This document shows, one piece after another, positions 1-64,000 of a stretch of DNA of 64,000 nt; positions within the stretch are counted from its first letter, which is position 1, and the number at the start of each line of letters is the position of its first letter. The notes under the pieces were generated by a model. That model was given only the letters and a program-made list of their open reading frames with translations. It was not told the origin of the DNA and did no database searches. Both the position numbers and the translations under genes were made by a program. This stretch comes from Acidimicrobiales bacterium. GTDB taxonomy: Bacteria; Actinomycetota; Acidimicrobiia; Acidimicrobiales; Aldehydirespiratoraceae. The stretch spans positions 310,001 through 374,000 of the forward strand of contig JAWPML010000001.1 in assembly GCA_033344915.1 (NCBI GenBank). Reading direction: 5' to 3'.

Positions 1-420
1 CCACATGTTGGTCTCGGACTTGACCCGGGTGCCCTCGAGGCGGCTGACCCACTTCTGGTCGAAGACCGCATCCATCGCCACGATGCCCTCCATCTCCGAG
101 GAGATCGGGGCGAGATCCTTCTCCTCGAGCACGCCACAGGTGCGGGCGGCTTCGAGCGCGTTTGCGGAGATCGGATCCCAGCCACCGAAGACGATGTCGT
201 CCAGCGAGGCGAGGGGAGCGAAGTCCTTGATCAGGGGGTTTCGGCTCTCGTCGCGGGTGCCCAAGCGGATGTGCGCCATCTGGCTCACGGAGCCCAGGGG
301 AGCGGCGCCTTGTTGGCGGGCGGCGAGGACGCCGGCGATGAAGGTGGACGCCACGGCACCCATGCCGGGCGTGAGCACACCGAGCTTGCCGGTGGCGGGA
401 GCGATATCTCGTGCAGTCAT
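1..420 (-). CDS. ino1: Inositol-3-phosphate synthase (N-terminal 140 codons, runs off window)
   Basis: The enzyme converts glucose-6-phosphate to 1L-myo-inositol-1-phosphate, the first step towards phosphatidylinositol and mycothiol in actinobacteria. Translating the minus strand from ATG at 420 gives an open frame to the window edge. It contains a Rossmann-like N-terminus (KLGVLTPGMGAVASTFIAG, about residues 12-30) and the family stretch GTRDESRNPLIKDFAPLA followed by DDIVFGGWDPISANALEAA. Only the N-terminal part is visible, so the active-site lysines cannot be checked. It is divergent from a LysR gene across a gap of about 60 bases, which suggests possible regulation by that protein. A mycothiol-dependent enzyme at 30.4-31.5 kb fits a need for inositol. 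The family call is strong from motif similarity; the exact length is unknown. Confidence 0.85.
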   Translation of the reverse strand, partial: MTARDIAPATGKLGVLTPGMGAVASTFIAGVLAARQQGAAPLGSVSQMAHIRLGTRDESRNPLIKDFAPLASLDDIVFGGWDPISANALEAARTCGVLEEKDLAPISSEMEGIVAMDAVFDQKWVSRLEGTRVKSETNMW

Positions 421-449
421 GGGGATGACGATAAGGAGTTCTTGCAACC

Positions 450-478
450 TTGGATCGTTGATGAAGTAAGTCTAAACT
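450..478 (+). promoter_or_regulatory. Promoter of the LysR gene
   Basis: TTGGAT at 450-455 and TAAACT at 473-478 are separated by 17 bases, a good sigma-70-type pair. The -10 box ends three bases before GTG 482, so the transcript is leaderless or nearly so. The same 60-base gap must also hold the ino1 promoter on the other strand. Confidence 0.55.
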
Positions 479-481
479 ATC

Positions 482-1372
482 GTGCACGGGGTGCGCACCG
501 CCCTGCCCGACCTGTCGATTCGGCAACTCGAGTATCTGGTCGCCGTTGCCGACCACCCGACATGGGCGGCGGCCGCGGCCTCGGTCGGCGTGAGTGCGTC
601 GGCGCTGTCGCAGGGGCTGGCCGAGCTGGAGCGTCGGGTCGGCGTGCCGTTGTTCGACCGGGATGGGAGGCGTCGGGTGCTGCGGCCGGCGGCCGGGGAA
701 GTGCTGGCGCACGCCCGACAGGTCGTCGCGCTGACGAGAGACCTTGCGACGTGGGCCGACCGAGCCCGCACCGGCGCATCCGGTCGTGTCCGCATCGGGA
801 TGATCGACGCCGCGGCCGTCGGGCACTTCTCGGATCACCTCCGTTCCTTCCGCGCCGCCCATCCGGAGCTGGAGGTACTGCTCACGGTCGGGCCGTCTGG
901 GGAGATGCTGGACCACCTCGAAGCGGGTCGAGTCGACCTCGCGGTGTGCGTCGATCCGCGGGGGTCTCGTCGGGGCGTCGACGTACGGCCCCTGCTGACC
1001 GAAGACATCGCCGTGTACTCCCCGGACGGGCGCCGACCTCGCCGACCCGACACGTGGGGTCCGTGGGTCCTCTTCCCCGAGGGATCACACACCCGGGCGC
1101 TCATCAGCGACGCGCTCGAGGAGCTGGGAGCTCCGATGGATGTCGTCGCCGAGTCGCATCAGCCGGAGGTGCTGCGTTCGATGGTGGCGCTCGGACTGGG
1201 GTGGACGGTCCTTCCGGTGGTGCAGGCGGAGACGGGAACGGACGCGCTGGCGAATGGACGTGTCATCGCGTCGCGGGACCTCGTGGCCGCCACCCGCACC
1301 GGAGCCGCGACGGATCCCGCGGTCGCCCTGCTCCTGGATCGCCTCGCTGGCGAAGGTGGGACGGGACTCTGA
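482..1372 (+). CDS. LysR-family transcriptional regulator
   Basis: This is a 296-residue LysR-type regulator. The N-terminus has the classic winged helix (LSIRQLEYLVAVADHPTWAA, then ASVGVSASALSQGLAELERR and PLFDRDGRR, about residues 11-70). A linker and a periplasmic-binding-like effector domain follow (about 90-290, with GRVRIGMIDAAAVGHF). GTG at 482 is the longest start; GTG at 491 is an equally plausible start because the -10 box predicts a +1 near 485. LysR proteins usually control the divergent gene, so ino1 is the obvious candidate target, but this is inference from position only. The effector cannot be deduced. Confidence 0.85.
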   Translation: MHGVRTALPDLSIRQLEYLVAVADHPTWAAAAASVGVSASALSQGLAELERRVGVPLFDRDGRRRVLRPAAGEVLAHARQVVALTRDLATWADRARTGASGRVRIGMIDAAAVGHFSDHLRSFRAAHPELEVLLTVGPSGEMLDHLEAGRVDLAVCVDPRGSRRGVDVRPLLTEDIAVYSPDGRRPRRPDTWGPWVLFPEGSHTRALISDALEELGAPMDVVAESHQPEVLRSMVALGLGWTVLPVVQAETGTDALANGRVIASRDLVAATRTGAATDPAVALLLDRLAGEGGTGL

Positions 1373-1410
1373 CCCCGACGTCCCAACTGTCGGAGCGGGG
1401 CGCAGGGACG

Positions 1411-1442
1411 TAGAGTCCTCGGCGTTCGACGAGCATCCGGAG
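1411..1442 (+). promoter_or_regulatory. -10 box and ribosome-binding site of the first MaoC gene
   Basis: TAGAGT at 1411-1416 is a TANNNT -10 box with a predicted +1 near 1423. GGAG at 1439-1442 lies 7 bases before ATG 1450 but only 4 before GTG 1447, so the ATG is the better start. The leader would be about 27 bases, in contrast to the leaderless genes elsewhere in the window. Confidence 0.45.
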
Positions 1443-1449
1443 ATCGGTG

Positions 1450-1920
1450 ATGAGCAACGCAGCGAAGGCGTTCGAGGCCATGCAGGCCAGCGAGGGCAGG
1501 GACGAGGGCCACGGCGACTGGTTCGAGATCACGCAGGAGCAGATCGACCAGTTCGCCGATGTCACCCTCGACCATCAGTTCATCCACATCGACCCCGAGC
1601 GGGCGACGCCACTGTTCGGCGGCACGATCGCCCACGGGTTCCTGACCCTGTCGATGCTCGTCCACCTGACCGAGTCGATCGAGCAGGAACTCCCGCCCCT
1701 CGAGGGCGTGATGATGGGCATCAACTACGGCTTCGACAAGGTCCGCTTCCTCAACCCGGTCAACTCCGGCAAGCGGGTGCGGGCCCACAGCGTCATCAGC
1801 AAGGTGGAACTCAAGGGCGCGGCGATCAACAGCACGCGCACCATCACGGTCGAGATCGAGGGCGTCGAGAAGCCGGCCCTGATGGCCGAGTGGATCGGCC
1901 GGATCGTCTTCGACTCATGA
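1450..1920 (+). CDS. MaoC-like hotdog dehydratase (first copy)
   Basis: This 156-residue single-hotdog protein carries the R-hydratase signature: DHQFIHIDPERA at residues 41-52, with Asp41 and His46 as the likely catalytic pair, followed by FGGTIAHGFLTLSML. Enzymes of this type hydrate trans-2-enoyl-CoA to (R)-3-hydroxyacyl-CoA. ATG 1450 was chosen over GTG 1447 because of Shine-Dalgarno spacing. Its stop overlaps the ATG of the next gene (ATGA at 1917-1920), so the two are probably co-translated. A paralogue sits at 62.4 kb. The true acyl substrate is unknown. Confidence 0.85.
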   Translation: MSNAAKAFEAMQASEGRDEGHGDWFEITQEQIDQFADVTLDHQFIHIDPERATPLFGGTIAHGFLTLSMLVHLTESIEQELPPLEGVMMGINYGFDKVRFLNPVNSGKRVRAHSVISKVELKGAAINSTRTITVEIEGVEKPALMAEWIGRIVFDS

Positions 1921-2732
1921 ACGACTATCCGATCAAGGTCGGTTCGATGCTCTTCACGATGGTCGACCCTGAGGTCGGCCACGAGGTGGAGTACAACCGC
2001 TGGTACGAGCGCGATCACTTCTACGCCGGCTGCATGGTCGGCCCCTGGCTCTTCGCGGGCAAGCGTTGGGTCGCCACCAAGGAACTCAAGGACCTCCGCT
2101 TCCCGCGCGGCGACACCCCGGTCGCGAGTCCGGTCGAGGCCGGGTCCTACCTCGCCATCTACTGGGTGCTCGAGGGCAAGCACGAGGAGCACTTCAGCTG
2201 GGCCGGCGAGCAGGTGGTGTGGCTCTACACCAACGATCGCGGCTTCATGCAGCGCAAACACGCCCATACCGTGCTGCTCAAGCAACCGACCTCGTTCGCC
2301 CGGGAGGACCACACCGTCCCGATCGAGCTGGCCCTCGATCACCCGTACAAGGGTCTCGCGGTCGTCGCGGTCGATCCGGCCGACGGCGTCGACGAAGCGG
2401 ACCTCGTGGCCCATCTCGAATCGACCTCGCTGCCCGCCCTCATGGGTGATGCCGACAGTGGTTCGGGCGTGGCCAACATGGTGACGTGGCACTACCAGGC
2501 GCCCGGCGCCGGAGACACCGATCAGGCGCCGATGGACCTGGGGATGCCTCCCGGTCCGACCTCGCGGCAGGTGCAGCTGTTCTTCCTCGACGACGAGCCG
2601 ACGGCCGTGTGGGATCGCTTCCACGCCTACGCCGACGAGATCGCCGCGAGCGGCAAGGGCGAGGTCGTCTTCGCGGCGCCGTTCCTGCCGACCATCGTGG
2701 GCACGGACACCTACACCGACCAACTCTGGTGA
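1917..2732 (+). CDS. Unknown protein, possibly a dimeric alpha/beta-barrel fold
   Basis: This 271-residue protein starts inside the stop of the MaoC gene (ATGA). The stretch EVEYNRWYERDHFYAGCMVG near residues 21-40 resembles the YNRWY-xxHxP pattern of EthD/Dabb-type dimeric ferredoxin-like barrels. A second similar half may follow around residues 130-270 (KGLAVVAVDPADG, later RQVQLFFLDDEP). No signal peptide, membrane segment or catalytic motif of a known enzyme is evident. Coupling to a hydratase and an S33 hydrolase suggests a role in degrading an organic substrate, but this is only context. I do not recognise a specific family. Confidence 0.6.
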   Translation: MNDYPIKVGSMLFTMVDPEVGHEVEYNRWYERDHFYAGCMVGPWLFAGKRWVATKELKDLRFPRGDTPVASPVEAGSYLAIYWVLEGKHEEHFSWAGEQVVWLYTNDRGFMQRKHAHTVLLKQPTSFAREDHTVPIELALDHPYKGLAVVAVDPADGVDEADLVAHLESTSLPALMGDADSGSGVANMVTWHYQAPGAGDTDQAPMDLGMPPGPTSRQVQLFFLDDEPTAVWDRFHAYADEIAASGKGEVVFAAPFLPTIVGTDTYTDQLW

Positions 2733-4255
2733 TCGGACGGGTCGCCGCCACGGCGTTGGCGGTGGCCCTCCTCACCTCGGCCTGCGGCACCGACGAGGCG
2801 TCGGAACCGCCGCCGCTCGTCACCTCGTCGACCGCGACCGGTTCGGCGACGGCACCGCGCGCGTCCACCTCGATCGCCCAGGTCGACTGCCCCGACGATC
2901 TGCGCCGCTCGGACGGGCTGGCGCTCGCGTGCGGGCTGGTCACGGTTCCGATCGACCGGGACGACGGCGAGGACGGTTCGACCCGGATCACCGTCGCGAC
3001 ACTCGCCGGCTACGACACCGGGTTCGAGACGCCGCTCGCCGTCCTGCAGGGCGGACCGGGCGGGGCGAGCTCGGACTTCGGCGCGTGGTTCCCCCAGCAG
3101 CCCTTCACCCAGGTGTTCATCGACCAACGCGGCGTCGGGTTCGCCGGGCCCGACTTCGACTGTCCGGAAATCGTCGACGCCCTGCCGCGGATCCTCTCCA
3201 GCTCCTACGACGCCGCGGCCGTGCTGTCCGAGGAGGCCTACGACGACTGCGCCCGCCGCCTCGACCAGGATCTCGTGCTGCAGCACACCGAGTCCGAGAC
3301 CCACGCCGGCGATGTGGTCGACACGATGACGGCGTTGGGATACGACCGCTGGGTCGTCTACGGCGTCAGCTATGGCTCCACGATCGGCCTCGAGCTGCTT
3401 CGGGACGAACCGGAGGGCATGGCCGGGGTGATCCTCGACGGGGTGTATCCACCCCAGCTCGACACCGATGCCGCCATCGTCGCGTCCGCCACTCGTGCGC
3501 TCGACGTGCTCGACGAGGCGTGCGCGGCCGAGACGGTGTGCCGGCAGTACCTCGCCGACGGGTCCGTGCGGAGCACGCTCGAGCGGGTCATGGTGGAGTT
3601 GGACGAGCGTCCGATGACCGTGTCGCTCGGCGGCAACCGGGTGGGGCTCGCCCAGGACGTCGAGCTCGTGCTCGACGGCGGGCGGGCGGCCGAGCTGATC
3701 TTCCCGCTCATGTACCAGGAGGCCTGGCTGCGCTACATCCCGGCGATCGTCGGCGGGTTGGATGATCGTGACGAGTCCTCGGCCCGGTGGCTCGGCGAGA
3801 CCGGCGTGCGCGTCTTTCTCAGCTCCGCCCTCGCCAACGACGAGGGCACCTACTTCGCGGTGCAGTGCCACGACCGCCTGCCGTTCACGGACGGGCCGGG
3901 ACAGGTCGACGACCCGTTCGCGGCGGCCGTCGCCGCGGCCCCGCTCGCGGACATGTGTCGGGAGTGGGAGCGCGACGAGGCTCCGCCGTTGGCCCACGCG
4001 CCGGTCGTGTCCGACATCTCGACGCTCCTGTTGAGCGGCACCTTCGACCCGATCACGCCGCCGGACCACGCCGCGATGGCGGCCGAGACGCTCACCAACG
4101 CGACGACCGTCGTCCAGGACGGGCGCGGCCACGGCATCTGGGCCGGCGACTCCTGCATCGCCCAGATCGTCCAGCAGTTCGTCGCCGATCCGGCTCGGAC
4201 GCTCGATACGTCGTGCGCGGAATCGGGAGTCGACGTCGAATGGGCACGCCCCTGA
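2729..4255 (+). CDS. Secreted S33-family peptidase / TAP-like alpha/beta hydrolase lipoprotein
   Basis: GTG 2729 overlaps the preceding stop (GTGA), giving 508 residues. The N-terminus is a lipoprotein signal: a short hydrophobic stretch ending LLTSAC with Cys19 as the lipidation site, then a Ser/Thr/Ala-rich linker. The catalytic domain shows the proline-iminopeptidase oxyanion loop LQGGPGGASSD, the nucleophile elbow GVSYGS (Ser214), the acid in SGTFDPITPP (Asp440) and the histidine in GRGHGIWAG (His468). A TAP-like C-terminal region is present, as in streptomycete tripeptidyl aminopeptidases. It probably acts outside the membrane, cutting short peptides or hydrolysing esters. All triad residues are present. 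Confidence 0.85.
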   Translation: MIGRVAATALAVALLTSACGTDEASEPPPLVTSSTATGSATAPRASTSIAQVDCPDDLRRSDGLALACGLVTVPIDRDDGEDGSTRITVATLAGYDTGFETPLAVLQGGPGGASSDFGAWFPQQPFTQVFIDQRGVGFAGPDFDCPEIVDALPRILSSSYDAAAVLSEEAYDDCARRLDQDLVLQHTESETHAGDVVDTMTALGYDRWVVYGVSYGSTIGLELLRDEPEGMAGVILDGVYPPQLDTDAAIVASATRALDVLDEACAAETVCRQYLADGSVRSTLERVMVELDERPMTVSLGGNRVGLAQDVELVLDGGRAAELIFPLMYQEAWLRYIPAIVGGLDDRDESSARWLGETGVRVFLSSALANDEGTYFAVQCHDRLPFTDGPGQVDDPFAAAVAAAPLADMCREWERDEAPPLAHAPVVSDISTLLLSGTFDPITPPDHAAMAAETLTNATTVVQDGRGHGIWAGDSCIAQIVQQFVADPARTLDTSCAESGVDVEWARP

Positions 4256-4275
4256 TGGCGTGGCAGGATCCCGGC

Positions 4276-5064
4276 ATGATTCTCGAAGGAAAGACCGTGA
4301 TGGTCATCGGTGTCGGCCCCGGCCTGGGCATGTCCTGCGCGGCAGCCGCGCACCGCGACGGCGCTCAGGTCGTGGTCGTCGCCCGGAACGAGGAACGACT
4401 CGCCGCGATCGCCGCCGAACTCGACCCGAGCGGGGAGCGTGTCGTACCCGCCGCGGCGGACATCATGGATCCGGCGAGTCTCGAGGCGGCGGTGGCCACC
4501 GCCACCGAGCGCTTCGGCGGGCTCGACGCGGTGATCAATGTGGCTGCGCTCGACACCGCCCACGCTCCGTTCGAGGCGCTGGACGACGCCACCCTGCTCA
4601 AGAACCTCGAGGTCAACGTCCTGGGTGCGGTCCATGTCGTGCGAGCCGTGACCCCGGCATTCGAGGCGCGTGGAGGTGGATCGGTCGTGCTGATCGGATC
4701 GCAGGCGTCGCTGAAGCCGGTGCCCGCGATTCCCCAGTCCGCCTACGCGGCCGCCAAGTCGGCCCTGCTCGCGATGGCCCGCGACATGGCCAGCGAGTTG
4801 GGCCCGAAGGGCATCCGGGTCAACACCGTGGTGCCGACGTGGATGTGGGGCCCGAACGTGCAGATGTACTGCGAGTGGCAGGCGGGTGAGCGGGGCATCA
4901 CCGCCGAGGAGGTGCGCGACGAGATCGCGCAGACCATGGCGCTGCGGGCCATGCCGACCGATGCCGACGTCGCCGAGTCGGCCGTGTTCTTCGCGAGCGA
5001 CCGGGCCGCGATGATCACCGGTCAACGGCTCCTCGTGAACGCCGGTGAGTTCTACGACACGTGA
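4276..5064 (+). CDS. Short-chain dehydrogenase/reductase
   Basis: This is a 262-residue classical SDR. It has the cofactor motif VIGVGPGLG near residues 11-19, NVAALD in place of the usual NNAG, and the catalytic Tyr157 and Lys161 in SAYAAAKSALL. ARNEER after the second beta strand suggests NADP(H) preference. ATG 4276 is 20 bases after the S33 gene and was chosen over upstream in-frame codons because it starts right at the first beta strand. The substrate is unknown; its place after a hydratase gene suggests a hydroxyacyl or alcohol intermediate. Confidence 0.85.
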   Translation: MILEGKTVMVIGVGPGLGMSCAAAAHRDGAQVVVVARNEERLAAIAAELDPSGERVVPAAADIMDPASLEAAVATATERFGGLDAVINVAALDTAHAPFEALDDATLLKNLEVNVLGAVHVVRAVTPAFEARGGGSVVLIGSQASLKPVPAIPQSAYAAAKSALLAMARDMASELGPKGIRVNTVVPTWMWGPNVQMYCEWQAGERGITAEEVRDEIAQTMALRAMPTDADVAESAVFFASDRAAMITGQRLLVNAGEFYDT

Positions 5065-5068
5065 GCAC

Positions 5069-5674
5069 GTGACGGATTCGGTGCCGGTCGTGCCGGCGGC
5101 GTCGGTGTTGATCGTCGACGATCGCCCGGATCTGCACGTCGTGATCGGCAAGCGTCGGCCCGGGTCGGTCTTCGTGGGCGGGCTGATCGTGTTCCCCGGC
5201 GGCGGCGTGGATCCCGCCGACGGCGAGGCGCCGGCCCTTCACCGGGTGCCCGGCGCGTCCGTCCCCGACATGGACCCGCGCGCCGGCGCGGCCTTTCTCC
5301 ATGCGGCGATACGCGAGACGGAGGAGGAGGTCGGCCTCGACATCGCCGGCGCGGGCCCGGTCGATCACGGCGACTTCCCCCATGTCGGGCACTGGATCAC
5401 GCCTCCCGGCTCGCCCCGGCGGTACGACACGCACTTCTTCCTCGCCCGCTACATGGGCGGTGCCGTGGTCCCCGACGGCATCGAACTGACCGACGCGTGG
5501 TGGGAACGGCCCGGCGATGCGCTGCGACGGATCGAAGCGGGTGACCTCGAGGCCATCGCCCCGACGATCGCGTTTCTCGAGGCATTGTCCGAATATCGCA
5601 ACGTGGCCGACGCATTTTCGCGTCGCGGTCGTGGAAAACGTCGCGGCAATAGCAACGGTTGGACGCATCTGTGA
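5069..5674 (+). CDS. NUDIX hydrolase (NUDT19/CoA-pyrophosphatase-like)
   Basis: About 201 residues from GTG 5069; GTG 5045 would overlap the SDR gene and add eight residues. The NUDIX box is present as FPGGGVDPADG followed, after an insertion of about 25 residues, by RETEEEVGLDI, which supplies the metal-binding glutamates. The insertion between the first Gly and the RE-EE core resembles NUDT7/NUDT19-type acyl-CoA diphosphatases, fitting a CoA-metabolism neighbourhood. The C-terminus has an odd basic tail (SRRGRGKRRGNSNG). Substrate specificity cannot be read from the sequence. Confidence 0.8.
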   Translation: MTDSVPVVPAASVLIVDDRPDLHVVIGKRRPGSVFVGGLIVFPGGGVDPADGEAPALHRVPGASVPDMDPRAGAAFLHAAIRETEEEVGLDIAGAGPVDHGDFPHVGHWITPPGSPRRYDTHFFLARYMGGAVVPDGIELTDAWWERPGDALRRIEAGDLEAIAPTIAFLEALSEYRNVADAFSRRGRGKRRGNSNGWTHL

Positions 5675-5750
5675 ACCCATTGTCCCCAGAAGTTTGCTGT
5701 TCGGTTGCAGTTTGTTTGCTTCTCGGCGGGAAAGTTGTGGATCCTTCGAC

Positions 5751-5756
5751 TAAGGT
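5751..5756 (+). promoter_or_regulatory. -10 box of a short structured transcript
   Basis: TAAGGT is a strong actinobacterial-style TANNNT -10 element, predicting a +1 near 5763, just where the folded region begins. No convincing -35 box is seen 16-18 bases upstream. Confidence 0.45.
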
Positions 5757-5759
5757 CGT

Positions 5760-5885
5760 CCGTGGGTTGGATGTCGCACGGAAGCAGGGCCGAGCGGCGT
5801 CGATCCGGGAACGCAAGTTCCCGTCCCCCTCCAGGGAAACTGGGGCCCGGTCGACGGCATCCGCCGGCCGGGCCCGAGCCTTTTT
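5760..5885 (+). ncRNA. Unidentified structured RNA leader / candidate riboswitch upstream of the channel gene
   Basis: Four hairpins follow one another. CCGTG/CACGG pairs 5760-5764 with 5777-5781. A 7-bp stem CGGGAAC/GTTCCCG (5806-5812 with 5817-5823) is closed by a GCAA tetraloop of the GNRA class. CCAG/CTGG pairs 5831-5834 with 5840-5843. A long GC hairpin spans 5843-5875 and leads to TTTTT at 5881. The third and fourth hairpins share bases 5843-5845, so they look mutually exclusive, as in an attenuator. I compared it with SRP, T-box, TPP, SAM-IV, c-di-GMP, fluoride and 6C motifs from memory and found no match. It may control the aquaporin-type gene starting 30 bases downstream, or be a free small RNA. 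Confidence 0.5.
5843..5885 (+). terminator. Rho-independent terminator-like hairpin
   Basis: GGGCCCGG (5843-5850) pairs with CCGGGCCC (5868-5875). An inner CGGC/GCCG stem is closed by an ATCC loop. Five T residues start at 5881. It lies before, not after, the channel gene, which suggests attenuation or the end of a small RNA. Confidence 0.6.
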
Positions 5886-5914
5886 CGTGACGCTTCTCGA
5901 CCTCAGGACGAGCC

Positions 5915-6568
5915 ATGACTGATCTCCCGCGGCGCCTCCTGGCCGAGTTCGTCGGCACCGCCTTCCTGCTCGCCGGGGTGATCGGTTCGGGCATCATGGC
6001 GACGAACCTGACGGACGACGTCGGGCTCCAGTTGCTCGCCAACGCGGCCGCGACCGCCGGCGTGCTCTACATGCTCATCCTCGCCTTCGGTCCGGTGAGC
6101 GGCGCTCATGTCAACCCGGCGGTCACGATCGCTGACGCATGGCTCGGCAATCGCCCGTGGTCCGACGTCGGGCCGTACATCGTCACGCAGATCGCGGGCG
6201 GGGCGGTCGGCGTGATCCTCGCGAATCTGATGTTCGAGCTCGATGCGATCTCGATCAGTGAGAAGACCCGCGACGGCTACGGGCAGTACATCGGCGAGGT
6301 CGTGGCGACCTTCGGGCTCGTCCTGCTCATCTTCGCCCTGGTGCGCAGCGGCCGTGACCATCTCGCGGCCGGTGCCGTCGCCGCCTACATCGGGGGCGCC
6401 TACTGGTTCACCTCGTCGACCTCGTTCGCGAACCCCGCGGTCTCGGTCACCCGCACGCTGTCGGACACCTTCGCCGGCATCGAACCGGCGTCGGCGCCGA
6501 TGTTCGTCGTCCTCCAGCTGGCCGGAATGGCCTTGGCCGTGGCGGTGGCGCGAGTCTTGTACCCGTGA
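5915..6568 (+). CDS. MIP-family channel (aquaporin / metalloid-channel type)
   Basis: This 217-residue membrane protein has six hydrophobic segments and two half-helix pore motifs. The first is complete (HVNPAVT, Asn67) and the second is FANPAVSVTRTLSDTFAGI (Asn173). The serine-rich second loop and TLSDTFAGI resemble channels found in arsenic-resistance operons rather than classical water channels. It may therefore pass arsenite, glycerol or other small neutral solutes; no ars gene is nearby to support arsenic. The stop overlaps the GTG of the next gene (GTGA). Expression is probably governed by the structured leader upstream. Confidence 0.85.
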   Translation: MTDLPRRLLAEFVGTAFLLAGVIGSGIMATNLTDDVGLQLLANAAATAGVLYMLILAFGPVSGAHVNPAVTIADAWLGNRPWSDVGPYIVTQIAGGAVGVILANLMFELDAISISEKTRDGYGQYIGEVVATFGLVLLIFALVRSGRDHLAAGAVAAYIGGAYWFTSSTSFANPAVSVTRTLSDTFAGIEPASAPMFVVLQLAGMALAVAVARVLYP

Positions 6569-7749
6569 CTGCCACCGATTCCGCGCCCGACCTCTTCGAC
6601 CGCTTCGAGGTCATCGACGTCGACACCCATGTCACCGAGCCCCCGGACGTCTGGACGGCCCGCACGCCGAGCTCCATGCACGACCGTGTGCCCCACATCG
6701 AACGAATCGACGGGCAGGACGTCTGGATGTGCGACGGCGATCGGCTCGGCCAGCCCGGGTACTACTCGATGGCGGGCTACGACGGCCTCATGCCGCTGAA
6801 CGTGCCGGACACCTTCGACGACATCCACCCGGCCATGTACGACAGTCACGAGCGGCTGAAGTTCATGGACGCACAGGGCATCCGAGCCCAGGTCCTCTAT
6901 CCCAATGTCGGCGGGTTCGGGAACGCCTACTTCATGCAAATGGGCGACCGCGATGTGGTCGAGACCTGCGTGCGGGCGTTCAACGACTGGATCACGGACT
7001 GGACCTCGGCGGACCCGAACCGACTGATCGGCGTGACGGCGGTGCCGTTCTGGGATCTCGAGTTCGCGGTCGCCGAGATCGAGCGCGGCGTGGAGGCCGG
7101 CCACAAGGCGATCAATTTCTGCAACCAGCCCCAGGACCACGGGATGCCGGCGCTCGCCCACACCCATTGGGATCCGATCTGGGCCGCCGCCCAGGACGCC
7201 GGCGTCTCGGTCAGCTTCCACGTCGGCGGTGGCTCCATGGGCACCCAGTTCCAGGACACCGCCGAGATGGGGTGGATGACCAACTTCGCCAAGGTCTCGT
7301 CGCTGATCTTCCTCGACAACATGCGCTGCGTCGCTGACCTGATCTTCGGTGGCGTCTGCCACCGGTTCCCGGACCTGAAGCTCGTCTCGGTCGAGTCCGG
7401 TGCGGGCTGGATCCCCGGGGCGATGGAGTCGTTCGACTGGCAGTGGCAGAACGGCGGCGTGCGCATCGAGCACCCCGACTACGAGCTCCTGCCGTCGGAG
7501 TACTTCGCTCGGCAGATCTACGGATGCTTCTGGTTCGAGCAGGCGGCGGCGCGGTTCGCGATCGACCGCTTCCCCGACAACATCCTCTACGAGACCGACT
7601 ATCCGCACCCGACGTGTCAGCACCCGGGCCCGGCGACGCCCGCCCAGTACCCGCGGGACTACGCGACCGGCGCGCTGTCGTCACTCGACGACGCCACGCT
7701 CCAGAAGGTCCTGCACGACACCGCCGCGTCGATCTACGGACTCGACTAG
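6565..7749 (+). CDS. Amidohydrolase-2 family metal-dependent hydrolase/decarboxylase
   Basis: This 394-residue TIM-barrel protein is of the ACMSD/amidohydrolase-2 type. The N-terminal metal motif appears as VIDVDTHVTEPPDVW (His22). Later family signatures are SVSFHVGGGS near residue 215, the barrel segment SVESGAGWIPGAMES, and the C-terminal aspartate in YETDYPHP. Close relatives include many uncharacterised actinobacterial hydrolases acting on aromatic or cyclic acids. It is translationally coupled to the channel gene, hinting at uptake plus breakdown of one substrate. Its last four bases overlap those of the converging M20 gene. A paralogue is at 10.7 kb. Confidence 0.8.
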   Translation: MTATDSAPDLFDRFEVIDVDTHVTEPPDVWTARTPSSMHDRVPHIERIDGQDVWMCDGDRLGQPGYYSMAGYDGLMPLNVPDTFDDIHPAMYDSHERLKFMDAQGIRAQVLYPNVGGFGNAYFMQMGDRDVVETCVRAFNDWITDWTSADPNRLIGVTAVPFWDLEFAVAEIERGVEAGHKAINFCNQPQDHGMPALAHTHWDPIWAAAQDAGVSVSFHVGGGSMGTQFQDTAEMGWMTNFAKVSSLIFLDNMRCVADLIFGGVCHRFPDLKLVSVESGAGWIPGAMESFDWQWQNGGVRIEHPDYELLPSEYFARQIYGCFWFEQAAARFAIDRFPDNILYETDYPHPTCQHPGPATPAQYPRDYATGALSSLDDATLQKVLHDTAASIYGLD

Positions 7750-8960
7750 CGCAACTCGTCCAGGGCCGCGATCGCAGTGGCGGCGTGGACGGCCATGCCG
7801 TTCGCCATCGCCGGCTCGTGGAGCATCATCTTGTTGCTGTGACAGGCCGGCGCCTCCAGTGAGTTCTCGATGTGTTCGGGGCAGACACCAAGCAGGCTCA
7901 TGCAGCCGGGCACCTTCTCGAGGATGTAGCTGAAGTCTTCGGCGCCCATCACCGGGAACGGCAACTCGAGGAACTTGCGCTCACCGAGCACGGCCTCGGT
8001 CACGTTCTTCACGAGTTCGACCGGGCCGGGATGGTTCACGGTGACGGGGTAGCCCTTGTCGATGGTGACCTCCGCGGTCGCGTCGAAGGTCGCGGCGACG
8101 GCGTGGGCGACCCGCTCGATCCCGAGATGAGCCTGGTCGCGGGTGTGGGGGGCCATGGTTCGGATCGTGCCTGCGATCGTCGCCGTCTCCGGGATGACGT
8201 TCGTGGTCGTGCCGGCCTGGAGTTGGGTGACCGTGATGATGGCCGGTTCGAAGACGTGGATCTCGCGGGTGACCATCGTCTGGATCGCGGTGACGAGGTG
8301 CGCGGCGATGGTGACCGGGTCCGTGGTGAAGTGCGGCGTCGAGGCGTGGCCGCCGGCCCCCCGCACGGTGATGTGGAACACGTCGGCGGCCGCCATGATC
8401 GCCCCGGCGCGGCCGGCGACCCATCCGGACGGACAGTTCGGAGTGATGTGGAGGGCGTAGGCGGCGTCGACCCCGTCGAGCACGCCCTCGTCGATCATCA
8501 GGGCCGCGCCACCCATGCCCTCCTCGCCGGGCTGGAACATGAAGCGCACCGTGCCGTGGATCTCATCGCGGCGGCCGGCGAGCATCCGGGCCGCACCGAC
8601 CAGCATTGCGGTGTGGGCGTCATGGCCGCAGGCGTGGGCTCGGCCGTCGATCGCACTCCTGAACTCGAGGTCGGTGTCCTCGGTCATGGGGAGGGCGTCG
8701 GTGTCCGCTCGCAGCAACACCATCGGACCGTCCGTCTCGCCCTTCAGGTCGGCCCACAGCGAGGTGATGTCGCCTTCGCCCCGGTGCACGTCGAGCGGCA
8801 GATCGGCCAGGGCATCGCCGACGCGACCGATGGTGATCGGATTGGCGATTCCGAGCTCCGGCTCGCGGTGGATGGCGCGGCGCAGCTCGATGACCGGCTC
8901 GAGCCCGGCCTCCGCTTCCTCTCGGATCCCCGCGCCCCGCAGATCATCGATCATCGTCAT
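7746..8960 (-). CDS. M20-family amidohydrolase (hippurate/aminoacylase-like)
   Basis: This 404-residue zinc peptidase-like enzyme shows RRAIHREPELG near the N-terminus, RADTDALPM, ACGHDAHTAML with metal-binding His and Asp, FQPGEEGMGGA with the catalytic Glu, and a late CHSNK metal histidine. A central dimerisation domain (about 185-300) is present. Such enzymes cut N-acyl or N-carbamoyl amino acids and hippurate-like amides in the cytoplasm. Met at 8960 or 8954 may start translation. It converges with the upstream amidohydrolase and is not part of that operon. Confidence 0.88.
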   Translation of the reverse strand: MTMIDDLRGAGIREEAEAGLEPVIELRRAIHREPELGIANPITIGRVGDALADLPLDVHRGEGDITSLWADLKGETDGPMVLLRADTDALPMTEDTDLEFRSAIDGRAHACGHDAHTAMLVGAARMLAGRRDEIHGTVRFMFQPGEEGMGGAALMIDEGVLDGVDAAYALHITPNCPSGWVAGRAGAIMAAADVFHITVRGAGGHASTPHFTTDPVTIAAHLVTAIQTMVTREIHVFEPAIITVTQLQAGTTTNVIPETATIAGTIRTMAPHTRDQAHLGIERVAHAVAATFDATAEVTIDKGYPVTVNHPGPVELVKNVTEAVLGERKFLELPFPVMGAEDFSYILEKVPGCMSLLGVCPEHIENSLEAPACHSNKMMLHEPAMANGMAVHAATAIAALDELR

Positions 8961-9038
8961 GCGACGACCCTAGTGGCCGCTCCGGTTCGCTCGCCGGTGC
9001 TCGCCGGCCGCGCCGGCGGCGGCTGCGCGCCGGCACGG

Positions 9039-9044
9039 TACGGT
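9039..9044 (+). promoter_or_regulatory. -10 box, leaderless start of the phosphatase gene
   Basis: TACGGT predicts +1 at about 9051, against GTG 9052. This favours the GTG at 9052 over the in-frame GTG at 9043, which lies inside the promoter. Confidence 0.5.
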
Positions 9045-9051
9045 GCCCGGC

Positions 9052-9705
9052 GTGGAGATCATCATCGTGCGCCATGCCCGACCCGAGATCGTCGTCGGCG
9101 CCGACGGGATCGCCGACCCCGGCCTCGACGAGATCGGGCAGTGGCAGGCGGAGCAGGTTTCCGCCTGGCTCGCCCACGAGTCCATCGATGCGGTGGTGAC
9201 GAGTCCGAAGGCCCGGGCGATCGAGACGGTGGGGCCCTTGCTCGGGACGCTGGACGTCGCCCACGAGATCGTGCACGACCTGGATGAGGTCGACCGCTTC
9301 TCGTCGACCTACTTCCCGACGGAGCTGGTGCACACCCACGGCGGGGACTACTGGGACCGGATCGTCGCCCAGGACTGGGACGGGCTCGGTTGGGACGACC
9401 CCGCCACCTTCCGGACCCGCGTCGAGGCCGCCTGGAGCGAGCTCGTCGTCAATCCGCGGGGCGAGCGGGTCGTCGTGGCCTGCCACGGCGGCGTGATCCG
9501 CATCATCCTCGGCGCGGTGGCGGGCCCGCACGTCGGCTTCTTCCCGCTGAACGTCGACTACGCCTCGGTGTCGCGTATCGAGGTCGACGAGAACGGCAGG
9601 CAGCGGTTCCTGTCCCTCAACGAGACCGGTCATTTCGACGCCGAGCGCATCGGGGTGCGGGGCGTCATGAACGACGGCGAGCGAGTGCGCGACGCGTTCC
9701 ACTGA
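9052..9705 (+). CDS. Histidine phosphatase superfamily protein (phosphoglycerate-mutase-like)
   Basis: A 217-residue protein beginning MEIIIVRHARPE, where Arg7 and His8 form the phosphate-binding RH(A/G) motif. The second catalytic histidine is in VVACHGGVIRIILG. The phosphate-pocket arginine is in TSPKARAIETV. This is the broad family of small phosphatases acting on sugar phosphates or cofactors such as alpha-ribazole phosphate. Nothing nearby indicates a specific substrate. The start is set by the leaderless promoter. Confidence 0.83.
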   Translation: MEIIIVRHARPEIVVGADGIADPGLDEIGQWQAEQVSAWLAHESIDAVVTSPKARAIETVGPLLGTLDVAHEIVHDLDEVDRFSSTYFPTELVHTHGGDYWDRIVAQDWDGLGWDDPATFRTRVEAAWSELVVNPRGERVVVACHGGVIRIILGAVAGPHVGFFPLNVDYASVSRIEVDENGRQRFLSLNETGHFDAERIGVRGVMNDGERVRDAFH

Positions 9706-9717
9706 ACCGGCGGTGGA

Positions 9718-10581
9718 TCAGCGAATCGTGACCGAGCCGTCGCTGTCGCGATCGGTTCGCCAGCCGCCGGTCAGGGCGGCCGACGCACCGTCCACGAGCG
9801 TGTTGTTGCGCCACAGGATGCTGGCCTCGTCGTCACCGGGTTTCGCGATGACGGCGTGGAAGCTCTCGAACCGTTCGCTCAGCGTGTTGCCCTCGATCGT
9901 GAACAGACCGTGGACGTGTTTCGCCTGGATCCCGGCCGATGACGCGCCCTCGATCGTGGAGTTCCGCACCGTCGGATTCCACACCTCACCGCCGAGGATG
10001 CCGGTGAACTGGATCGCGTCGTTGTGGGCGGGCGAACCGTCGGGTCGGCGCTTTCCGAAGACGGTGACGTTGTCGATCAGTGGGTCGATGATGTCGCCCT
10101 CGTAGGCGAAGATCTGGATGATGTCGCCGTTGCCGACGTGGGGCTGGGGATTCACGTCGAGTCCATCGATGAAATAGGGGCGGGTGACGGTGCCGCCGCC
10201 GGAGTTCTGGACGTGGGCGAACGTGAACTCGAAGTCGCGGAAGCCCGAGTCCGCGATGCTGCGCCCGTCGCGCACGCCGATCCGCCGGGCCCCGGGACCG
10301 CGGATGTTGCGGGCCTCGACATTGCTGGCCTCGATCACCACCTCGCCCGGTGAGCCGTAGTCGAAGTCGTAGATCGTGTTCGGCTGGTCGAGCACCGTCG
10401 TGGCGTCGGCCAGAACCACGGGCCGGTCGTCGACCGCGGGGCGGGGCGCGGCGTTGATCGCCTGGAACGCCGATGTCCCGTCGTCGGGCGGGGCCGGCGG
10501 GGCGACCGGGGCCGCGCCGGCGGGCGCGACGACGCCGACGACGAGGGCGAAGACCGCGGTTCCCAGGTGGCGTGTGCGCAT
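9718..10581 (-). CDS. Secreted right-handed beta-helix protein
   Basis: A 287-residue protein with a clear Sec signal peptide (MRTRHLGTAVFALVVG, Ala-rich, likely cut after the PAGAA region near residue 24). The mature part has repeating short beta-turn units (VVIEASNVEARNIRGPG, later IDNVTVFGK, VRNSTIEGA, IEGNTL, WRNNTLVDG) typical of parallel beta-helix/pectate-lyase-like folds. The stretch NDAIQFTG recalls polysaccharide-lyase surfaces. It may bind or cleave a polysaccharide outside the cell, but no certain catalytic set is visible. It is a single-gene unit converging on the phosphatase gene. Confidence 0.7.
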   Translation of the reverse strand: MRTRHLGTAVFALVVGVVAPAGAAPVAPPAPPDDGTSAFQAINAAPRPAVDDRPVVLADATTVLDQPNTIYDFDYGSPGEVVIEASNVEARNIRGPGARRIGVRDGRSIADSGFRDFEFTFAHVQNSGGGTVTRPYFIDGLDVNPQPHVGNGDIIQIFAYEGDIIDPLIDNVTVFGKRRPDGSPAHNDAIQFTGILGGEVWNPTVRNSTIEGASSAGIQAKHVHGLFTIEGNTLSERFESFHAVIAKPGDDEASILWRNNTLVDGASAALTGGWRTDRDSDGSVTIR

Positions 10582-10683
10582 GGGGGTGCCCTTTCGCTGG
10601 TTCGGGCGCGCCCCTCGGTTCTACCGCACAGAGCGGTCGGAGAACACTCGGGGTGGGCATGTGCGCCTCGCCGTCGCCCTGAT

Positions 10684-10689
10684 TAGCGT
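10684..10689 (+). promoter_or_regulatory. -10 box, leaderless start of the second amidohydrolase
   Basis: TAGCGT with the last T at -7 puts +1 exactly on the A of ATG 10696. No Shine-Dalgarno sequence can exist on such a transcript. Confidence 0.55.
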
Positions 10690-10695
10690 GAGGGC

Positions 10696-11874
10696 ATGGC
10701 TGCTCTCGACTATCAGGCGTTCGACGCCGACAACCACTACTACGAGGCGGAGGATGCCTTCATCCGCCACGTCGACCCCAAGTGGCACAAGCGGTGCATG
10801 CAATGGGCGGAGGTGAACGGGCGCAAGCGCCTGCTCGTCGGCGGCAAGGTGAACCGCTTCATCCCGAACCCCACGTTCGATCCCGTGGCCCGGCCCGGCT
10901 GCCTGGACGACTACTTCCGCGGGAAGGTCGCGAAGGACAACATCGTCGAGGCGTTCGGTGAGCTCGTCCCGATCCCCGACGAGTACCGCGATCGCGATGC
11001 CCGGCTCGCCGTGATGGACCGCCAGAACCTCGAAGCCTGCTTCATGTTCCCGACCCTGGGCGTCGGCATGGAGAGCAGCCTCGAGCACGATCCGGCGGCG
11101 ATGCTCGTCGCCTTCGACGGCTTCAACAAGTGGGTCGAGGAGGACTGGGGTCTCAACTACGAGGACCGCATCTTCACGGCGGGCTACATCACGCTCGCGG
11201 ACGTGGACTGGGCCCTCGACCAGCTCGACTGGATGATCGAGCACGACGTGCGGGTCGTCAACATGCGCCCCGCCTCGGTGCCGGACGGCAACGGCGGCCG
11301 CCGCAGCCTCGGCCATCCGGCGCACGACCCGTTCTGGAAGAAGATGAACCAACACGGCATCACGCTGGCGATGCACTCCGGCGATTCCGGCTACGAGTTC
11401 ATGTCCGACTTCTGGGGCATGACCGACGATTTCGAGGCCTTCCGGCAGAACGCGCTGAAGTCGTTGCTCACCTATTCACCGATCAGCGATGCCCTGGCGT
11501 CGCTCATCGCCGAAGGCGTGCTGAGCGAGCACACGAACATCCGCGTCTGCACCATCGAGACCGGGTCGGAGTGGGTCCAGCCGCTGTTCAAGAAGTTCGA
11601 CAAGACCTACCGCCAGCAGAAGCACTCGTTCGCGGAGGACCCGATCGAGGTCTTCCGGCGCCAGGTCTGGGTGTCGCCCTACTACGAGGACGATCTCGTC
11701 GACCTCCGGGACAAGGTCGGTGCCGAGCACATGCTGTTCGGCTCCGACTGGCCACACGCCGAGGGACTGCCCGAACCCACCGATTTCATCCACGACCTCC
11801 ACGAGTTCGACAGCGCCGAGATCGAGATGATCATGCGCACGAACGGCCTCGCCCTCACGCAACGGGCGGTCTGA
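10696..11874 (+). CDS. Amidohydrolase-2 family protein (second copy)
   Basis: A 392-residue relative of the 6.6-kb amidohydrolase. The N-terminal metal motif is altered to FDADNHYYEAEDAFI, with His15. Other family signatures are LAMHSGDSGYEF near residue 225, VCTIETGSEWVQPLFKK, and MLFGSDWPHAEG with the C-terminal Asp. The family includes many hydrolases and decarboxylases of unknown substrate that are abundant in actinobacteria able to use steroids and aromatics. The start is fixed by a leaderless promoter. The following amidotransferase gene starts one base after its stop. Confidence 0.8.
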   Translation: MAALDYQAFDADNHYYEAEDAFIRHVDPKWHKRCMQWAEVNGRKRLLVGGKVNRFIPNPTFDPVARPGCLDDYFRGKVAKDNIVEAFGELVPIPDEYRDRDARLAVMDRQNLEACFMFPTLGVGMESSLEHDPAAMLVAFDGFNKWVEEDWGLNYEDRIFTAGYITLADVDWALDQLDWMIEHDVRVVNMRPASVPDGNGGRRSLGHPAHDPFWKKMNQHGITLAMHSGDSGYEFMSDFWGMTDDFEAFRQNALKSLLTYSPISDALASLIAEGVLSEHTNIRVCTIETGSEWVQPLFKKFDKTYRQQKHSFAEDPIEVFRRQVWVSPYYEDDLVDLRDKVGAEHMLFGSDWPHAEGLPEPTDFIHDLHEFDSAEIEMIMRTNGLALTQRAV

Positions 11875-11875
11875 G

Positions 11876-12622
11876 TTGGCTCGCCCGAGGGTTCTCGTCA
11901 CGCCGTGGCGGCGGGTGTTGAAGACGGCGCTTGATCCGGAGTGTGACCTCTTCACGATCGCCCCCGACTACACGGAGTCCGTTCGCCGAGCGGGCGGCCT
12001 GCCCCTCCTCGCGGTGCACGTCGAGGGAGACGAGATCGACGAGCTGCTCGACACGGCCGACGCCCTCCTGATCTCCGGCGGACAGGACATGGATCCCGCC
12101 ACCTACGGCCAGGACAACACGTCGAGTTGGAAGGTGCGCCGCGAGTCCGACGACTTCGATCTCGAGATCACCCGTCGCGCCGTCGAGCGGGACATCCCGG
12201 TGCTCGGCATCTGCCGTGGTGCACAGGTGGTGAACGTGGCTCTCGGCGGCGACCTCGCCCAGGAGGTGCAGGAGGAGGGGTCGGCCGCCCATCCCACGTA
12301 TCGGGAGATGGCGCCCACGCCGCGGCTGCACCGCCACGACGTGGACGTCGTGGAAGGTTCCCGACTCGCCGCCCTCTACGGCGACGGGCCGCTCGCCGTG
12401 AACTCGCTGCACCATCAGGCCATCGGTGCGGTGGCGGACCGCTTGGTCGTGACTGCCCGTAGCGACGACGGCGTCGTGGAGGCGGTGGAAGGCGCTCCGG
12501 GAAGCGGGCTCGACCTGCTGGCGGTCCAGTGGCACCCGGAGATGCTCGCCGGGGAACGGGGCGGCGAGCTGTTCGCCGATCTGGTCGAGCGGGCCCGGGC
12601 TCGTGTCACGATGACGACGTGA
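11876..12622 (+). CDS. Class I glutamine amidotransferase, gamma-Glu-GABA hydrolase (PuuD-like, C26)
   Basis: This 248-residue protein has the C26 fold. The nucleophile Cys113 lies in LGICRGAQVVN, and the His220-x-Glu pair is in LAVQWHPEM. SGGQDMDPATYG matches the PuuD group. PuuD-type enzymes hydrolyse gamma-glutamyl amides such as gamma-Glu-GABA in polyamine breakdown. The start must be TTG 11876, since no ATG or GTG precedes the first beta strand (RPRVLVTPW). Its stop overlaps the GTG of the next gene. No other Puu genes are in the window, so the pathway is uncertain. Confidence 0.82.
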   Translation: MARPRVLVTPWRRVLKTALDPECDLFTIAPDYTESVRRAGGLPLLAVHVEGDEIDELLDTADALLISGGQDMDPATYGQDNTSSWKVRRESDDFDLEITRRAVERDIPVLGICRGAQVVNVALGGDLAQEVQEEGSAAHPTYREMAPTPRLHRHDVDVVEGSRLAALYGDGPLAVNSLHHQAIGAVADRLVVTARSDDGVVEAVEGAPGSGLDLLAVQWHPEMLAGERGGELFADLVERARARVTMTT

Positions 12623-13026
12623 ACGATTTCGATCTCGACACCCTTCGTATCTCGCTGCACATTCTCGCCGCGTCGGTGTGGATCGGCGGCCAGATCGTCC
12701 TTGCCGCGCTGGTTCCGGTTCTCCGGGAGATCGGCGGCGACGCGCCGAGGCAGGCGGCGAACCGGTTCGGCCGGGTCGCCTGGCCGTTCTTCGCACTCGC
12801 GGTGATCACGGGCATCTGGAACCTGCTCGAGATCGACGTGGGTGATCGGTCGACCGCCTACCACGTCACGCTGGCGGTGAAGCTGCTCGTCGTGGCCGCG
12901 GCAGGTACGGCCGCGGCCGTGCATTCGCTGACGCCGTCGCCCGCCATCCGCGGCATCACCGGCGCGGTCGGCCTCGTCGGCTCGCTCGCCGCGCTGGTCT
13001 TCGGCGTGATGCTGGTGTGGGGCTGA
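12619..13026 (+). CDS. Small four-helix membrane protein (CopD/DUF2269-like)
   Basis: A 135-residue integral membrane protein with four hydrophobic segments. The first helix has the pattern LRISLHILAASVWIGGQIVL, where His and the WIGG turn resemble CopD and DUF2269 proteins. NRFGRVAWPFFALAVITGIW and HVTLAVKLLVV contain further conserved-looking polar residues. Such proteins may bind haem or copper, but function is not established. GTG 12619 overlaps the preceding stop, and the next gene begins one base after this stop. Confidence 0.7.
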   Translation: MNDFDLDTLRISLHILAASVWIGGQIVLAALVPVLREIGGDAPRQAANRFGRVAWPFFALAVITGIWNLLEIDVGDRSTAYHVTLAVKLLVVAAAGTAAAVHSLTPSPAIRGITGAVGLVGSLAALVFGVMLVWG

Positions 13027-13027
13027 C

Positions 13028-13648
13028 ATGGCCGAGTGGACGCAACTCGGCGACGACGGTGTCACCCGCTGCTGGTGGCCCGGCACCGCCGAGGACTATG
13101 TGGCGTACCACGACGACGAATGGGGTCGTCCGGTCACCGACGACGTGCGGCTCTTCGAGAAGATCTGTCTGGAGGGATTCCAGTCCGGACTGTCGTGGAT
13201 CACGATCCTGCGCAAGCGCGAGAACTTCCGGCGTGCCTTCGCCGGCTTCGACCCGGCGAAGGTCGCGACGTTCGGCGAGGCCGACGTGCTGCGCATGCTC
13301 GACGATGCCGGCATCGTGCGGCACCAGGGCAAGATCCGTTCGTCGATCAACAATGCGGCGCGAGCGCTCGAGCTGATCGAGGAGCGGGGCACGCTGGCCG
13401 CCTACTTCTGGTCGTGGGAGCCGACGGAGATCGAAGGAGATCGGTCGGGGGAGTGGCCCGTCCCCTCGACCACGCCGACGTCGATCGCCATCGCCAAGGA
13501 CCTGAAGAAGCGGGGCTGGAGCTTCGTCGGCCCGACGACGGTCTACGCGTTCATGCAGGCGATGGGTCTCGTCAACGACCATCTGTCGGGGTGCGCGGCG
13601 GGCGTGCAGTGCGAGGCCGAACGGACCGCGCTCGTACGGCCGACCTGA
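13028..13648 (+). CDS. tag: DNA-3-methyladenine glycosylase I
   Basis: A 206-residue Tag-family base-excision enzyme that removes 3-methyladenine from DNA. Family hallmarks are TRCWWPGTAEDYVAYHDDEWG (zinc ligands Cys15 and His28), the helix-hairpin-helix-like GFQSGLSWITILRKRENFR, and the C-terminal zinc motif LVNDHLSGCAAG. FVGPTTVYAFMQAMG matches the conserved purine-pocket region. Length is normal for the family. It starts one base after the small membrane protein gene. Confidence 0.93.
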   Translation: MAEWTQLGDDGVTRCWWPGTAEDYVAYHDDEWGRPVTDDVRLFEKICLEGFQSGLSWITILRKRENFRRAFAGFDPAKVATFGEADVLRMLDDAGIVRHQGKIRSSINNAARALELIEERGTLAAYFWSWEPTEIEGDRSGEWPVPSTTPTSIAIAKDLKKRGWSFVGPTTVYAFMQAMGLVNDHLSGCAAGVQCEAERTALVRPT

Positions 13649-13666
13649 ACACGGGTCTCCCGGCCC

Positions 13667-13694
13667 TTGTCAGCCCCACCGCCGTTGGTACCCT
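13667..13694 (+). promoter_or_regulatory. Promoter of the glycosyltransferase-like gene
   Basis: TTGTCA at 13667-13672 and TACCCT at 13689-13694 are spaced by 16 bases. The predicted +1 near 13701 is two bases before GTG 13703, which therefore is the likely start. Confidence 0.6.
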
Positions 13695-13702
13695 CGGTCC
13701 CC

Positions 13703-14680
13703 GTGCGCGAATCGGATCTCGTCTGGAATGTCGTCTGGACCGGCGGGGTCTACCCGCACCTCCGACACTTCGTCTTCAGCCTCTTCGACCGGACGGAGGC
13801 GTCGTTCCGCTTCGTCGCCAACAATTGCACGCCGTCGTCGGTCGAACAGATGACGGCGCTCGGCGAGGCGACGGACCGCGTGGTCGAGACGCTCGTACTG
13901 GACGTCGATCGCATGGTTCCGCACGGCGCCGCGCTCGACCTGGTGCTCGACGCCCGCGACGACGGGCCGGTCTTCGCGTTCATCGACGTCGACATCAAGG
14001 CGCTCGCGCCGTACACGGCGGACTTCCTGCACCGACTCGAGGACCACGACGTCGTCACCTCCGGGGTCGAGGTCTGGACCGAAGAGAACACCCTCGCCGA
14101 AGGCGAGATGGGTGTCGGCGGGCGGCACTTCTACGACCACGACGGCTTCGTCTTCGGCAGCCCGCACGTGGCGCTCTACGACCGTGAGGCGCTGCTGGAC
14201 ACGAGCGCCCGATGGGAGGTCGGGCTGCACTGCGGCAACCGCAGTGAGATGCCCGACCGGACCTGGGCGCGGATCGAGGAGATGGGGCGGGCCAAGATGG
14301 CCTACGACACGGCCAAGGTCGTCAACATCATGATGCAGGCCGACGGCCGGTCGCTCGTCCACGAAGAGCACGAGGCGTTGCTCCACATCGGTGGTGTGTC
14401 GCACTATCTCGCACCCCCGGAGCACGATTTCGCCACGGACAAGACCTCAGGCGAGTTCGAGGGCGAACCGAAGTGGACCCGGTTCCAGGGGATCGAGCTG
14501 CGCCACGAGATCGCCCGATTCACGTCCAACACCCTGAAGGCCCTGTCGTCGGGGACCGTCCCGCCGGCCATCGGCGACGGTCTCGACGCGCCGACCGAGG
14601 CGAAGCTCCGCATGGTGCGCGACGAGCTCGAGTCGATGGTCGCGGCCTCTCGACCCTGGCTCGAGTTGACCGGTGAGTGA
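13703..14680 (+). CDS. Unknown protein, possibly a GT-A glycosyltransferase
   Basis: The 325-residue protein starts MRESDLVWNVVWTGGVYPHL at GTG 13703, chosen because the promoter would otherwise lie inside the gene. The stretch VFAFIDVDIKALAPY has the DxD-like pattern of metal-dependent GT-A glycosyltransferases. HDVVTSGVEVW and a late LLHIGGVSHYLAPP segment recall family 2-like and capsule-related transferases. There is no membrane segment. It overlaps the start of a sulfotransferase gene by eight bases, so the pair may decorate a surface glycan or lipid. The enzyme class is inferred from one motif and context. Confidence 0.55.
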   Translation: MRESDLVWNVVWTGGVYPHLRHFVFSLFDRTEASFRFVANNCTPSSVEQMTALGEATDRVVETLVLDVDRMVPHGAALDLVLDARDDGPVFAFIDVDIKALAPYTADFLHRLEDHDVVTSGVEVWTEENTLAEGEMGVGGRHFYDHDGFVFGSPHVALYDREALLDTSARWEVGLHCGNRSEMPDRTWARIEEMGRAKMAYDTAKVVNIMMQADGRSLVHEEHEALLHIGGVSHYLAPPEHDFATDKTSGEFEGEPKWTRFQGIELRHEIARFTSNTLKALSSGTVPPAIGDGLDAPTEAKLRMVRDELESMVAASRPWLELTGE

Positions 14681-15374
14681 CCACCTGACGACCGACCGGC
14701 CGTTCTTCTTCGTGCACATCATGAAGACGGCCGGCATGACCTTCAACGCGCACATCGCGAACAACTTCCCCCGCCACACCGTCTACCCGGGCGAGGACGA
14801 CACCACCGGCGTCGACTACTGGGTCGTGAACCGGCTTCGGGCGGCGACGTCCGAGCCCCGGCCCGGCATTCGCCTCTGGCACGGCCACTTCCCGTTCTTC
14901 GTCACCGAGTTCGTGCCGGACGCGATCACCCTTGCGGTGATGCGCGAGCCCGTCGCCCGCACGATCTCGTTGCTCAACCAGCAGCGGGTGCTCAACCATC
15001 CCGACGCCACGATCGAGGAGCTGTACGACGACCCGCTGATCAACCAACGGATGGTGCACGAACACCAGACCAAGATGTTCGCGATGTCCGACGCCGACGG
15101 CATCAACGCCTGGACGCAACCCTTCGACGTCGACGACGCGGCGTTCGAGCTGGCGAAGCAGCGCGTTGCATCGGTCGATCTGCTCGGTTTCCAGGAGGAC
15201 TTCGACGGCTTTCTCGCGGCCCTGCACGACCGTTGGAACTGGCGGATCGACGAGCTCGACGACCGCAACACCGCGCCCGAGGCGATCGAGGTCGACGACA
15301 CGTTCCGGGCGCGGATCGTCGCGGACAATCCCTACGACGTCGCCCTGTACGAATTCGCGCGGCGCCTCAGCTGA
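14673..15374 (+). CDS. PAPS-dependent sulfotransferase family protein
   Basis: A 233-residue protein whose N-terminus FFFVHIMKTAGMTFNAHI is the 5'-phosphosulfate-binding loop. ITLAVMREPVARTISLLNQ is the 3'-phosphate-binding motif (RxPxxRxxS-like). It belongs to the Sulfotransfer_2/heparan-type group that transfers sulfate from PAPS to carbohydrates. GTG 14673 lies inside the end of the glycosyltransferase-like gene, so the two are translationally coupled. Length is on the short side of the family but both motifs are present. Confidence 0.8.
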   Translation: MSDHLTTDRPFFFVHIMKTAGMTFNAHIANNFPRHTVYPGEDDTTGVDYWVVNRLRAATSEPRPGIRLWHGHFPFFVTEFVPDAITLAVMREPVARTISLLNQQRVLNHPDATIEELYDDPLINQRMVHEHQTKMFAMSDADGINAWTQPFDVDDAAFELAKQRVASVDLLGFQEDFDGFLAALHDRWNWRIDELDDRNTAPEAIEVDDTFRARIVADNPYDVALYEFARRLS

Positions 15375-15381
15375 CCCTCGG

Positions 15382-15387
15382 TAGGTT
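15382..15387 (+). promoter_or_regulatory. -10 box, leaderless start of the DMT transporter
   Basis: TAGGTT places +1 exactly on the A of ATG 15394. Confidence 0.55.
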
Positions 15388-15393
15388 GCGGCG

Positions 15394-16314
15394 ATGACCG
15401 TGACCGATCAGCCGACGCAGGAACAGTCGTTCGCGCCGCTCGACTGGGGGCTGCTCGCCGGCCCCGCGTTGATCTGGGGCGGATCATTCCTCTTCATGGC
15501 GATCGGCCTCGACGCGTTCGAGCCCGGCGTCGTCACCCTCCTGCGGGTCCTGTTCGGCCTCCTCGCGCTGGTCTTCCTCCCGGCGGCGCGGGCGCGGATC
15601 GACCGGGCGGATCGGCCGAAGATCATCCTCCTCGGCTTCACGTGGATGGCCTTCCCGCTGACGCTGTTCCCCATCGCTCAGCAGTGGATCGACTCCTCGC
15701 TCGCCGGCATGCTCAATGCGGCGATGCCGCTGCTCACGGCGCTGATCTCCTGGCTCGTGTTCCGCACGCCGACCGGTCCCCGCCGGTTGATCGGAGTCAC
15801 CATCGGCATGAGTGGCATCCTGCTCATCGGGATCCCGGAGGCGACGACCGCAGGTACGACGGCGGTGGGCGTCGGCCTCGTCGTGCTCGCCGTTGCGTCC
15901 TACGGCGTCGCGGTGAACCTGACGGGCCCGCTCCAGCAGAAGTACGGATCGGTTCCCGTCATCACCCGGGCCCTCGCCGCCGCCCTCGTCTTCACCGCGC
16001 CGTACGGCGTGTGGGGCATCCCGGATTCCAGCTGGGCGTGGGACTCGATGATCGCCTGCGTGGCCGTCGGCGCAGGCGGCACCGGCCTCGCGTTCGTGAT
16101 GGCCGCCACGCTGACCGGGCGGGTCGGGCCGGTCCGCGCGTCGCTCATCACCTACGTCGTGCCGATCATCTCGATCGTGCTCGGCGTGATCTTCCGCGAC
16201 GAGACGGTGACCGCGCTCGCGATCGTCGGCACCGGCGTCGTGTTGTTCGGTGCGTGGTGGTCGAGTCGTGCGGAGCCGGTCGCCGGTCAGATTCGAGTGT
16301 CGGGCCGCTCGTAG
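15394..16314 (+). CDS. EamA/DMT-family transporter
   Basis: A 306-residue inner-membrane protein with about ten hydrophobic helices in two EamA repeats (roughly 20-150 and 165-295). LAGPALIWGGSFLFMAIGL begins the first repeat and VVLAVASYGVAVNLTGPL the second. Such transporters export amino acids or other metabolites by proton exchange. The gene is leaderless and monocistronic, and its last 28 bases overlap the converging epimerase gene. Confidence 0.85.
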   Translation: MTVTDQPTQEQSFAPLDWGLLAGPALIWGGSFLFMAIGLDAFEPGVVTLLRVLFGLLALVFLPAARARIDRADRPKIILLGFTWMAFPLTLFPIAQQWIDSSLAGMLNAAMPLLTALISWLVFRTPTGPRRLIGVTIGMSGILLIGIPEATTAGTTAVGVGLVVLAVASYGVAVNLTGPLQQKYGSVPVITRALAAALVFTAPYGVWGIPDSSWAWDSMIACVAVGAGGTGLAFVMAATLTGRVGPVRASLITYVVPIISIVLGVIFRDETVTALAIVGTGVVLFGAWWSSRAEPVAGQIRVSGRS

Positions 16315-17381
16315 GTGGTGCCGGGGCCGGCGTAGGACAAGCCGTAGCCGGGCATCGTCTCCCAGTCGAGGTCCGGCGGCGCCGCCGTGGCCTGCTTCCA
16401 CCAGGCGATCAGTCGGTCCTCGTTCGCATAGTCGAACGGATCCTCCATGATCCGCTCCACGATGTCGCCGGGCGGATGCGGGTTCTCGGCCAGCCACCGC
16501 GCCGTGCGGGCGACGGCCTCGCGGGCGGGCACGACGTCGCGATACCCGAGTGTGTGGCGCAGGGCGCTGACGTCGAAGGCTCGATGGTGAGTGGAAGGCT
16601 GCATCATCAACGGCCGCGCCGGCACCGCGAGCTCGGGTGGCATCGAGATGATCTCCCACTCGTGGCCGAGCTCGGCGGCACAGATCTCGACGACCTGGCG
16701 GACGGTGAGCAACTCCTCGTCGGCCGCGTGGAAGATCCGACCGGCGGCGGCTTCGGGTTGATCGACGGCGAGGTGGATCGCGTGGGCGAGGTTCTCGGTG
16801 TAGCCGAAGCTGTGGGCGGACTGCCCGCCGTCGGCCAGGACGATGTGGGGGCGTTCGTCGAGGATGCGCTTGACGACACACCATTCGCGCGGCGCCAGCT
16901 GGCGGGGCCCGTAGACGTACGGGTAGCGGAAGTGCGTCGCCGTCGGATGGTGTTCGAACACGTACGCCTCGGTGCGGGCGATGCGATACGACTTCCCGTC
17001 GTCCTCCTCGGTCGAGGTCGGTGCGGTCTCCGGGGTGGGCAGCGGCATGCCGGGCGGGGAGTGGGCCCACGGGTCGAAGTAGCCCCGCAGGGCCGGCCCG
17101 CCGCCGATCGAGACGAAGTGGCCGACCCGGCCGACGAGTACCTCGGCGATCGTGCGGAGCCGGCCGTAGGTCACGACCGCGACGTCCCACTCCTCGGCGC
17201 CGATCGTCGACCGGAGCTCGTCCTCGTCACGCACGTCGCAGTGGATGTGGCGCAGGTGCATGACCTCGTCCACCTCGTGACTGCCCGTGTGGCAGATCGT
17301 CACCTCGTGGCCCCGCGCCTCCAGGCCCGCCACGATCGGCGGCCCCGTCGGCCCCGTTCCCCCGACCACCAGCGTCTTCAT
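16287..17381 (-). CDS. NAD-dependent epimerase/dehydratase-like protein
   Basis: A 364-residue extended-SDR protein. MKTLVVGGTGPTGPPIV is a GGTGxxG nucleotide-binding motif, and FRYPYVYGPRQLAPREW is the typical mid-domain strand after the active site. The usual YxxxK is not obvious; SYRIARTEAYVF occupies that place, so catalysis may differ. Similar proteins include atypical SDRs and RNA-binding-like CSP41 relatives. ATG 17381 was chosen because the Rossmann motif starts at residue 3. A long palindrome lies just upstream. Confidence 0.75.
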   Translation of the reverse strand: MKTLVVGGTGPTGPPIVAGLEARGHEVTICHTGSHEVDEVMHLRHIHCDVRDEDELRSTIGAEEWDVAVVTYGRLRTIAEVLVGRVGHFVSIGGGPALRGYFDPWAHSPPGMPLPTPETAPTSTEEDDGKSYRIARTEAYVFEHHPTATHFRYPYVYGPRQLAPREWCVVKRILDERPHIVLADGGQSAHSFGYTENLAHAIHLAVDQPEAAAGRIFHAADEELLTVRQVVEICAAELGHEWEIISMPPELAVPARPLMMQPSTHHRAFDVSALRHTLGYRDVVPAREAVARTARWLAENPHPPGDIVERIMEDPFDYANEDRLIAWWKQATAAPPDLDWETMPGYGLSYAGPGTTYERPDTRI

Positions 17382-17448
17382 CGCACCATCTCCATCCCCA
17401 CACCCATCCCCGAACTCCGCCCCCCACCCCGGAAACTACGCCCCACAC

Positions 17449-17476
17449 CCCGGAATCTCTGCACCCGGAATCTCTG
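17449..17476. repeat. 13-bp tandem repeat next to the palindrome
   Basis: CCCGGAATCTCTG occurs at 17449-17461 and again at 17464-17476, a 15-bp period. The second copy runs into the left arm of the adjacent palindrome, so the repeat looks like a partial duplication of its outer end. Confidence 0.7.
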
Positions 17477-17543
17477 GTCACCAAAGGGTCGTTCGAACCG
17501 CCAGATACGCCCGGATTTCGACCCTTTGGTGACCAGAGATTCC
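17467..17543. repeat. Perfect 25-bp inverted repeat with 27-bp loop
   Basis: The left arm 17467-17491 and the right arm 17519-17543 are exact reverse complements over 25 bases; the core is TCTCTGGTCACCAAAGGGTC. It lies between the 3' end of an SDR gene and the 5' end of the epimerase, both on the minus strand. It lacks a T-run, so it is a poor intrinsic terminator. It may be a mobile palindromic repeat, a transcript-stabilising hairpin or a protein site. Confidence 0.8.
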
Positions 17544-17563
17544 ATGGGGGTGGGCGGATTTCG

Positions 17564-18345
17564 CTAGGTGGGCATCACGTTGCCGCCGTCGACGCAGAGC
17601 ACTTGGCCGTTGACCATGGCGCTCTCGTCGCTGGCCAGGAACACGGCAGGGCCGCACATGTCGTCGGCCTGGCTGTTGCGCTTCGCCGCGGACATGTCGG
17701 CGAAGACCTGGTCGAACCCACCGGGGACCTGCTTGTCCGTGGCAGGTGTCATGACGAGACCGGGGGCGAGCGTGTTGGCGGTGACCCCGTACTTGCCGAG
17801 CTCGCCGGCGAGCTGTCGAGTGAGGCCGAGCACGGCGAACTTGGTCTGCTGGTACGAGTAGTTGCCGAGCGACCATGTGTCGGGATCGCCGGGTCCGGCG
17901 AGGGCACCGAGCGGGAGATAGCCGGCGATCGAGCCGATGTTGATGATCCGGCCCCGACCCTTCCGCACCATGGTGGGCGCGAACGCGCGGCACATCAGCC
18001 ACTGCCCGATGACGTTGACGTCGAACACCTTCCGCAGATAGTCGACGGATTGGTCGCCGAGGTCGAGCTCGCCGTAGATCGCGGCGTTGTTCACGAGGCA
18101 GTCGACGGTGCCGAAGGTGTCGAGCACCGCATCGCGGCAGGCGTCCACCGACGCCTCGTCGCTGATGTCGCAGTGCACGAACGCGGCGTCGTCACCGAGC
18201 GCATCGGCGACGGCGTTGCCCTGCTCGCGGCCGATGTCGACCACCGCGACCCGCGCGCCCTCGGCGACGAAGCGCCGGCAGTAGGCCTCGCCGATGCCGC
18301 CACCACCGCCGGTGATCACGGCGACCTGGCCGTCCAGGCGACCGC

Positions 18346-18349
<4 letters not shown>
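17564..18349 (-). CDS. Short-chain dehydrogenase/reductase
   Basis: A 261-residue classical SDR with the cofactor motif VITGGGGGIGEAYCRRF, acidic VVDIGREQG after strand two (NAD preference), LVNNAAIYGELDLG, and catalytic YSYQQTK. PGLVMTPATDKQVPGGF and the C-terminal VNGQVLCVDGGNVMPT complete the fold. Its ATG lies in the stop of the upstream acyl-CoA ligase gene (ATGA), indicating a two-gene operon for an acyl or hydroxyacyl substrate. Confidence 0.88.
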
Positions 18350-19892
<1,543 letters not shown>

Positions 19893-19947
19893 GGTCGCTC
19901 CTGTTGGGATCGGTGGATCGCGTGGCGAGTTCGGTGATCGTACGCCC

Positions 19948-19953
19948 TAGGGT
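19948..19953 (+). promoter_or_regulatory. -10 box, leaderless start of the HAD gene
   Basis: TAGGGT predicts +1 at 19960, one base before GTG 19961. This decides against the longer in-frame start at 19904. Confidence 0.55.
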
Positions 19954-19960
19954 GCCCTTC

Positions 19961-20584
19961 GTGCCGATCGAGGTTGTCGTCTTCGACCTGGGGAACGTTC
20001 TGGTTGAGTGGGACCGGCGCTTCCTCTTCGAGCAGCTCATCGACGACCCGGATGAACTCGATCGCTTTCTCGACGAGGTGCTGACGTTGGAGGTGAACGC
20101 CGACCTCGATCGGGGTGCGCCGCTGGCGGAGGTCACTGGGGCACTCGCGGCGCGGTTTCCCGAACACGCGGAGCTGATCGATGCGTTCCGGGCCCGCTGG
20201 GTCGAGACGCTCGGGGAGATCCTGGCGGGCTCGGTCCGGATCGTCGAGGAGCTCGCGGCGACGGACGTGCGCCTGCTGGCGCTGAGCAACTGGGGCCGTG
20301 ACACCTTCGCGGCGGCCGAGCCGCTGCTGCCATTCCTGCGGCACTTCGACGGTCTCGTGATCAGTGGGCGCGAGGGCATGGTGAAGCCCGACCCGGCGAT
20401 CTTCGAGCTGCTGTGTGCTCGCCACCGAGTCGACCCGTCATCAGCGGTGTTCGTCGACGACAGTGCAGCCAACGTCGCGACCGCGGACGCGCTGGGCTTC
20501 CGGACGGTCCACTTCTCGGATCCCCAGCAGTGTCGGCGGGAGTTGGTGGCGCTCGGTCTCGACCTCGCGCCGGTCGCCTCGTAG
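19961..20584 (+). CDS. HAD-superfamily phosphatase (YihX-like)
   Basis: A 207-residue haloacid-dehalogenase-like hydrolase. Motif I is VVFDLGNVLVEWD, with an N after DLG as in the YihX group. Motif II is ALSNWG, motif III is the Lys in GMVKPDPAIF, and motif IV is FVDDSAANV. YihX removes phosphate from alpha-glucose-1-phosphate, but this group is promiscuous. The start at GTG 19961 rests on the promoter position and on motif I beginning at residue 5. Confidence 0.85.
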   Translation: MPIEVVVFDLGNVLVEWDRRFLFEQLIDDPDELDRFLDEVLTLEVNADLDRGAPLAEVTGALAARFPEHAELIDAFRARWVETLGEILAGSVRIVEELAATDVRLLALSNWGRDTFAAAEPLLPFLRHFDGLVISGREGMVKPDPAIFELLCARHRVDPSSAVFVDDSAANVATADALGFRTVHFSDPQQCRRELVALGLDLAPVAS

Positions 20585-20587
20585 ATT
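20582..20587 (+). promoter_or_regulatory. -10 box overlapping a stop codon
   Basis: TAGATT includes the TAG stop of the HAD gene and predicts +1 at 20594, two bases before ATG 20596. Confidence 0.5.
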
Positions 20588-20595
20588 CGGCGGAC

Positions 20596-21369
20596 ATGGA
20601 CGACGTGCTGCACTCCGAGGTTGCTGACGAGGTCGCGCTGGTGGTGATGAACCGACCCGAGAGTCGCAACGCGCTCAACTCCCTGTTGCTGGGCGGCCTG
20701 CGGGCGACCCTCTCGTCGCTCGACGCCCGTGCGGACGTGCGCGCCATCGTTCTCACCGGCGCCGACCCGGCGTTCTGCGCCGGCCTGGACCTCAAGCAAC
20801 TCGAGGCGGGCGGCTCGATCAGCGCCGGCGTCGACGACGGTCAGCCGTTCCCGCCCGACATGTCGACGCCCGTGATCGGCGCCATCAACGGGCCGGCGGT
20901 GACCGGCGGCCTCGAGATCGCGCTCGCGTGCGACCTGCTCATCGCGTCGGAGCGGGCGTCGTTCGCCGACACCCACGCCCGGGTCGGGATCCTTCCCGGC
21001 TGGGGACTGTCGGTCGAGCTGCCGCGCGCCGTCGGCGTCCGGCGGGCCCGGCAGATGAGCTTCACGGGCAACTACGTCCACGCAGAGCAGGCGCTTCAGT
21101 GGGGGCTGGTGAACGAGGTGGTGCCGCACGAGCAGCTCCTCGAACGGGCGATGGAGCTCGGGCGCGACATGGCGACGGTCCCGGCCAAGGCGGCAGCGGC
21201 CATGAAGCGCCTGTACTGGGCGACCCACGCCGTCACCGCCGGCGACGCGCTGATCGTCGAGAAGGAGGTCAACCGGAGTTGGGCAGCGTCGGGCGGCTTC
21301 GACCCGGACGCGCTGGCGGCGAGTCGCGCGGCGATCCAGGCCCGGGGATCGGCCCAGCAGGGCGACTGA
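20596..21369 (+). CDS. Enoyl-CoA hydratase/isomerase
   Basis: A 257-residue crotonase-fold protein. LVVMNRPESRNALNSLL starts the domain, DPAFCAGLDLKQLEAGG is the first oxyanion-hole loop, and PVIGAINGPAVTGGLEIALACDLLIA holds the second. ADTHARVGILPGWGLSVELPRAVG is the usual substrate region; the catalytic glutamates of mitochondrial ECH are not clearly conserved there, so it could be an isomerase or other crotonase. It is leaderless and precedes the selenoprotein-like operon by 85 bases. Confidence 0.85.
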   Translation: MDDVLHSEVADEVALVVMNRPESRNALNSLLLGGLRATLSSLDARADVRAIVLTGADPAFCAGLDLKQLEAGGSISAGVDDGQPFPPDMSTPVIGAINGPAVTGGLEIALACDLLIASERASFADTHARVGILPGWGLSVELPRAVGVRRARQMSFTGNYVHAEQALQWGLVNEVVPHEQLLERAMELGRDMATVPAKAAAAMKRLYWATHAVTAGDALIVEKEVNRSWAASGGFDPDALAASRAAIQARGSAQQGD

Positions 21370-21394
21370 GAGGGGGCGACGAGCCCACCTCAAC

Positions 21395-21450
21395 TTGTGG
21401 CAGTCCTTATGACAGATGTATGGTCGGGGGACGTCAACCGTCCCAGGAGG
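21395..21450 (+). promoter_or_regulatory. Promoter and strong ribosome-binding site of the selenoprotein operon
   Basis: TTGTGG at 21395-21400 and TATGGT at 21419-21424 are 18 bases apart. AGGAGG at 21445-21450 lies four bases before ATG 21455, one of the strongest Shine-Dalgarno sequences in the window. The TetR protein encoded two genes later may bind here, but no clear operator palindrome was identified. Confidence 0.5.
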
Positions 21451-21454
21451 ATCC

Positions 21455-22609
21455 ATGTCCGGCGACGCCCCGATGCGGAACTATGCCGCCACGCTTCCCG
21501 CTCCGGAGTTCTCCGAGCCCGCCTTCACGACGCCCGTGGCGCTGCAGGACGCGACGGTCGCGATCGTCACCTCGGCTGCGCTGCACCGTCCGGACGACGA
21601 GTCCTTCCACCAGACGGAGACCGACTATCGGGTCCTGCCCCGCGAGGAGCGCGGCTATGTGCTCGGTCACTGGAGTCCGAACTTCGACCGGGCCGGCTTC
21701 ACGGCCGACCTGAATGTGGTGTTCCCGATCGACCGGCTCGAAGAGCTCGCGGCGGACGGCACGATCGGCGCCGTGAGCGACATCCATCTGTCGTTCGCGG
21801 GGAATCAGGAGGAGGACGGGCTCGCGACGATCATCCACGACTCCGGGCCCCGGGCCGCCGCGGAACTCAAGGCGGCCGGCGTCGATGTCGTGCTGCTCAC
21901 CCCCGTTTGACCGCTCTGCACGCGCACCGTGTGTGTGCTCGCCCATGTCCTCGAAGCCGGCGGTCTCGCCACGGTCGCGCTCGCGTCGATGCGCCCGGTC
22001 GCCGAGAAGGTCGCCCCACCACGCGTCCTGCACGGCGAGTTCCCGCTCGGTCGTCCGCTCGGCAAGCCGGGTGACGCCGAGTTCCAACACGACGTGATCG
22101 CCCGCGCGTTCGCGCTCCTCGACGCCCCTGAGCCGGTGATCGAGAGCCACCCCGTCACCATCGAGGACACCACCGAGGCGGTTGCGTGCGCGTTGCCCCC
22201 GGCGTTCGACGGTGATGCCTCGCCCGCGGTGCTGGAAGCCAAGGGGATCCGCAAGGCCTACGACCGGATCGTGGAGCGGCGCGGTGTCACGAGTGTCGGA
22301 CGGGTCATGACCGCCGACGAGGTTCCCGCCGCGCTCGAGGTCCTCGAGGCGATCGCGGCCGGCACGAGCTTCAAGGAGGCCGGCCTGCCGGGCAAGAACT
22401 CCATCGCGACGTGTCATGACATCCGCACGTACTACGAGGAGGCGGCCGTCGAGCTGGTGGACGGACCCGTGGCCGACGGACGGGCGATCGAGTCGTGGTT
22501 CTTCGACCAGACCGAAGCCGGCAAGGTCGTGCTCGCCGCTCGCCAGGCGATGTCCGACCAGGGGGCACCGATGCCGTTCTGGTTCTACATGGCGCCGGGA
22601 CACCGGTGA
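21455..22609 (+). CDS. GrdB/PrdB-like reductase family protein with in-frame UGA, probable selenoprotein
   Basis: From ATG 21455 the frame is open for 151 codons (MSGDAPMRNYAATLPAPEFS to DVVLLTPV). It meets TGA at 21908-21910 and continues in the same frame (PLCTRTVCVLAHVLEAGG) to 22609. Read through, it is 384 residues with Sec152 in a U-x-x-C motif. The family is glycine/betaine/sarcosine/D-proline reductase selenoprotein B, whose members carry Sec or Cys at this place after a LLT/ILT strand. A hairpin directly follows the TGA. Coding quality and homology are equal on both sides. The protein may be a thiol-redox enzyme rather than an amino-acid reductase. No Sec machinery lies in the window. 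The alternative is a nonsense mutation. Confidence 0.75.
21908..21938 (+). promoter_or_regulatory. In-frame UGA and SECIS-like hairpin
   Basis: After TGA 21908-21910, bases 21918-21926 (GCACGCGCA) pair with 21930-21938 (TGTGTGTGC). The 9-bp stem includes two G-U pairs and is closed by CCG. The apical loop begins 17 bases after the UGA, within the distance range of bacterial SECIS elements. The loop has only one G and it is not in the first two positions; a shifted register (loop GCACCGTGT) would start with G. A match to the strict bacterial consensus therefore remains open. Confidence 0.5.
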
Positions 22610-23217
22610 CCGCCGACTCCCTCCCGACCGTCGACGGTCGTCGCGCTCGCCGCGACCAGAACCGCGACCGCGTCGTCGATGCGCTTCTGGATCTCTACCG
22701 CGAGGGCGACCTCGAACCGTCGGTGAACGCCGTCGCCGAGCGCTCCGGCGTCAGCCATCGTTCCGTGTTCCGCTACTTCGACGACCTCGACGAGCTGTAC
22801 CGGGTGGCCATCGAACGTCAGTACCAGACGCTGCGCGTTCACCTCCTCATCAGCGAGATCGGTCGGGGCACCCTGCTGGAGCGAATCGACCGGATCGTCG
22901 CCAATCGGCTCGACCTGTACGAGGTCGCCGCACCGGTCGCCCGCGTCGGACACATGAAGGCACCGCTCGAGCCGATCCTCCTCGACCATCTCCGCGACAA
23001 CGCCCAGGAATCGATCATTCAGGTCCGGCGACACTTCGCGGACGAGCTCGCGGCGATGACCGCCGAGCGGTCGGCGGTTGCAGCCGAGGCGATCACCCTC
23101 GTCCTGTCGATGGAGTCGATGGAGACCATGCTGTTCATCCGCGGGCTCTCCCGCGACCAGGCCGCGGCCTGCATGCGGATGACGCTGACCGGAATCCTGG
23201 GGGCGGCGGATGGCTGA
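22606..23217 (+). CDS. TetR-family transcriptional regulator
   Basis: A 203-residue regulator whose N-terminus contains RRARRDQNRDRVVDALLDLY and the helix-turn-helix AVAERSGVSHRSVFRYFDDLDELY (about residues 38-62). The C-terminal ligand domain is typical in length. GTG 22606 overlaps the stop of the selenoprotein-like gene (GTGA), so it is expressed from the same operon and may autoregulate it. It ends eight bases inside the SRPBCC gene. Confidence 0.85.
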   Translation: MTADSLPTVDGRRARRDQNRDRVVDALLDLYREGDLEPSVNAVAERSGVSHRSVFRYFDDLDELYRVAIERQYQTLRVHLLISEIGRGTLLERIDRIVANRLDLYEVAAPVARVGHMKAPLEPILLDHLRDNAQESIIQVRRHFADELAAMTAERSAVAAEAITLVLSMESMETMLFIRGLSRDQAAACMRMTLTGILGAADG

Positions 23218-23662
23218 TCGGCGCGTCGAGCAGACGACGGTGGTGCCGCCGGCTGCGGTGTGGAAGAAGCTCGCGGCGTTCGACCGGATCGCGGAGTGGT
23301 CCGCGGAGGTCGACCATTCGTCGTTCATGACGAGCCGGGAGGAGGGCATCGGGGCCGTTCGGCGAGTACAGGTCGGGCCGCTGACCCTTCGCGAGGAGAT
23401 CATCGAATGGGAGCCCGAGCAGACGCTCGCCTACGAGCTCCAGGGTCTGCCCGCCATCGTGTCGCGGGTCGTGAACTCGTGGGAGATCGCCGCCGATGGC
23501 GCCGGGAGTCGGGTCAGCCTCACGCTCGACGTCACCCCCGGCCCCAAGCCACCCATGCGTCTCGCCGCGCGAGTGCTCGCCCGCCGGATCGGTTCGACGA
23601 ACGAGAAGCTCCTGGCCGGTCTCGTGGCCGCGGTCGAGCGGGACGAAAAGGGAGCGGGATGA
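23210..23662 (+). CDS. SRPBCC (polyketide cyclase/START-like) protein
   Basis: A 150-residue helix-grip protein: VEQTTVVPPAAVWKKLAAFD at the N-terminus, central strands with TLREEIIEWEPEQTLAYEL, and a C-terminal amphipathic helix (ARRIGSTNEKLLAGLVAAVE). These proteins bind hydrophobic small molecules in a central cavity. It overlaps the TetR gene and its stop overlaps the next ATG, so it is a core operon member. The ligand is unknown. Confidence 0.8.
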   Translation: MADRRVEQTTVVPPAAVWKKLAAFDRIAEWSAEVDHSSFMTSREEGIGAVRRVQVGPLTLREEIIEWEPEQTLAYELQGLPAIVSRVVNSWEIAADGAGSRVSLTLDVTPGPKPPMRLAARVLARRIGSTNEKLLAGLVAAVERDEKGAG

Positions 23663-26217
23663 CGTCGCCAGCCCAGCCGGACATCATCGTGATCCTCACC
23701 GACGAGGAACGAGCCGCGCCGTCCTACGAGACGGATGACGTCCGTCGTTGGCGCGCCGAGGCGCTACCGGCCCGCCGGTGGTTCGACGAGAACGCCGTGT
23801 CGTTCGACCGTCATTACGTGGCCTCGACGGCGTGTGTGCCGAGCCGGCCGTGTCTGCTCACCGGGCAGTATCCGGACGTCCACGGTGTCACCCAGACCAA
23901 CGGCCTCGCGAAGCGTGACGACGACAGCCGGATGCGCTGGCTCCGCCCGGACGAGGTGCCGACGCTCGGCGACTGGATGCGGGCGGCGGGCTACGACACG
24001 CACTATGTCGGGAAGTGGCACGTGAGCCACGCCGACCTGATGGTCGACGGCCGGCCGCTCGACACCAACACCGACGACGGCGACCTGATCTCCTCGGCCG
24101 TCGATGCCTATCTCGAGGCTGATCCACTGGACGAATTCGGTTTCAGCGGATGGGTCGGACCGGAGCCGCACAGCGGGCGGAAGTCCGACATGGGCATCGT
24201 CCGTGACCCGATCTACGCCGAGCGCGCCGTTGCGTTCCTGGAGGATCGCTACGCGCGGCGCGTCGCCGGCGATGCCGATGCTGCTCGGCCGTTCCTCCTG
24301 GTCTGCTCGTTCGTCAACCCCCACGACATCGTTCTCTGGCCGATCCTCGCCCGTCGTCCGCTGCCCGAGGCGGCTGTGGCGTTGCCCGAGGTGCCGCCGT
24401 CGCCGACCGACGACGAGGACCTGTCGACCAAGCCGGCGCTGCACAGTGCGTACCGCGACGCCTACTACTCCGGGTACGGGCCGGCGCCGCTGGTCCGTCG
24501 CGCCTATGAGGCGAACGCCGAGCGGTACCGCCGGACCTACTACCGGCTGCACCACGACGTGGACGGGCCGATCGACCGGGTGCGCCGCACCGTCACGGGG
24601 GCCGGCCACGAATCGGTCGTGGTGTTCTCCTCGGACCACGGCGACATGCTCGGCAGCCATGGTGGGCTCCACCAGAAGTGGTACCAGCTCTACGACGAGG
24701 CGACCCGGGTGCCGTTCCAGATGGCCCGCGTCGGCGCCGAGCCGTCCGCGCCCGGATCGGTACCGGTTCCCACGAGCCACATCGATCTGGTGCCCACATT
24801 GCTCGGCGTGGCCGGCGCGTCCGAGGCCGAGCTGGCATCGAAGCTCGCGGAGACCCACTCGGAGGTCCATCCGCTGCCCGGTCGTGACCTGAGCGGCGTC
24901 CTGGCCGGCGGATCCGTCGCGAACGCGCCGGTCTACATGATCACGCGGGACAATGTTCTCGAGGGCGACGGCAACGCCTCGGCGATCGCCCAGCAGCGGG
25001 GGCGCCGCGAGGCGCCGTACCCCTTGCAGATCAGGATCCCGGCCCACGCAGCAACCAATGTCGAAGCCGTCGTCGACCGCGTCGACGGTCGGATGTGGAA
25101 GCTCGTGCGTACCTTCGACGACCCCGCCGGCTGGACGGATCCCTTCGTGCGGAACCTCTCCGTCCGGGGGCCGAGCGGGCCGGCGTTCCGCACGGAGCCG
25201 ATTCCCGACCAGTGGGAGCTCTACGACCTCGATGCCGATCCGGCCGAGGCCGTCAATCGAGCCGACGATCCGGCCGCGGCCGATGCGCGACACCATCTGG
25301 AGACGACGATGACCAACGCCCGAGACGCTGTCCCCGAACGCAATCGCCCGTGGCCGACCGCGGTCCGCCCGGACGACGGACCCGTGGCGAAGACGCCGCC
25401 CAAGCCGGCCCTCGCCGCTCGTCGACTCCTCCAGCGGATCGGCATGCACCCGGACGACCCGGATGCCGTGCAGCTCGACCTCACCGGGCACCGGGCGCTC
25501 GTCGTGGCGACCAACCACGGCACGCTCGGAGTCAACAAGCCGACCGGCGTCTTCGGCTCCGAGCTGACGGTGCCGTACTACGAGTTCCTCGACGCCGGGA
25601 TGGAGGTCGATGTCGCGTCACCGCGGGGCGGCGACATCCCGTTCGATCCGGCGTCGTTCAAGCCGGCGGTGCGGTCCCATCACGACGACCGCTACATGGT
25701 CGACGACGAACTCCAGCAGAAGTGCATGGACTCGATCCCGATCGACGCCGTCGACATCGAGTCCTACGACATCGTGTTCTTCGCCGGCGGCTGGGGGGCC
25801 GCGTGGGATCTCGGCACCTCCGACGAGATCGGCGAGCAGGTGACGAAGGCGGCAGCCAACGGCGCTGTGCTCGGCGGGATCTGCCACGGGCCGCTCGGCC
25901 TCCTCAAGGCGAAGGGTCCCGGCGGGGAGCCGCTCGTCAAGGGCCGTCGGATCACGGCGGTGACCGACAAGCAGGTCACCGAGCTCGGGATCTCCCACAC
26001 GCCGCAGCATCCCGAGACCGAGCTGCGCAACGCCGGGGCGAACTTCGAGTCGTCCACCCACCGGCTTCGTGACATGTTCGCCAACCATGTCGTGGTCGAC
26101 GGTGACCTCATCACCGGTCAGAACCAGAACTCGGGCCTGATGGTGTCCCGCGAGATGATGCAGCGCGTGCTCGAGAAGGCCGCGGCGAGCGCCGCCGAAC
26201 AGCCCCAGGAGGCATAG
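23659..26217 (+). CDS. Fusion of a type I sulfatase with a DJ-1/PfpI domain
   Basis: The 852-residue protein starts at an ATGA overlap. Residues 1 to about 520 form a formylglycine sulfatase: DIIVILTDEER (metal Asp15), CVPSR with Cys59 as the formylglycine site, VGKWH, and VVFSSDHGDMLGSHGG. A linker of about 90 residues follows. Residues from about 615 form a DJ-1/PfpI domain: LVVATNHGTLG, GVFGSELTVPYYEFLDAG, FFAGGWGAAWDL, and the nucleophile elbow GGICHGPLGLL with Cys742. Each domain is near full length and the frame is unbroken. It is cytoplasmic by appearance (no signal peptide). The combination is unusual; the substrate may be an organic sulfate ester or a phosphonate/choline-sulfate-like compound. 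Confidence 0.85.
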   Translation: MTSPAQPDIIVILTDEERAAPSYETDDVRRWRAEALPARRWFDENAVSFDRHYVASTACVPSRPCLLTGQYPDVHGVTQTNGLAKRDDDSRMRWLRPDEVPTLGDWMRAAGYDTHYVGKWHVSHADLMVDGRPLDTNTDDGDLISSAVDAYLEADPLDEFGFSGWVGPEPHSGRKSDMGIVRDPIYAERAVAFLEDRYARRVAGDADAARPFLLVCSFVNPHDIVLWPILARRPLPEAAVALPEVPPSPTDDEDLSTKPALHSAYRDAYYSGYGPAPLVRRAYEANAERYRRTYYRLHHDVDGPIDRVRRTVTGAGHESVVVFSSDHGDMLGSHGGLHQKWYQLYDEATRVPFQMARVGAEPSAPGSVPVPTSHIDLVPTLLGVAGASEAELASKLAETHSEVHPLPGRDLSGVLAGGSVANAPVYMITRDNVLEGDGNASAIAQQRGRREAPYPLQIRIPAHAATNVEAVVDRVDGRMWKLVRTFDDPAGWTDPFVRNLSVRGPSGPAFRTEPIPDQWELYDLDADPAEAVNRADDPAAADARHHLETTMTNARDAVPERNRPWPTAVRPDDGPVAKTPPKPALAARRLLQRIGMHPDDPDAVQLDLTGHRALVVATNHGTLGVNKPTGVFGSELTVPYYEFLDAGMEVDVASPRGGDIPFDPASFKPAVRSHHDDRYMVDDELQQKCMDSIPIDAVDIESYDIVFFAGGWGAAWDLGTSDEIGEQVTKAAANGAVLGGICHGPLGLLKAKGPGGEPLVKGRRITAVTDKQVTELGISHTPQHPETELRNAGANFESSTHRLRDMFANHVVVDGDLITGQNQNSGLMVSREMMQRVLEKAAASAAEQPQEA

Positions 26218-26219
26218 CG

Positions 26220-27050
26220 ATGGAGGTCATCCTGCTCGGAACCGGGAGTCCGCTGCCCGACCCGAACCGGGCCGGTCCCTGCACGCTCGTCAAGGCCGGC
26301 GAGGGCAACGGGGAGCACGTCCTCTTCGACACCGGGCGGGGTTGTGTGATGCGGATGCCGCTCGCCCAGACGGCACCCGGCTTCCTCGCCGGCGTGGTGA
26401 TCACCCACCTCCACAGCGACCACCTCACCGCGTTCAACGACATCATCACGACGCACTGGATCACGGCGCCGGAGGGCACGCCGCTGCGGGTGTGGGGCCC
26501 GGTCGGGATCAAGCACTATGTCGGCCACATGCTCCTCGCCCTCGGCCCGGACATGACGTACCGCATGGACCACCACGACGACCTCAACTGGGAGCCCGAC
26601 GTCCAGGTGACCGAGGTGGTGCCGGGTGACTCGTTCACGATCGGGTCGATGTCGATCTCGTGCTTCGAGACGTGTCATGCGCCGGTCGAGCCGACCGTCG
26701 GGTATCGCGTCGAGAGCGAGGGCAAGGTCGTCGCCATCGCGGGGGACACGATCCCGTGCGACGGCCTCGACGCGCTCACGAAGGACGCCGACGTCTACGT
26801 GCAGACCGTGATCCGCGACGACATCGTCAAGACCATTCCGGTCCCGCGGCTGCAGGACATCCTCGACTACCACTCATCGGTCGAACAGGCCGGCCAGGTC
26901 GCGGCGAGGAACGGCGTGAAGACACTCATGCTCACGCACTATGTGCCCGCGCCCCAGCCGGAGCAGTACGACGAGTGGATCGCCATCGCGGCCAAGGAGT
27001 TCGACGGTGAGATCGTCATGGGCGACGACCTCACCTCCGTGACGATCTAG
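26220..27050 (+). CDS. MBL-fold hydrolase (RNase Z / arylsulfatase-like)
   Basis: A 276-residue metallo-beta-lactamase-fold protein starting two bases after the sulfatase stop, with GGAGG inside the end of that gene. LLGTGSPLPDPNRAGPCTLV is typical of the RNase Z/ElaC-like branch. ITHLHSDHLTAF supplies HxHxDH, VAIAGDT the bridging Asp, and MLTHYVP the last His. The exosite arm of tRNase Z is absent, and related proteins act as arylsulfatases or phosphodiesterases. As last gene of the operon it may share the sulfatase's substrate class. Confidence 0.85.
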   Translation: MEVILLGTGSPLPDPNRAGPCTLVKAGEGNGEHVLFDTGRGCVMRMPLAQTAPGFLAGVVITHLHSDHLTAFNDIITTHWITAPEGTPLRVWGPVGIKHYVGHMLLALGPDMTYRMDHHDDLNWEPDVQVTEVVPGDSFTIGSMSISCFETCHAPVEPTVGYRVESEGKVVAIAGDTIPCDGLDALTKDADVYVQTVIRDDIVKTIPVPRLQDILDYHSSVEQAGQVAARNGVKTLMLTHYVPAPQPEQYDEWIAIAAKEFDGEIVMGDDLTSVTI

Positions 27051-28180
27051 TCCCAGTCCACGGCGGCGTCGGGCGCGGCGGCGATCTTCGCTTCGGCGAA
27101 CGCGAACGTGTGGGCCGGGCTCACCATCGCGTGCTGGCTGCCGGCGTGGATGTCGCGGAAGGCTCGTTGGAACGGACCGTCCCGCAGCGCCGTCGTGCCG
27201 ATGTGGCGGTACAGCTTCTGGAGGGCCTCGGTCGACTGCTGGGTGAACCACGCGGTGGCCTGGAGCGCCTCGCCGACCAGCGACTGGTCGGGATTGTCGT
27301 TCAGGGCCGACTGCTCGGCCTTGGCGAAAGCGGTCCGAATCCACAGGTCTCCGGCCCGGAACAGGCTCTCGGCTTCGCCGAGGTCGTACTGGAAACGGGG
27401 GTCGTCGGCGAGCGTCGACTTGCCGGTCATGCGTTGCTTCGTGCGGGCGATCACCGCCGCCTCGTCGATGGCCCGTCGCATCACGCCGAGCGCCCAGCCG
27501 GCATGGCCGATCTCGGTGAGGTGGAGGATGCCGAGGTCGAACTGTTTGCCCCCGCGGTGGCGGGTGAAGCCGAACATCGAGAACGTCCGGTCCGCCGGCA
27601 CGACGCTGTCGATCCGATAGTCGTACGACGCCGTCGAGCGCAGGCCCATGACGTCCCAGTTGCCGATGATGTCGGCCTCGGCCTTCGGGACGACGGCGAA
27701 GATGTAGTCCGGGTCGCCCTCGTCCGGTGTGGTCATCGAGCCGCTGCCGGCCCAGTCCGCGTGTTCCAGTCCCGAGCCGAACGAGTAGTTCCCGGTGATG
27801 TGGAAGGCATCGCCCTGGGGCGCGGCGGTGCCGTTCGGCGCGAACTGGCCGGCGACGAGCGGGACGCCGTCGGCGAACATGACATCGGTGAACGAATCGG
27901 GGCAGTACGAGCTGAAGTAGGCGGTCGCGGTGCTGCCGGCCATCACGACCCAGCCGATCGAACCGTCGGCTCGAGCGAGTTCGGTGAAGACGTCGAGGCT
28001 GTCCGCCGCGTCGAGCTCCGCCCCGCCGACCTCCTTGGCGACGAGCGCGCCGTAGAGGCCCGCGTCCTTGCACATCGCGACCGCGGCGTCGGTCATCGGG
28101 GTGCCGGCCGCTTCGGCCTTGGCGCCTTCGGCGTCGAGGGCCGACCGAAGGTCGCGAGCGGCGTCGTGCAGGGAAGTCAT
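27047..28180 (-). CDS. Acyl-CoA-dehydrogenase-fold flavoprotein (HsaA/DszC-like monooxygenase)
   Basis: From ATG 28180 the protein has 377 residues. A GTG at 28222 would add 14 residues that look like promoter-region translation. GLYGALVAKEVGGAELDAAD, DGSIGWVVMAGSTATAYFSS and GNYSFGSGLEHADWAGSG are typical of the type-2 acyl-CoA dehydrogenase branch that includes flavin-dependent monooxygenases such as HsaA. QQSTEALQKLYRHIGTTAL near the C-terminus is the arginine/FAD-binding helix region. It may need a separate flavin reductase, not seen here. It converges with the MBL gene, overlapping by four bases. Confidence 0.8.
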   Translation of the reverse strand: MTSLHDAARDLRSALDAEGAKAEAAGTPMTDAAVAMCKDAGLYGALVAKEVGGAELDAADSLDVFTELARADGSIGWVVMAGSTATAYFSSYCPDSFTDVMFADGVPLVAGQFAPNGTAAPQGDAFHITGNYSFGSGLEHADWAGSGSMTTPDEGDPDYIFAVVPKAEADIIGNWDVMGLRSTASYDYRIDSVVPADRTFSMFGFTRHRGGKQFDLGILHLTEIGHAGWALGVMRRAIDEAAVIARTKQRMTGKSTLADDPRFQYDLGEAESLFRAGDLWIRTAFAKAEQSALNDNPDQSLVGEALQATAWFTQQSTEALQKLYRHIGTTALRDGPFQRAFRDIHAGSQHAMVSPAHTFAFAEAKIAAAPDAAVDWD

Positions 28181-28224
28181 GGGGGCCTCGAGGGGTCGGG
28201 TTCGTCGGTCGGGCGTTGCCACAG

Positions 28225-28230
28225 TAGGGT
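28225..28230 (+). promoter_or_regulatory. -10 box of the thiolase-like gene
   Basis: TAGGGT predicts +1 at 28237, three bases before ATG 28240, so the transcript is leaderless or nearly so. The divergent flavoprotein gene starts 60 bases away on the other strand. Confidence 0.5.
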
Positions 28231-28239
28231 CCGCCGACG

Positions 28240-29706
28240 ATGCCGAGCGAACCCAGCGAAGTCGTACTCATCGGGGCCGGGGCCGCCCACCAGCGCCTCA
28301 CCGAACCGGGCGCCGGGCATGACACGACCGGGTTGATCACCGAGGCTGTCGCCGCGGCGTTGGCAGACACCGGCTCGGCGCGTACGGCCGGTCGGGTCGA
28401 CTGGATCGGGGCCACCCGCGGGCTCTCGTGGCTCCCGGACGCCGCTCGCCGGGTCGCCGAAACGCTGGGCGTCGAGGCGCACACGGTCGCCGCCGACGTC
28501 GGCATCCCGCAGCAGACGCTCGTCAACCGGGCGCTCGCGGCGGTCCAGTCCGGCGCGGTCGACGTGGCGATCGTGTGCGGCGGTGAGACCAAGCATCGTG
28601 ACGATGTCGCCAAACGCGCCGGCGTCGAGCTCGCGGGTCACGGGCAGGACGGACTCGAGCCGGACACCCACATGGCGCCGGAAGGTGAGATCGTCGCCCG
28701 GCCCGAGATCGAGATCGGCATGGTGGCCCCGGTCCAGCAGTACGCCATGATCGACAGCGCTCGACGGGCGGCGGAAGGATGGACGCTCGACGAGCACCGT
28801 GACGACATCGCCGCGCTCTGGTCGCGCTTCAACCGTGTGGCGCAGGGCAATCCCCGGGCGGACTTCGGGGCGCCCATGACGGCGGCGGAGATCCGCGATC
28901 CGGGACCCGGCAACCGGCCGATCGCCTTCCCGTACAACAAGTGGCACAACAGCCAGTGGGGTGTGGACCAGGCGTCGGCTCTGGTCTTCTGTTCGGAGGC
29001 GGCGGCGGACGAACTCGGCGTCGATCGGGGCAAGTGGGTCTACCCCCACGTCGGCCTGGAGTCCTCGCTGTCGCTCTCGCTGAGCCGGCGCGGCGACCTG
29101 CACCGGTGGCCGGCGATGCGGATCCTCGGCGAGCGGGCGGCGGCCCACGTCGGTCGCGCGGTCGCGGACATGGATCATGTGGAGCTCTACAGCTGCTTCC
29201 CCGTCGCCGTTCGGATCCAGCAGAAGGAGCTGGGGCTGGACCCGGCCGGTACACCCACGCTCACCGGTGGCATGGCCTTCGCCGGCGGGCCGTTCAACAA
29301 CTTCGTGTACCAGGCGACGGTGGACATGGTCGAGGCGGTGCGGTCCGAGCCCGGTTCCTATGGCGCGGTCACCGCGGTCAGTGGCCTCCTGACGAAGCCG
29401 GCGCTCGCCGTGTGGTCGACGGAGCGGCCCGCGAACGGGGTCCTCCTCGACGATCTCGTCGACGACGCCCGCGCGGCCACGGCGGTGGCGCCCCTCGACG
29501 AGGAGCCGGACGGTCCGGGCACGATCACGACGTACACCGTCGTCTACGGCCCGGACGGCCCGGCATCCGTCGCCGCGATCGTCGACCTCGACTCCGGCGA
29601 ACGCGCCGTCGCCAAGCTCGATGACCCCGTCGCCGCCGAAACCGCCACCACGACCGACCTCATCGGCACCCGCGTCGCCGTCACCGGCCGCACGTTCTCC
29701 GGCTGA
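28240..29706 (+). CDS. Thiolase-like protein lacking the standard catalytic residues
   Basis: A 488-residue thiolase-superfamily protein. The N-terminal half has VNRALAAVQSGAVDVAIVCGGE, but the nucleophilic Cys normally just before this helix is absent (VAADVGIPQQTLV). The usual HEAF-type loop is replaced by ELYSCFPVAVRIQQKELGL, and the C-terminal Cys loop by GGMAFAGGPFNNFVYQA. About 90 extra C-terminal residues may form a small OB-like domain. Mycobacterial relatives are annotated as acetyl-CoA acetyltransferases, but this one may be structural or act by another chemistry. Confidence 0.75.
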   Translation: MPSEPSEVVLIGAGAAHQRLTEPGAGHDTTGLITEAVAAALADTGSARTAGRVDWIGATRGLSWLPDAARRVAETLGVEAHTVAADVGIPQQTLVNRALAAVQSGAVDVAIVCGGETKHRDDVAKRAGVELAGHGQDGLEPDTHMAPEGEIVARPEIEIGMVAPVQQYAMIDSARRAAEGWTLDEHRDDIAALWSRFNRVAQGNPRADFGAPMTAAEIRDPGPGNRPIAFPYNKWHNSQWGVDQASALVFCSEAAADELGVDRGKWVYPHVGLESSLSLSLSRRGDLHRWPAMRILGERAAAHVGRAVADMDHVELYSCFPVAVRIQQKELGLDPAGTPTLTGGMAFAGGPFNNFVYQATVDMVEAVRSEPGSYGAVTAVSGLLTKPALAVWSTERPANGVLLDDLVDDARAATAVAPLDEEPDGPGTITTYTVVYGPDGPASVAAIVDLDSGERAVAKLDDPVAAETATTTDLIGTRVAVTGRTFSG

Positions 29707-29730
29707 CCTTCCCCGACCCCCGAAACCCCG

Positions 29731-29781
29731 CGTTCTGGGTGAACGGAGGGCTGGAATCCAGCCCTCCGTTCACCCAGAACG
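29731..29781. repeat. Perfect 51-bp palindrome between converging genes
   Basis: Arms of 25 bases (29731-29755 and 29757-29781) are exact reverse complements around one central base; the outer part reads CGTTCTGGGTGAACGGAGGG. It lies between the stop of the thiolase-like gene (29706) and the stop of the converging MBL gene (29808), so it could act as a bidirectional terminator. A diverged copy occurs at 44478. Confidence 0.85.
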
Positions 29782-29807
29782 AAAAGGGGGAGGGGCGAAG
29801 GGAGGGG

Positions 29808-30437
29808 TCAGGTGAGGCCGAGTTCGGCGATGCGGTCGAGGACGCGAGGGCGTTCGTCGTCGATGACGGTGGTGTCACCGTGGCCGGTGTGGACGATCGT
29901 GTCGCCCGGCAACGTGAGTAGGCGGTCACGGATCGAGCGGAGAATCGTCGGCTCGTCGCTGTAGCTGCGTCCGGTCGCGCCGGGGCCGCCACAGAAGAGC
30001 GTGTCGCCCGAGATCACCCGGCCGGCATCGACCTCGTGGAAGCAGCAACAACCGGGCGAGTGGCCCGGCGTGTGGATGATGCCCACTTCGTGACCACCAG
30101 CGGACAGTGTCGTGCCCGGGACCACCTCGCCGTCGGGATCGGCGTTCGGGTAGACGACGTCCCACAGCATCCGGTCATCGGGGTGCAGCAGGATCGGCGC
30201 GTCGACCGCGTCGCGCAGGGCCGTGGCCGCGTTGATGTGGTCGTTGTGGCCGTGGGTCAGCACGATGGCGGTCACGCGCCGCCCGTTGACGGCGTCGACG
30301 ATCGGCTGATGGTCGTGGGCCGCGTCGAAGACCATCACCTCGCGGTCGTCGCCGACGATCCAGATGTTGTTGGTGACGTCCCATTCGCCCCCGTCGAGGG
30401 CGAAGATGCCGTCGGTTGTGACCAGCTCGATCGCCAT
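29808..30437 (-). CDS. MBL-fold hydrolase paired with mycothiol formaldehyde dehydrogenase
   Basis: A 209-residue glyoxalase-II-like protein: VLTHGHNDHINAA (HxHxDH), HTPGHSPGCCCFH, SGDTLFCGG, and the terminal HTGHGDTT. Mycobacteria carry a similar MBL gene next to the S-(hydroxymethyl)mycothiol dehydrogenase gene. The likely role is hydrolysis of an S-acyl (formyl) mycothiol thioester formed by that enzyme. It starts three bases after the dehydrogenase stop and is clearly co-transcribed. Confidence 0.85.
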   Translation of the reverse strand: MAIELVTTDGIFALDGGEWDVTNNIWIVGDDREVMVFDAAHDHQPIVDAVNGRRVTAIVLTHGHNDHINAATALRDAVDAPILLHPDDRMLWDVVYPNADPDGEVVPGTTLSAGGHEVGIIHTPGHSPGCCCFHEVDAGRVISGDTLFCGGPGATGRSYSDEPTILRSIRDRLLTLPGDTIVHTGHGDTTVIDDERPRVLDRIAELGLT

Positions 30438-30440
30438 TCG

Positions 30441-31526
30441 TCAGATCTCGACGACGGAGCGGAGCACTTCGCCGCGTTCCATCTTGTGAAAGGCCTCCTC
30501 GACGTCCTCCAGGGAGATCGTCTCGGACACGAAGCCGTCGAGATCGAGCCGTCCCTGCAGGTAGAGGTCGATGAGCATGGGGAAATCGCGTGACGGCAGG
30601 CAGTCGCCGTACCAGCTCGATTTCAGGGCGCCACCGCGCCCGAACACCTCCTGGAACGGCAGCGTGATCTCCATCTCCGGTGTCGGCACGCCCACGAGCA
30701 CGACGGTGCCGGCGAGATCGCGGGCCTCGAAACACTGCCGGTAGACCTGGGGGAGTCCGATGGCGTCGATGCAGACGTCGGCGCCGAAGCCGTTCGTGTA
30801 CTCCTGGATCTTCTCGACGGCGTCCTCGTTGCCCGAGTTCACCGTGTGGGTCGCGCCGAAGCCCTTCGCCCATTCGAGCTTCTGATCGTCGATGTCGACG
30901 GCGACGATCGTCGAGGCGCCGGCGAGCTTCGCTCCGGCGATCGCGGCGTCGCCCACCCCGCCGCAGCCGAAGACGGCGACCGTGTCACCCCGGCTCACGC
31001 CGCCGGTGTTGATCGCCGCGCCGATGCCGGCCATGACGCCGCAGCCGAGCAGGCCGGCTGCCGCGGGCGACGCACTCGGGTCTACCTTCGTGCACTGACC
31101 CGCGGCGACGAGCGTTTTCTCGGCGAAGGCGCCGATGCCGAGGGCGGGGGACAGTTCGGTGCCGTCCTCCAACGTCATCTTCTGCTCGGCGTTGAACGTG
31201 TTGAAGCAGAGGTGGGGCGTGCCCTTGTTGCACGCGCGACAGTTGCCGCACACGGCCCGCCAGTTCAGGATGACGAAGTCGCCGGGCTCGACCTCGGTGA
31301 CGCCGTCGCCGACGGACTCCACGATGCCGCTCGCCTCGTGGCCCAGCAGGAACGGGAACTCGTCGTTGATGCCACCCTCGCGATAGTGCAGATCGGTGTG
31401 GCACACGCCGCAGGCCTGGATCGCGACGACGGCCTCGCCCGGGCCGGGGTCCGGGATCACGATGTTCTCGATCGTGACCGGCTCACCAACCGCCTTGGCC
31501 ACCACACCCTTCACCGTCTGCGCCAT
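30441..31526 (-). CDS. mscR: S-(hydroxymethyl)mycothiol dehydrogenase
   Basis: A 361-residue zinc-dependent medium-chain dehydrogenase. The catalytic zinc motif is [15 protein letters not shown] with GHEASGIV; the structural zinc cysteines are in [15 protein letters not shown]; the NAD motif is [14 protein letters not shown] with an acidic VDIDDQK. Family and neighbour (MBL hydrolase) match the mycothiol-dependent formaldehyde/S-nitrosomycothiol reductase of mycobacteria. It detoxifies formaldehyde through its mycothiol adduct. ATG 31526 was chosen over an upstream in-frame start because AGGGGG lies ten bases before it and a -10 box sits further upstream. Confidence 0.88.
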
Positions 31527-31561
31527 GTCGTCTGCCCCCTGAGGCTCTCGTCGGACGCGAA

Positions 31562-31567
31562 ACCGTA
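31562..31567 (-). promoter_or_regulatory. -10 box of the formaldehyde detoxification operon
   Basis: On the minus strand this reads TACGGT and predicts +1 near 31555, giving a leader of about 29 bases with an AGGGGG ribosome-binding site before ATG 31526. Confidence 0.45.
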
Positions 31568-31608
31568 GCAGTCGTCTTCGGCCCCCCGGCTTTGGCCCGA
31601 CGCCGGAC

Positions 31609-32283
31609 TCAGCCGGCGAGAAGCAGCGGCTCGACGTGATCCCAGGTGCCGGGGACGACACCGAGCATCTCTTCGCGGCCGACGGCTTCGAGGTCGTCGA
31701 ACTCCAGGCCGGCGAGTTCGTCGACGATCGCGTCGTAGTCGTCGTGCAGGACGCGGTTCGTGGGGTCCAGCCCGCTGACGATCGCGAGTCCTGTCGGCTC
31801 GACGTCGACGGTCGTGACGGTGAGGTCCGGCCGGTGGCGACGCAGGGCGACCACGACCTTCCAGACGTCGCCGGACCAGACGACCGTCGAACGGTCGCGC
31901 GACGCGGTCTTCGCGTCGATGGGGAGACAGTCGTGGATCATGATGATGCCGTCGGCGTGGGAGTGCGCCTCGACGTTGGCGACGTCGCGCAGCGTCTGCT
32001 CGTGGAGGTGCAGGCCGTCCACGAACGCGAGGTCGATCGGGCCGCCCAGCAGACCGACGAGCTCGGGGTCGGCGAAGAAGGCATCGGATGTTGCCGGCAC
32101 GATGACGGTGTTCTCCGGCGGGTTCTCGACCTTCGGCTCGGGGTCCACGCCGACGGTGCGGGTGCCGGGTCGGACGAAGGACAGCGAGTGACCCTCGTGC
32201 ACGCCGATCTCGAGATAGCGCTCGGGCTGCACGATCTCGTGCGCCCGGCGGAGGAGCCCGTAGTAGGTGGAGATGTCGGTCAT
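31609..32283 (-). CDS. Class I SAM-dependent methyltransferase
   Basis: A 224-residue protein with the Methyltransf_24-type core: [20 protein letters not shown] as the SAM-binding loop (motif I), [13 protein letters not shown] as motif [19 protein letters not shown] as post-motif, and [15 protein letters not shown] 32283 is ten bases after the stop of the TylF-like gene, so the two methyltransferases form an operon. The related group methylates sugars or rhamnosyl residues. The substrate is unknown. Confidence 0.82.
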
Positions 32284-32293
32284 CGGTCGCGTC

Positions 32294-33118
32294 CTAGGTC
32301 GTTCGGCGCCAGTGGACGCCAGTCCAGTCGACGGGCACGATCTCGTCGGTGATGCCATGCCGGTCGCGATAGTCGGTGCACGCCTGGCGACACGGTTCCC
32401 AGGCGCCGTAGTCGTCGACGATGACGTAGCCGCCGACGGAGAGCTTCGGGTAGAGCGCCTCGAGGGCATCCATCGTGGACTCGTACATGTCGCCGTCGAG
32501 CCGCAGGATCGCAAGCTGGTCGATCGGCGCGGCGGGAAGGGTGTCGCGGAACCAGCCCTCGAGGAACTGCACCTGGTCGTCCAGCAGGCCGTAGCGGGCG
32601 AAGTTGGCCCGTACCTGGTCAGCGGACACGGCGAGCGTGGGGACATCGCTCATGTCGTGGCCGACGTCCTGCGGGAACGCCGTGGCATCGGGCGCAGGCA
32701 GACCCTGGAAGCTGTCGGCGACCCACACCCGCCGGTCCGCGTCACCCCACGCGTCGAGCATTCCCCGCATCAGGATCGTCACGCCGCCCCGCCAGACGCC
32801 CGTCTCGATGAAGTCGCCGGGGACGCCGTCCGCCAGCACCGAGTCGACGCAGCGACGAACGTCGGCGAGCCGTTGGCGCCCGACCATGGTTTCGGCCGCG
32901 GGCGGCCAGTCGTTGCCGTCGTCGCGCGTTGCGGGGTCCCCACCGCGGCGGGTGAGCCGCCAGCCGTGCGAGCGCAGGGTCGACCGCAGCTCCTCGCTGT
33001 CGCCGGGCCACTCGGCGAGGTCGACGTCGTGGGCCTCCTCGTCGAGGAAGAGCTCGCGCGTGAGGCATCCCATGAGGAGGTCGACATAGCGGTCGCGAAG
33101 CACGGTGGCGGTGACCAT
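32294..33118 (-). CDS. TylF/MycF-type O-methyltransferase
   Basis: A 274-residue protein with GDFIETGVWRGGVTILMRGML (SAM loop), VWVADSFQGLPAP, QLAILRLDGDMYESTMDAL and GGYVIVDDYGAWEPCRQA. These are TylF-family signatures, including the metal-binding aspartates around DGD and DDY. TylF and MycF methylate hydroxyls of macrolide sugars; similar enzymes also modify glycopeptidolipids and surface polysaccharides. It is upstream of, and probably co-transcribed with, the other methyltransferase, and nine bases downstream of the acetyltransferase gene. Confidence 0.87.
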   Translation of the reverse strand: MVTATVLRDRYVDLLMGCLTRELFLDEEAHDVDLAEWPGDSEELRSTLRSHGWRLTRRGGDPATRDDGNDWPPAAETMVGRQRLADVRRCVDSVLADGVPGDFIETGVWRGGVTILMRGMLDAWGDADRRVWVADSFQGLPAPDATAFPQDVGHDMSDVPTLAVSADQVRANFARYGLLDDQVQFLEGWFRDTLPAAPIDQLAILRLDGDMYESTMDALEALYPKLSVGGYVIVDDYGAWEPCRQACTDYRDRHGITDEIVPVDWTGVHWRRTT

Positions 33119-33127
33119 CGCCGCAGC

Positions 33128-33658
33128 CTATTGAGGTCGTGGAAGAACCCAGATGCCGTGGGGCGCACTCGGGAAGAAGGCCAACGTGCGCTCCTCCTGC
33201 AGCGTGAAGCCGAGGCGTTTCGCCACGTTCTGCGACGACGTGTTGGACGGCAGGATGACGCTGAACAGGCGATCGTCGTCGTGGTTCGCCCACGCCCACT
33301 CGACGGTTGCCCGCCCCGCCTCGGTCGCGTAGCCGTGTCCCCAGTGGGCCGGATCGAACGTCCAGCCGCATTCGAGCCCGGGCCAATCCGCCCGCTCCGG
33401 CCGGTGGGTGCCGGCCCGACCGATCAGCTCGCCGGTCGCTCGCAGCTCGACCGCCCACTGGCCGGAGTTCCGCAGCGCCCACTGCCCGAGGTGGTGCGCC
33501 ATCTGACGCCACGCGGCCTCTCGATCGAACGCTTCGGGGATGTGGAGTGACGCCCGTACCTCTGGGGAGGTGTGGATCGCGAGATACCGGTCGATGTGGT
33601 CCTCCCGGAACGGTCGGAGCAGAAGTCGATCGGTCTCGACGGTGGGGCACGATGACAC
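33128..33658 (-). CDS. GNAT acetyltransferase (RimJ/RimL-like)
   Basis: A 176-residue GNAT protein: ETDRLLLRPFREDHIDRYLA at the N-terminus, LIGRAGTHRP, the acetyl-CoA loop region AHWGHGYATEAGRATVEWAW, and NTSSQNVAKRLGFTLQEER. It resembles RimJ/RimL enzymes that acetylate N-termini or small amines. GTG 33658 coincides exactly with the +1 predicted from its promoter; longer readings would run through the divergent gene. It heads the methyltransferase operon. Confidence 0.83.
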   Translation of the reverse strand: MSSCPTVETDRLLLRPFREDHIDRYLAIHTSPEVRASLHIPEAFDREAAWRQMAHHLGQWALRNSGQWAVELRATGELIGRAGTHRPERADWPGLECGWTFDPAHWGHGYATEAGRATVEWAWANHDDDRLFSVILPSNTSSQNVAKRLGFTLQEERTLAFFPSAPHGIWVLPRPQ

Positions 33659-33664
33659 GGCTTC

Positions 33665-33691
33665 AAAGTATCCGGCGACGGACGATACGGT
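33665..33691. promoter_or_regulatory. Two divergent leaderless promoters in a 39-bp gap
   Basis: Minus strand: TACTTT (33670-33665) has its last T seven bases before GTG 33658. Plus strand: TACGGT (33686-33691) has its last T seven bases before GTG 33698. Each +1 falls exactly on the first base of a GTG start codon. Confidence 0.6.
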
Positions 33692-33697
33692 CGCGGC

Positions 33698-35359
33698 GTG
33701 CTCCACTTCGCAATCCTCAGGACTGCGGGCGAAGTCGACGCTGCCGTGCGGGAGGTCCTCGACGCGCCTCGTCCGCCGACGCGGCGCGTCGGTGGCGAGC
33801 ACCTCTTTCGGCTGGTGGGTGAAGGGACAGCCATTGCGCTGTGGTCGGACTACGGGCGGCCGTGGGCGAGTGACGATGAGGGCGTGACCGCGATGGTTGG
33901 GTCGCCGCGCCTGATCGGTACGGGCGCCGAAGATCTTCTCGATCGCCTGGCTGTCGACGGACCGGGCGGGGCGAGACGCTTCGACGGCAGGTTCACCGTC
34001 CTCCGCCTCGAGAGCGACGGAGGCGGATGGCTCCGATCGGATCGATTCGGATTGTCGCCTGTCTATCGAGGCATGGCGGGGGAGACCGAGGTTCTTTCGA
34101 ACCGGCCGGCGATCGTCGCTCGGCTCATCGAGGCCGCAGCCGGTCGGCGGGTCGCTCGGGATCGGGCGACGGCGATGAGCGTGGCGGTGCTCGGTACTGC
34201 GTTGGGTGACGAGTCCGGCTTTGAGGGCATATGCCGGGTGCCGGATCGCCACGATGTCGACCTGCCGACGCGTGGTCCCTCAGCCGATGTCGAGACGTGG
34301 CCCCACATGTGGGCTGATGATGGCGCGGCGATCGACGGTTCGCCTGTAGAGATCGTCACCGCAGTCACGGATCGACTCGTGGCATCCGCGCGACAGCTTG
34401 CCCTGGACCACGGCGGTGTCATCGACGCAGAGCTGACGGGCGGGCGTGACTCGCGCCTCATGCTCGCGCTCTTTCGTCTCGCCGGGGTCGAGGATCGGGT
34501 TCGTTTTCACACGTTCGGGGACCCCGGAGCATCTGATGCTCGGGTGGCCAGGTACCTGGCGGAGTCGTTCGACTTGGACTGGGAGATGCGGCGGGCGCGT
34601 CAGCATGAGTTGTCGGTCGAGGGATTCGTCCGTCGAGTGAGCAACCTGTCCGGCGAGTTCGGCGCGGGCGGCATCATTCCCCCCGAGGCCGGCACGATCC
34701 TCTGTTCGGGGATGTTGGGCGAAGCGCTCTCCGCAAAGTACCGCAACTCGAAGCCGGCGACCGTCGGCCGTGCGACGGCCCGACTCAAGGAAATTCTCGT
34801 CAGGTCGCAACCGTTCACGAAGCGGTCCACGGTCCGCGCGGTCATGAGCCGAGTGACCGAGGGGGTGGTGGAGTCGGCCGACGCCGGCTGTCCGCCGCGT
34901 GCCCTGCTCGATGCGTTCTATCTCCGCGAGCGGGAGCGTCGCTGGATCGGCTCTCGCCCGGATCGGTGGGACCGCAACGTCTTTCCGCTCTACTCACCCG
35001 ACGCCATCATCGCCAACATGCGCCTCCCGGTCGACGATCGGCACGGGGAGCGCATTCACAGCGCCATCATTGCTGCGGCAGGTCTCCCGAACGGCAACCC
35101 GGATGAGGAACTGCCGAGAGCGCCGGACGCTCCTCCGCTGGCTGATCTCGGTGGACTGCGTTGGGCGGATGTTCTCGTCGAGATGGCACATGAGACACGT
35201 GCGAGTCCGATGTCGGAGTGCATCGACACACGCGCGGTCGTCCGTGCGGCCGAGAACCTGGCCGGACTCGGACGTGTCGAGCGCCAGCAACTGTTGGACG
35301 CCCTGACCGCGCTTGCGTGGATGACGCCGGGGTTGATCCCAGCGTACTTCGACAACTGA
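33698..35359 (+). CDS. Asparagine-synthetase-like ATP-pyrophosphatase protein
   Basis: A 553-residue protein. The C-terminal half carries the PP-loop ELTGGRDSRLMLALF (Thr247-Ser252), matching the SGGxDS(R) ATP-binding motif of the AsnB synthetase domain, then FGDPGASDARVARYLAESFDLD. The N-terminal 200 residues resemble the glutaminase half (FDGRFTVLRLESDGGGWLRSDRFGLSPVY) but lack an N-terminal Cys nucleophile, so ammonia release from glutamine is not expected. Such degenerate AsnB proteins include lasso-peptide cyclases and amide-forming enzymes of glycan or antibiotic clusters. A remnant of a second copy follows directly. Confidence 0.75.
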   Translation: MLHFAILRTAGEVDAAVREVLDAPRPPTRRVGGEHLFRLVGEGTAIALWSDYGRPWASDDEGVTAMVGSPRLIGTGAEDLLDRLAVDGPGGARRFDGRFTVLRLESDGGGWLRSDRFGLSPVYRGMAGETEVLSNRPAIVARLIEAAAGRRVARDRATAMSVAVLGTALGDESGFEGICRVPDRHDVDLPTRGPSADVETWPHMWADDGAAIDGSPVEIVTAVTDRLVASARQLALDHGGVIDAELTGGRDSRLMLALFRLAGVEDRVRFHTFGDPGASDARVARYLAESFDLDWEMRRARQHELSVEGFVRRVSNLSGEFGAGGIIPPEAGTILCSGMLGEALSAKYRNSKPATVGRATARLKEILVRSQPFTKRSTVRAVMSRVTEGVVESADAGCPPRALLDAFYLRERERRWIGSRPDRWDRNVFPLYSPDAIIANMRLPVDDRHGERIHSAIIAAAGLPNGNPDEELPRAPDAPPLADLGGLRWADVLVEMAHETRASPMSECIDTRAVVRAAENLAGLGRVERQQLLDALTALAWMTPGLIPAYFDN

Positions 35360-35369
35360 ACAGAGCAGG

Positions 35370-35585
35370 AGCTCGTCGGACCACCGGTACTCTCGGCTCC
35401 GTGGGCACTGGCTGATCGTCGCCGCGATTCGGCGACGATTCGCCATGTCGCCGTCGACGCACGAGGTCGAGGTGTGGTCGCGGCCGTGGGACCTCCCCCG
35501 GGTGCCCCGCCAGAAGGTGACCGACGCCCTGACGGCGCTCGTGTGGGCAGATCCCGCGCTCTGCCCCGCGACGGTCGACGGCTGA
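35370..35585 (+). pseudogene. 3' remnant of a second asparagine-synthetase-like gene
   Basis: Translating this gap gives RYSRLRGHWLIVAAIRRRFA and then, from ATG 35445, a 46-codon piece ending RQKVTDALTALVWADPALCP-ATVDG. The end matches the preceding gene's RQQLLDALTALAWMTPGLIP. No start region, PP-loop or promoter is present. It is best explained as the tail of a tandem paralogue that has lost its front. Confidence 0.65.
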
Positions 35586-35614
35586 CCGGTTCGCCCGCCG
35601 GGAACGCCGTGCCG

Positions 35615-35620
35615 TACGGT
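35615..35620 (+). promoter_or_regulatory. -10 box of the thioesterase gene
   Basis: TACGGT predicts +1 near 35627, four bases before ATG 35631. Confidence 0.5.
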
Positions 35621-35630
35621 CCGCACCCGT

Positions 35631-36449
35631 ATGTCGTGGCTGCTCGATGAACGGACGGAACTCGAGTCGCTCGGCGACGGGCGCTACCGGCGCCTGATCG
35701 ACGACGGGGAGTTCTGGGGCACGGGGAGCCCCTTCGGCGGCTATCTCATGGCGCTCGGGTTCGCCGCCATGCGCCACGAGGTCACCGACGACGCCCGCCT
35801 GCCGCGCGTCTACACGCACCAGTTCCTTCGGCGGGTGCCGGTCGGTCCGCTGGGGATCGAGGTCACCACCGAGCGAGTCGGTGCCCTCGTGCACTCCGTC
35901 ACAGCCCGGTTCGTGGTGGGGGACGACACGGTCGGTGTTGCGACGGGGATGTTCACCGGCGACCGCGAGGGTCCGCACTATCTCGACGAGCCGATGCCCG
36001 CGGTGGCACCGCCCACCGAGCCCGACCCGGCGCCGGTCCCGGGCTGGGCGACCAACGTGCACGGTCGTTTCGTGCCGTACCGCCGATTCGGTGAGGACGG
36101 CGCGGTGGTGCCGAACGAGGACGGCGGCTGGCTCCGGATGGTCGAGCCGGGGGACTGGGATCACCGACTGGCACTGATGTGCAGCGACGTGTGGCCGCCG
36201 CCTGTCGTTCGGCATCCCGACCGGATGTGTGCCACGCCGAGCCTGCACCATGTCGTGCACTTCGGGTCCGACGTCGGCGGCAGCGGAGACCAGGCGCTGT
36301 TGGTTCGCCACCGCGCAACCCGTGGCCACGGCGGCCTGACCGACGAGGACATCACGCTGTGGGCCGACGACGGCCGGTTCCTGCTGAAGGCCCGCCAGCT
36401 CCGCACGGTGATCGACCTCTCCCGGATCGACACTTCGTCCTTCACCTGA
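35631..36449 (+). CDS. Acyl-CoA thioesterase family protein (double hotdog)
   Basis: A 272-residue TesB-like protein. The first hotdog has FWGTGSPFGGYLMALGFAAM and VYTHQFLRRVPVGPLGIEV; the second starts near residue 150 and includes SLHHVVHFGSDVGG and ITLWADDGRFLLKARQLR. Such proteins hydrolyse medium or long acyl-CoAs; the catalytic Asp/Gln/Thr triad of TesB is not unambiguous here. Its promoter gives a near-leaderless start. It precedes an LLM oxidoreductase gene by 44 bases. Confidence 0.8.
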   Translation: MSWLLDERTELESLGDGRYRRLIDDGEFWGTGSPFGGYLMALGFAAMRHEVTDDARLPRVYTHQFLRRVPVGPLGIEVTTERVGALVHSVTARFVVGDDTVGVATGMFTGDREGPHYLDEPMPAVAPPTEPDPAPVPGWATNVHGRFVPYRRFGEDGAVVPNEDGGWLRMVEPGDWDHRLALMCSDVWPPPVVRHPDRMCATPSLHHVVHFGSDVGGSGDQALLVRHRATRGHGGLTDEDITLWADDGRFLLKARQLRTVIDLSRIDTSSFT

Positions 36450-36493
36450 GGATGGGGCAGGATGGCGGCTCACCCGTCGTGCAGGAGTCAGCA

Positions 36494-37354
36494 ATGAAGT
36501 TCGGAATCGGATTCGCCAACACCGTCACCTTCGTCAGCGGCGAGGGAGCGGCCGAGCTGGGCAAGGCCGCCGAGGACACCGGCTTCGAGTCGTTGTGGAC
36601 CGTCGAACACATCCTCTATCCCGAGGGATACGAGTCGACCTATCCCTATGCACCCGACGGCAAGATGCCCGGCTCGGGCGACAGCCCGATTCCCGATCCG
36701 CTCATCTGGCTCGCCTACGTCGCCGCGAACACGACGTCGCTCAACCTCGCCACCGGCATCTCACTGCTGCCCGAACGCCACCCCGTGACCTACGCGAAGG
36801 AGGTTGCGACCCTCGACATGATGTCCGAGGGACGGGTCATCCTCGGTATCGGCATCGGCTGGCTGAAGGAGGAATTCGAGGCGCTCGACATTCCGTGGGA
36901 GGGCCGCACCCGGCGTACCGAGGAGTACGCCGACGTCATGCGTGAGCTCTGGAAGAAGGATGACGTGTCGTACGCCGGCGAGTTCATCAACTTCGACAAC
37001 ATCTCCTCGAACCCGAAGCCCCACGACGGTGCGGTGCCGATCCACATCGGCGGCCACAGCCGGGCGGCGGCCGAGCGGGCCGGGCGGATGGGCGACGGCT
37101 TCTTCCCGGCCAAGGGCGAGGTGGCCGAGCTCTTCGAGATCGCCCGTCAGACCGCGGCCGACAACGGTCGCGATCCCGATGCCATCGAGATGACCAGCTC
37201 GCATCCGGGGATCTTCGGTGACGATCCGCAGGCCGCGGTCGAGGAGGCTGCGAGCTGGGGCATGCACCGGATGATCGTGCCCGGCTTCATGTTCATCGGG
37301 AGCCCCGCCGACAAGATGGCGCCCTGGGCCGAACTCATCGCCGCCAACTCGTGA
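36494..37354 (+). CDS. Luciferase-like (LLM) F420-dependent oxidoreductase
   Basis: A 286-residue TIM-barrel protein: FGIGFANTVTFVSGEGAAEL, ESLWTVEHILYPEGYESTYP, NLATGISLLPERHPVTYAKE, GRVILGIGIGWLKEEFEAL and PIHIGGHSRAAAERAGRMGD. These are hallmarks of the actinobacterial F420-dependent LLM class. AGGAG at 36483-36487 lies six bases before the ATG. The hydride acceptor is not predictable. The stop codon is inside a palindrome shared with the converging hydrolase gene. Confidence 0.88.
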   Translation: MKFGIGFANTVTFVSGEGAAELGKAAEDTGFESLWTVEHILYPEGYESTYPYAPDGKMPGSGDSPIPDPLIWLAYVAANTTSLNLATGISLLPERHPVTYAKEVATLDMMSEGRVILGIGIGWLKEEFEALDIPWEGRTRRTEEYADVMRELWKKDDVSYAGEFINFDNISSNPKPHDGAVPIHIGGHSRAAAERAGRMGDGFFPAKGEVAELFEIARQTAADNGRDPDAIEMTSSHPGIFGDDPQAAVEEAASWGMHRMIVPGFMFIGSPADKMAPWAELIAANS

Positions 37355-37390
37355 GAATGGACAGTGGGGTCAGACCCCTGTCCATTCTCA
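37352..37390. terminator. 39-bp palindrome containing both stop codons of converging genes
   Basis: TGAGAATGGACAG (37352-37364) pairs with CTGTCCATTCTCA (37378-37390), and the centre GGGTCAGACCC adds five more pairs after a two-base bulge. The plus-strand stop TGA is at 37352-37354 and the minus-strand stop is at 37388-37390, so the two outer ends of one hairpin are the two stop codons. It probably terminates both transcripts. Confidence 0.75.
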
Positions 37391-38272
37391 GCTCCGGCGC
37401 AACGGGCGGCTGTGGTCCCAATCGGCGATGAGGCTGCGGATCGCGGTGATCAGGATCAGCGGCACGTCCAACATCGGATGGTGTCCGGCGGTCGGGAGTT
37501 CGATCACCGGGGCGACGCGGCCGAGCTGCTCGTACATGTACTCGCCGATGTCGCGGGTGACGAGTCCGTGCTCGCACCGAAGCAGGGCCACCCGGCAGGT
37601 GACGTGGGGGAGGAGTTCGGCCGCGTCCTTGCGGGCCGGCATGAAGATCGACGAGTCGAACTTCCAACGCCACTTGCCATCGGGGTCCTGGCGGAGAGAG
37701 CGCTCGGCGATGTGCTGCTTCACGTACGGCAGGTAGACGTCCTGGCCCGGCACGGCGCGGAACCGAGCGATCGGTCCGTCGGGCTCGTCGTACTCCCGCT
37801 CCTTGTTGAAGGTCTCGGACGCCCGCGCCTGGCGGACCTCCGGGTCGATCTCGATGACCGGCGAGTCGATGATCACGGCGCCGGCGAGAAGCGATGCGTG
37901 GCGCGCCGCGGTGGCCACCGTGACGAACCCGCCCATCGAATGTCCGACGAGCAGCGGTGGCCCGTCGAAGGCGGCGTCGCGGATGACCGCAGCGACTTCG
38001 TCGCACCATTGGTCGAGCGAGTATTGATCCCGCCGGTCGCTGTCGCCGTGTCCGGACAGATCGACGGCGGCCACGGAGTGACTCGCGAGGAAGGCGGGGG
38101 CGATGTGGCTCCACCAGTGGGCATGGGCCGCGCCGCCGTGGACGAAGACGATGCCGGGCCGCCCGGGGTCGCCCCACGACAGATAGTGGATCTCCGCCCC
38201 ATCGACCTCGACGCGGCGATCCTCGGGAATCACCGAGACCGCGTCGGTGAACCAGGTCGGTGTGTCGGTCAT
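37388..38272 (-). CDS. Alpha/beta-hydrolase
   Basis: A 294-residue hydrolase with oxyanion loop VFVHGGAAHAHWW, nucleophile elbow LLVGHSMGGFVTV, and late acid and His in LLRCEHGLVTRD and PTAGHHPMLD. DLSGHGDSDRRDQYS is the common post-strand motif. Many actinobacterial relatives are annotated as epoxide hydrolases or esterases, but no specific substrate residues are recognised. Its ATG is ten bases after the MFS gene on the coordinate scale, and both genes read leftward in one operon. Confidence 0.85.
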   Translation of the reverse strand: MTDTPTWFTDAVSVIPEDRRVEVDGAEIHYLSWGDPGRPGIVFVHGGAAHAHWWSHIAPAFLASHSVAAVDLSGHGDSDRRDQYSLDQWCDEVAAVIRDAAFDGPPLLVGHSMGGFVTVATAARHASLLAGAVIIDSPVIEIDPEVRQARASETFNKEREYDEPDGPIARFRAVPGQDVYLPYVKQHIAERSLRQDPDGKWRWKFDSSIFMPARKDAAELLPHVTCRVALLRCEHGLVTRDIGEYMYEQLGRVAPVIELPTAGHHPMLDVPLILITAIRSLIADWDHSRPLRRS

Positions 38273-38282
38273 GGATCCGACG

Positions 38283-39464
38283 CTACCGGCGACTGCGGGG
38301 CCCGATGTCGTCCATGGTCGTCGCGATCAACGCCTCGCCGAGGAGGTGGCGAGCCGAGGCGAGGGCGATCGCGGCGATCCCGGCGCAGACGAGGAATCCG
38401 ACGCCGAGGTTCGACACGCCGCTGATCACGCCGATGAGCGGCGCGCCGAGCCCGAAGGCCAGATCGAAGAACATCGAGAAGCTGCCGATCGCCTGGCTGC
38501 GCTCCTCGTCGGGGGCGCGGTCGACCACCAGCGCGAAGAGGGCCGGGAACAGGAATGTCTGTGCGACCGCGAGCACCGCGGCGGCGAGATAGGCGCCCGC
38601 CGGTTCCTGCCACACGAAGAGCAACAGGAGGCCGACCACGCCGAACGAGAGCGAGATGCGGGTCGTGGGCAGCGGGCCGAGCCGGTCGGGGAGTCGGGCC
38701 GCGCCGATGCGGAGGGTGATGACGACAGCGCCGAACACGACGAACAGGCGCTCAGGACTCTCCATCCCCATGCGTTCTCCGTGCACGACCGCGAACGCGA
38801 GGAATCCGGTGTAGCCGAGCAGGCCCGCGAAGAGCATCACTCCCGGTCTGATCGCGGCCGGGTGGATGAGGCGGCGCAGCGCGGGGAAGGGTGGACGGAT
38901 CGCCGGCGGGCCGGGTGCCGTCGTGCCGACGAACGCCGCGCTGACCGCGAGCGCACCGGCGATGAGCCATACCCAGTCGGTGCCGTGCGTGTCCCGCAAC
39001 CAGCCGCCGAGCAGCGGCCCGACCAGCAGGGAGCCGTAGATCGTCAACGAGAAGTACGACGCCGCCTCCGCCCGCCGGTCGTCGCCGGTCAGGTCCTGGA
39101 TCGAGCTGGCGATCCCCACGAAGACCGCAGCTTCACCGATCCCGGTGACAGCACGGATCGCGATGACGGCGGGAATCGACGCCGCCAGCGCGGTGGTCGC
39201 CGTGGCGGTGCCGGCCACGACGCAGCCGACCAGGACGAGCGTTCGCCGTCCGAGGCGATCGCCCAAGGGTCCGATGAACGGGCGGATGACCGCGGCGGCG
39301 ATTCCGAAGGAACTGACGGCGAGACCGACCTGGAAGTCGATACCGCCGAGTTCCTCCTCCACGAAGAGCGGGAGGACCGGCAGCGTCATGTTCAGACCGA
39401 GGAAATAGAGCGATGACGCCGCACACAGCGCGAGGAAACGCGGTGTGATCAGACGGGTCGACAT
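38283..39464 (-). CDS. MFS transporter (multidrug-type)
   Basis: A 393-residue membrane protein with twelve predicted helices. GPLGDRLGRRTLVLVG is the classical loop 2-3 MFS motif and AVTGIGEAAVFVGIASSIQD fits the motif C region of exporters. ATG 39464 was chosen because the preceding in-frame codons are arginine-rich and unlike a transporter N-terminus. It sits between the hydrolase and gluQ on the same strand with short gaps, so the three may be co-transcribed. Confidence 0.85.
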   Translation of the reverse strand: MSTRLITPRFLALCAASSLYFLGLNMTLPVLPLFVEEELGGIDFQVGLAVSSFGIAAAVIRPFIGPLGDRLGRRTLVLVGCVVAGTATATTALAASIPAVIAIRAVTGIGEAAVFVGIASSIQDLTGDDRRAEAASYFSLTIYGSLLVGPLLGGWLRDTHGTDWVWLIAGALAVSAAFVGTTAPGPPAIRPPFPALRRLIHPAAIRPGVMLFAGLLGYTGFLAFAVVHGERMGMESPERLFVVFGAVVITLRIGAARLPDRLGPLPTTRISLSFGVVGLLLLFVWQEPAGAYLAAAVLAVAQTFLFPALFALVVDRAPDEERSQAIGSFSMFFDLAFGLGAPLIGVISGVSNLGVGFLVCAGIAAIALASARHLLGEALIATTMDDIGPRSRR

Positions 39465-39481
39465 CGTCGGAGCCTGGCGGG

Positions 39482-40399
39482 TCAGTCGGTGAACGCCAAC
39501 TCGGGCCGCTGCGGGTCGTATGCAACGGGTCGAGGGGACACCGCGTTCGGGTCGAACCCCGCCGTCAATTCGTCGATGTCGGCTTCGGTCCCGGCGGCGA
39601 TGGCGAGCGATCGTCCGATCCCCGCCAGGAGTGAGCCAACCGTGCCGCCGCGGTCGCGCCAATCCTGCAGTCCGGCCGACCCGTCGCGCTTGGCGAGCCG
39701 CTCGCCCGCCGCGTCCACCACGAGTGAAACGTGGACCCACTCGGGCTCCTGCGTCCCGAGGACGCGATGCAGATGCGCGTGCCGAGGCGTCGATGGCAGG
39801 AGGTCGTCACCTCGGACCACCTGGTCGACACCCTGGAACGCGTCGTCGACCACGACGACCAGGTTGTAGGCCGGCGTGCCGTCGAACCGTTGGAGCACGA
39901 AGTCGTCGACGACTTGCCGGTGCGCCCCGTGAAGCCGGTCGTGGATCGTGACATCGGCGCCCTCGGCTCGGAGTCGGATCGCCGGTGGTCGTCCGCGGGA
40001 GCTGCGTTCGGCGAGCTCTGCCCGGCTCAGGTCCCGGCAGGTCCCGGGGTAGGAACCGGGGGGACCGTGGGGAGCCGTCGGGGCCTCGCGGATGTCCTTG
40101 CGGGAGCACCAGCACGGGTAGGTGAGACCGGCCGCCCGCAGGTCCGCGAGGGCATCGCCGTACGCATCGAGGCGGTCGCTCTGGCGGAGTTCGGTGCCGT
40201 CGAACTCCAGGCCCAGGTCGCCGAAGTCGCGCCGCTGGCTCGCCTCGTGCTCCGCCGTGGCGGTCGTGTCGAGGTCCTCCCACCGCAGCAGGAATCGTCC
40301 GTCGTCGACCCGGGCGAACAGCGCCGCAGCCACCGCGGTTCGCAGGTTTCCCACGTGGAACGTGCCCGTCGGGCTCGGGGCATAGCGACCGGTCGGCAC
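39482..40399 (-). CDS. gluQ: Glutamyl-Q tRNA(Asp) synthetase
   Basis: A 305-residue truncated GluRS paralogue that attaches glutamate to queuosine in tRNA-Asp. It has the HIGH-like APSPTGTFHVGNLRTA, the zinc-site CWCSRKDI with YPGTC further on, DRLHGAHRQVVDDFVLQRFD and a degenerate KMSKS (RLAKRDGSAG). It lacks the anticodon-binding half of true GluRS, as expected. Queuosine enzymes are not in the window. Confidence 0.92.
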   Translation of the reverse strand: MPTGRYAPSPTGTFHVGNLRTAVAAALFARVDDGRFLLRWEDLDTTATAEHEASQRRDFGDLGLEFDGTELRQSDRLDAYGDALADLRAAGLTYPCWCSRKDIREAPTAPHGPPGSYPGTCRDLSRAELAERSSRGRPPAIRLRAEGADVTIHDRLHGAHRQVVDDFVLQRFDGTPAYNLVVVVDDAFQGVDQVVRGDDLLPSTPRHAHLHRVLGTQEPEWVHVSLVVDAAGERLAKRDGSAGLQDWRDRGGTVGSLLAGIGRSLAIAAGTEADIDELTAGFDPNAVSPRPVAYDPQRPELAFTD

Positions 40400-40430
40400 G
40401 ACGGAATCGTGCCACGCCGGCGGCGTCGGA

Positions 40431-41228
40431 TCAGGCCAGCAGTTGCTCGATCACGAGGGCGACCCCGTGCTCGACGTTCGTGGTCGTCTCCTCGTCCGCA
40501 ACGGCCTTGACCATGTCGAGCGCGTTGCCCATGGCGACGCCGCGGCCGGCCCAGCGCAGCAGTGACAGGTCGTTCTGGTTGTCGCCGAAGGCCAAGACCT
40601 CGTCTGCCGTGAAGCCGAGTGAGGTCGCCAACCGTTCGACGGCGGAGCCCTTGTCGGCCCCGGGCGGCGTCACCTCGATGAACTCCACTCCCGAGGTCGT
40701 GATGTTCACCTCGTCGGGCATGAAGGGTTCCACCGCCTCGACGAGATCCACACGACCGATGTCGGGGTGGGCGATGAACATCTTGCCGATCTCGTCGCGC
40801 CGGTGCTCCGGCGTGGGCTTCACCGACCGGGGGCGGCCGTCCAGATTGACCGGAGAGAGCTCGACGAACCGCTCGTCCCACACCATCTCGTCCGCGAGCT
40901 CGAAGCCGAAGCCGACGTCGCCGAGCCCGCGGCGGGCCGCCGCGACCATCGCCTCGATGGTGTCGGGCGCGAAGACGATCCGCTCTTCGACCGATCGCGA
41001 CACCGCGTCGACGCGATGCCCACCGTTGGATCCGATGAAGTGATGGAGACGGGCGCCGGTCGAGGTCGCCATGTCGAGCCCGTAGAACCAGCTTCGTCCG
41101 GTGGCGGCACACACATGGATACCCGCGTCCGACGCCGCGTTGATCGCGGCGACCGACCGGGCCGCCGGGCGATGATCCGAACCGAACAGCGTGCCGTCGA
41201 GGTCGGTCGCGATCAGTCGTATGGACAT
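40431..41228 (-). CDS. Cof-type HAD phosphatase
   Basis: A 265-residue HAD type IIB protein: motif I LIATDLDGTLFGSDHR, motif II AATGRSW, and the C-terminal GDNQNDLSLLRWAGRGVAMGNA for motifs III/IV. ATG 41228 starts five residues before motif I; the longer frame is non-coding in character. Cof-like enzymes dephosphorylate sugar phosphates and pyridoxal phosphate. It lies 31 bases upstream of gluQ in the leftward operon. Confidence 0.87.
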   Translation of the reverse strand: MSIRLIATDLDGTLFGSDHRPAARSVAAINAASDAGIHVCAATGRSWFYGLDMATSTGARLHHFIGSNGGHRVDAVSRSVEERIVFAPDTIEAMVAAARRGLGDVGFGFELADEMVWDERFVELSPVNLDGRPRSVKPTPEHRRDEIGKMFIAHPDIGRVDLVEAVEPFMPDEVNITTSGVEFIEVTPPGADKGSAVERLATSLGFTADEVLAFGDNQNDLSLLRWAGRGVAMGNALDMVKAVADEETTTNVEHGVALVIEQLLA

Positions 41229-41346
41229 CGACCCGGGTCTAGCAGAGCATCGCGCTCGGGCCGCCGAGGTTTCGGCTGGAAGGCGGACGCCGAGCGGTGA
41301 CGCCCGGCAGTTGGCGGCGCGGCGCCATGCCTGGTGAAGTGGCGCC

Positions 41347-43674
41347 GTGACCCTCTCGGACCTCCGCGTGATCGACCTCTCCGACGGCATCGCCGGCGCC
41401 TACCTCGGACGCCTGTTCACCGACGCCGGCGCACAGGTCGTGCGGGTCGAGCCCGCCGACGGCGCCACCCTGCGCCGACGGTCCGCTACGCCGCTGCGCG
41501 ACGGCGCATCCGGACCGCTGTTCGCGTTCCTGGCCGCGGGGACCCGGTCGGTCGTCGGCGCGCTCGGCGACGACGCGACCGAAGCCCTCCTCGCGTCGGC
41601 TGCCGCCGTGGTCGTCGACGGCTCCACGGCGGCGGCGGACGTGCTCGCGATCGCCCAACGGCATCCGCACATCGTGGTGGCCTCCATCCGGGCGTACGGC
41701 CTCACCGGGCCGTGGGCGGATCGGAAAGCCAACGAGTTCCTCCTCCAGGCGGATGCCGGATCGGTGCTGTGCCGGGGCCACGTGAGCCAGGTGCCGTTCG
41801 CCGCCGGGGGCGACATCTTCGAATGGACGGCAGCCTCGTACGCGGCGCCGCCCACGCTGGCTGCCATCGATCGTGCCAATCGCTGCGGGGTCGGCGACGT
41901 GATCGACGTGTCGATCGCAGAGGCCTGTTCGATCTCGGCATCGACGTTCGCCGATCTCTCGGTGCAGATGAGCGGCCGTGAGGAGCTCCCACTGCGGAGC
42001 ATCGAGGCGCCGTCGATCGAGCCCGCCGCCGACGGATGGGTGGGGTTCAACACCAACACGAGGCAGCAGTTCCAGAGCTTCTGTCTGATGATGGATCGTC
42101 CCGACCTGATGGAGTCGGAGTGGGCGGACCTGCGGCAGCGGACGGCCCGGCTCGAGGAATGGAACGCCATCGTCCGAGCGTGGACGACGCAGCACACGGT
42201 GGACGAGATTGTCGAGTGGGCCAGCGACCTGCGTGTGCCCGTCGCCCGGGTCAACGACGGCGCGGGGGTGCTCGAGGAGCCCCATCTGGTGGCGCGCGAG
42301 TTCTTCGTGGATCATCCCGGCGGATTCCTCGCGCCGCGATCACCACGGCTCATGAGCGGCGAACGGCCCCCGTTGCCCGGCCCGGCACCGGCGATCGGCG
42401 AGGCCGATCCCGCCGATCTCGACCCGGTGGCGCCGTCGCGGTCGGCAACCGGATCCGCGGATCCCGAGCGTCGACCGCTGGAAGGCATCCGGGTTCTGGA
42501 CCTGACCAGCTGGTGGGCGGGACCCTCGTCCACGCAAGCCCTCGCCGCGCTCGGCGCCGACGTGATCCACATCGAGTCGACCTCGCGTCCCGACGGCATG
42601 CGCCTCACGGGCATCATGTTCGGCGCCGACGACTGGTGGGAGTGGGGCCACATGTTCGTCGCCGCCAACGCCGACAAACGCGACCTGACACTCGACCTCA
42701 CCTCGGCGCGAGGACGCGACCTCCTGCTCCGTCTGGTCGACACGGCCGATCTCGTCGTCGAGAACTTCAGCCCGCGTGTCATCGAGCAGTTCGACCTCGA
42801 CTGGGACGTGATCCACGAGCGCAACCCGGCGACCGTCATGGTGCGGATGCCGGCCTTCGGCCTCTCCGGGCCGTGGCGCGACCGGGTCGGGTTCGCCCAG
42901 ACGATGGAGCAGATGTCGGGCATGGCCTGGCTCACCGGCCATCCGGACGACCAGCCGCGGATCATGCGCGGTCCGTGCGATCCCATCGCGGGGATGCACG
43001 GGGCGTTCGCCGCGCTCCTCGGGCTACGCGAGCGCGACGCGACCGGTGAGGGCGTGCTGATCGAGTCCCCGATGGTCGAAGCCGCGATCAGCTGCTCGGC
43101 GGAGATGATCGTCGAGTGGACGGCAGCCGGGGCGAAGCTCGAGCGGCTCGGGAACCGCGGCAGGTTCGCTGCTCCGCAGGGTGTCTACCCGGCGAGCGGA
43201 GAGGAGGAGTGGGTCGCGGTGTCCGTGGAGCACGACGACGAATGGGCGGCCCTCGCCCCCTTGCTCGGCCTCGATCCCGCGAGTGCACCGTCGCCGGACC
43301 AGCGGCAGGCCCAGCACGACGAGATCGACGTCGCGCTCGCCGCGTGGATCGCGGCGCGATCCGCTTCGTCGGCGGTCGCGACACTGGAGGACGCCGGCAT
43401 TCCTGCCGTCGAGTGCCGCAACCACGGCGTGCTCCGGTTCCATCCGCAGTTCGCGGCGCGCGGCTTCTACGAGGAGGTCGCGCACCCGGCGGTAGGCACG
43501 CACCTGATGCCCGGCCAGCCGTATCGGATGCGGGGCGTCGACCGGTGGGTCCGGACCCCGAGCCCGACGCTCGGCCAGCACAACCGCGATATTGTCGCAT
43601 CGCTCGGCCTGAGCGACGACGAGATCGCCGCGCTCGAGTCGGCCGGCGAGGTGGGGACGACGCCCGTCTTCTAG
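41347..43674 (+). CDS. Tandem-duplicated CaiB/BaiF class III CoA-transferase
   Basis: A 775-residue protein made of two CaiB/BaiF units. The first begins LSDLRVIDLSDGIAGAYLGR (residues 4 to about 365), the second GIRVLDLTSWWAGPSSTQALAALGADVIHIES (from about 380). The second has the catalytic aspartate region RGPCDPIAGMHGAFAALLG; the first has GGDIFEWTAASYAAPP. Such fused dimers in actinobacteria transfer CoA between acids, often for bile acids, aromatics or 2-methylacyl acids. GTG 41347 is the only good start. Confidence 0.87.
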   Translation: MTLSDLRVIDLSDGIAGAYLGRLFTDAGAQVVRVEPADGATLRRRSATPLRDGASGPLFAFLAAGTRSVVGALGDDATEALLASAAAVVVDGSTAAADVLAIAQRHPHIVVASIRAYGLTGPWADRKANEFLLQADAGSVLCRGHVSQVPFAAGGDIFEWTAASYAAPPTLAAIDRANRCGVGDVIDVSIAEACSISASTFADLSVQMSGREELPLRSIEAPSIEPAADGWVGFNTNTRQQFQSFCLMMDRPDLMESEWADLRQRTARLEEWNAIVRAWTTQHTVDEIVEWASDLRVPVARVNDGAGVLEEPHLVAREFFVDHPGGFLAPRSPRLMSGERPPLPGPAPAIGEADPADLDPVAPSRSATGSADPERRPLEGIRVLDLTSWWAGPSSTQALAALGADVIHIESTSRPDGMRLTGIMFGADDWWEWGHMFVAANADKRDLTLDLTSARGRDLLLRLVDTADLVVENFSPRVIEQFDLDWDVIHERNPATVMVRMPAFGLSGPWRDRVGFAQTMEQMSGMAWLTGHPDDQPRIMRGPCDPIAGMHGAFAALLGLRERDATGEGVLIESPMVEAAISCSAEMIVEWTAAGAKLERLGNRGRFAAPQGVYPASGEEEWVAVSVEHDDEWAALAPLLGLDPASAPSPDQRQAQHDEIDVALAAWIAARSASSAVATLEDAGIPAVECRNHGVLRFHPQFAARGFYEEVAHPAVGTHLMPGQPYRMRGVDRWVRTPSPTLGQHNRDIVASLGLSDDEIAALESAGEVGTTPVF

Positions 43675-43682
43675 GCCCCACC

Positions 43683-43723
43683 TGTCGCGACACAGCACAA
43701 CGGTCGCCGATTTGCGACACTGC
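43683..43723. promoter_or_regulatory. Possible operator in front of the VIT-type transporter
   Basis: TGTCGCGACA at 43683-43692 is a perfect 10-bp palindrome. GCGACACAGC (43687-43696) recurs as GCGACACTGC (43714-43723) at a 27-bp spacing, five bases before ATG 43728. A metal-responsive repressor could bind here, but no regulator gene is adjacent. Confidence 0.35.
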
Positions 43724-43727
43724 ATCG

Positions 43728-44453
43728 ATGAGCGACGAGCCCGATCATGGCCACGGACACATGGTGCATCGGCACCGTGATGTGCAAGGCGGAGAGGCGC
43801 GAGCTGCCGTCTTCGGTGTGAGCGACGGCCTGGTTTCGAACGTCGCGCTCATCCTGGGCATCGCCGGAGCCAGTACCGATGGTTCGCTCGTGCGCCTCGC
43901 CGGCATCAGCGGACTGCTCGCCGGCGCCGTGTCGATGGCCGCCGGTGAATGGGTCTCGGTGCGCGCCCAGAACGAGCTCGTCGAGCGTGAGATCGAGATC
44001 GAGCGTCGGTCGCTCGAGGAGAACCCGGCCGCCGAGACGCGTGAGCTCGCCGCCATCTACCGGCAACGCGGCCTGAAGCCCGAGCGGGCCGAGGAGCTGG
44101 CCGAGGAGATCATGGCCGACCCGGAGATCGCGCTCGACGTGCACGCCCGCGAAGAGCTCGGGGTGGATCCCGAGGGCGCGGGACGCCCGTTCGCGGTCGC
44201 GGTGGCGTCGTTCTGCGCCTTTGCCGTCGGCGCGATCCTCCCGCTGGTGCCGTGGTTCGTCACCGACGGAACCGGGGCCGTCATCGCGTCCGTCGTTCTC
44301 GGCCTCGGCGGCGCGGCCATCGTCGGTGGCGCGATCGCCGTGTTCACCGAACGCTCGAAGATCCGGACCGCGGTACGTCAGGTGGTCGTCGCCGGAGGCG
44401 CGTGCGCCGCCACGTATCTGATCGGCTCGCTGCTCGGCGTCTCCGTCGCCTGA
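43728..44453 (+). CDS. VIT1/CCC1-family iron/manganese transporter
   Basis: A 241-residue membrane protein with a His-rich N-terminus (DHGHGHMVHRHRDVQGG). AAVFGVSDGLVSNVALILGI is the first helix, GLLAGAVSMAAGEWVSVRAQ the second, and AEEIMADPEIALDVHAREEL a cytoplasmic helical loop; three more helices follow. The family moves Fe(II) or Mn(II) out of the cytosol. A possible operator lies just upstream, and a palindrome follows its stop. Confidence 0.88.
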   Translation: MSDEPDHGHGHMVHRHRDVQGGEARAAVFGVSDGLVSNVALILGIAGASTDGSLVRLAGISGLLAGAVSMAAGEWVSVRAQNELVEREIEIERRSLEENPAAETRELAAIYRQRGLKPERAEELAEEIMADPEIALDVHAREELGVDPEGAGRPFAVAVASFCAFAVGAILPLVPWFVTDGTGAVIASVVLGLGGAAIVGGAIAVFTERSKIRTAVRQVVVAGGACAATYLIGSLLGVSVA

Positions 44454-44477
44454 CCGACCGCCCACCCCAAAAACCAG

Positions 44478-44528
44478 CGTTCTGGGTGAACATAGGCCTG
44501 AAATCCAGCCCTCCGTTCACCCAGAACG
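44478..44528. repeat. Diverged copy of the 51-bp palindrome
   Basis: The outer 14-bp arms (CGTTCTGGGTGAAC at 44478 and its complement ending at 44528) are intact. The right half is identical over 26 bases to the palindrome at 29731, while the left half has four mismatches. Flanks are alike too (CCCC-AAA-CC before the element in both). It follows the VIT-type gene. Confidence 0.8.
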
Positions 44529-44555
44529 GAACGCGGGCCCGGGGAGGTTTCCCTT

Positions 44556-44583
44556 TCAAGTGCGGGCTTCTTTGGGCCGAAGG
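44556..44583 (+). promoter_or_regulatory. Flagellar-sigma-like promoter (TCAAG-N15-GCCGAAGG)
   Basis: TCAAG at 44556-44560 and GCCGAAGG at 44576-44583 are separated by 15 bases. This is the layout of sigma-28/FliA-type promoters (TAAA/TCAAG, N15, GCCGATAA). It would drive the DUF1800/DUF1501 operon with a leader of about 40 bases and a GAGAGG ribosome-binding site. Confidence 0.4.
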
Positions 44584-44633
44584 AACCAACACGGCACATG
44601 CCGAAGGGTTCATGCGGGTCGAGAGAGGTGGTC

Positions 44634-46034
44634 ATGCCAGCGTCGGACACGTTGTCTCGACAGGACGCGGCGCACTTGTTGCGGCGTACCGGGTACGGGG
44701 GATCGAACAGTGAGCTGACCGCGTTCACCGGCATGACCCGCCAGGCCGCGGTCGAAGCCGTGATGGGCTTCACGGCGGCCGACACAACCCCGGAGGGGCC
44801 GGATGTCGGCGTGCTGGGCTTCGTCACCAACGAGTCCCAGTGGGAAGCACAGAGCGACGGCATCGAGTGGTGGATCCAGCGCATGGCCGACCTCGCGAAC
44901 CCGACGTCGGTTCCCGGGACGGTGCCGGCGGTCAGCGCATCGATCCCGATCTGGGAGAAGCTGACGGTCTTCTGGCACGAGCACTTCTCGTGTGCGCAGG
45001 ACAAGGTCGCCGACTTCCCCGAGCTCTGGGACCAGATCCGCATGTTCCGCCGCATGGCGATGGGCGACTTCGAGGACCTGGTCCGATCGACGTCGCTGCA
45101 CCCGGCCATGCTCGTTTTCCTCGACAATCAGTCGAACGTCGCGAGTGGCATCCAGGAGAACTTCGCCCGCGAACTGATGGAGCTCTACACCTGCGGCGTC
45201 GGCCACTACACCGAAGAGGACGTGGTCGCGATGGCCCGCGCGTGGACGGGTCACAACACCGTCGGCTGGACGGGAAGCCGCTGGGATGCGACCTACGTCT
45301 ATCGGCCCGAACACCACGACGGCGGACAGAAGACGCTGTTCGGCATCAGTGCCAACTGGAACGGCGTCCAGGTCGAGGGCGGTGAGCGAGACACCATCAC
45401 CGAACTCGTCCGTGGGGTTCGCCAGCAGGAGACGTCCCGGTTCGTCGCGGGCAAGCTCTTCCGCTACTTCGCCCACCTGGACCCGGCCCAGTCGACGATC
45501 AACGAGCTCGGTGATGCGTTCGTCGCCGCCGACATGGAGATCGCGTCGCTGGTGCGAGCCATCCTTCTCCACGACGACTTCTGGGGGGCCGAGGCTCGCT
45601 ACGGCCTGATCAAGTCACCGGTCGAGTTCGTCGCCACGATGATCCGACGCTCCGGGCTCCCGGCGAGCGACATGGGACTCCACTGGAGCATGGCGCCCAT
45701 GGGCATGACGCTCTTCGACCCACCGAGCGTGAAGGGATGGGGGCAGGGCGAGTACTGGCTCGGCACCGTCTCGGCCTGGGCCCGTGGCGGGTTCGCCCGT
45801 GGTCAACGATGGCGAGCCGACCAAGCCGGCCTGTTGGCTGATCTCGAAACGAACCCGGACGACGAGGCTGCAGCCGACGCGATCTTCGACCTGTTCGGGC
45901 TCGAGGAGGTCTCGTCCACCACCCGCGACGCCGTGGAGCGATGGCATCGCCGTACCTACCAGAACAACCGCTGGGCTGCGGCCCCGCAGGGCTTCCTCGT
46001 CGGCGCCCTCTGTCCCGAGTTCCAGGTCTACTGA
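44634..46034 (+). CDS. DUF1800 family protein
   Basis: A 466-residue DUF1800 protein: LSRQDAAHLLRRTGYGGSNSE at the N-terminus, LTVFWHEHFSCAQDKV, QENFARELMELYTCGVGHYTEEDV and LFDPPSVKGWGQGEYW are family signatures. Function is unknown; DUF1800 genes are almost always paired with DUF1501 genes, as here. ATG 44634 was chosen over 44598 because GAGAGG precedes it. The stop overlaps the next ATG (ATGA). Confidence 0.88.
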   Translation: MPASDTLSRQDAAHLLRRTGYGGSNSELTAFTGMTRQAAVEAVMGFTAADTTPEGPDVGVLGFVTNESQWEAQSDGIEWWIQRMADLANPTSVPGTVPAVSASIPIWEKLTVFWHEHFSCAQDKVADFPELWDQIRMFRRMAMGDFEDLVRSTSLHPAMLVFLDNQSNVASGIQENFARELMELYTCGVGHYTEEDVVAMARAWTGHNTVGWTGSRWDATYVYRPEHHDGGQKTLFGISANWNGVQVEGGERDTITELVRGVRQQETSRFVAGKLFRYFAHLDPAQSTINELGDAFVAADMEIASLVRAILLHDDFWGAEARYGLIKSPVEFVATMIRRSGLPASDMGLHWSMAPMGMTLFDPPSVKGWGQGEYWLGTVSAWARGGFARGQRWRADQAGLLADLETNPDDEAAADAIFDLFGLEEVSSTTRDAVERWHRRTYQNNRWAAAPQGFLVGALCPEFQVY

Positions 46035-47863
46035 TGCGATCACTGATTCGTCCCCGCCGCCAACTGCTCCGTCCGAGTGAGGCGGACATCGCCCTTGCCC
46101 GCCTCTCGTCCGACCCGGGCCAGTCGGGGTTCGCGCGACGTCGCTTCCTGCAAGGCGCGCTCGCCGGTGGTGGCGCGCTCACCGTGATGCCGAGCGTCTT
46201 CGACTCGATCGCCGCGGCAGCGACACCGTTGGGGCCGAGCGATCGCGTCCTCGTGACCGTGTTCCTCAACGGCGGCAACGATCATCTCAACACGTTGGTG
46301 CCAGCCGAGGACGGCGCGTACCAGGCGGCCCGGGGGAGCCTCGCCGTCTCTGTGGGAAGCGGTGACTCGGTGGGCAACGGCCTCTACCTCCACCCGAACC
46401 TCGCCCGGTTGAAGACGCGGTTCGATGCGGGTCAGGTGGCACTGATCGAAGGTGTCGGTGAAGAAGGGGACGAACACAGCCACTTCGAGTCCACGGCGCA
46501 GTACTTCGCCGGCAGCCTGGACCTCGGACCCGATCCGACCGGCTGGCTCGGCCGCTATGCACAGGGGGCCGATCTCGGCGAGCTCGGCGTGGTCCACATC
46601 GGTTGGGGTGGCATCCCGATGCTGCTGAAGGCGGGGCAGACCGGCGCAATCGGACTGCCGCCGAACGGATCGTTGTTCGGCGCCGACCGCTCGGAGAGCT
46701 GGGAGCGCTACGCGATCGAGGCAGTCGCCGACTTCGGTGACGGCGGCATCAGCGGCGCATGGGGCGACAGTGTTGCCCAGTCCTTCCGAGACGCCGTCGA
46801 CACGGCCGAGGAGATCTCCCCGGCCTACGTCGAAGGGCTCGAGGAGGACGGACTCGCTCGCGAGCTCGGTCTCGCCGCCGAGGTGGTCAACCTCAACCTC
46901 GGCACCCGGATCGTCAGTGTCAGCCTTGGCGGATTCGATCACCACGATGGCCAGCGGCCGTCCCACGACGACCTACTCGCGGAGCTCGACGCGGGCATCG
47001 ATGCGTTCTTCACCCGCCTGTCTCCCGCCTTCGCGGGCCGCACCGGCATGCTGGTGTTCTCCGAGTTCGGCCGCCGCGTCGAGGCGAACTACTCGGCCGG
47101 CACCGACCATGGGACGGCCGGCATGATGATGTTCGTGAGCCCGCAGGCCGAGGGTGGACACCACGGCCAGCAGCCGTCGTTGACGAACCTCGACTGGCGC
47201 GGGGACCTCCACCACCATGTCGACTTCCGGCAGGTCTATGCAACACTGCTCGAACAGTGGCTGGACGCCGACGCCGCGGAGGTTCTCGGCGCGAACTTCT
47301 CGCAGCTCAACTTCATCGGGGATGGGTCGGGAAGCCAGTTCTGGGATGTGCCCAGCGGCCAGTACTACAGCGCTGCCGTCGGCTGGCTGGCCGCGTCAGA
47401 GATCACCACGGGCACGGGCCCCGGTCAGTTCTCCCCGAGCGACCACGTCACCCGGGGGCAGATGGCGACCTTCCTGCACCGTTACCGCGGCGAGCCGGGT
47501 GGGTCCCCGGCGGCCGGATTCTCGGATGTTCCGAACGGCCGCTTCTACACGAAGGCGGTCGACTGGTTGAAGGCCGAGGGGATCACGACCGGCGTGGGCG
47601 GGAATCGGTTCGCCCCCGACGACCAGGTGACCCGTGGGCAGATGGCCACGTTCCTCTGGCGACTCGAAGACGAACCGGGTGGCTCGCCCGCGGCCGGCTT
47701 CAATGACGTGAAGGCGGGGGCCTTCTACGAGAAGGCCGTCGACTGGCTGCTCCACCGCGGCATCACCACGGGCGTCGGTGGTAATCGATTCGCGCCGGAT
47801 GACCCCGTCACGCGAGCGCAGATGGCCACGTTCCTCTGGCGGCTCGCCGGTAGCCCCGTCTAG
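46034..47863 (+). CDS. DUF1501 protein with Tat signal and three S-layer-homology-like repeats
   Basis: The 609-residue protein has a twin-arginine signal (ARRRFLQGALAGGGALTV, residues 34-51) and a DUF1501 domain from about 65 to 430 (VFLNGGNDHLNTLVP, ESTAQYFAGS, FSEFGRRVEANYSAGTDHG). Three repeats follow (about 435-490, 493-550, 553-608), each of the form FxDVxxGxFYxKAVDWLxAxGITTGxGxNxFxPDDxVTRGQMATFL. These are SLH-like cell-wall modules. DUF1501 is sulfatase/phosphatase-like in fold. The protein is probably exported folded and held at the wall. It is coupled to DUF1800. Confidence 0.87.
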   Translation: MRSLIRPRRQLLRPSEADIALARLSSDPGQSGFARRRFLQGALAGGGALTVMPSVFDSIAAAATPLGPSDRVLVTVFLNGGNDHLNTLVPAEDGAYQAARGSLAVSVGSGDSVGNGLYLHPNLARLKTRFDAGQVALIEGVGEEGDEHSHFESTAQYFAGSLDLGPDPTGWLGRYAQGADLGELGVVHIGWGGIPMLLKAGQTGAIGLPPNGSLFGADRSESWERYAIEAVADFGDGGISGAWGDSVAQSFRDAVDTAEEISPAYVEGLEEDGLARELGLAAEVVNLNLGTRIVSVSLGGFDHHDGQRPSHDDLLAELDAGIDAFFTRLSPAFAGRTGMLVFSEFGRRVEANYSAGTDHGTAGMMMFVSPQAEGGHHGQQPSLTNLDWRGDLHHHVDFRQVYATLLEQWLDADAAEVLGANFSQLNFIGDGSGSQFWDVPSGQYYSAAVGWLAASEITTGTGPGQFSPSDHVTRGQMATFLHRYRGEPGGSPAAGFSDVPNGRFYTKAVDWLKAEGITTGVGGNRFAPDDQVTRGQMATFLWRLEDEPGGSPAAGFNDVKAGAFYEKAVDWLLHRGITTGVGGNRFAPDDPVTRAQMATFLWRLAGSPV

Positions 47864-48657
47864 TCCGGCTCCACCAGATCCGGATGCGCCTCAGGATCAA
47901 TCTCGAGGAATGAGTTGAGCAGGGCCCAGTAGCCAGCGGCGAAAACGGACCACTCCTGCTGCTCGCCACCGAGAGCAGTTGCCAGTTGTACCGTCGGCAG
48001 TTCCGCTGGATCGAATCGGGTGCGCAGCGTGCTTCCTTCGGACAGTGCGATGCCCAGATTGGCAATAAGAGTGAAACCTTCAGCGGCTTCGTCGAATAGA
48101 TCCGTTCTCGGACGAAGGCCGAGTAGGTCGGCAAGCCCTCGCAGAAGCTCACTCCCGGAGGCTTCAAAGTCGGCGTAGCTCGACGAGGTGGCGATTTGCA
48201 GCTGCTCTGCGCGCTCTGGGGTCAGGCCGGCGTCCGCAGCGAGACTCATCGTCATACCGACCCATGAGAAGAATCTCGGGTCGCCCTGTGCGACAGCAAG
48301 GTTTACGTCTGCCGCAACCCGCGTCATCTCGCGCATTCGGTCGAGTGGGTGGAGCTCAGCGGTCGATTCGAATACTTCGATCGCGGAACTGTAGGTCTGC
48401 TGTATTCCGGAATCGGTACCGCTAAGGAGTTCGAGTACTTCGAACTGGAAGTCTTCCTGGCTCGTCCAGATTCGTTCGTGGACAGAAGCGCGGGTGACGC
48501 GCACGCCGGTCGTCGCTTCGAGATGGTCGAACACCTTCTGATACGTGACGGTCGTCGGCTCGGCGCCGAGGCCCTCGATTCTCACCAGATCAACAGCCGC
48601 GTCCAGGACGAGTTGCTTGGTCTCTTCGCGTGTGCGGCGGGATGGGCGTTTGGCCAT
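47860..48657 (-). CDS. TetR-family regulator
   Basis: A 265-residue protein with a TetR-like N-terminus (RRTREETKQLVLDAAVDLVR, then TYQKVFDHLEATTGVRVTRASVHERIW, a longer turn than usual). The remainder is helical. The gene has visibly lower GC than its neighbours. It converges on the DUF1501 gene with a 4-base overlap and is divergent from the Imm53-like gene across a gap of about 100 bases with repeated TTGCTAC motifs, which it may bind. Confidence 0.75.
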   Translation of the reverse strand: MAKRPSRRTREETKQLVLDAAVDLVRIEGLGAEPTTVTYQKVFDHLEATTGVRVTRASVHERIWTSQEDFQFEVLELLSGTDSGIQQTYSSAIEVFESTAELHPLDRMREMTRVAADVNLAVAQGDPRFFSWVGMTMSLAADAGLTPERAEQLQIATSSSYADFEASGSELLRGLADLLGLRPRTDLFDEAAEGFTLIANLGIALSEGSTLRTRFDPAELPTVQLATALGGEQQEWSVFAAGYWALLNSFLEIDPEAHPDLVEPD

Positions 48658-48690
48658 CAGTGAGGATCTCCGGATCGGCGCTCTTGTTTC

Positions 48691-48740
48691 ACACTATCGG
48701 CCTTGCTACGGTGCAACTCAAGGTTGCTACCCATAGTAGC
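48691..48740. promoter_or_regulatory. Divergent promoter region with candidate operators
   Basis: Minus strand: TAGTGT (48696-48691) is a -10 box for the TetR gene. Plus strand: TACGGT at 48707-48712 is centred in TTGC-TACGGT-GCAA. A second TTGCTAC at 48724 extends into the inverted repeat GCTAC-CCATA-GTAGC (48726-48740). These two sites could be TetR operators. Confidence 0.4.
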
Positions 48741-48762
48741 GACGCTGAGTTGCGGAGGAATC

Positions 48763-49125
48763 GTGGACAACACCGGCGCACAAGCACACCTGGCAGCTCC
48801 TGGTGACGTACTCGCGTTTCTCTGCGACTGGTATCGCGCCCAGTGCGTCCCTGAGCTCCATGACGGTGATGGGATCACGATCGAGGCTGTCGATGGACCC
48901 GGCTGGTGGTTGACGGTCGATCTCCGGGGCACGGCCCTCGAGGGCGAACGAGCCGAGCCCTTCGTCGAAGACCTCGGCGAGGGCGAGTGGGTCCAGGGTT
49001 GGAGCGACGGTACGGAGTTCGTGGCCGCCGCGTCTGCGTCGAGCTTGCCGCTGGCCCTGCGGGCGTTTCGCGACTTCGTCCGCGACAGTGAGGCCCCGCA
49101 GTGGGAGCGGCTCCTGGCCGGCTGA
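48763..49125 (+). CDS. Imm53-like immunity protein (orphan)
   Basis: A 120-residue protein resembling the Imm53 family of polymorphic-toxin immunity proteins. The shared pattern is LCDWYRAQC, then GITIEAVDGPGWWLTVDLRGTALEG, then a WVQGWSDGTEFVAA-like strand and a terminal helix LPLALRAFRDFV. GTG 48763 is preceded by GGAGG (spacing about five). No toxin gene is recognised nearby. It may be an orphan immunity gene or have been recruited for another role. The assignment rests on pattern memory. Confidence 0.6.
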   Translation: MDNTGAQAHLAAPGDVLAFLCDWYRAQCVPELHDGDGITIEAVDGPGWWLTVDLRGTALEGERAEPFVEDLGEGEWVQGWSDGTEFVAAASASSLPLALRAFRDFVRDSEAPQWERLLAG

Positions 49126-49175
49126 GGGAACCCCGGCCGCCCCCGCCGCTCCGACTAACTTCATGCTCGGGCGAC

Positions 49176-49180
49176 GGAGG
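49176..49180 (+). promoter_or_regulatory. Ribosome-binding site deciding the CoA-transferase start
   Basis: GGAGG is one base from ATG 49182 but seven from ATG 49188, so 49188 is the functional start. Confidence 0.55.
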
Positions 49181-49187
49181 TATGGAC

Positions 49188-50330
49188 ATGGCCGGACCGC
49201 TGGCTGGCGTGAGGGTGATCGAACTCGCCGGGCTCGGCGCGTTGCCCTTCGGCACTCTGAAGTTGGCGGACATGGGTGCCGAAGTCGTTCGGGTCGATCG
49301 GCTCGCCGAGGTGCCGGCGGAGAAGGTTCCCGGCCCGTACTCGTCGTGGGACCGCGGTCGCCGGTCGATCGCCGTTGATCTCAAACAGCCGTCGGGGGTC
49401 GAGACGGTGCTCCGGCTTGCGGAGGACGCCGATGTCTTCCTCGAGGCCTTTCGCCCTGGTGTCACCGAGCGGCTCGGAGTCGGGCCGGACGAGGTGATGG
49501 CCCGCAATCCAGCGATCGTGTACGGACGCCTCACCGGATGGGGCCAGACCGGAGTGTTGGCCCCGAGCGCCGGTCACTCGCTGAACTATGAAGCGATCAC
49601 CGGCGTCATCGGTAGCGTCGGCCCGGCCGGCGGGCCACCCGTACCGGTCATGCAGCTCCTCGGCGACTTCGCCGGGGGCGGGTTGACCATGGCCTTCGGT
49701 GTCATGTGCGCTCTGTGGGAAGCCAAGCAGTCAGGGCGCGGGCAGGTGGTCGACGCCGCGATGACCGATGGCGTGGCGTCGCTCGCCAGCGTGTTCTACG
49801 GCATGCAGGCGAGTGGTATGCACACCACCGATCTCGGCACGAACCTCTTCGACGGCGGCTCACCCTTTTACACCGTGTACGAATGTGCCGATGGGGGGTA
49901 CATGTCGATCGCGCCGATCGAGCCCCACTTCTATGCGCTGATGCTCGAGACCATCGGCATCGATCAACGCGATCTGCCACCGCAGTACGACCGGGAGACG
50001 TGGCCCGAAGTCAAGGCCGTGATCCAAGCCAAGTTCCTGGAGCGGACGCGCGATGAGTGGTGCGAGCTCCTGGAGGGCACCGATTGCTGTGCGGCGCCCG
50101 TGCTCAGTTTCGACGAAGCGCGCGAGTACGCCCATCATCGGGATCGGGGCACCTTCGTCGGAGAGAGTCACACGGAGGTCGTGCCGGTCCCGATTCTGTC
50201 GCGCACGCCAGGTGAGATCCGCCCGTCGCCGGCTTGGGTCGGTGCCGACACGGATGACGTGCTCACGGACTGGGGCTTCTCCGAATCGGAGATCTCGTCC
50301 CTGCGGTCCACTGGTGCGGTCGGTGGTTGA
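49188..50330 (+). CDS. CaiB/BaiF CoA-transferase (alpha-methylacyl-CoA racemase-like)
   Basis: A 380-residue single-unit class III CoA-transferase. AGPLAGVRVIELAGLGALPF starts the Rossmann part, DVFLEAFRPGVTERLGVG and IVYGRLTGWGQTGVLAP are family hallmarks, and the catalytic Asp is in QLLGDFAGGGLTMAFGV. The pattern GHSLNYEAITGV with YGMQASG is close to alpha-methylacyl-CoA racemases, which epimerise 2-methyl branched acyl-CoAs. It is followed, with at most one base between, by the PLP-fold gene. Confidence 0.88.
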   Translation: MAGPLAGVRVIELAGLGALPFGTLKLADMGAEVVRVDRLAEVPAEKVPGPYSSWDRGRRSIAVDLKQPSGVETVLRLAEDADVFLEAFRPGVTERLGVGPDEVMARNPAIVYGRLTGWGQTGVLAPSAGHSLNYEAITGVIGSVGPAGGPPVPVMQLLGDFAGGGLTMAFGVMCALWEAKQSGRGQVVDAAMTDGVASLASVFYGMQASGMHTTDLGTNLFDGGSPFYTVYECADGGYMSIAPIEPHFYALMLETIGIDQRDLPPQYDRETWPEVKAVIQAKFLERTRDEWCELLEGTDCCAAPVLSFDEAREYAHHRDRGTFVGESHTEVVPVPILSRTPGEIRPSPAWVGADTDDVLTDWGFSESEISSLRSTGAVGG

Positions 50331-50331
50331 C

Positions 50332-51252
50332 GTGACGATCGACCTGGACCGAGTCACCCAGGCGGCCGGCGCGATACCGCGTCCGTTCGTGGGATCGCCG
50401 CAGTATCGAAGCGAGCCGCTGAGTCGTCTGCTCGGGGTCGAGTTGATCCTGAAGGTCGAAACCATCAATCCGACCGGCACGGTCGCGAGTCGCGGTGCCG
50501 AATGGTGGTTCGAGTGCCATCGGGACGTTCATCGGGTCGTCTGTGCCAGCGCCGATGACTTCGGTGTCGCAATGGCCAACGCAGGCCGGAACCGAGGGAT
50601 CGATGTCGAACTCTTCGGCCCGCTCGACGCTGATCCCAGCAAGGTCGAGAGCCTTCGCCACGCGGGCACCATCGTGCGGCTCGACGGCACGACTGCCGAC
50701 GAGACCAGGGCGGAGGCGCAGCGCTACTCCCGCATGGTGGATGCGTTGTTCATCGATGACGGCGATCACATCGAGCTCGCCGAGGGCGCGGCCACGATGG
50801 CCGCGGAGCTCGACAGCGACAACGGCGACATCGACGCGATCTTCGTTCCGATCGGGCGGGGGACCCTCGCCCACGGCACCGGTGCCTGGTGCCACGACCG
50901 CATGCCGCGGACGCGTGTCGTCGGCGTCGGGGCGGAACGGGCGCCCGGCACGGTACACAGCGTGCGGGAGGGTCGGCTCGTACGGACGCCGGTAACCCCC
51001 GGGGCCGGCGCGCCGGAGATGTCGGTCTCGGCACCATCAGAATTGATCGTGGTGCCCTTGTCCGACGCACTCGACGACACCGCGCTGGTCAACGACCGCC
51101 ATCTCGAGCAGGCCGCGGTCGCACTCCTGGCTCACGAGGGCATCCGAGCGTCGCTCGATGGCAGCGCCGCCCTCGCGGCGGCGGCACTCGCCGCTCCGGA
51201 CATGCGTGGGGCCAGGATCGTCGTGCCGGTCACCGGACGGGCCGCGGGCTGA
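50332..51252 (+). CDS. Fold-type II PLP-enzyme-like protein missing the catalytic lysine
   Basis: A 306-residue protein resembling threonine dehydratase/serine racemase. The conserved KxExxNPTGSFKxRGA reads KVETINPTGTVASRGAEWWF, so the Schiff-base lysine is replaced (Val-Ala-Ser). The usual glycine-rich phosphate loop is also weak (VPIGRGTLAHGTGAWC). It therefore cannot work as a normal PLP enzyme and may be a binding or regulatory protein. GTG 50323 or 50332 is the start. Position after a CoA-transferase suggests co-expression. Confidence 0.65.
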   Translation: MTIDLDRVTQAAGAIPRPFVGSPQYRSEPLSRLLGVELILKVETINPTGTVASRGAEWWFECHRDVHRVVCASADDFGVAMANAGRNRGIDVELFGPLDADPSKVESLRHAGTIVRLDGTTADETRAEAQRYSRMVDALFIDDGDHIELAEGAATMAAELDSDNGDIDAIFVPIGRGTLAHGTGAWCHDRMPRTRVVGVGAERAPGTVHSVREGRLVRTPVTPGAGAPEMSVSAPSELIVVPLSDALDDTALVNDRHLEQAAVALLAHEGIRASLDGSAALAAAALAAPDMRGARIVVPVTGRAAG

Positions 51253-51254
51253 GC

Positions 51255-53762
51255 TCAGCGCCGCCGTTTCGCCCGGCTCGTCGGAGCTGCAGATGCGGGA
51301 TCCTCCGGCCACTCGTGCTTCGGATAGCGACCGCGGAGTTCGCTGCGTACCGCCTGGTAGCTGTCTGACCAGAACGACGCGAGATCGCTCGTGACCTGGA
51401 CCGGCCGATGCGCCGGGGAGAGCAGATGGAGGACGAGCGTGACGGCACCGTTTGCGATCGTCGGGGTCGTGTCCAACCCGAACATCTCCTGCAATCGCAC
51501 AGCCAGCACCGGGCCCTCCGGCGCCGAATAGTCGACGGGGATGCGGGAACCCGACGGCACGGTGATGTGCGTGGGCGCGAGCCGGTCGACATCGCGGACC
51601 TGACGCCAGTCGAGTCGGTTGTTCAGCGCTGACTTCAGATCGATCATCTCGAGGTCGGCCCGCCGCCGAGCACCGGCCAGCGCAGGCGCAAGCCACGTTT
51701 CGAGTTCCTCCGCGAGCGCGTCGTCGCCGACATCGGGCCAGTTCTCCCCGTCGACATGATGGAGAAACGCCAATCGCTCCCGCCAGCGCCTGTCCGCTTC
51801 ACGCCACCCGAGGAGACCGAGCCCCTCGCGCCGGACACCGGCGAGCAGCGCCTCGCGGACGGCATCCGGATCGGGGTCGTCGTCGGGGCTGCGGCGCAGT
51901 ACGAGCGCACCGAGCCGTTCCTGGCGTTCGAAGGCGACGTCGCGGGACCGACGATCCCATTCGCCTCGTACGAGTTCTTCGATCCGGTCGGCGTGAAGCG
52001 TCTCGAGGTCGTCCCGATCGATCGGAGCCGCCGTGACGATCCGGGCGTCGGCCCCCATCCCGTCGGTCTCGGCGACCGCCAGGTACGGCTCCCGGGCGAG
52101 GGCGTCGTCGGCCGGCGTTGCAACGCCGGCACCCGATGCCAGCAGAAAGCTTCCGGCGTCGGCTCGGCGTTGCGCGAGCCGATCGGGGTAGGCGAGCGAC
52201 ACGAGCGACCCGACCATCTCGACATCCGGCGGTTCTTTCGCATCCAGACGCCGGCGCCAGCGCCGGGCGAGTTCCTGTGCCCGTCGCCGCCGACCCTCGT
52301 CGATGCCGCGCCCGCCCTGTTCCAACGCCTCGACCCGAAGCCGGAGATCAGTCGGCCGGTCACGACCGGTGAGCAGGTCCCGGTCGGCCAGTACGGCGGC
52401 CAGATCGCATGCCGTGCCGCCGAGTCCGAGCTGATCGCCACGGATCATCATGTGGGCGAGGCGCGGTTCCGCCCCGAGCGCGATGATCTCGCGTCCATGG
52501 GCCGTGATGCGGCGATCGTCGTCGAGCGCGCCCAACGTCGTGAGGACGCCACGCGCGGCCGCAAGCGCGGCCGCGGGCGGGGGGTCGACGAACGGAATCT
52601 CGTGCGCGTCGACCGCGCCCCACGCCGCGATCTGGAGCGCGAGCGACGTCAGATCCGCGGTGAGGATCTCGGGCGGCTCGTCGGCCCGCCGTCGGCCCTG
52701 TTCGACCTCGGCCCACAGGCGAACACAGACACCCGGCCCCTGCCGTCCGGCGCGCCCGCGGCGTTGGTCCGTTGCCGCTTGGCTCGCATTGACGGTGCGA
52801 AGTCGGCTCATCCCGCGTCCGATGTCGGTTTCGGGACGGCGTCGCCGACCGGTGTCGATGACGATCCGCACGCCCTCGATGGTCACGCTCGTCTCCGCGA
52901 TGGGGGTGGACAACACCACCTTGCGGACCCCTCGGGATGCCGGCCGCAGCGCTCGGTCCTGTTCAGCGGGGGGCAGCGAACCGTGGAGCGGCATGATCGT
53001 GCACCCGGGTGGAAGCCGCCCGCCGAGCGCCCGGGCGGTGCGGTTGATGTCGCCCACCCCCGCGAGGAAGACCAACACATCTCCCGAGTGGGCTGCCACA
53101 GCCTCGACGATGGCGTCGGCCGTGTCCTCGGCGGGGGCCCGACCGGGCGACGGCACCCGATACGTCGTCTCGACCGGGTGGAGCGGCGAGTCCACGTGCA
53201 CGATCTCGGCGCCTTCGAGCTGCTGCGCAATCGTCTCGCCGTCGATGGTGGCCGACATCAAGACCAGCCGGAGGTCCGGGCGCAGGGCGCTGCGCGTCTC
53301 GCGGGTGAACGCGAGCGCCGTGTCCGCGTGGAGGCTTCGTTCGTGGAACTCGTCGAAGATCACCGCGCCGACGCCTTCCAGCGCCGGGTCATCGATCAGC
53401 ATTCGGCTCAAGACGCCCTCCGTGACCACCTCGAGTCGCGTTCCCGCACCGATCCGCGTATCGAAGCGGGTGCGCACACCAACGAGGTCGCCCACCTCGC
53501 TGCCGAGCTCGTCGGCGATCCGTTCGGCCGCGGCGCGAGCGGCCACTCGGCGCGGCTCCAGCATCAACAGTCGTTGGCCGGTCAGCCAGTCGGCACCGAT
53601 GAGAGCGGGAGGTACGCGGGTGGTCTTACCGGTGCCGGGTGGAGCTTCGAGGACGACGGCCCGATTCGCCGACAGGTGTTCCTCGATGCGCGGGAGTGCG
53701 GCGTCGACCGGAAGGTCGGTGGGCTCGCCCACTCCGGACTCAGCCCCTGCCTGCCGCGGCAC
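51255..53762 (-). CDS. hrpB: ATP-dependent helicase HrpB
   Basis: An 835-residue DEAH/RHA-type helicase. The Walker A motif is APPGTGKTTRV (residues 40-50), the Walker B VIFDEFHERSL is the HrpB-specific DEFH form, motif III is LMSATID, and motif VI is QRRGRAGRQGPG. The long C-terminal region with SALNNRLDWRQVRDVDRLAP, THITVPSGSRIPVDYS and HRPVQVTSDLASFW is diagnostic for HrpB. RNA-related function is poorly defined. GTG 53762 overlaps the upstream gene by 23 bases; GTG 53732 is an alternative. Confidence 0.93.
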   Translation of the reverse strand: MPRQAGAESGVGEPTDLPVDAALPRIEEHLSANRAVVLEAPPGTGKTTRVPPALIGADWLTGQRLLMLEPRRVAARAAAERIADELGSEVGDLVGVRTRFDTRIGAGTRLEVVTEGVLSRMLIDDPALEGVGAVIFDEFHERSLHADTALAFTRETRSALRPDLRLVLMSATIDGETIAQQLEGAEIVHVDSPLHPVETTYRVPSPGRAPAEDTADAIVEAVAAHSGDVLVFLAGVGDINRTARALGGRLPPGCTIMPLHGSLPPAEQDRALRPASRGVRKVVLSTPIAETSVTIEGVRIVIDTGRRRRPETDIGRGMSRLRTVNASQAATDQRRGRAGRQGPGVCVRLWAEVEQGRRRADEPPEILTADLTSLALQIAAWGAVDAHEIPFVDPPPAAALAAARGVLTTLGALDDDRRITAHGREIIALGAEPRLAHMMIRGDQLGLGGTACDLAAVLADRDLLTGRDRPTDLRLRVEALEQGGRGIDEGRRRRAQELARRWRRRLDAKEPPDVEMVGSLVSLAYPDRLAQRRADAGSFLLASGAGVATPADDALAREPYLAVAETDGMGADARIVTAAPIDRDDLETLHADRIEELVRGEWDRRSRDVAFERQERLGALVLRRSPDDDPDPDAVREALLAGVRREGLGLLGWREADRRWRERLAFLHHVDGENWPDVGDDALAEELETWLAPALAGARRRADLEMIDLKSALNNRLDWRQVRDVDRLAPTHITVPSGSRIPVDYSAPEGPVLAVRLQEMFGLDTTPTIANGAVTLVLHLLSPAHRPVQVTSDLASFWSDSYQAVRSELRGRYPKHEWPEDPASAAPTSRAKRRR

Positions 53763-54411
53763 TCATCGAACGCACGGCGGCGGCGACAGCTTCGGGATGT
53801 GAGCGCATCACGTAGTGCCGCGCACCCTCGACCGTTGTGCGTTCCGCGTGCGGGAGCTTCTTCTCCATGTAGTCGTTCGCGCCGAGATAGGCCTTGTCGC
53901 CGTCACCGATGACGAGGGCGAGCGGCAAGGTCAGCTCGGTCATGCGATCGATCACCATGGAGTCCACATGGAACGCGACAGCGGCCGCCACCTCCGGGAT
54001 GTCGTAGTCCTTGGCGTTCTCGCGGACGCGTCGGTTCCAGCTCTCGCGCGCCTCCGGATCGCGGAATCCCGGCCCCGTCGATACGAGGACCATCGCGCCG
54101 ATCGCGCCGGGACGGGTCAGCGCGTACGCCATGCCGAGGTAACCCCCCAGGGAATGCCCGACGAGCACCACCGGCGCGTCGAGCGTCGAGAGGACTCGAT
54201 CGAGGTCCTCCAGGAGCGCTTCGCGCTCGTAGTCGGCCGGGTCCTCGCTGACCGGTGATCCTCCATGACCCGGGAGATCCACGGCGACGCAGGTGTGGTC
54301 GTCCAGGAGGTCGATCGCCGGCGTCCAGACGTCCGCGTCCGAGTCGAGACCGTGGACGAAGAGCACGGTCGGGCCCGAGCCGCGGGTCACGACATTGAGG
54401 TCAGTGGTCAT
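53740..54411 (-). CDS. Alpha/beta-hydrolase
   Basis: A 223-residue hydrolase with LFVHGLDSDADVWTPAIDLL as oxyanion region, AVDLPGHGGSP, nucleophile elbow VLVGHSLGGYLGMAY, acid in LVIGDGDKAYLG and His in EGARHYVMRSHPEA. The lid is short. Relatives include 3-oxoadipate enol-lactonase-like enzymes. It is 19 bases downstream of the enoyl-CoA hydratase gene and overlaps hrpB, so the three are likely one transcript. Confidence 0.85.
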   Translation of the reverse strand: MTTDLNVVTRGSGPTVLFVHGLDSDADVWTPAIDLLDDHTCVAVDLPGHGGSPVSEDPADYEREALLEDLDRVLSTLDAPVVLVGHSLGGYLGMAYALTRPGAIGAMVLVSTGPGFRDPEARESWNRRVRENAKDYDIPEVAAAVAFHVDSMVIDRMTELTLPLALVIGDGDKAYLGANDYMEKKLPHAERTTVEGARHYVMRSHPEAVAAAVRSMSAAAGRG

Positions 54412-54430
54412 GAGTCAGTTCTCCGAGCAG

Positions 54431-55201
54431 TCAGCGGCCATGGAAGGTGGCGTGGCGTTTGTCGAGGAAGGCCTGGACGCCTTCGCGGAAGTCCTCGCTG
54501 TCGTAGCAGGCGCGTCGCGCTTCGGACGCCACATCATCGAGGTGGCCGCGGCCGAACGAGTCGACGCTCAGTTTCGTGGCGCGATGGGTCAACGGAGCGA
54601 GACGAGCGATCTTCGCCGCGAGCGCGCTCACGTGGTCCTCCAGGTCGGCCTTGGTGACGACCTCCTGCAGGAGCCCGATTGCTTCCGCGTGTGCTGCGTC
54701 GAAGACCTTCGCGGTGTACAGCAGCAGCTTCGCCTGAGCGGGCCCGATGAGCTCGACGAGTCGATGGAGCGCGTCTCGCGGGTACGCGAGGCCGAGACGA
54801 GCGGGCGGCACGGCGAAGGTTGCGTCATCGGCCGCGATCCGGATGTCGCAATGGAGTGCCATCGCTATGCCACCGCCCATGCACGGACCGTGGATCGCCG
54901 CGATGACCGGCACCGGGATGGCGGCGAGCGCCTCCCACGCCGCGTGTTCCGCGTCGTCGTAGGACTGGGCCTGCTCGCCGAGCCGGCGGGTCGGGAACTC
55001 GCTGATGTCGGACCCCGCCCCGAAAGCCTCCTGCCCGGCACCGCGCAGCACGATGACCCGTACGTCCGGGTCGGCGAGCAGCTCGCGGGTCGCCCCCGGC
55101 ACCGCGGCGTACATGTCCGCGGACATGGCGTTGCGGCGCGTCGGGTTGTCGATGATCAGCGTTCCGACCGCGCCATCGCGCTGTATTCCGATCCCCGGCA
55201 C
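54431..55201 (-). CDS. Enoyl-CoA hydratase/isomerase
   Basis: A 256-residue crotonase-fold protein from GTG 55201: GTLIIDNPTRRNAMSADMY, GAGSDISEFPTRRLGEQAQ and IHGPCMGGGIAMALHCDIRIA (oxyanion hole). AVPPARLGLAYPRDALHRLV covers the substrate helix; the classical catalytic glutamates are not obvious, so hydratase activity is uncertain. The longer frame to 55300 would overlap the c-di-GMP gene and begins with unrelated residues, hence the shorter start. Confidence 0.83.
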   Translation of the reverse strand: MPGIGIQRDGAVGTLIIDNPTRRNAMSADMYAAVPGATRELLADPDVRVIVLRGAGQEAFGAGSDISEFPTRRLGEQAQSYDDAEHAAWEALAAIPVPVIAAIHGPCMGGGIAMALHCDIRIAADDATFAVPPARLGLAYPRDALHRLVELIGPAQAKLLLYTAKVFDAAHAEAIGLLQEVVTKADLEDHVSALAAKIARLAPLTHRATKLSVDSFGRGHLDDVASEARRACYDSEDFREGVQAFLDKRHATFHGR

Positions 55202-55244
55202 CCCCGCAGCCTGCCAGACGGCGCGAGTCGAGGTGGTGTCGGCG

Positions 55245-58200
55245 TCAGTGGGAGTGGCCCGCGAGTGCTTCGCCGTCGAGCTCGCGTGAGAGGAGCCCAC
55301 CGATCGTGGACGCGTCGGCCGGTCGTGCGAAGTAGTAGCCCTGCCCGAGGCGACAGCCCAGCGCCAAGAGTCGCTTGTGCTGGTCGGGAACCTCGATGCC
55401 CTCGGCTACCGTCTCCGCCCCCATGCCGGCGGCGATGTTGAGCACGGTGGAGACGATCGTGGAGTCGTCCTGGGTCTCGAGCCGGGCGACGAACGACTGA
55501 TCGATCTTGAGGATGTCCGCCGAGAACTCATCGGCGTACTTCAGCGTGGCGTAGCCGGTTCCGAAGTCATCGATCGCCACACGGAGGCCAGCGGCGCGGA
55601 GTGCATCGATTCGTTGTACGACGAGCTCGAAGTCGTTGATGAGTGCGGACTCGGTCAACTCGAGCACGACGGCCGAACGTTCGATGCCCGAGCTGTCGAC
55701 CAGCTCGAGCACCTCGGCCACGATCCCGTCGCGCTGGAGCTGAACCGGGGAGATGTTCACGCTGGCATAGATGTCATGCCCGCGACGGCGCCACAGAGCG
55801 ACCTGGGCGAGGGCGGTTTCGAGCACCTTGCGCCCGAGGGGCACGATGAGGCCGTTGCGCTCTGCGAGCGGGATGAAGGACGCCGGGCTGACCATCCCGC
55901 GTTCGGGGTGGTTCCAGCGCACGAGCGCCTCGACTCCTGCCGTCTTGCCGGAGAACAGGTCAAGGATCGGCTGGTAGTGCACTGTCAGCTCGTCGCCCTC
56001 GATCGCGGCGGCGAGCGAGTTCGAGATCTCGAACCGCTCGAAGGTCTGCTCGGCCATTCCGGACTCGAAGAGCGCCCAGCGGCCCTTGCCCTTGGCCTTC
56101 GCTTCGTACATGGCGACATCGGCGGCCCGAAGGAGATCCTCGGGCGTCTGGCTACCGTCCTCGTCCATGGCGATGCCGACACTGACCCCCAAACGCACCT
56201 CGTGGCCCATGAGGTCCACCGGGCGGCTCAGTTCCTCGACGATCCGGTCGGCGACCAGCGTGACATCGGAATCCGTGTAGACGTCGGTCAGAAGCACGGC
56301 GAACTCGTCACCACCGAACCGGGCGGCCCGGTCGTGGAGGCGCAGGCGCCCGAGAAGCCGTGACGAGATCTCGACCAGGACCTGGTCGCCGGCCGCGTGC
56401 CCCAGCGAATCGTTGATGTTCTTGAAGTCGTCGAGATCGATGAAGAGCGCTGCCACCCGGCTCCCCGCACGGCGGTCTGTCCGCAGCGCCGCTTCGAGCT
56501 GCTTCGTGAACTGCACCCGGCTGCCGAGCCCGGTGAGGTCATCGTGCAGGACCTGATGGCGGAGGTCGTCCTCGAGCTGCTTGCGGACGGTGATGTCACG
56601 GATGTTGAGGACCAGTCCGCGCACGGAGTGGTCTTTCCGAAGGTCAGTGATGGTCACGTCGACGGTGCGTTCGTCGCCGTCGGCTCGCAGCAACGCGAGT
56701 TCGATCGTATGACTTCCTTCCATCGAGTCGAGCATCAGCGCCCGGATCTCACCGACGTTCCCGCTCTGGTTCGGCGCGATCAAGTCGAAGAAGCTCTGGC
56801 CGCGAAGGCTGCTGGGACGATGCGCGAGCAGCTCGTTCGCGGAGGGCGAGATGTACGTGAAGGTGCCACCGTCGTCGATCACGGCGATGACGTCCGAACT
56901 GTTCTGCACAAGGCCGCGGAACCACTGTTCGCTGCGCTGCAGGCCGAGCTTGGCAGCTCGTGTCTCATCGACGTCTCGTGCCGTGAGGACGACGCCGGCG
57001 ACTTCCGGGTTGTCCGAGAAGTCACGAGTCGTGACATCGAACCAGCGATATGTCCCGCCGTGGGTTCGAAGCCGAAACTCTGCAGCAACGGCGACCTCAT
57101 CGGAGGTTGACGGTGCATCGATGAGTGCGCGCAGGGCGTCGGACTCGTCTGGGTGGCACAGCACTAGCGGGTCCATCCCAATCATCTCGCTGTTGCCGAT
57201 GCTGAGCACACGCTCCGAGTTCGGTGAAGCGAACTGAACCAGACCATCGGCCCCGATTACGACCACAAGGTCCGACGACTGTTCGACGAGGGCGGACAGC
57301 CGTTGTTCAGCGCGGCGCTCAAAGCGCGCCTCCGTGAGCCGCAGCGACACGAGAGCCTGTGTAATCTGCGCGGACATAGTCTGAAGCGCGAGTCCATAGG
57401 CGGTATCGAGATTCCCGGCCACCTCCACGAGGATCCGCCCAAAGCGACCGCGGTCGCCTAGTTCCAGTTCGACGAAGTTCGAGGCCCCTGAGTCAACCGC
57501 GATCAGATCGCGTAGGTCTGGCGAAGCGGACTCCGCTTCGAGCGTGAGAATCTGCGCCGCCTCTGCTCCTTCGAGACGAATGACAAGGTGTCGGGTTGCT
57601 TCGCGTGTTCCGATGATCGCGGCGTACCGCGATGCTTCGCCGACGACAAGTCGAATTGTCTTCGATGCAGCAACTGCGATCTCGCTACCGGAGGATGCGT
57701 CGAGGAGACCTCGCCCCGACTCAGACAGCGCTGCGTCGAGGCCAGCGACTCGCTCCTTTGCTCGGAAGAGCAGCGAGATTCGGACGAGGCTGACCACCGC
57801 GAGAGCGGCGGAGCCGGTCACCAGCACAGGTAGGTCCGGCTCGGTATCTCGGACGAGGGCCGCGAGCAGCGCCATCGGAAGTGTCAGCAGTGCCGCCGCG
57901 AGCATCGCAGTCCGCACGGCAGTCAAGCGAGGCTCACGGTACTCCGGAGTCTCGACGAGAGATGGCGCAAGCGGGTGAAGAAATGCGGCGGCGCCCAAGA
58001 CGAGCGCCAATGATGTAACGACTGTGGCCGCCTCCAGGGCCCAACTGCTGCCTGTGCTGTCAAGGAGAAGGAGGATGTCGTTGGTCAGCAGCAAGCTCGA
58101 GGCAACGGCGAGCAATCGCCAACTACCGTTCCGCGTCCCAGGCCCAACGGCAAGGCGAGCGATGTGTCCGAGCAGAGTCAGCGTGAGGATCGAGTACAGG

Positions 58201-58676
58201 ACATTACCGGCGCGAGTCCATCCGTCGATCGTGCTGTCTCGGAGATAGTCGGAGAGAATCGCGCTGAAGACCACCACTGCGGTCGCGGCTGTAAGGAGGA
58301 GTCCGTCCAGTGCCGCTTCGAGATCACGACGAGTCGAGCGCAGTCGCCAGAAACTCTGGCATGCAGCGATCAAACAGATGTAGCCGAGAATCGCCGGGAT
58401 TTCGGCGTAGCTGGGGAACGGGTTCTCGACTCCGATGGATGCGCCGTGCACTAGGCGGATCACCGCAGCGACGAGAACCAAGGAAGTGCCGGCTGCAATG
58501 TACTGCCAGGGGCGATCCCGTTCGCTCCGGCTCGCTCGGTTTCGCCGCAGAATTACGGCGATCAAGAAGACCGCGGCTACAGCCTTGGCGACCGCCTGAG
58601 CGGTCTCTCCGGCGAATGTCGCGAGCGCGACAAGGCACACTCCAACAGCGATAGTCCGGAAAGAGTCCCTCCCCAT
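55245..58676 (-). CDS. Membrane GGDEF-EAL c-di-GMP enzyme with PAS sensors
   Basis: An 1143-residue protein. Residues 1-305 carry about ten hydrophobic helices, an integral-membrane sensor. A GAF-like segment (about 315-465) and two PAS domains follow (LSALVEQSSDLVVVIGADG near 475 and WFRGLVQNSSDVIAVIDDG near 600). GGDEF (ARFGGDEFAVL, residues 788-792) is intact, so it can make c-di-GMP. EAL (VEALVRW, 916-918) with DDFGTGYATL and KIDQSFV is intact, so it can degrade it. The half coding the membrane part (57.3-58.7 kb) is of visibly lower GC than the catalytic half. Confidence 0.92.
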   Translation of the reverse strand: MGRDSFRTIAVGVCLVALATFAGETAQAVAKAVAAVFLIAVILRRNRASRSERDRPWQYIAAGTSLVLVAAVIRLVHGASIGVENPFPSYAEIPAILGYICLIAACQSFWRLRSTRRDLEAALDGLLLTAATAVVVFSAILSDYLRDSTIDGWTRAGNVLYSILTLTLLGHIARLAVGPGTRNGSWRLLAVASSLLLTNDILLLLDSTGSSWALEAATVVTSLALVLGAAAFLHPLAPSLVETPEYREPRLTAVRTAMLAAALLTLPMALLAALVRDTEPDLPVLVTGSAALAVVSLVRISLLFRAKERVAGLDAALSESGRGLLDASSGSEIAVAASKTIRLVVGEASRYAAIIGTREATRHLVIRLEGAEAAQILTLEAESASPDLRDLIAVDSGASNFVELELGDRGRFGRILVEVAGNLDTAYGLALQTMSAQITQALVSLRLTEARFERRAEQRLSALVEQSSDLVVVIGADGLVQFASPNSERVLSIGNSEMIGMDPLVLCHPDESDALRALIDAPSTSDEVAVAAEFRLRTHGGTYRWFDVTTRDFSDNPEVAGVVLTARDVDETRAAKLGLQRSEQWFRGLVQNSSDVIAVIDDGGTFTYISPSANELLAHRPSSLRGQSFFDLIAPNQSGNVGEIRALMLDSMEGSHTIELALLRADGDERTVDVTITDLRKDHSVRGLVLNIRDITVRKQLEDDLRHQVLHDDLTGLGSRVQFTKQLEAALRTDRRAGSRVAALFIDLDDFKNINDSLGHAAGDQVLVEISSRLLGRLRLHDRAARFGGDEFAVLLTDVYTDSDVTLVADRIVEELSRPVDLMGHEVRLGVSVGIAMDEDGSQTPEDLLRAADVAMYEAKAKGKGRWALFESGMAEQTFERFEISNSLAAAIEGDELTVHYQPILDLFSGKTAGVEALVRWNHPERGMVSPASFIPLAERNGLIVPLGRKVLETALAQVALWRRRGHDIYASVNISPVQLQRDGIVAEVLELVDSSGIERSAVVLELTESALINDFELVVQRIDALRAAGLRVAIDDFGTGYATLKYADEFSADILKIDQSFVARLETQDDSTIVSTVLNIAAGMGAETVAEGIEVPDQHKRLLALGCRLGQGYYFARPADASTIGGLLSRELDGEALAGHSH

Positions 58677-58727
58677 ACAGCCTGGGTCGGCACTCCTGAG
58701 CCTGAAATGAGGGCCTTAGCCCAGGAT

Positions 58728-59441
58728 CTAGGCTCGTCGCGCTGTCAGGTCGCGGACCTTGGGCTGAATCTCCGGCACTGTGCTGCGGAGGTCGATTACT
58801 ACCTCGTCCAGCTCACTGAACGGAATGTCGCCCGAGAAGAAGCGGAGATTGTCGGGCGCCATCGACTCTGCAGCACGTGGCACGTAGATCGCAGTCGGTG
58901 TGGTCCGCGCTCCCATGAACTCACGGGACTCCCCGATCTGAACCATCGGGATCTCGAGAAATCGGCGAGCGAATGTGAGCATACGATCGTCGACGATAGC
59001 GAGGAGGTACGCGCGGCGGGTTTCGATCGCGCGCCGCCACACCGCTCCGTACAGTGCGCCAGAGATCGCCATGTGCTGCATGCCGTTGCGGAGAGTTGCC
59101 AACGCGGAGATCTCGGCGCATCGATTCGTATCGAGCTCCGCGAAGATCTCCATGGCGTCAGCACGCACATCAAAGTGTTGGAAGGCCGGGAAGCCCCGGA
59201 CACTCGGCCGGATGAGGCGACAGGTGCCTACGATCTGGTCAGCCTCTTCGTCCACAGCGATGAAGTAGTCGCTAAACGGTACCCAGTCGTCATGAATCAG
59301 TCCGTCGGACCCAAGCTCGTCTCGGCTGATGAAACCCTCATCCACAAAGCACTGGGAGTGCAGCCGCCTGGCAGCAAGCAGTTCCTGGGAGTTTTCCACA
59401 GGGCGAATCGAGAGACCGGGCACGGTCGGAACTAGGGCCAT
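58728..59441 (-). CDS. N-acyl amino acid synthase / exosortase-associated acyltransferase-like protein
   Basis: A 237-residue GNAT-fold protein from ATG 59441. RPVENSQELLAARRLHSQCFV with DEGFI and HDDWVPFSDYFIAVD resembles the FeeM/autoinducer-synthase-like group that joins a fatty acyl chain to an amino acid. CRLIRPSVRGFPAFQHF and AEISALATLRNG are typical of that branch. It is adjacent to a c-di-GMP enzyme and a desaturase, so a lipid signal or surface lipid is plausible. The shorter start fits the promoter; GTG 59450 is possible. Confidence 0.7.
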   Translation of the reverse strand: MALVPTVPGLSIRPVENSQELLAARRLHSQCFVDEGFISRDELGSDGLIHDDWVPFSDYFIAVDEEADQIVGTCRLIRPSVRGFPAFQHFDVRADAMEIFAELDTNRCAEISALATLRNGMQHMAISGALYGAVWRRAIETRRAYLLAIVDDRMLTFARRFLEIPMVQIGESREFMGARTTPTAIYVPRAAESMAPDNLRFFSGDIPFSELDEVVIDLRSTVPEIQPKVRDLTARRA

Positions 59442-59481
59442 AAGGCCCACGACGCTATGGACAGTTTGGGGTGAAAGTCAA
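59432..59481 (-). promoter_or_regulatory. Promoter and partial palindrome of the acyltransferase gene
   Basis: On the minus strand TTGACT (59481-59476) and TAGCGT (59457-59452) are 18 bases apart, the best -35/-10 pair seen. +1 is near 59445, four bases before ATG 59441. The start codon lies in GGGCC-ATAA-GGCCC, part of a 17-bp half-palindrome (59432-59448) related to that at 59531. Confidence 0.6.
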
Positions 59482-59530
59482 CCCGGGCACGCGCGAGGGA
59501 GGGTCAGGGGCGCGCGGACGGTGGTGGAAA

Positions 59531-59553
59531 CTAGGGCCATCCGGCCCTAGTCT
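59531..59553 (+). promoter_or_regulatory. 20-bp palindromic operator overlapping a -10 box
   Basis: CTAGGGCC-ATCC-GGCCCTAG (59531-59550) is a perfect inverted repeat with 8-bp arms. TAGTCT (59548-59553), the -10 box whose +1 is exactly the G of GTG 59560, overlaps its right end. A bound protein would block this promoter. Confidence 0.55.
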
Positions 59554-59559
59554 CGAGCA

Positions 59560-59955
59560 GTGGACGGCACCGCTCGAGTTGGCTGGATAGGCAAGGCATG
59601 GATTGCTTCCATCTTTGGCTACTCGGTTCTCCGAGCTCTTATCGTCTGGCCCACTCTTGGTGACTACGGCGTAAGCCCGTGGGCCTTTCTGGTGATCGAC
59701 GTTGGCACCGCCTGGCCCTACGCGTACGGCCAGGTGCGCGTAGTCAACGCTGCTCGTGCGCAGGACTGGGGCTCAACCCAGCGTTGGGCGCTGATCACCC
59801 TGCTGGCCTTCATCGCTCCCTATGCGTACATCGCCGGAGCTGGATCAGGTGAGATGCCTGTCTTCGCCTGGATCGTGGTTGGGCTGCTGATGATCTTCTT
59901 CGGCGTGGCGTCTGTCGTTAGGATCCGACGCCAAATCAACCCGAGAGCAGCCTAG
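59560..59955 (+). CDS. Small integral membrane protein of unknown function
   Basis: A 131-residue protein with four hydrophobic segments (GKAWIASIFGYSVLRALIVW, WAFLVIDVGTAWPYAYGQV, WALITLLAFIAPYAYIAGAG, FAWIVVGLLMIFFGVASVV). No known motif is recognised. It is leaderless and under an operator-like palindrome. Its last four bases overlap the end of the converging desaturase gene. Lower GC than the window average. Confidence 0.65.
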   Translation: MDGTARVGWIGKAWIASIFGYSVLRALIVWPTLGDYGVSPWAFLVIDVGTAWPYAYGQVRVVNAARAQDWGSTQRWALITLLAFIAPYAYIAGAGSGEMPVFAWIVVGLLMIFFGVASVVRIRRQINPRAA

Positions 59956-60944
59956 GAGTCCGCGAGTCTCCACGAGGTTCCGTGGGCTTCGTTGCGAATA
60001 AACCAGCCGTACAGGAGCTTCGCGAACGAGCGATGCTGGCGCACCCCCGCGTCGATCAACACTGGCTCGATCAGCCTGACCGCCCGACGCATTCGATAGA
60101 ACGGGATCGCCGGGTAGAGGTGGTGCACAAGATGGCAGTCGCCCGCTCCCCAGAGAAACAGTGGCCCAGAAATAGGGCCAGTTCGATAGAACGTCGAGCT
60201 GGCGAGTGGCGTCCTCACATCCACATCGGCGTGCTCAAGAATCACACGCAAGCTCGATGCGATCGGAGCGACCACTAGGAGAGGGAGGAAGTACCCGCGC
60301 AGCACGATCCCGGGGCTCAGGAAGGCGAGGCCGACAAGGCCTGCAAACACCGCGATCAGAGCTCGCGTTTCCTGCTTCACCATTCGCGCCTCCTCAACGG
60401 TGTAGTCGGGCTCCCACCGCTTGCGGTCGCCGCGACGGAACACGCCGAACCATGACAGCTGAGTGCCGACGGGAGTCAGCAACGCCCACTTGACCCATCG
60501 TCGGTCGAAGTCACGCTTGTACTCCTCACTATCGCCGGGGCCGTTCACATGGCGATGGTGGGCGAAATGTAGGTGTCGGTACTCGCTAAAGACCACTGTC
60601 GCTGGCGTTGCGAACACCGAGCCCGCCATGCGGGCGAACCTTCGTCCGCCGACGGCGCGATGAACGAACACGTCGTGGGCGAAGAAGGCCAGGATCTGCA
60701 GAAGAAAGCCTTGTGCGATCAGCATTCCAAACCAAAGAAGACCGATCGGGACGGTGCCGAGCCCCACGGCTAGTGCGACGACCAGCGCCAGCAGGCCAAC
60801 GCCAACTCCCGCATCAATGAAAACGTTCTGCTTGTGAAGGCTCCGCACGACGGCGGGACCTAGAACTTGGTTGATTTGACGCGTGCTCGACGCTCGGGTT
60901 GCGTCGGTTTCTGGGGTCCGTTCCTGGACTTCCTCGCCGGCCAT
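59952..60944 (-). CDS. Membrane fatty-acid desaturase
   Basis: A 330-residue integral membrane di-iron protein. The three histidine clusters are FAHDVFVHRAV, HLHFAHHRHVNGPGDSEEY and DCHLVHHLYPAIPFYRMR. Hydrophobic segments flank them in the usual 2+2 layout. Such enzymes insert double bonds or hydroxyl groups into acyl chains or carotenoids. ATG 60944 gives MAGEEVQERTPETDATRASS, a polar N-terminus; longer readings are not convincing. The gene belongs to the lower-GC stretch. Confidence 0.85.
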   Translation of the reverse strand: MAGEEVQERTPETDATRASSTRQINQVLGPAVVRSLHKQNVFIDAGVGVGLLALVVALAVGLGTVPIGLLWFGMLIAQGFLLQILAFFAHDVFVHRAVGGRRFARMAGSVFATPATVVFSEYRHLHFAHHRHVNGPGDSEEYKRDFDRRWVKWALLTPVGTQLSWFGVFRRGDRKRWEPDYTVEEARMVKQETRALIAVFAGLVGLAFLSPGIVLRGYFLPLLVVAPIASSLRVILEHADVDVRTPLASSTFYRTGPISGPLFLWGAGDCHLVHHLYPAIPFYRMRRAVRLIEPVLIDAGVRQHRSFAKLLYGWFIRNEAHGTSWRLADS

Positions 60945-61105
60945 GCGGTTAGTCTCGCAGCGCCACGGCGGCCAAAGCAACATGCCTACGGCAGTGATCA
61001 CCCTGCAGAAGCGATTCGAGGAGTTGTGGCCTAGGGGATTGTCTCGGCGCCTCGCCGACACCGTGTAGTCCTCACGACCGCCTCGACGGTGCCGACGCGG
61101 AAGAG

Positions 61106-62317
61106 GTGACTGAGACACAGCTCCAATCCACGGGTGCCTCGACTCGCTCCGACGCCCGCTGGGCTGGCGTCGGCACGAGCACCCTCGACAACTCGTACGA
61201 GGCCGGTGTTCGCGCCGCCTCTGACGCCGATGCGGGCGGCGATGCCGCGTTGTTCGTGGTCTTCGCAGGACATCGACACGACCACGAGGCGCTCCTTGCC
61301 GGAGTCGCATCGGTCGCCTCCAACGATGCGTCCGTCGTCGGCTGCTCGACCGGCGGCGAGATCGGCGTCGCTGGTCCGACGGACGACGGTGTCGTCGTCA
61401 TGGCGCTCGGGGGCGATGGCATCTCGTTCGCCTCCCGCTGCGCCGACGTGGTCGGCGGTGATCTCCGTACGGCCGGCGAGCTCGCGGCGGACGCCGTGTG
61501 GGACGTCGAAGACCGTGGTCACACCGTGCTCCTCATGCTTTCCGACGGGCTTGCCGGCGACCAGCAGGAGGTCGTGCGCGGCGCCTACGCCACGACCGGC
61601 GCCACCATCCCGCTCGTGGGTGGCTGCGCCGGCGACGGGATGGAGATGGCCCAGGCGACCCTCTTCCATGCGAACAAGAACGGCAGCCGAATCGGCGGCA
61701 ACCAGGTGATCGGCGTCGCGATTTCCTCGGTCGCTCCCATCGGTATCGGCGTTTCCCACGGATGGGAGGCGGTCGGAGAGTCGGTGCTGATCACCAAATC
61801 TGTCGGCAACGTCGTCCACGAAATCGACGGGGAACCGGCGCTCGATCGATATCTCCGCCTCCACGGTGCGCCGGCCGACCTGGCGAGCGACCCGAACGCC
61901 TTCACACAGTTCGCGTCGACCCATCCGATCGGCCTTGCCCACCGCGGCCGCGACGAGGTTCGCTTCATCTCCTCCGCCGATCCCGAGGCGCGCACCATCA
62001 CCTCGATCGCCGGTGTGCCCCAGGGCGTGGTCGCCCATGCGATGGCGGGCACGGTGGAGTCGGTCCTCGATGCGACCGATAGTGCGTGTGATGCGGCGCT
62101 CGCGCAGATCGGCAGCCAACCCGTCGCCGTCCTCGCGTTCGACTGCGTCGCCCGCCGCGGCGTCATGGGAGAAGACGGCCCGGCCGTCGAGATCGATCGG
62201 ATCCAGCGCCGGGTCGGTGCGCCGATCGCGGGCTTCTACACCTACGGCGAGTTCGCTCGGGTCACCGGCGCTTCCGGCTTCCACAACCAGACGCTCGTCA
62301 CGCTCGCGATCGGCTGA
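61106..62317 (+). CDS. FIST-domain sensory protein
   Basis: A 403-residue protein with a FIST N-terminal domain (ALFVVFAGHRHDHEALLAGV, VVGCSTGGEIGVAGPTDDGV) and a FIST C-terminal domain (AVGESVLITKSVGNVVHEIDG, PVAVLAFDCVARRGVMGE, GAPIAGFYTYGEFARV). FIST proteins bind small ligands, possibly amino acids, and are usually tied to signalling domains; here it stands alone. GTG 61106 is preceded by GGAAGAG. It is upstream of the second MaoC gene by 45 bases. Confidence 0.88.
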   Translation: MTETQLQSTGASTRSDARWAGVGTSTLDNSYEAGVRAASDADAGGDAALFVVFAGHRHDHEALLAGVASVASNDASVVGCSTGGEIGVAGPTDDGVVVMALGGDGISFASRCADVVGGDLRTAGELAADAVWDVEDRGHTVLLMLSDGLAGDQQEVVRGAYATTGATIPLVGGCAGDGMEMAQATLFHANKNGSRIGGNQVIGVAISSVAPIGIGVSHGWEAVGESVLITKSVGNVVHEIDGEPALDRYLRLHGAPADLASDPNAFTQFASTHPIGLAHRGRDEVRFISSADPEARTITSIAGVPQGVVAHAMAGTVESVLDATDSACDAALAQIGSQPVAVLAFDCVARRGVMGEDGPAVEIDRIQRRVGAPIAGFYTYGEFARVTGASGFHNQTLVTLAIG

Positions 62318-62349
62318 GCGCCCGAGAAGTCGACCCGGTCGACGGGGGA

Positions 62350-62355
62350 TAGCCT
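62350..62355 (+). promoter_or_regulatory. -10 box, leaderless start of the second MaoC gene
   Basis: TAGCCT predicts +1 at 62362, one base before ATG 62363. Confidence 0.5.
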
Positions 62356-62362
62356 TGTCGAG

Positions 62363-62818
62363 ATGACGACAGTCTTCGCTTCCCCTGACGAACTCCTCGA
62401 GGCCGTCGGCCGTGATCTCGGTCACAGCGACTGGATCGCCATCGAGCAGGAGCGCATCGATACGTTCGCCGAGGCGACCGGCGACCATCAGTGGATCCAC
62501 GTCGACCCCGAGGCCGCCGCGGATGGTCCGTTCGGGGCGACGATCGCCCACGGTTATCTCACGCTCGCCCTGACGAATCAGCTCCTACCCGAGATCATGC
62601 GCGTCGACGGTGCGTCGATGGGCGTGAACTACGGCACCAACAAGGTGCGGTTCCCGCAGCCGGTCACCGTCGGAAGTCGCATTCGGGCCGGAGCAACCAT
62701 CACGCACGCCGAAGAGATCAAGGGCGGCGTGCAGGTGGTCGTCACGATTACGGTGGAGATCGACGGGCAGGCCAAACCGGCCTGCGTCGTCGAGTCGGTC
62801 AGCCGGTTCCTCCGGTGA
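62363..62818 (+). CDS. MaoC-like hotdog dehydratase (second copy)
   Basis: A 151-residue paralogue of the 1.45-kb protein: ERIDTFAEATGDHQWIHVDP with the catalytic Asp/His, FGATIAHGYLTLALTNQLLP, and MGVNYGTNKVRFPQPVTVGS. It matches the (R)-specific enoyl-CoA hydratase pattern closely, more so than the first copy (GDHQWIHVDPEAA). It is leaderless and followed by methionine aminopeptidase, with no obvious functional link. Confidence 0.88.
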   Translation: MTTVFASPDELLEAVGRDLGHSDWIAIEQERIDTFAEATGDHQWIHVDPEAAADGPFGATIAHGYLTLALTNQLLPEIMRVDGASMGVNYGTNKVRFPQPVTVGSRIRAGATITHAEEIKGGVQVVVTITVEIDGQAKPACVVESVSRFLR

Positions 62819-62834
62819 GCAACAGGAGGCTGTG

Positions 62835-63779
62835 ATGGCAAAACGCAAGCGTCGCAACGGACCGGCCGGTAAGGCCGCCCCTTCGCTGCCGCCCGTCGCT
62901 CCCGGGCTCCTGAGCCCCCCTCGTCGCGTTCCACCGGAGATCGAGCGTCCTCCCTACGCCGTCAGCGGCGAGCCGGGACCGTCGGTCAGCTCCGTCACCC
63001 GCACGCCCGACGAGATCGCGGCCATGCGGCGCACGGGCTCGGCGGCTGCCGAGATCCTGCTGCGGGCCGGCGAAATCGTCCGGCCGGGGATCGCCACGGA
63101 CGACATCGATCGTCTCGTCCACGACCTCAGCATCGAGGCCGGTGGCTACCCGAGCCCGCTCAACTATCGCGGCTTCAAGAAGTCCGTCTGTACCTCGGTC
63201 AACGAGGTGATCTGTCACGGCATCCCGGATTCACGGCCGCTCGCCGACGGCGACATCGTCAACATCGACGTCACCCTCTTCCGCGAAGGCGTCCACGGCG
63301 ACACCTCCGCGATGTTCTTCGTCGGCGATGTCGATGCGGAATCCCGTCGCCTCGTCGAAGTCACCCTCGAGTCGTTGATGCTCGCCATCGACGCGGTCTC
63401 GCCCGGCGGCCCGGTGAGCGACATCGGCAAGGCGATCGAACGACACGCGGTGAAGCATCGGCTCGGGGTCGTGCGGGAGTTCATCGGCCACGGCGTCGGC
63501 ACGGAGTTCCACACGAATCTCCAGATTCCCCACTACTACGACCGGCGGCTCACGACTCCGCTCGAGGTCGGCACCTCGTTCACGATCGAACCGATGCTGA
63601 CGCTCGGTGCTCCGGAAGCGGCGATCTGGGACGACGGGTGGACTGCCGTCACGATCGACGGCACCCGTACCGCCCAGTTCGAGCACACGCTGATCATGAC
63701 GGAGAGCGGCGCCGAGCGCATGACCGTGACTCCGGCCGGCGAGTGCGCGCACGATCGTCTGCCCGTCGCCCTCGTCTGA
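62835..63779 (+). CDS. map: Methionine aminopeptidase, type I with N-terminal extension
   Basis: A 314-residue enzyme removing the initiator Met. Metal ligands are visible in NIDVTLFREGVHGDTSAMF (two Asp), EFIGHGVGTEFH (His), TIEPML (Glu) and AQFEHTLI (Glu). The first 65 residues form an actinobacterial-style Pro-rich extension (AAPSLPPVAPGLLSPPRRVP) like that of mycobacterial MapB, which may contact the ribosome. AGGAGG at 62824-62829 supports ATG 62835 over GTG 62832. Confidence 0.93.
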   Translation: MAKRKRRNGPAGKAAPSLPPVAPGLLSPPRRVPPEIERPPYAVSGEPGPSVSSVTRTPDEIAAMRRTGSAAAEILLRAGEIVRPGIATDDIDRLVHDLSIEAGGYPSPLNYRGFKKSVCTSVNEVICHGIPDSRPLADGDIVNIDVTLFREGVHGDTSAMFFVGDVDAESRRLVEVTLESLMLAIDAVSPGGPVSDIGKAIERHAVKHRLGVVREFIGHGVGTEFHTNLQIPHYYDRRLTTPLEVGTSFTIEPMLTLGAPEAAIWDDGWTAVTIDGTRTAQFEHTLIMTESGAERMTVTPAGECAHDRLPVALV

Positions 63780-63811
63780 TCCGAGCGCACGCGCGACTTT
63801 CTCGACTGCTC

Positions 63812-63853
63812 TAGCGTCGGAACGCGCGGGACATCCCCCACCTGACCCAGGAG
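63812..63853 (+). promoter_or_regulatory. Promoter and ribosome-binding site of the last gene
   Basis: TAGCGT (63812-63817) predicts +1 near 63824. An AGGAGA ribosome-binding site lies at 63848-63853, eight bases before ATG 63862. This is a leadered gene. Confidence 0.45.
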
Positions 63854-63861
63854 AACCGGCA

Positions 63862-64000
63862 ATGGCGAAGATCGAAACCATCGAGGGCATCGGGCCCAAG
63901 TTCCGCAAGGCGCTCGACAAGGCCGGTGTACGCACCACCCAGGGCCTGCTCGCGGCCGGGGGTGACAAGAAGGGCCGCAAGGCGCTGGCGAAGGCGTCCG
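63862..64000 (+). CDS. DUF4332/helix-hairpin-helix protein (partial, runs off window)
   Basis: The visible 46 residues begin MAKIETIEGIGPKFRKALDK and continue AGVRTTQGLLAAGGDKKG. The IEGIGPKFRKAL hairpin is the helix-hairpin-helix of DUF4332, a DNA-binding-like motif related to those of DNA ligase and RuvA. Only the N-terminal third is likely present, so length and partner domains cannot be given. Confidence 0.75.
   Translation, partial: MAKIETIEGIGPKFRKALDKAGVRTTQGLLAAGGDKKGRKALAKAS

Follow-up and report, generated by a model that had tools for sequence, protein, structure and literature searches.

A TetR-associated operon linking a PrdB-like selenoprotein to sulfatase and metallo-hydrolase genes in Acidimicrobiia: a candidate pathway for sulfated lipophilic compounds

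The selenoproteins PrdB and GrdB are substrate-specific reductases in which a selenolate attacks an activated carbon. The PrdB-like proteins rank with the most frequent selenoproteins of ocean metagenomes, where they are labelled 'proline reductase' (PMC2398784, PMC9402790). PrdB-type seawater selenoproteins have been counted since 2008, with 235 GOS sequences (PMC2398784), and PrdB / proline reductase accounted for 6.4% of selenoprotein genes in a later survey (PMC9402790). A GrdB-like protein has also been implicated in the reductive defluorination of fluoroacetate (PMC12366334), and the AtsA sulfatases (family S4) lie near RNase Z (PMC5066984). We describe here an operon from which genomics can offer an initial hint at what the abundant 'proline reductase-like' selenoproteins of aquatic bacteria may do; no paper on these gene clusters was found in the open-access literature.

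The operon consists of five genes at 21455-27050 on the forward strand of the window, by which we mean the whole stretch of 64,000 nucleotides that was analysed and that belongs to a single-contig genome of 4.48 Mb with Acidimicrobiales as relatives. An earlier note on this DNA had joined the five genes by overlaps or a 2-base gap, and the coordinates bear this out, the successive junctions being overlaps of 4, 8 and 4 bases and then a gap of 2 bases. The ribosome-binding site that it placed ahead of the operon is present and its domain calls hold (PF07355/TIGR04483-like, TetR_N, Polyketide_cyc2, Sulfatase plus DJ-1_PfpI, Lactamase_B_2). Its 'strong promoter' was not recovered by a scan for the sigma-70 consensus, which gave 0 hits; the stretch taken for this promoter (21394-21420) holds a conserved palindrome element. 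A search of the operon against Rfam returned no match. The features of the locus are the following.

20596..21369 (+): enoyl-CoA hydratase (PRK06190), conserved upstream neighbour; the predicted operator lies between it and the operon
21394..21420 (+): upstream element CTTGTGGCAGTCCTTATGACAGATGTA, predicted TetR operator, overlapping or adjoining the promoter
21445..21450 (+): ribosome-binding site AGGAGG, called from the sequence, upstream of the ATG at 21455
21455..22609 (+): PrdB-like selenoprotein, 384 aa, Sec at residue 152
21908..21910 (+): in-frame TGA predicted to be read as selenocysteine, residue 152
21922..21938 (+): hairpin resembling a bacterial SECIS, with a stem of 6 bp and CCGUG as its loop, 14-30 nt past the UGA
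22606..23217 (+): TetR-family regulator, GTG start
23210..23662 (+): predicted SRPBCC / Polyketide_cyc2 small-molecule binding protein (PF10604, 65.5 bits)
23659..26217 (+): cytoplasmic S1 sulfatase fused to a DJ-1/PfpI domain, 852 aa
26220..27050 (+): metallo-beta-lactamase-fold (MBL) hydrolase of the RNase Z / AtsA branch, 276 aa, HxHxDH intact
27047..28180 (-): HsaA-like oxygenase of the acyl-CoA-dehydrogenase fold, convergent conserved neighbour, not co-transcribed

The first gene forms a single frame of 384 residues only with readthrough of the TGA at 21908-21910, and gene callers that end at UGA split the selenoprotein into two. Comparison with homologues strongly supports the reading of this codon as selenocysteine. 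The aligned codon is TGA in 80 of 80 homologues from named genomes and a Cys codon in none, and the homologues found in 35 of 61 related genomes each contain exactly one TGA within the match. Of 96 distinct homologue sequences, 91 keep every base pair in the stem of the SECIS-like hairpin; when synonymous codons were redrawn from each locus's own usage, full stems numbered 0.8 on average and 4 at most. One double change, from C-G to U-A, also shows covariation in this stem. Folding of the single sequence was uninformative (z = -0.88), and it is the codon-null test across homologues that settles the SECIS question. A frameshift or a pseudogene can be ruled out for the first gene since the UGA is conserved and followed by the SECIS. 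The genome also encodes the required machinery, namely tRNA-Sec (64 bits; ARAGORN concurs), SelA, SelB (over its cut-off) and SelD. SelA occurs in 34 of the 35 genomes with the selenoprotein versus 15 of the 26 without it (P = 1.6e-4), the lone exception being an 84%-complete genome. The selD gene (G000:C1:1225971-1226897, L084) itself carries an in-frame TGA, so that SelD is probably a selenoprotein too.

The selenoprotein exceeds the gathering score of PF07355, the GRDB superfamily (29.2 bits vs 22). Its nearest model is that of PrdB, TIGR04483, which it matches at 115.4 bits, below the equivalog cut-off of 300; the glycine/sarcosine/betaine reductase selenoprotein B model TIGR01918 gives 46.7 bits for a cut-off of 65.45. 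No match to it was found among solved structures. The main motif around Sec across homologues is LTPV-U-PLC-TRTV, and about 150 aa are added at the C-terminus, with conserved C245, D322 and W348. The pyruvoyl partner, PF09338, is absent from the genome and from all genomes of the same family; among related genomes, a GrdB-like gene adjoins a PF09338 gene only in one distant relative (G045). A D-proline or glycine reductase is thus ruled out because the pyruvoyl partner is missing, and the scores below cut-off and the different motif speak against it as well. On these profile and alignment data, the protein is a member of the PrdB/GrdB superfamily forming a subfamily of its own. By analogy, its mechanism would resemble that of PrdB and GrdB, with selenolate attack on an activated carbon and a resolving Cys. 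What appears to be new is this UPxC, C-terminally extended and pyruvoyl-free subfamily, together with the SECIS that it carries, its link to a module of sulfatase, MBL and dehalogenase genes and the common operator; no paper describing the subfamily, its module or its operator was found in the open-access literature.

Other members of the family were encountered along the way. Several genomes hold shorter UGA-containing PrdB-like paralogues of about 260-310 aa (L078, L079 and other short matches, e.g. with UPVCHQS), in neighbourhoods other than that of the operon. The Chloroflexota copies (L140, L149, L157, L158, L161) have a conserved neighbourhood of their own, unlike that of the operon, in which N-termini inspected by eye suggest a large ATP-grasp carboxylase-like protein and aminotransferase-like, kinase-like, acyl-CoA dehydrogenase-like and VOC-like proteins; the selenoprotein family therefore has a wider role. 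DUF2855 (PF11017), which has no match among solved structures, stands beside the selenoprotein gene in 11 of 102 loci, and GST-like genes do so in 7+4 (L095, L112, L115, L146, L159 and others). Two metagenome-assembled genomes titled Bifidobacterium breve and Ferrithrix thermotolerans (L094, L112) also carry the gene and cluster with lake Acidimicrobiia, and these names are probably wrong.

We then consider whether the five genes belong together. Counted over 61 genomes, most of them metagenome-assembled and related to a degree that inflates the counts, with the genes of relatives called by a home-made caller, the MBL gene was present in 31 of 31 genomes with the sulfatase-DJ-1 gene versus 7 of 30 without it. 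Over this same set, inflated in the same way, 21 genomes had the sulfatase-DJ-1 and MBL genes less than 10 kb apart, where 0.25 would be expected. The selenoprotein gene lay at such a distance from the sulfatase gene in 13 genomes (expectation 0.37) and from the MBL gene in 11 (expectation 0.48). The random scatter in relatives that would have spoken against the earlier note is therefore not what is seen. Its single five-gene set stood in part: the members do cluster, but they are no fixed unit, the module often occurring without the selenoprotein. As a matter of fact, a gene of the module is missing from the 7 kb around the selenoprotein gene in 70 of 102 loci, and on a quick tree of the 102 selenoproteins the state 'module nearby' requires at least 12 changes; the link between selenoprotein and module has therefore been made or lost many times. 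The module on its own consists of SRPBCC and sulfatase-DJ-1 with TetR and MBL, the SRPBCC gene adjoining that of sulfatase-DJ-1 in 14 of 14 examined module loci that hold the sulfatase. It often adds a haloalkane dehalogenase (PRK00870, subfamily I, 467 bits for a cut-off of 265), a second arylsulfatase (like 1HDH) and a GST, and in some genomes, e.g. G038, it is found without selenoprotein or SelA. From gene order, sulfatase-DJ-1 plus MBL is a conserved module in Acidimicrobiia, and since this module stands apart from the selenoprotein in such genomes, we take the hydrolases as the core and the selenoprotein as a frequent partner. Long clusters on one strand without the selenoprotein (L173, L180, L168, L169) hold the second arylsulfatase, MBL, haloalkane dehalogenase, sulfatase-DJ-1 and SRPBCC, with GST and a DUF1330-like protein as extras in L173/L180 and an SCO6745-family protein in L168/L169.

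It is the putative operator that most strongly supports a joint action of these genes. The element CTTGTGGCAGTCCTTATGACAGATGTA lies within 85 bp ahead of the selenoprotein gene, is conserved in an alignment of six same-genus loci and contains, at 21398-21414, a 17-bp palindrome, TGDCAGN5CTGHCA. With one mismatch allowed, 13 of 102 loci have this palindrome ahead of the selenoprotein gene, for 0.36 expected. It occurs once in the 64-kb window, and a further 1.59 Mb (36% of the genome outside the window) held no site near the strength of the operon palindrome. The same palindrome precedes a separate SRPBCC-sulfatase-DJ-1 operon in two genomes, G003 (L181) and G004 (L177), whose selenoprotein operons (L043, L042) have it as well, and it also stands ahead of TetR/SRPBCC/sulfatase/MBL operons in L167, L170, L171 and L174. 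Because one palindrome precedes both the operon and the separated copies of the module, these pieces are, as far as shared sites can tell, one regulon. Of the 102 loci, 22 have the cluster's TetR within five genes of the selenoprotein gene; its TetR_N score is 22.8 bits, under the cut-off of 24. Control of the operon by this internal TetR, which the earlier note had proposed, is supported by the shared palindrome, its predicted operator.

Regarding the hydrolases, the sulfatase-DJ-1 protein scores 143.6 bits with PF00884 and 54.4 bits with PF01965. It displays the sulfatase signature CVPSR, which fits CxPxR, and the DJ-1 motif GGICHGPLG, and is nearest to choline sulfatase, not steryl sulfatase. 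The active-site motifs are kept across 15 homologues (CVPSR, GG[IV]CHGPLG for DJ-1 and HLHSDH for MBL) with the exception of one sulfatase with CVTSR, and a formylglycine (FGly)-generating enzyme is encoded elsewhere in the genome (PF03781, 245.9 bits). As for the MBL protein, its motif THLHSDH is invariant among homologues and its best match among solved structures is the arylsulfatase 8gyg (4.6e-15), slightly ahead of RNase Z (2.8e-12). Its NCBIfam matches are RNase Z-like models, all below cut-off, and it could instead be an RNase Z-like nuclease or phosphodiesterase.

Two further neighbours deserve mention. A conserved acyl-CoA synthetase gene beside the operon (18346-19892, -) is split by a frameshift near 18745; in relatives it is one frame of about 515 aa, and the gene has either been broken recently or been misassembled. 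An S-(hydroxymethyl)mycothiol dehydrogenase gene (667 bits) adjoins that of a GloB-like MBL hydrolase at 29808-31526 (-), with conserved synteny, which suggests mycothiol as the cell thiol.

We propose, at about even chances, that the five genes form an operon, repressed by TetR, through which this member of the Acidimicrobiia breaks down a lipophilic organic compound that is sulfated and may carry halogen as well; both the substrate and the reductive, C-X cleaving chemistry of the selenoprotein are what we infer from the gene content. In this scheme, the repressor would leave the palindrome once the compound or a breakdown product binds to it, and the SRPBCC protein would carry or bind the compound. 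Sulfate would be removed by the FGly sulfatase and perhaps by the AtsA-like MBL enzyme, and the DJ-1 domain could handle a reactive carbonyl product. The UxxC selenolate would then attack an activated carbon-heteroatom (C-X) bond, as in PrdB and GrdB, and be regenerated by the resolving Cys and the cellular thiol system. The carbon skeleton would finally pass to the flanking acyl-CoA synthetase, enoyl-CoA hydratase and thiolase-like genes. The 'organosulfur pathway' of the earlier note is plausible in the form of a sulfate ester, and the haloalkane dehalogenase and second arylsulfatase of relatives point further than this pathway. Weighing against the scheme are the many selenoprotein loci that lack the module, the differing neighbourhood of the Chloroflexota copies, the genomes that have the module but neither selenoprotein nor SelA, an operon devoid of haloalkane dehalogenase, and the chance that the MBL protein is a nuclease or phosphodiesterase.

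Another hypothesis, unlikely but the best placed of the alternatives, takes sulfated sterols or related terpenoids as the compounds degraded and has the Sec protein reduce or isomerise a ring or side-chain intermediate. Supporting this idea, the convergent oxygenase is HsaA-like (108 bits), the enoyl-CoA hydratase also matches EchA19 (175 bits), a thiolase has a ChsH2-type C-terminal domain, an HsaB-like flavin reductase family is found in relatives and SRPBCC is a lipid-binding fold. These HsaA-, EchA19- and ChsH2-like neighbours make sulfated sterols as natural a guess as a halogenated lipid. On the other hand, the scores for HsaA, EchA19 and the other steroid families are all below equivalog cut-offs, no regulator of the KstR class was detected (20.6 bits vs a cut-off of 280), and the affinity of the sulfatase for choline rather than steryl sulfatases does not favour a sterol.

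One would also wonder whether the Sec protein has a general role in thiol/selenol redox chemistry or in stress and lies near the sulfatase module by chance, the operon being a detoxification island rather than a single pathway. The UxxC redox motif, the recurrence of GSTs and DUF2855 near the selenoprotein gene and the absence of the module from most selenoprotein loci would all fit. Yet the selenoprotein gene has its operator in common with the separated sulfatase operon, its PrdB/GrdB relatives are specific for their substrates, and the lack of any Cys replacement in 80 homologues is unusual for general redox proteins, so that we regard this explanation as improbable and place it second among the alternatives.

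A last, minority view takes the selenoprotein for a reductive dehalogenase that depends on Sec, and the module for a set of genes degrading halogenated sulfate lipids, e.g. algal chlorosulfolipids. The sulfatases would desulfate, the haloalkane dehalogenase would hydrolyse part of the C-Cl bonds while GST and the Sec enzyme would remove others reductively, and beta-oxidation genes would finish. A halogenated sulfated lipid would explain the haloalkane dehalogenase and GST of relatives, where the subfamily I dehalogenase, two S1 sulfatases, MBL and GST share one cluster. A GrdB-like protein also belongs to the proposed fluoroacetate reductase operon farACEB (PMC12366334), and chlorosulfolipids have been described from algae, going by a title cited in PMC2866472. 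We hold this view to be very doubtful because the haloalkane dehalogenase is outside the operon, the two copies of the genome being far off, and lies near the selenoprotein gene in few cases (within 10 kb in 1 of 61 genomes, within five genes in 6 of 102 loci); moreover, no paper tying bacteria to chlorosulfolipid breakdown was found. A long shot in the same direction is an oxygen-tolerant, pyruvoyl-independent Sec reductase cleaving C-halogen (or C-O/S) bonds, which with sulfatases and haloalkane dehalogenases would degrade natural halogenated sulfolipids in aquatic Acidimicrobiia. If true, such a pyruvoyl-independent reductase would be a new enzyme class and would explain part of the marine 'proline reductase' selenoproteins.

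Returning to the proposed TetR-repressed operon for a sulfated lipophilic compound, the subfamily lacks the proline reductase partner, and its predicted operator is also that of sulfatase genes, so that the function can be put to a direct test. The extended catabolic module, with its two sulfatases, MBL, haloalkane dehalogenase, GST, SRPBCC and TetR, would speak to organosulfate, perhaps organohalogen, turnover in uncultured aquatic actinobacteria.

A parallel can be drawn with several described systems. With clostridial PrdB (TIGR04483), Sec aligns on Sec (U152 of the window protein, U151 of PrdB), UxxC is common and 29 positions are invariant. The window protein differs by UPLC in place of UGTC, by its added C-terminal extension of 150 aa and by a genome without PrdA or another pyruvoyl partner; the real prdB adjoins prdA, unlike the window gene. 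With the GrdB-type selenoproteins and the GrdB-like protein of farACEB (PMC12366334), it has in common the PF07355 superfamily and, for its proposed chemistry, reductive cleavage at an activated carbon, but it is half their length upstream of Sec, lacks a GrdE-type partner and comes from an actinobacterial host. Neither the window nor the examined neighbourhoods showed a linked Fe-S activator. The SLF alkyl-sulfate operon slfCHSL (PMC10779009) is likewise repressor-controlled and pairs a sulfatase with fatty-acid activation, whereas its regulator is of the AraC type, its sulfatase is of another class, and it has neither selenoprotein nor DJ-1 fusion. The MBL protein and AtsA (S4, PMC5066984) have an RNase Z-related fold with HxHxDH in common; identity is low and the arylsulfatase activity is putative. 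Finally, the marine 'PrdB / proline reductase' proteins are PF07355-type with UxxC like the window protein, the accessible text of the two surveys giving neither operon context nor function (PMC2398784, PMC9402790), and the marine 'PrdB' counts may include the UPLC subfamily.

What the first reader, a model, noticed from the sequence alone, without database searches (positions are those of the whole stretch)
21455..22609. Probable selenocysteine protein of the GrdB/PrdB family
An in-frame TGA at 21908-21910 splits an otherwise continuous gene. Both halves are in the same reading frame, both match the family, and the TGA falls where Sec or Cys is expected, giving a U-x-x-C redox motif. Selenoproteins are rarely reported in this kind of aerobic actinobacterium. 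The role is probably not Stickland fermentation, since the other reductase subunits are absent.
Basis: partly seen in the sequence, partly recalled or inferred. Interest (0 to 1): 0.92.

Follow-up and report, generated by a model that had tools for sequence, protein, structure and literature searches.

The report
Stand-alone PrdB-like selenoprotein in aerobic actinobacterium
This split-looking gene is a genuine, widely conserved selenium-containing enzyme of oxygen-breathing actinobacteria: its internal stop codon is read as selenocysteine, it resembles an anaerobic amino-acid-fermentation enzyme (D-proline reductase) but lacks that enzyme's partner, and its substrate is unknown.

Summary
Window 21455-22609 (+) is one 384-residue gene with an in-frame TGA at 21908-21910 (codon 152). 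The genome has tRNA-Sec, selA, selB and a selD that is itself a selenoprotein gene. Of 150 homologous loci, 148 keep the TGA, and both halves are under purifying selection. A 6-bp hairpin 14-30 nt after the TGA is paired in 98-100% of 114 distinct sequences, with about ten independent compensatory changes. Wider homologues carry Cys at the site; two orthologues carry Ala in assemblies apparently lacking Sec machinery. The N-terminal ~220 residues align end to end, Sec on Sec, with authentic D-proline reductase PrdB; the C-terminal ~150 residues are an extra helical domain without a recognised relative. The pyruvoyl partner family (PF09338, which detects PrdA) is absent here and from all 55 class genomes with close orthologues. 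So it is not a proline or glycine reductase but most likely a stand-alone selenol/thiol redox enzyme of unknown substrate. PrdB-type selenoproteins were already known to be abundant in surface-ocean metagenomes, so this is a two-domain variant of a known selenoprotein family.

The parts
21446..21451 (+). Shine-Dalgarno sequence AGGAGG
   Evidence: read directly
21455..22609 (+). PrdB-like two-domain selenoprotein gene, 384 residues, read through an internal TGA
21908..21910 (+). TGA codon decoded as selenocysteine (residue 152), U-P-L-C motif with Cys155
   Evidence: 148/150 loci TGA; Cys in wider homologues; aligned with Sec of authentic PrdB
21922..21938 (+). SECIS-type hairpin GCGCAC-CGTGT-GTGTGC (6 bp, 5-nt loop CGUGN)
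   Evidence: paired in 98-100% of 114 distinct sequences, loop CGTGN in nearly all; ~10 independent compensatory changes on the tree; fold
21533..22129 (+). PrdB-like alpha/beta domain (about residues 27-225)
   Evidence: TIGR04483 match residues 27-219 over profile 24-215/238; model pLDDT 92; alignment with PrdB
22130..22606 (+). C-terminal helical domain (residues 226-384), absent from PrdB
   Evidence: alone: mean pLDDT 90.4, all helical; no significant PDB match found; no Pfam family
22606..23217 (+). TetR-type regulator, start GTG overlaps the stop of the selenoprotein gene (GTGA)
   Evidence: weak TetR_N match, just below the Pfam cut-off
23210..23662 (+). Polyketide-cyclase/SRPBCC-like protein, overlaps the previous gene
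23659..26217 (+). Sulfatase (C-x-P-S-R) fused to DJ-1/PfpI domain, overlaps the previous gene
20590..21369 (+). Enoyl-CoA hydratase upstream, same strand
   Evidence: recurs directly upstream in several relatives

Best explanation
The gene encodes a genuine selenoprotein. UGA152 is decoded as selenocysteine by SelB/tRNA-Sec with the hairpin immediately downstream (decoding inferred from very strong comparative evidence, not shown biochemically). The product is a two-domain enzyme: a PrdB-like Rossmann-type alpha/beta domain with Sec at the N-terminus of a helix that follows a beta strand (U-P-L-C), plus a helical C-terminal domain peculiar to this clade. It works without the pyruvoyl subunit (PrdA/GrdE) of proline and glycine reductases, so it does not activate amines through that group. 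Most likely (inference) the selenolate attacks an electrophilic substrate, the product is released, a Se-S bond forms with Cys155, and a low-molecular-weight thiol or thioredoxin regenerates the enzyme. The substrate is unknown; the acyl-CoA and sulfatase neighbours of this and related loci point to catabolism of organic compounds, and the helical domain may shape the substrate site or replace the missing partner.
For: Sec machinery: tRNA-Sec, selA and selB adjacent, selD with its own Sec codon in GUGCK. TGA retained in 148/150 loci across 46-100% identity. Cys at the site in 7 of 21 wider homologues read and Sec in authentic PrdB next to prdA. Hairpin with compensatory changes: pair 17-27 is C-G in 67 and U-A in 46 of 114, 11 changes on the left and 10 on the right of the tree; Arg CGT goes with Thr ACG (45), Arg CGC with Val/Ala (67), one exception. 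PrdB-like genes and selA co-occur (107 of 120, Fisher p 5e-12, not corrected for kinship). PF09338 recognises PrdA, is absent here and from all 55 class genomes with close orthologues while found in 24 others. Terminal oxidases present. No partner gene conserved in most of 97 loci.
Against: No protein-level data. Two orthologues have Ala at the site and are otherwise intact, so the protein may keep some function without Sec. Hairpin stability in the window itself is not exceptional (z -1.16); the case rests on covariation. Substrate and reaction are not shown; a structural, regulatory or peroxide-reducing role is not excluded.
Confidence: 0.72

Rival explanations
1. It is a true D-proline or glycine-type reductase subunit whose pyruvoyl partner is unrecognised; the enzyme reduces an amine in anoxic microsites.
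For: End-to-end alignment of the N-terminal domain with PrdB, Sec on Sec; GRDB Pfam match above cut-off.
Against: PF09338, which detects PrdA, gives nothing in the own genome nor in any of 55 close-orthologue genomes, although the search works in the class; scores far below PrdB/GrdB equivalog cut-offs (115 vs 300 bits); separate clade; terminal oxidases present; extra C-terminal domain.
Confidence: 0.08
2. It is mainly a thiol-redox or peroxide-detoxifying protein (thioredoxin-like use of UxxC) rather than a substrate-specific catabolic reductase.
For: UxxC motif, Sec/Cys exchange, UxxU in two homologues, aerobic host.
Against: The structural matches found are Rossmann-like, none thioredoxin-like (weak evidence); many other invariant residues outside the motif (H72, S74, F77, D78, H111, R190, G199-R200-P201) suggest a specific substrate site.
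Confidence: 0.22
3. The TGA is a real stop: a pseudogene, a sequencing error or two separate genes.
For: The second half has its own GTG at 21929.
Against: Same TGA in 148 of 150 loci, purifying selection on both sides, covarying hairpin, Sec machinery present, continuous Cys version in L178.
Confidence: 0.01

Closest known systems
D-proline reductase subunit PrdB (TIGR04483; Terrisporobacter, Enterococcus, Acetoanaerobium)
   Same: N-terminal ~200 residues colinear at about 32% identity; Sec in the same column; U-x-x-C motif
   Different: 384 vs 241 residues (helical C-terminal domain); UPLC instead of UGTC; no FMGGGG segment; no PrdA and no prd operon; own clade; aerobic host
Glycine/sarcosine/betaine reductase selenoprotein B (GrdB, PF07355, TIGR01918)
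   Same: Matches the C-terminal half of GrdB, which holds its Sec
   Different: Lacks the N-terminal half; no GrdE/PF09338 partner; below curated NCBIfam cut-offs
Marine 'PrdB' UxxC selenoproteins of the Sargasso Sea and Global Ocean Sampling surveys (PMC1088965: 42; PMC2398784: 235)
   Same: Same family label and motif, surface-ocean habitat; this gene plausibly belongs to what those surveys counted
   Different: Those sequences were not compared here; host, missing partner and C-terminal domain are not described in the passages read
'Glycine/sarcosine/betaine reductase selenoprotein B family protein' of Alphaproteobacteria (Haematobacter, Roseomonas plasmids)
   Same: Stand-alone PrdB-like gene without prdA nearby
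   Different: Cys instead of Sec (NCPxC), about 300 residues, distant clade
GrdB-like FarB of Cloacibacillus (monofluoroacetate dehalorespiration, PMC10838667)
   Same: GrdB relative proposed to use Sec as nucleophile on a polar C-X bond
   Different: Anaerobe, with a GrdE-like partner (FarE)

Membership tests
Bacterial selenoprotein | Sec machinery (tRNA-Sec, SelA, SelB, SelD) in the genome | tested here: met
Bacterial selenoprotein | In-frame TGA conserved, with Cys or Sec in homologues | tested here: met
   148/150 TGA; Cys in wider homologues; 2/150 Ala
Bacterial selenoprotein | SECIS hairpin just downstream of the TGA | tested here: met
   6-bp stem 14-30 nt after the T of TGA, loop CGUGN, compensatory changes
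Bacterial selenoprotein | Selenium in the full-length product | not testable with these tools
   needs labelling or mass spectrometry
D-proline reductase PrdB | Colinear PrdB domain with Sec at the PrdB position | tested here: met
D-proline reductase PrdB | Score over the equivalog cut-off (TIGR04483, 300 bits) | tested here: not met
   115 bits
D-proline reductase PrdB | Pyruvoyl partner PrdA encoded in the genome | tested here: not met
   PF09338 detects PrdA but is not found in the own genome; the search rings elsewhere in class and phylum
D-proline reductase PrdB | prd operon context (prdA, prdC, prdD, proline racemase) | tested here: not met
   neighbours are enoyl-CoA hydratase, TetR, SRPBCC, sulfatase; compare
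Glycine/sarcosine/betaine reductase component B (GrdB) | Pfam GRDB domain | tested here: met
   29.2 bits vs cut-off 22, partial (profile 201-345/347)
Glycine/sarcosine/betaine reductase component B (GrdB) | Full-length GrdB and GrdE partner | tested here: not met
   N-terminal half of GrdB missing; no PF09338
Glycine/sarcosine/betaine reductase component B (GrdB) | GrdA selenoprotein partner | not tested
   no search with PF04723 was made

The most novel reading that the evidence does not exclude
A previously undescribed class of single-subunit, pyruvoyl-independent selenoenzymes in aerobic bacteria, in which the helical C-terminal domain replaces the PrdA/GrdE partner and which reductively cleaves a bond in an environmental organic compound under aerobic conditions, giving one reason why so many Acidimicrobiia keep the selenocysteine machinery.
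Probability: 0.25. Interest if true: 0.75.

Novelty: new variant of a known kind. Interest (0 to 1): 0.5.

Why it matters
A family named after anaerobic Stickland fermentation has an orphan, two-domain, partner-less branch in oxygen-respiring Acidimicrobiia (120 of 395 genomes of the class have a family member; 55 have a close long-form orthologue). Ordinary annotation would report two fragments. It makes testable what a PrdB-like selenol does without a pyruvoyl group, and what the abundant 'PrdB' selenoproteins of the surface ocean are for. The SECIS case is also instructive: the RNA stem ties a protein residue (Thr versus Val/Ala) to a synonymous Arg codon.

Tried and rejected
Pseudogene, sequencing error or two genes: rejected. 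D-proline or glycine reductase: rejected as a family assignment. Conserved operon partner: 97 loci compared, no family adjoins in most of them; acyl-CoA synthetase (31 loci), enoyl-CoA hydratase (24), acyl-CoA dehydrogenase-like (21) and the sulfatase/DJ-1 gene (15) recur at varying positions. Solved-structure relatives: profile search gives nothing under E 0.9; Foldseek none under 0.001 for the whole model or the C-terminal domain; VIA-align gives only generic Rossmann matches, Z up to 7.5, and Z up to 3.9 for the C-terminal domain; viral library nothing of significance. Not in viral contigs at close range nor in phage records. Single-sequence hairpin energy is not decisive (z -1.16; mean z -1.4 against synonymous recoding). 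Papers: no report found that couples Acidimicrobiia or Ilumatobacter with this selenoprotein.

Full report
What is there. Window 21455-22609 (+) is a single frame of 384 codons interrupted by one TGA at 21908-21910, codon 152. The start is supported by an AGGAGG just upstream and by conservation of the N-terminus MSGD in orthologues. The frame ends in TGA at 22607-22609, overlapping the GTG of a TetR-type gene.

The genome can make selenoproteins. The window lies in a single-contig genome of 4.48 Mb. It contains a tRNA-Sec over the Rfam cut-off, confirmed by ARAGORN with anticodon TCA, adjacent selB and selA over their cut-offs, and selD over its cut-off with one in-frame TGA, which falls in the active-site motif GUGCK. 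The genome also has three COX1-type terminal oxidase hits, so the host can be expected to respire oxygen.

The TGA is conserved. A read-through search of 395 genomes of the class finds homologues in 120; nearly all have exactly one in-frame TGA. At the aligned codon, 148 of 150 loci (116 distinct sequences) have TGA and two have Ala codons. Differences from four relatives are concentrated in third positions on both sides of the TGA. In the wider family, 7 of 21 homologues read have Cys at the site, among them the full-length orthologue L178, and two have a second TGA at the position of the motif's Cys, giving U-P-I-U. selA is found in 259 of 395 genomes and in 107 of the 120 that have a PrdB-like gene (Fisher p 5e-12, not corrected for kinship); most of the other 13 are incomplete assemblies. 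The two Ala orthologues come from assemblies (80% and 64% complete) without selA and without a tRNA-Sec over the cut-off.

A SECIS-type hairpin is under selection. Counting from the T of the TGA as 0, positions 14-19 pair with 25-30 around a five-base loop CGTGN. In 114 distinct sequences the six pairs are standard in 98-100%. At pair 17-27 the type is C-G in 67 and T-A in 46 sequences with one exception. On a protein tree this pair changes 11 times, 11 on the left and 10 on the right, so about ten compensatory double changes occurred. The left base is the synonymous third base of an Arg codon; the right base is the first base of the codon four further on: CGT goes with Thr ACG (45 cases), CGC with Val or Ala (67), one mismatch among these. 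This is hard to explain except by an RNA constraint. The two Ala orthologues and the Cys orthologue L178 do not keep the paired sequence. Folding energy of the window sequence alone is unremarkable.

What the protein is. NCBIfam PrdB (TIGR04483) matches residues 27-219 over nearly its whole profile, but at 115 bits against a cut-off of 300; Pfam GRDB is over its cut-off but partial. Aligned with authentic PrdB proteins, one of them encoded beside prdA and prdC on a Terrisporobacter plasmid, the N-terminal domain is colinear and the Sec residues fall in one column. The long form is a well supported separate clade (100/99), as is canonical PrdB (100/100). Residues 226-384 are an extra domain. 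AlphaFold gives 92.3 mean pLDDT for the whole and 90.4 for the C-terminal domain alone, which is all helical. Sec152 lies between strand 145-149 and helix 153-168, a usual place for a reactive selenol or thiol (general knowledge). No solved structure is a convincing match.

Why it is not a proline or glycine reductase. Those enzymes need a pyruvoyl subunit (established knowledge). The Pfam family PF09338 recognises PrdA. It is not found in the own genome, while the same search finds it in 15 of 396 genomes of the phylum and 24 of 395 of the class. None of the 55 class genomes with close long-form orthologues (E below 1e-90) is among those 24. The neighbourhood is enoyl-CoA hydratase, TetR, SRPBCC, sulfatase/DJ-1 fusion and metallo-beta-lactamase-fold genes, partly kept in close relatives but not across 97 loci. 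The protein therefore appears to work without a fixed partner.

Mechanism. Shown by comparison: Sec decoding, Sec/Cys exchangeability, independence from PF09338 proteins. Inferred: selenolate chemistry at U152 with Cys155 as resolving thiol, reduction by a cellular thiol, and a substrate-specific site made of invariant residues H72, S74, F77, D78, H111, R190 and G199-R200-P201. Sec attack on a polar C-X bond has a proposed precedent in the GrdB-like FarB (PMC10838667). A generic redox or peroxide role remains possible.

What was known. PrdB-type UxxC selenoproteins were reported as 42 genes in the Sargasso Sea (PMC1088965) and 235 in Global Ocean Sampling data (PMC2398784), and Sec use in aerobes is accepted (PMC5029168). 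What I did not find described is the two-domain, partner-less form in Acidimicrobiia. I therefore call it a new variant of a known kind.

Noticed in passing
L197 and L198 (two genomes of the same phylum; short PrdB-like genes): Both the Sec codon and the codon of the motif's second Cys are TGA (U-P-I-U), a possible diselenol motif in a PrdB-like protein.
   Followed up: partly
L071 and L072: Full-length orthologues with Ala at the Sec position and no hairpin, in assemblies lacking selA and a tRNA-Sec over the cut-off: apparent loss of Sec without replacement by Cys.
   Followed up: partly
L019 (own genome C1:1225971-1226897, minus strand): selD carries its own in-frame TGA (HGAGUGCKL), a second selenoprotein gene of this genome.
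   Followed up: partly
window 23659-26217: Sulfatase with the C-x-P-S-R motif fused to a DJ-1/PfpI domain, in a chain of overlapping genes that starts with the selenoprotein gene; the family recurs near the orthologue in 15 of 97 loci.
   Followed up: partly
class-wide search: 24 of 395 genomes of the class encode the GrdE/PrdA family (PF09338), so genuine glycine-reductase-type systems may occur in other Acidimicrobiia.
   Followed up: no
window 21935-21937 (codon 161) with Arg codon 157 at 21923-21925: Across orthologues the amino acid at this site (Thr or Val/Ala) follows the synonymous choice of the Arg codon four codons earlier, because both lie in the hairpin stem: RNA structure constraining protein sequence.
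   Followed up: yes
L217 7854-8780 and L218 7698-8606 (Haematobacter and Roseomonas plasmids): Alphaproteobacteria carry stand-alone Cys forms (NCPxC) of the PrdB-like family; the Roseomonas copy is next to a gene annotated selO.
   Followed up: no
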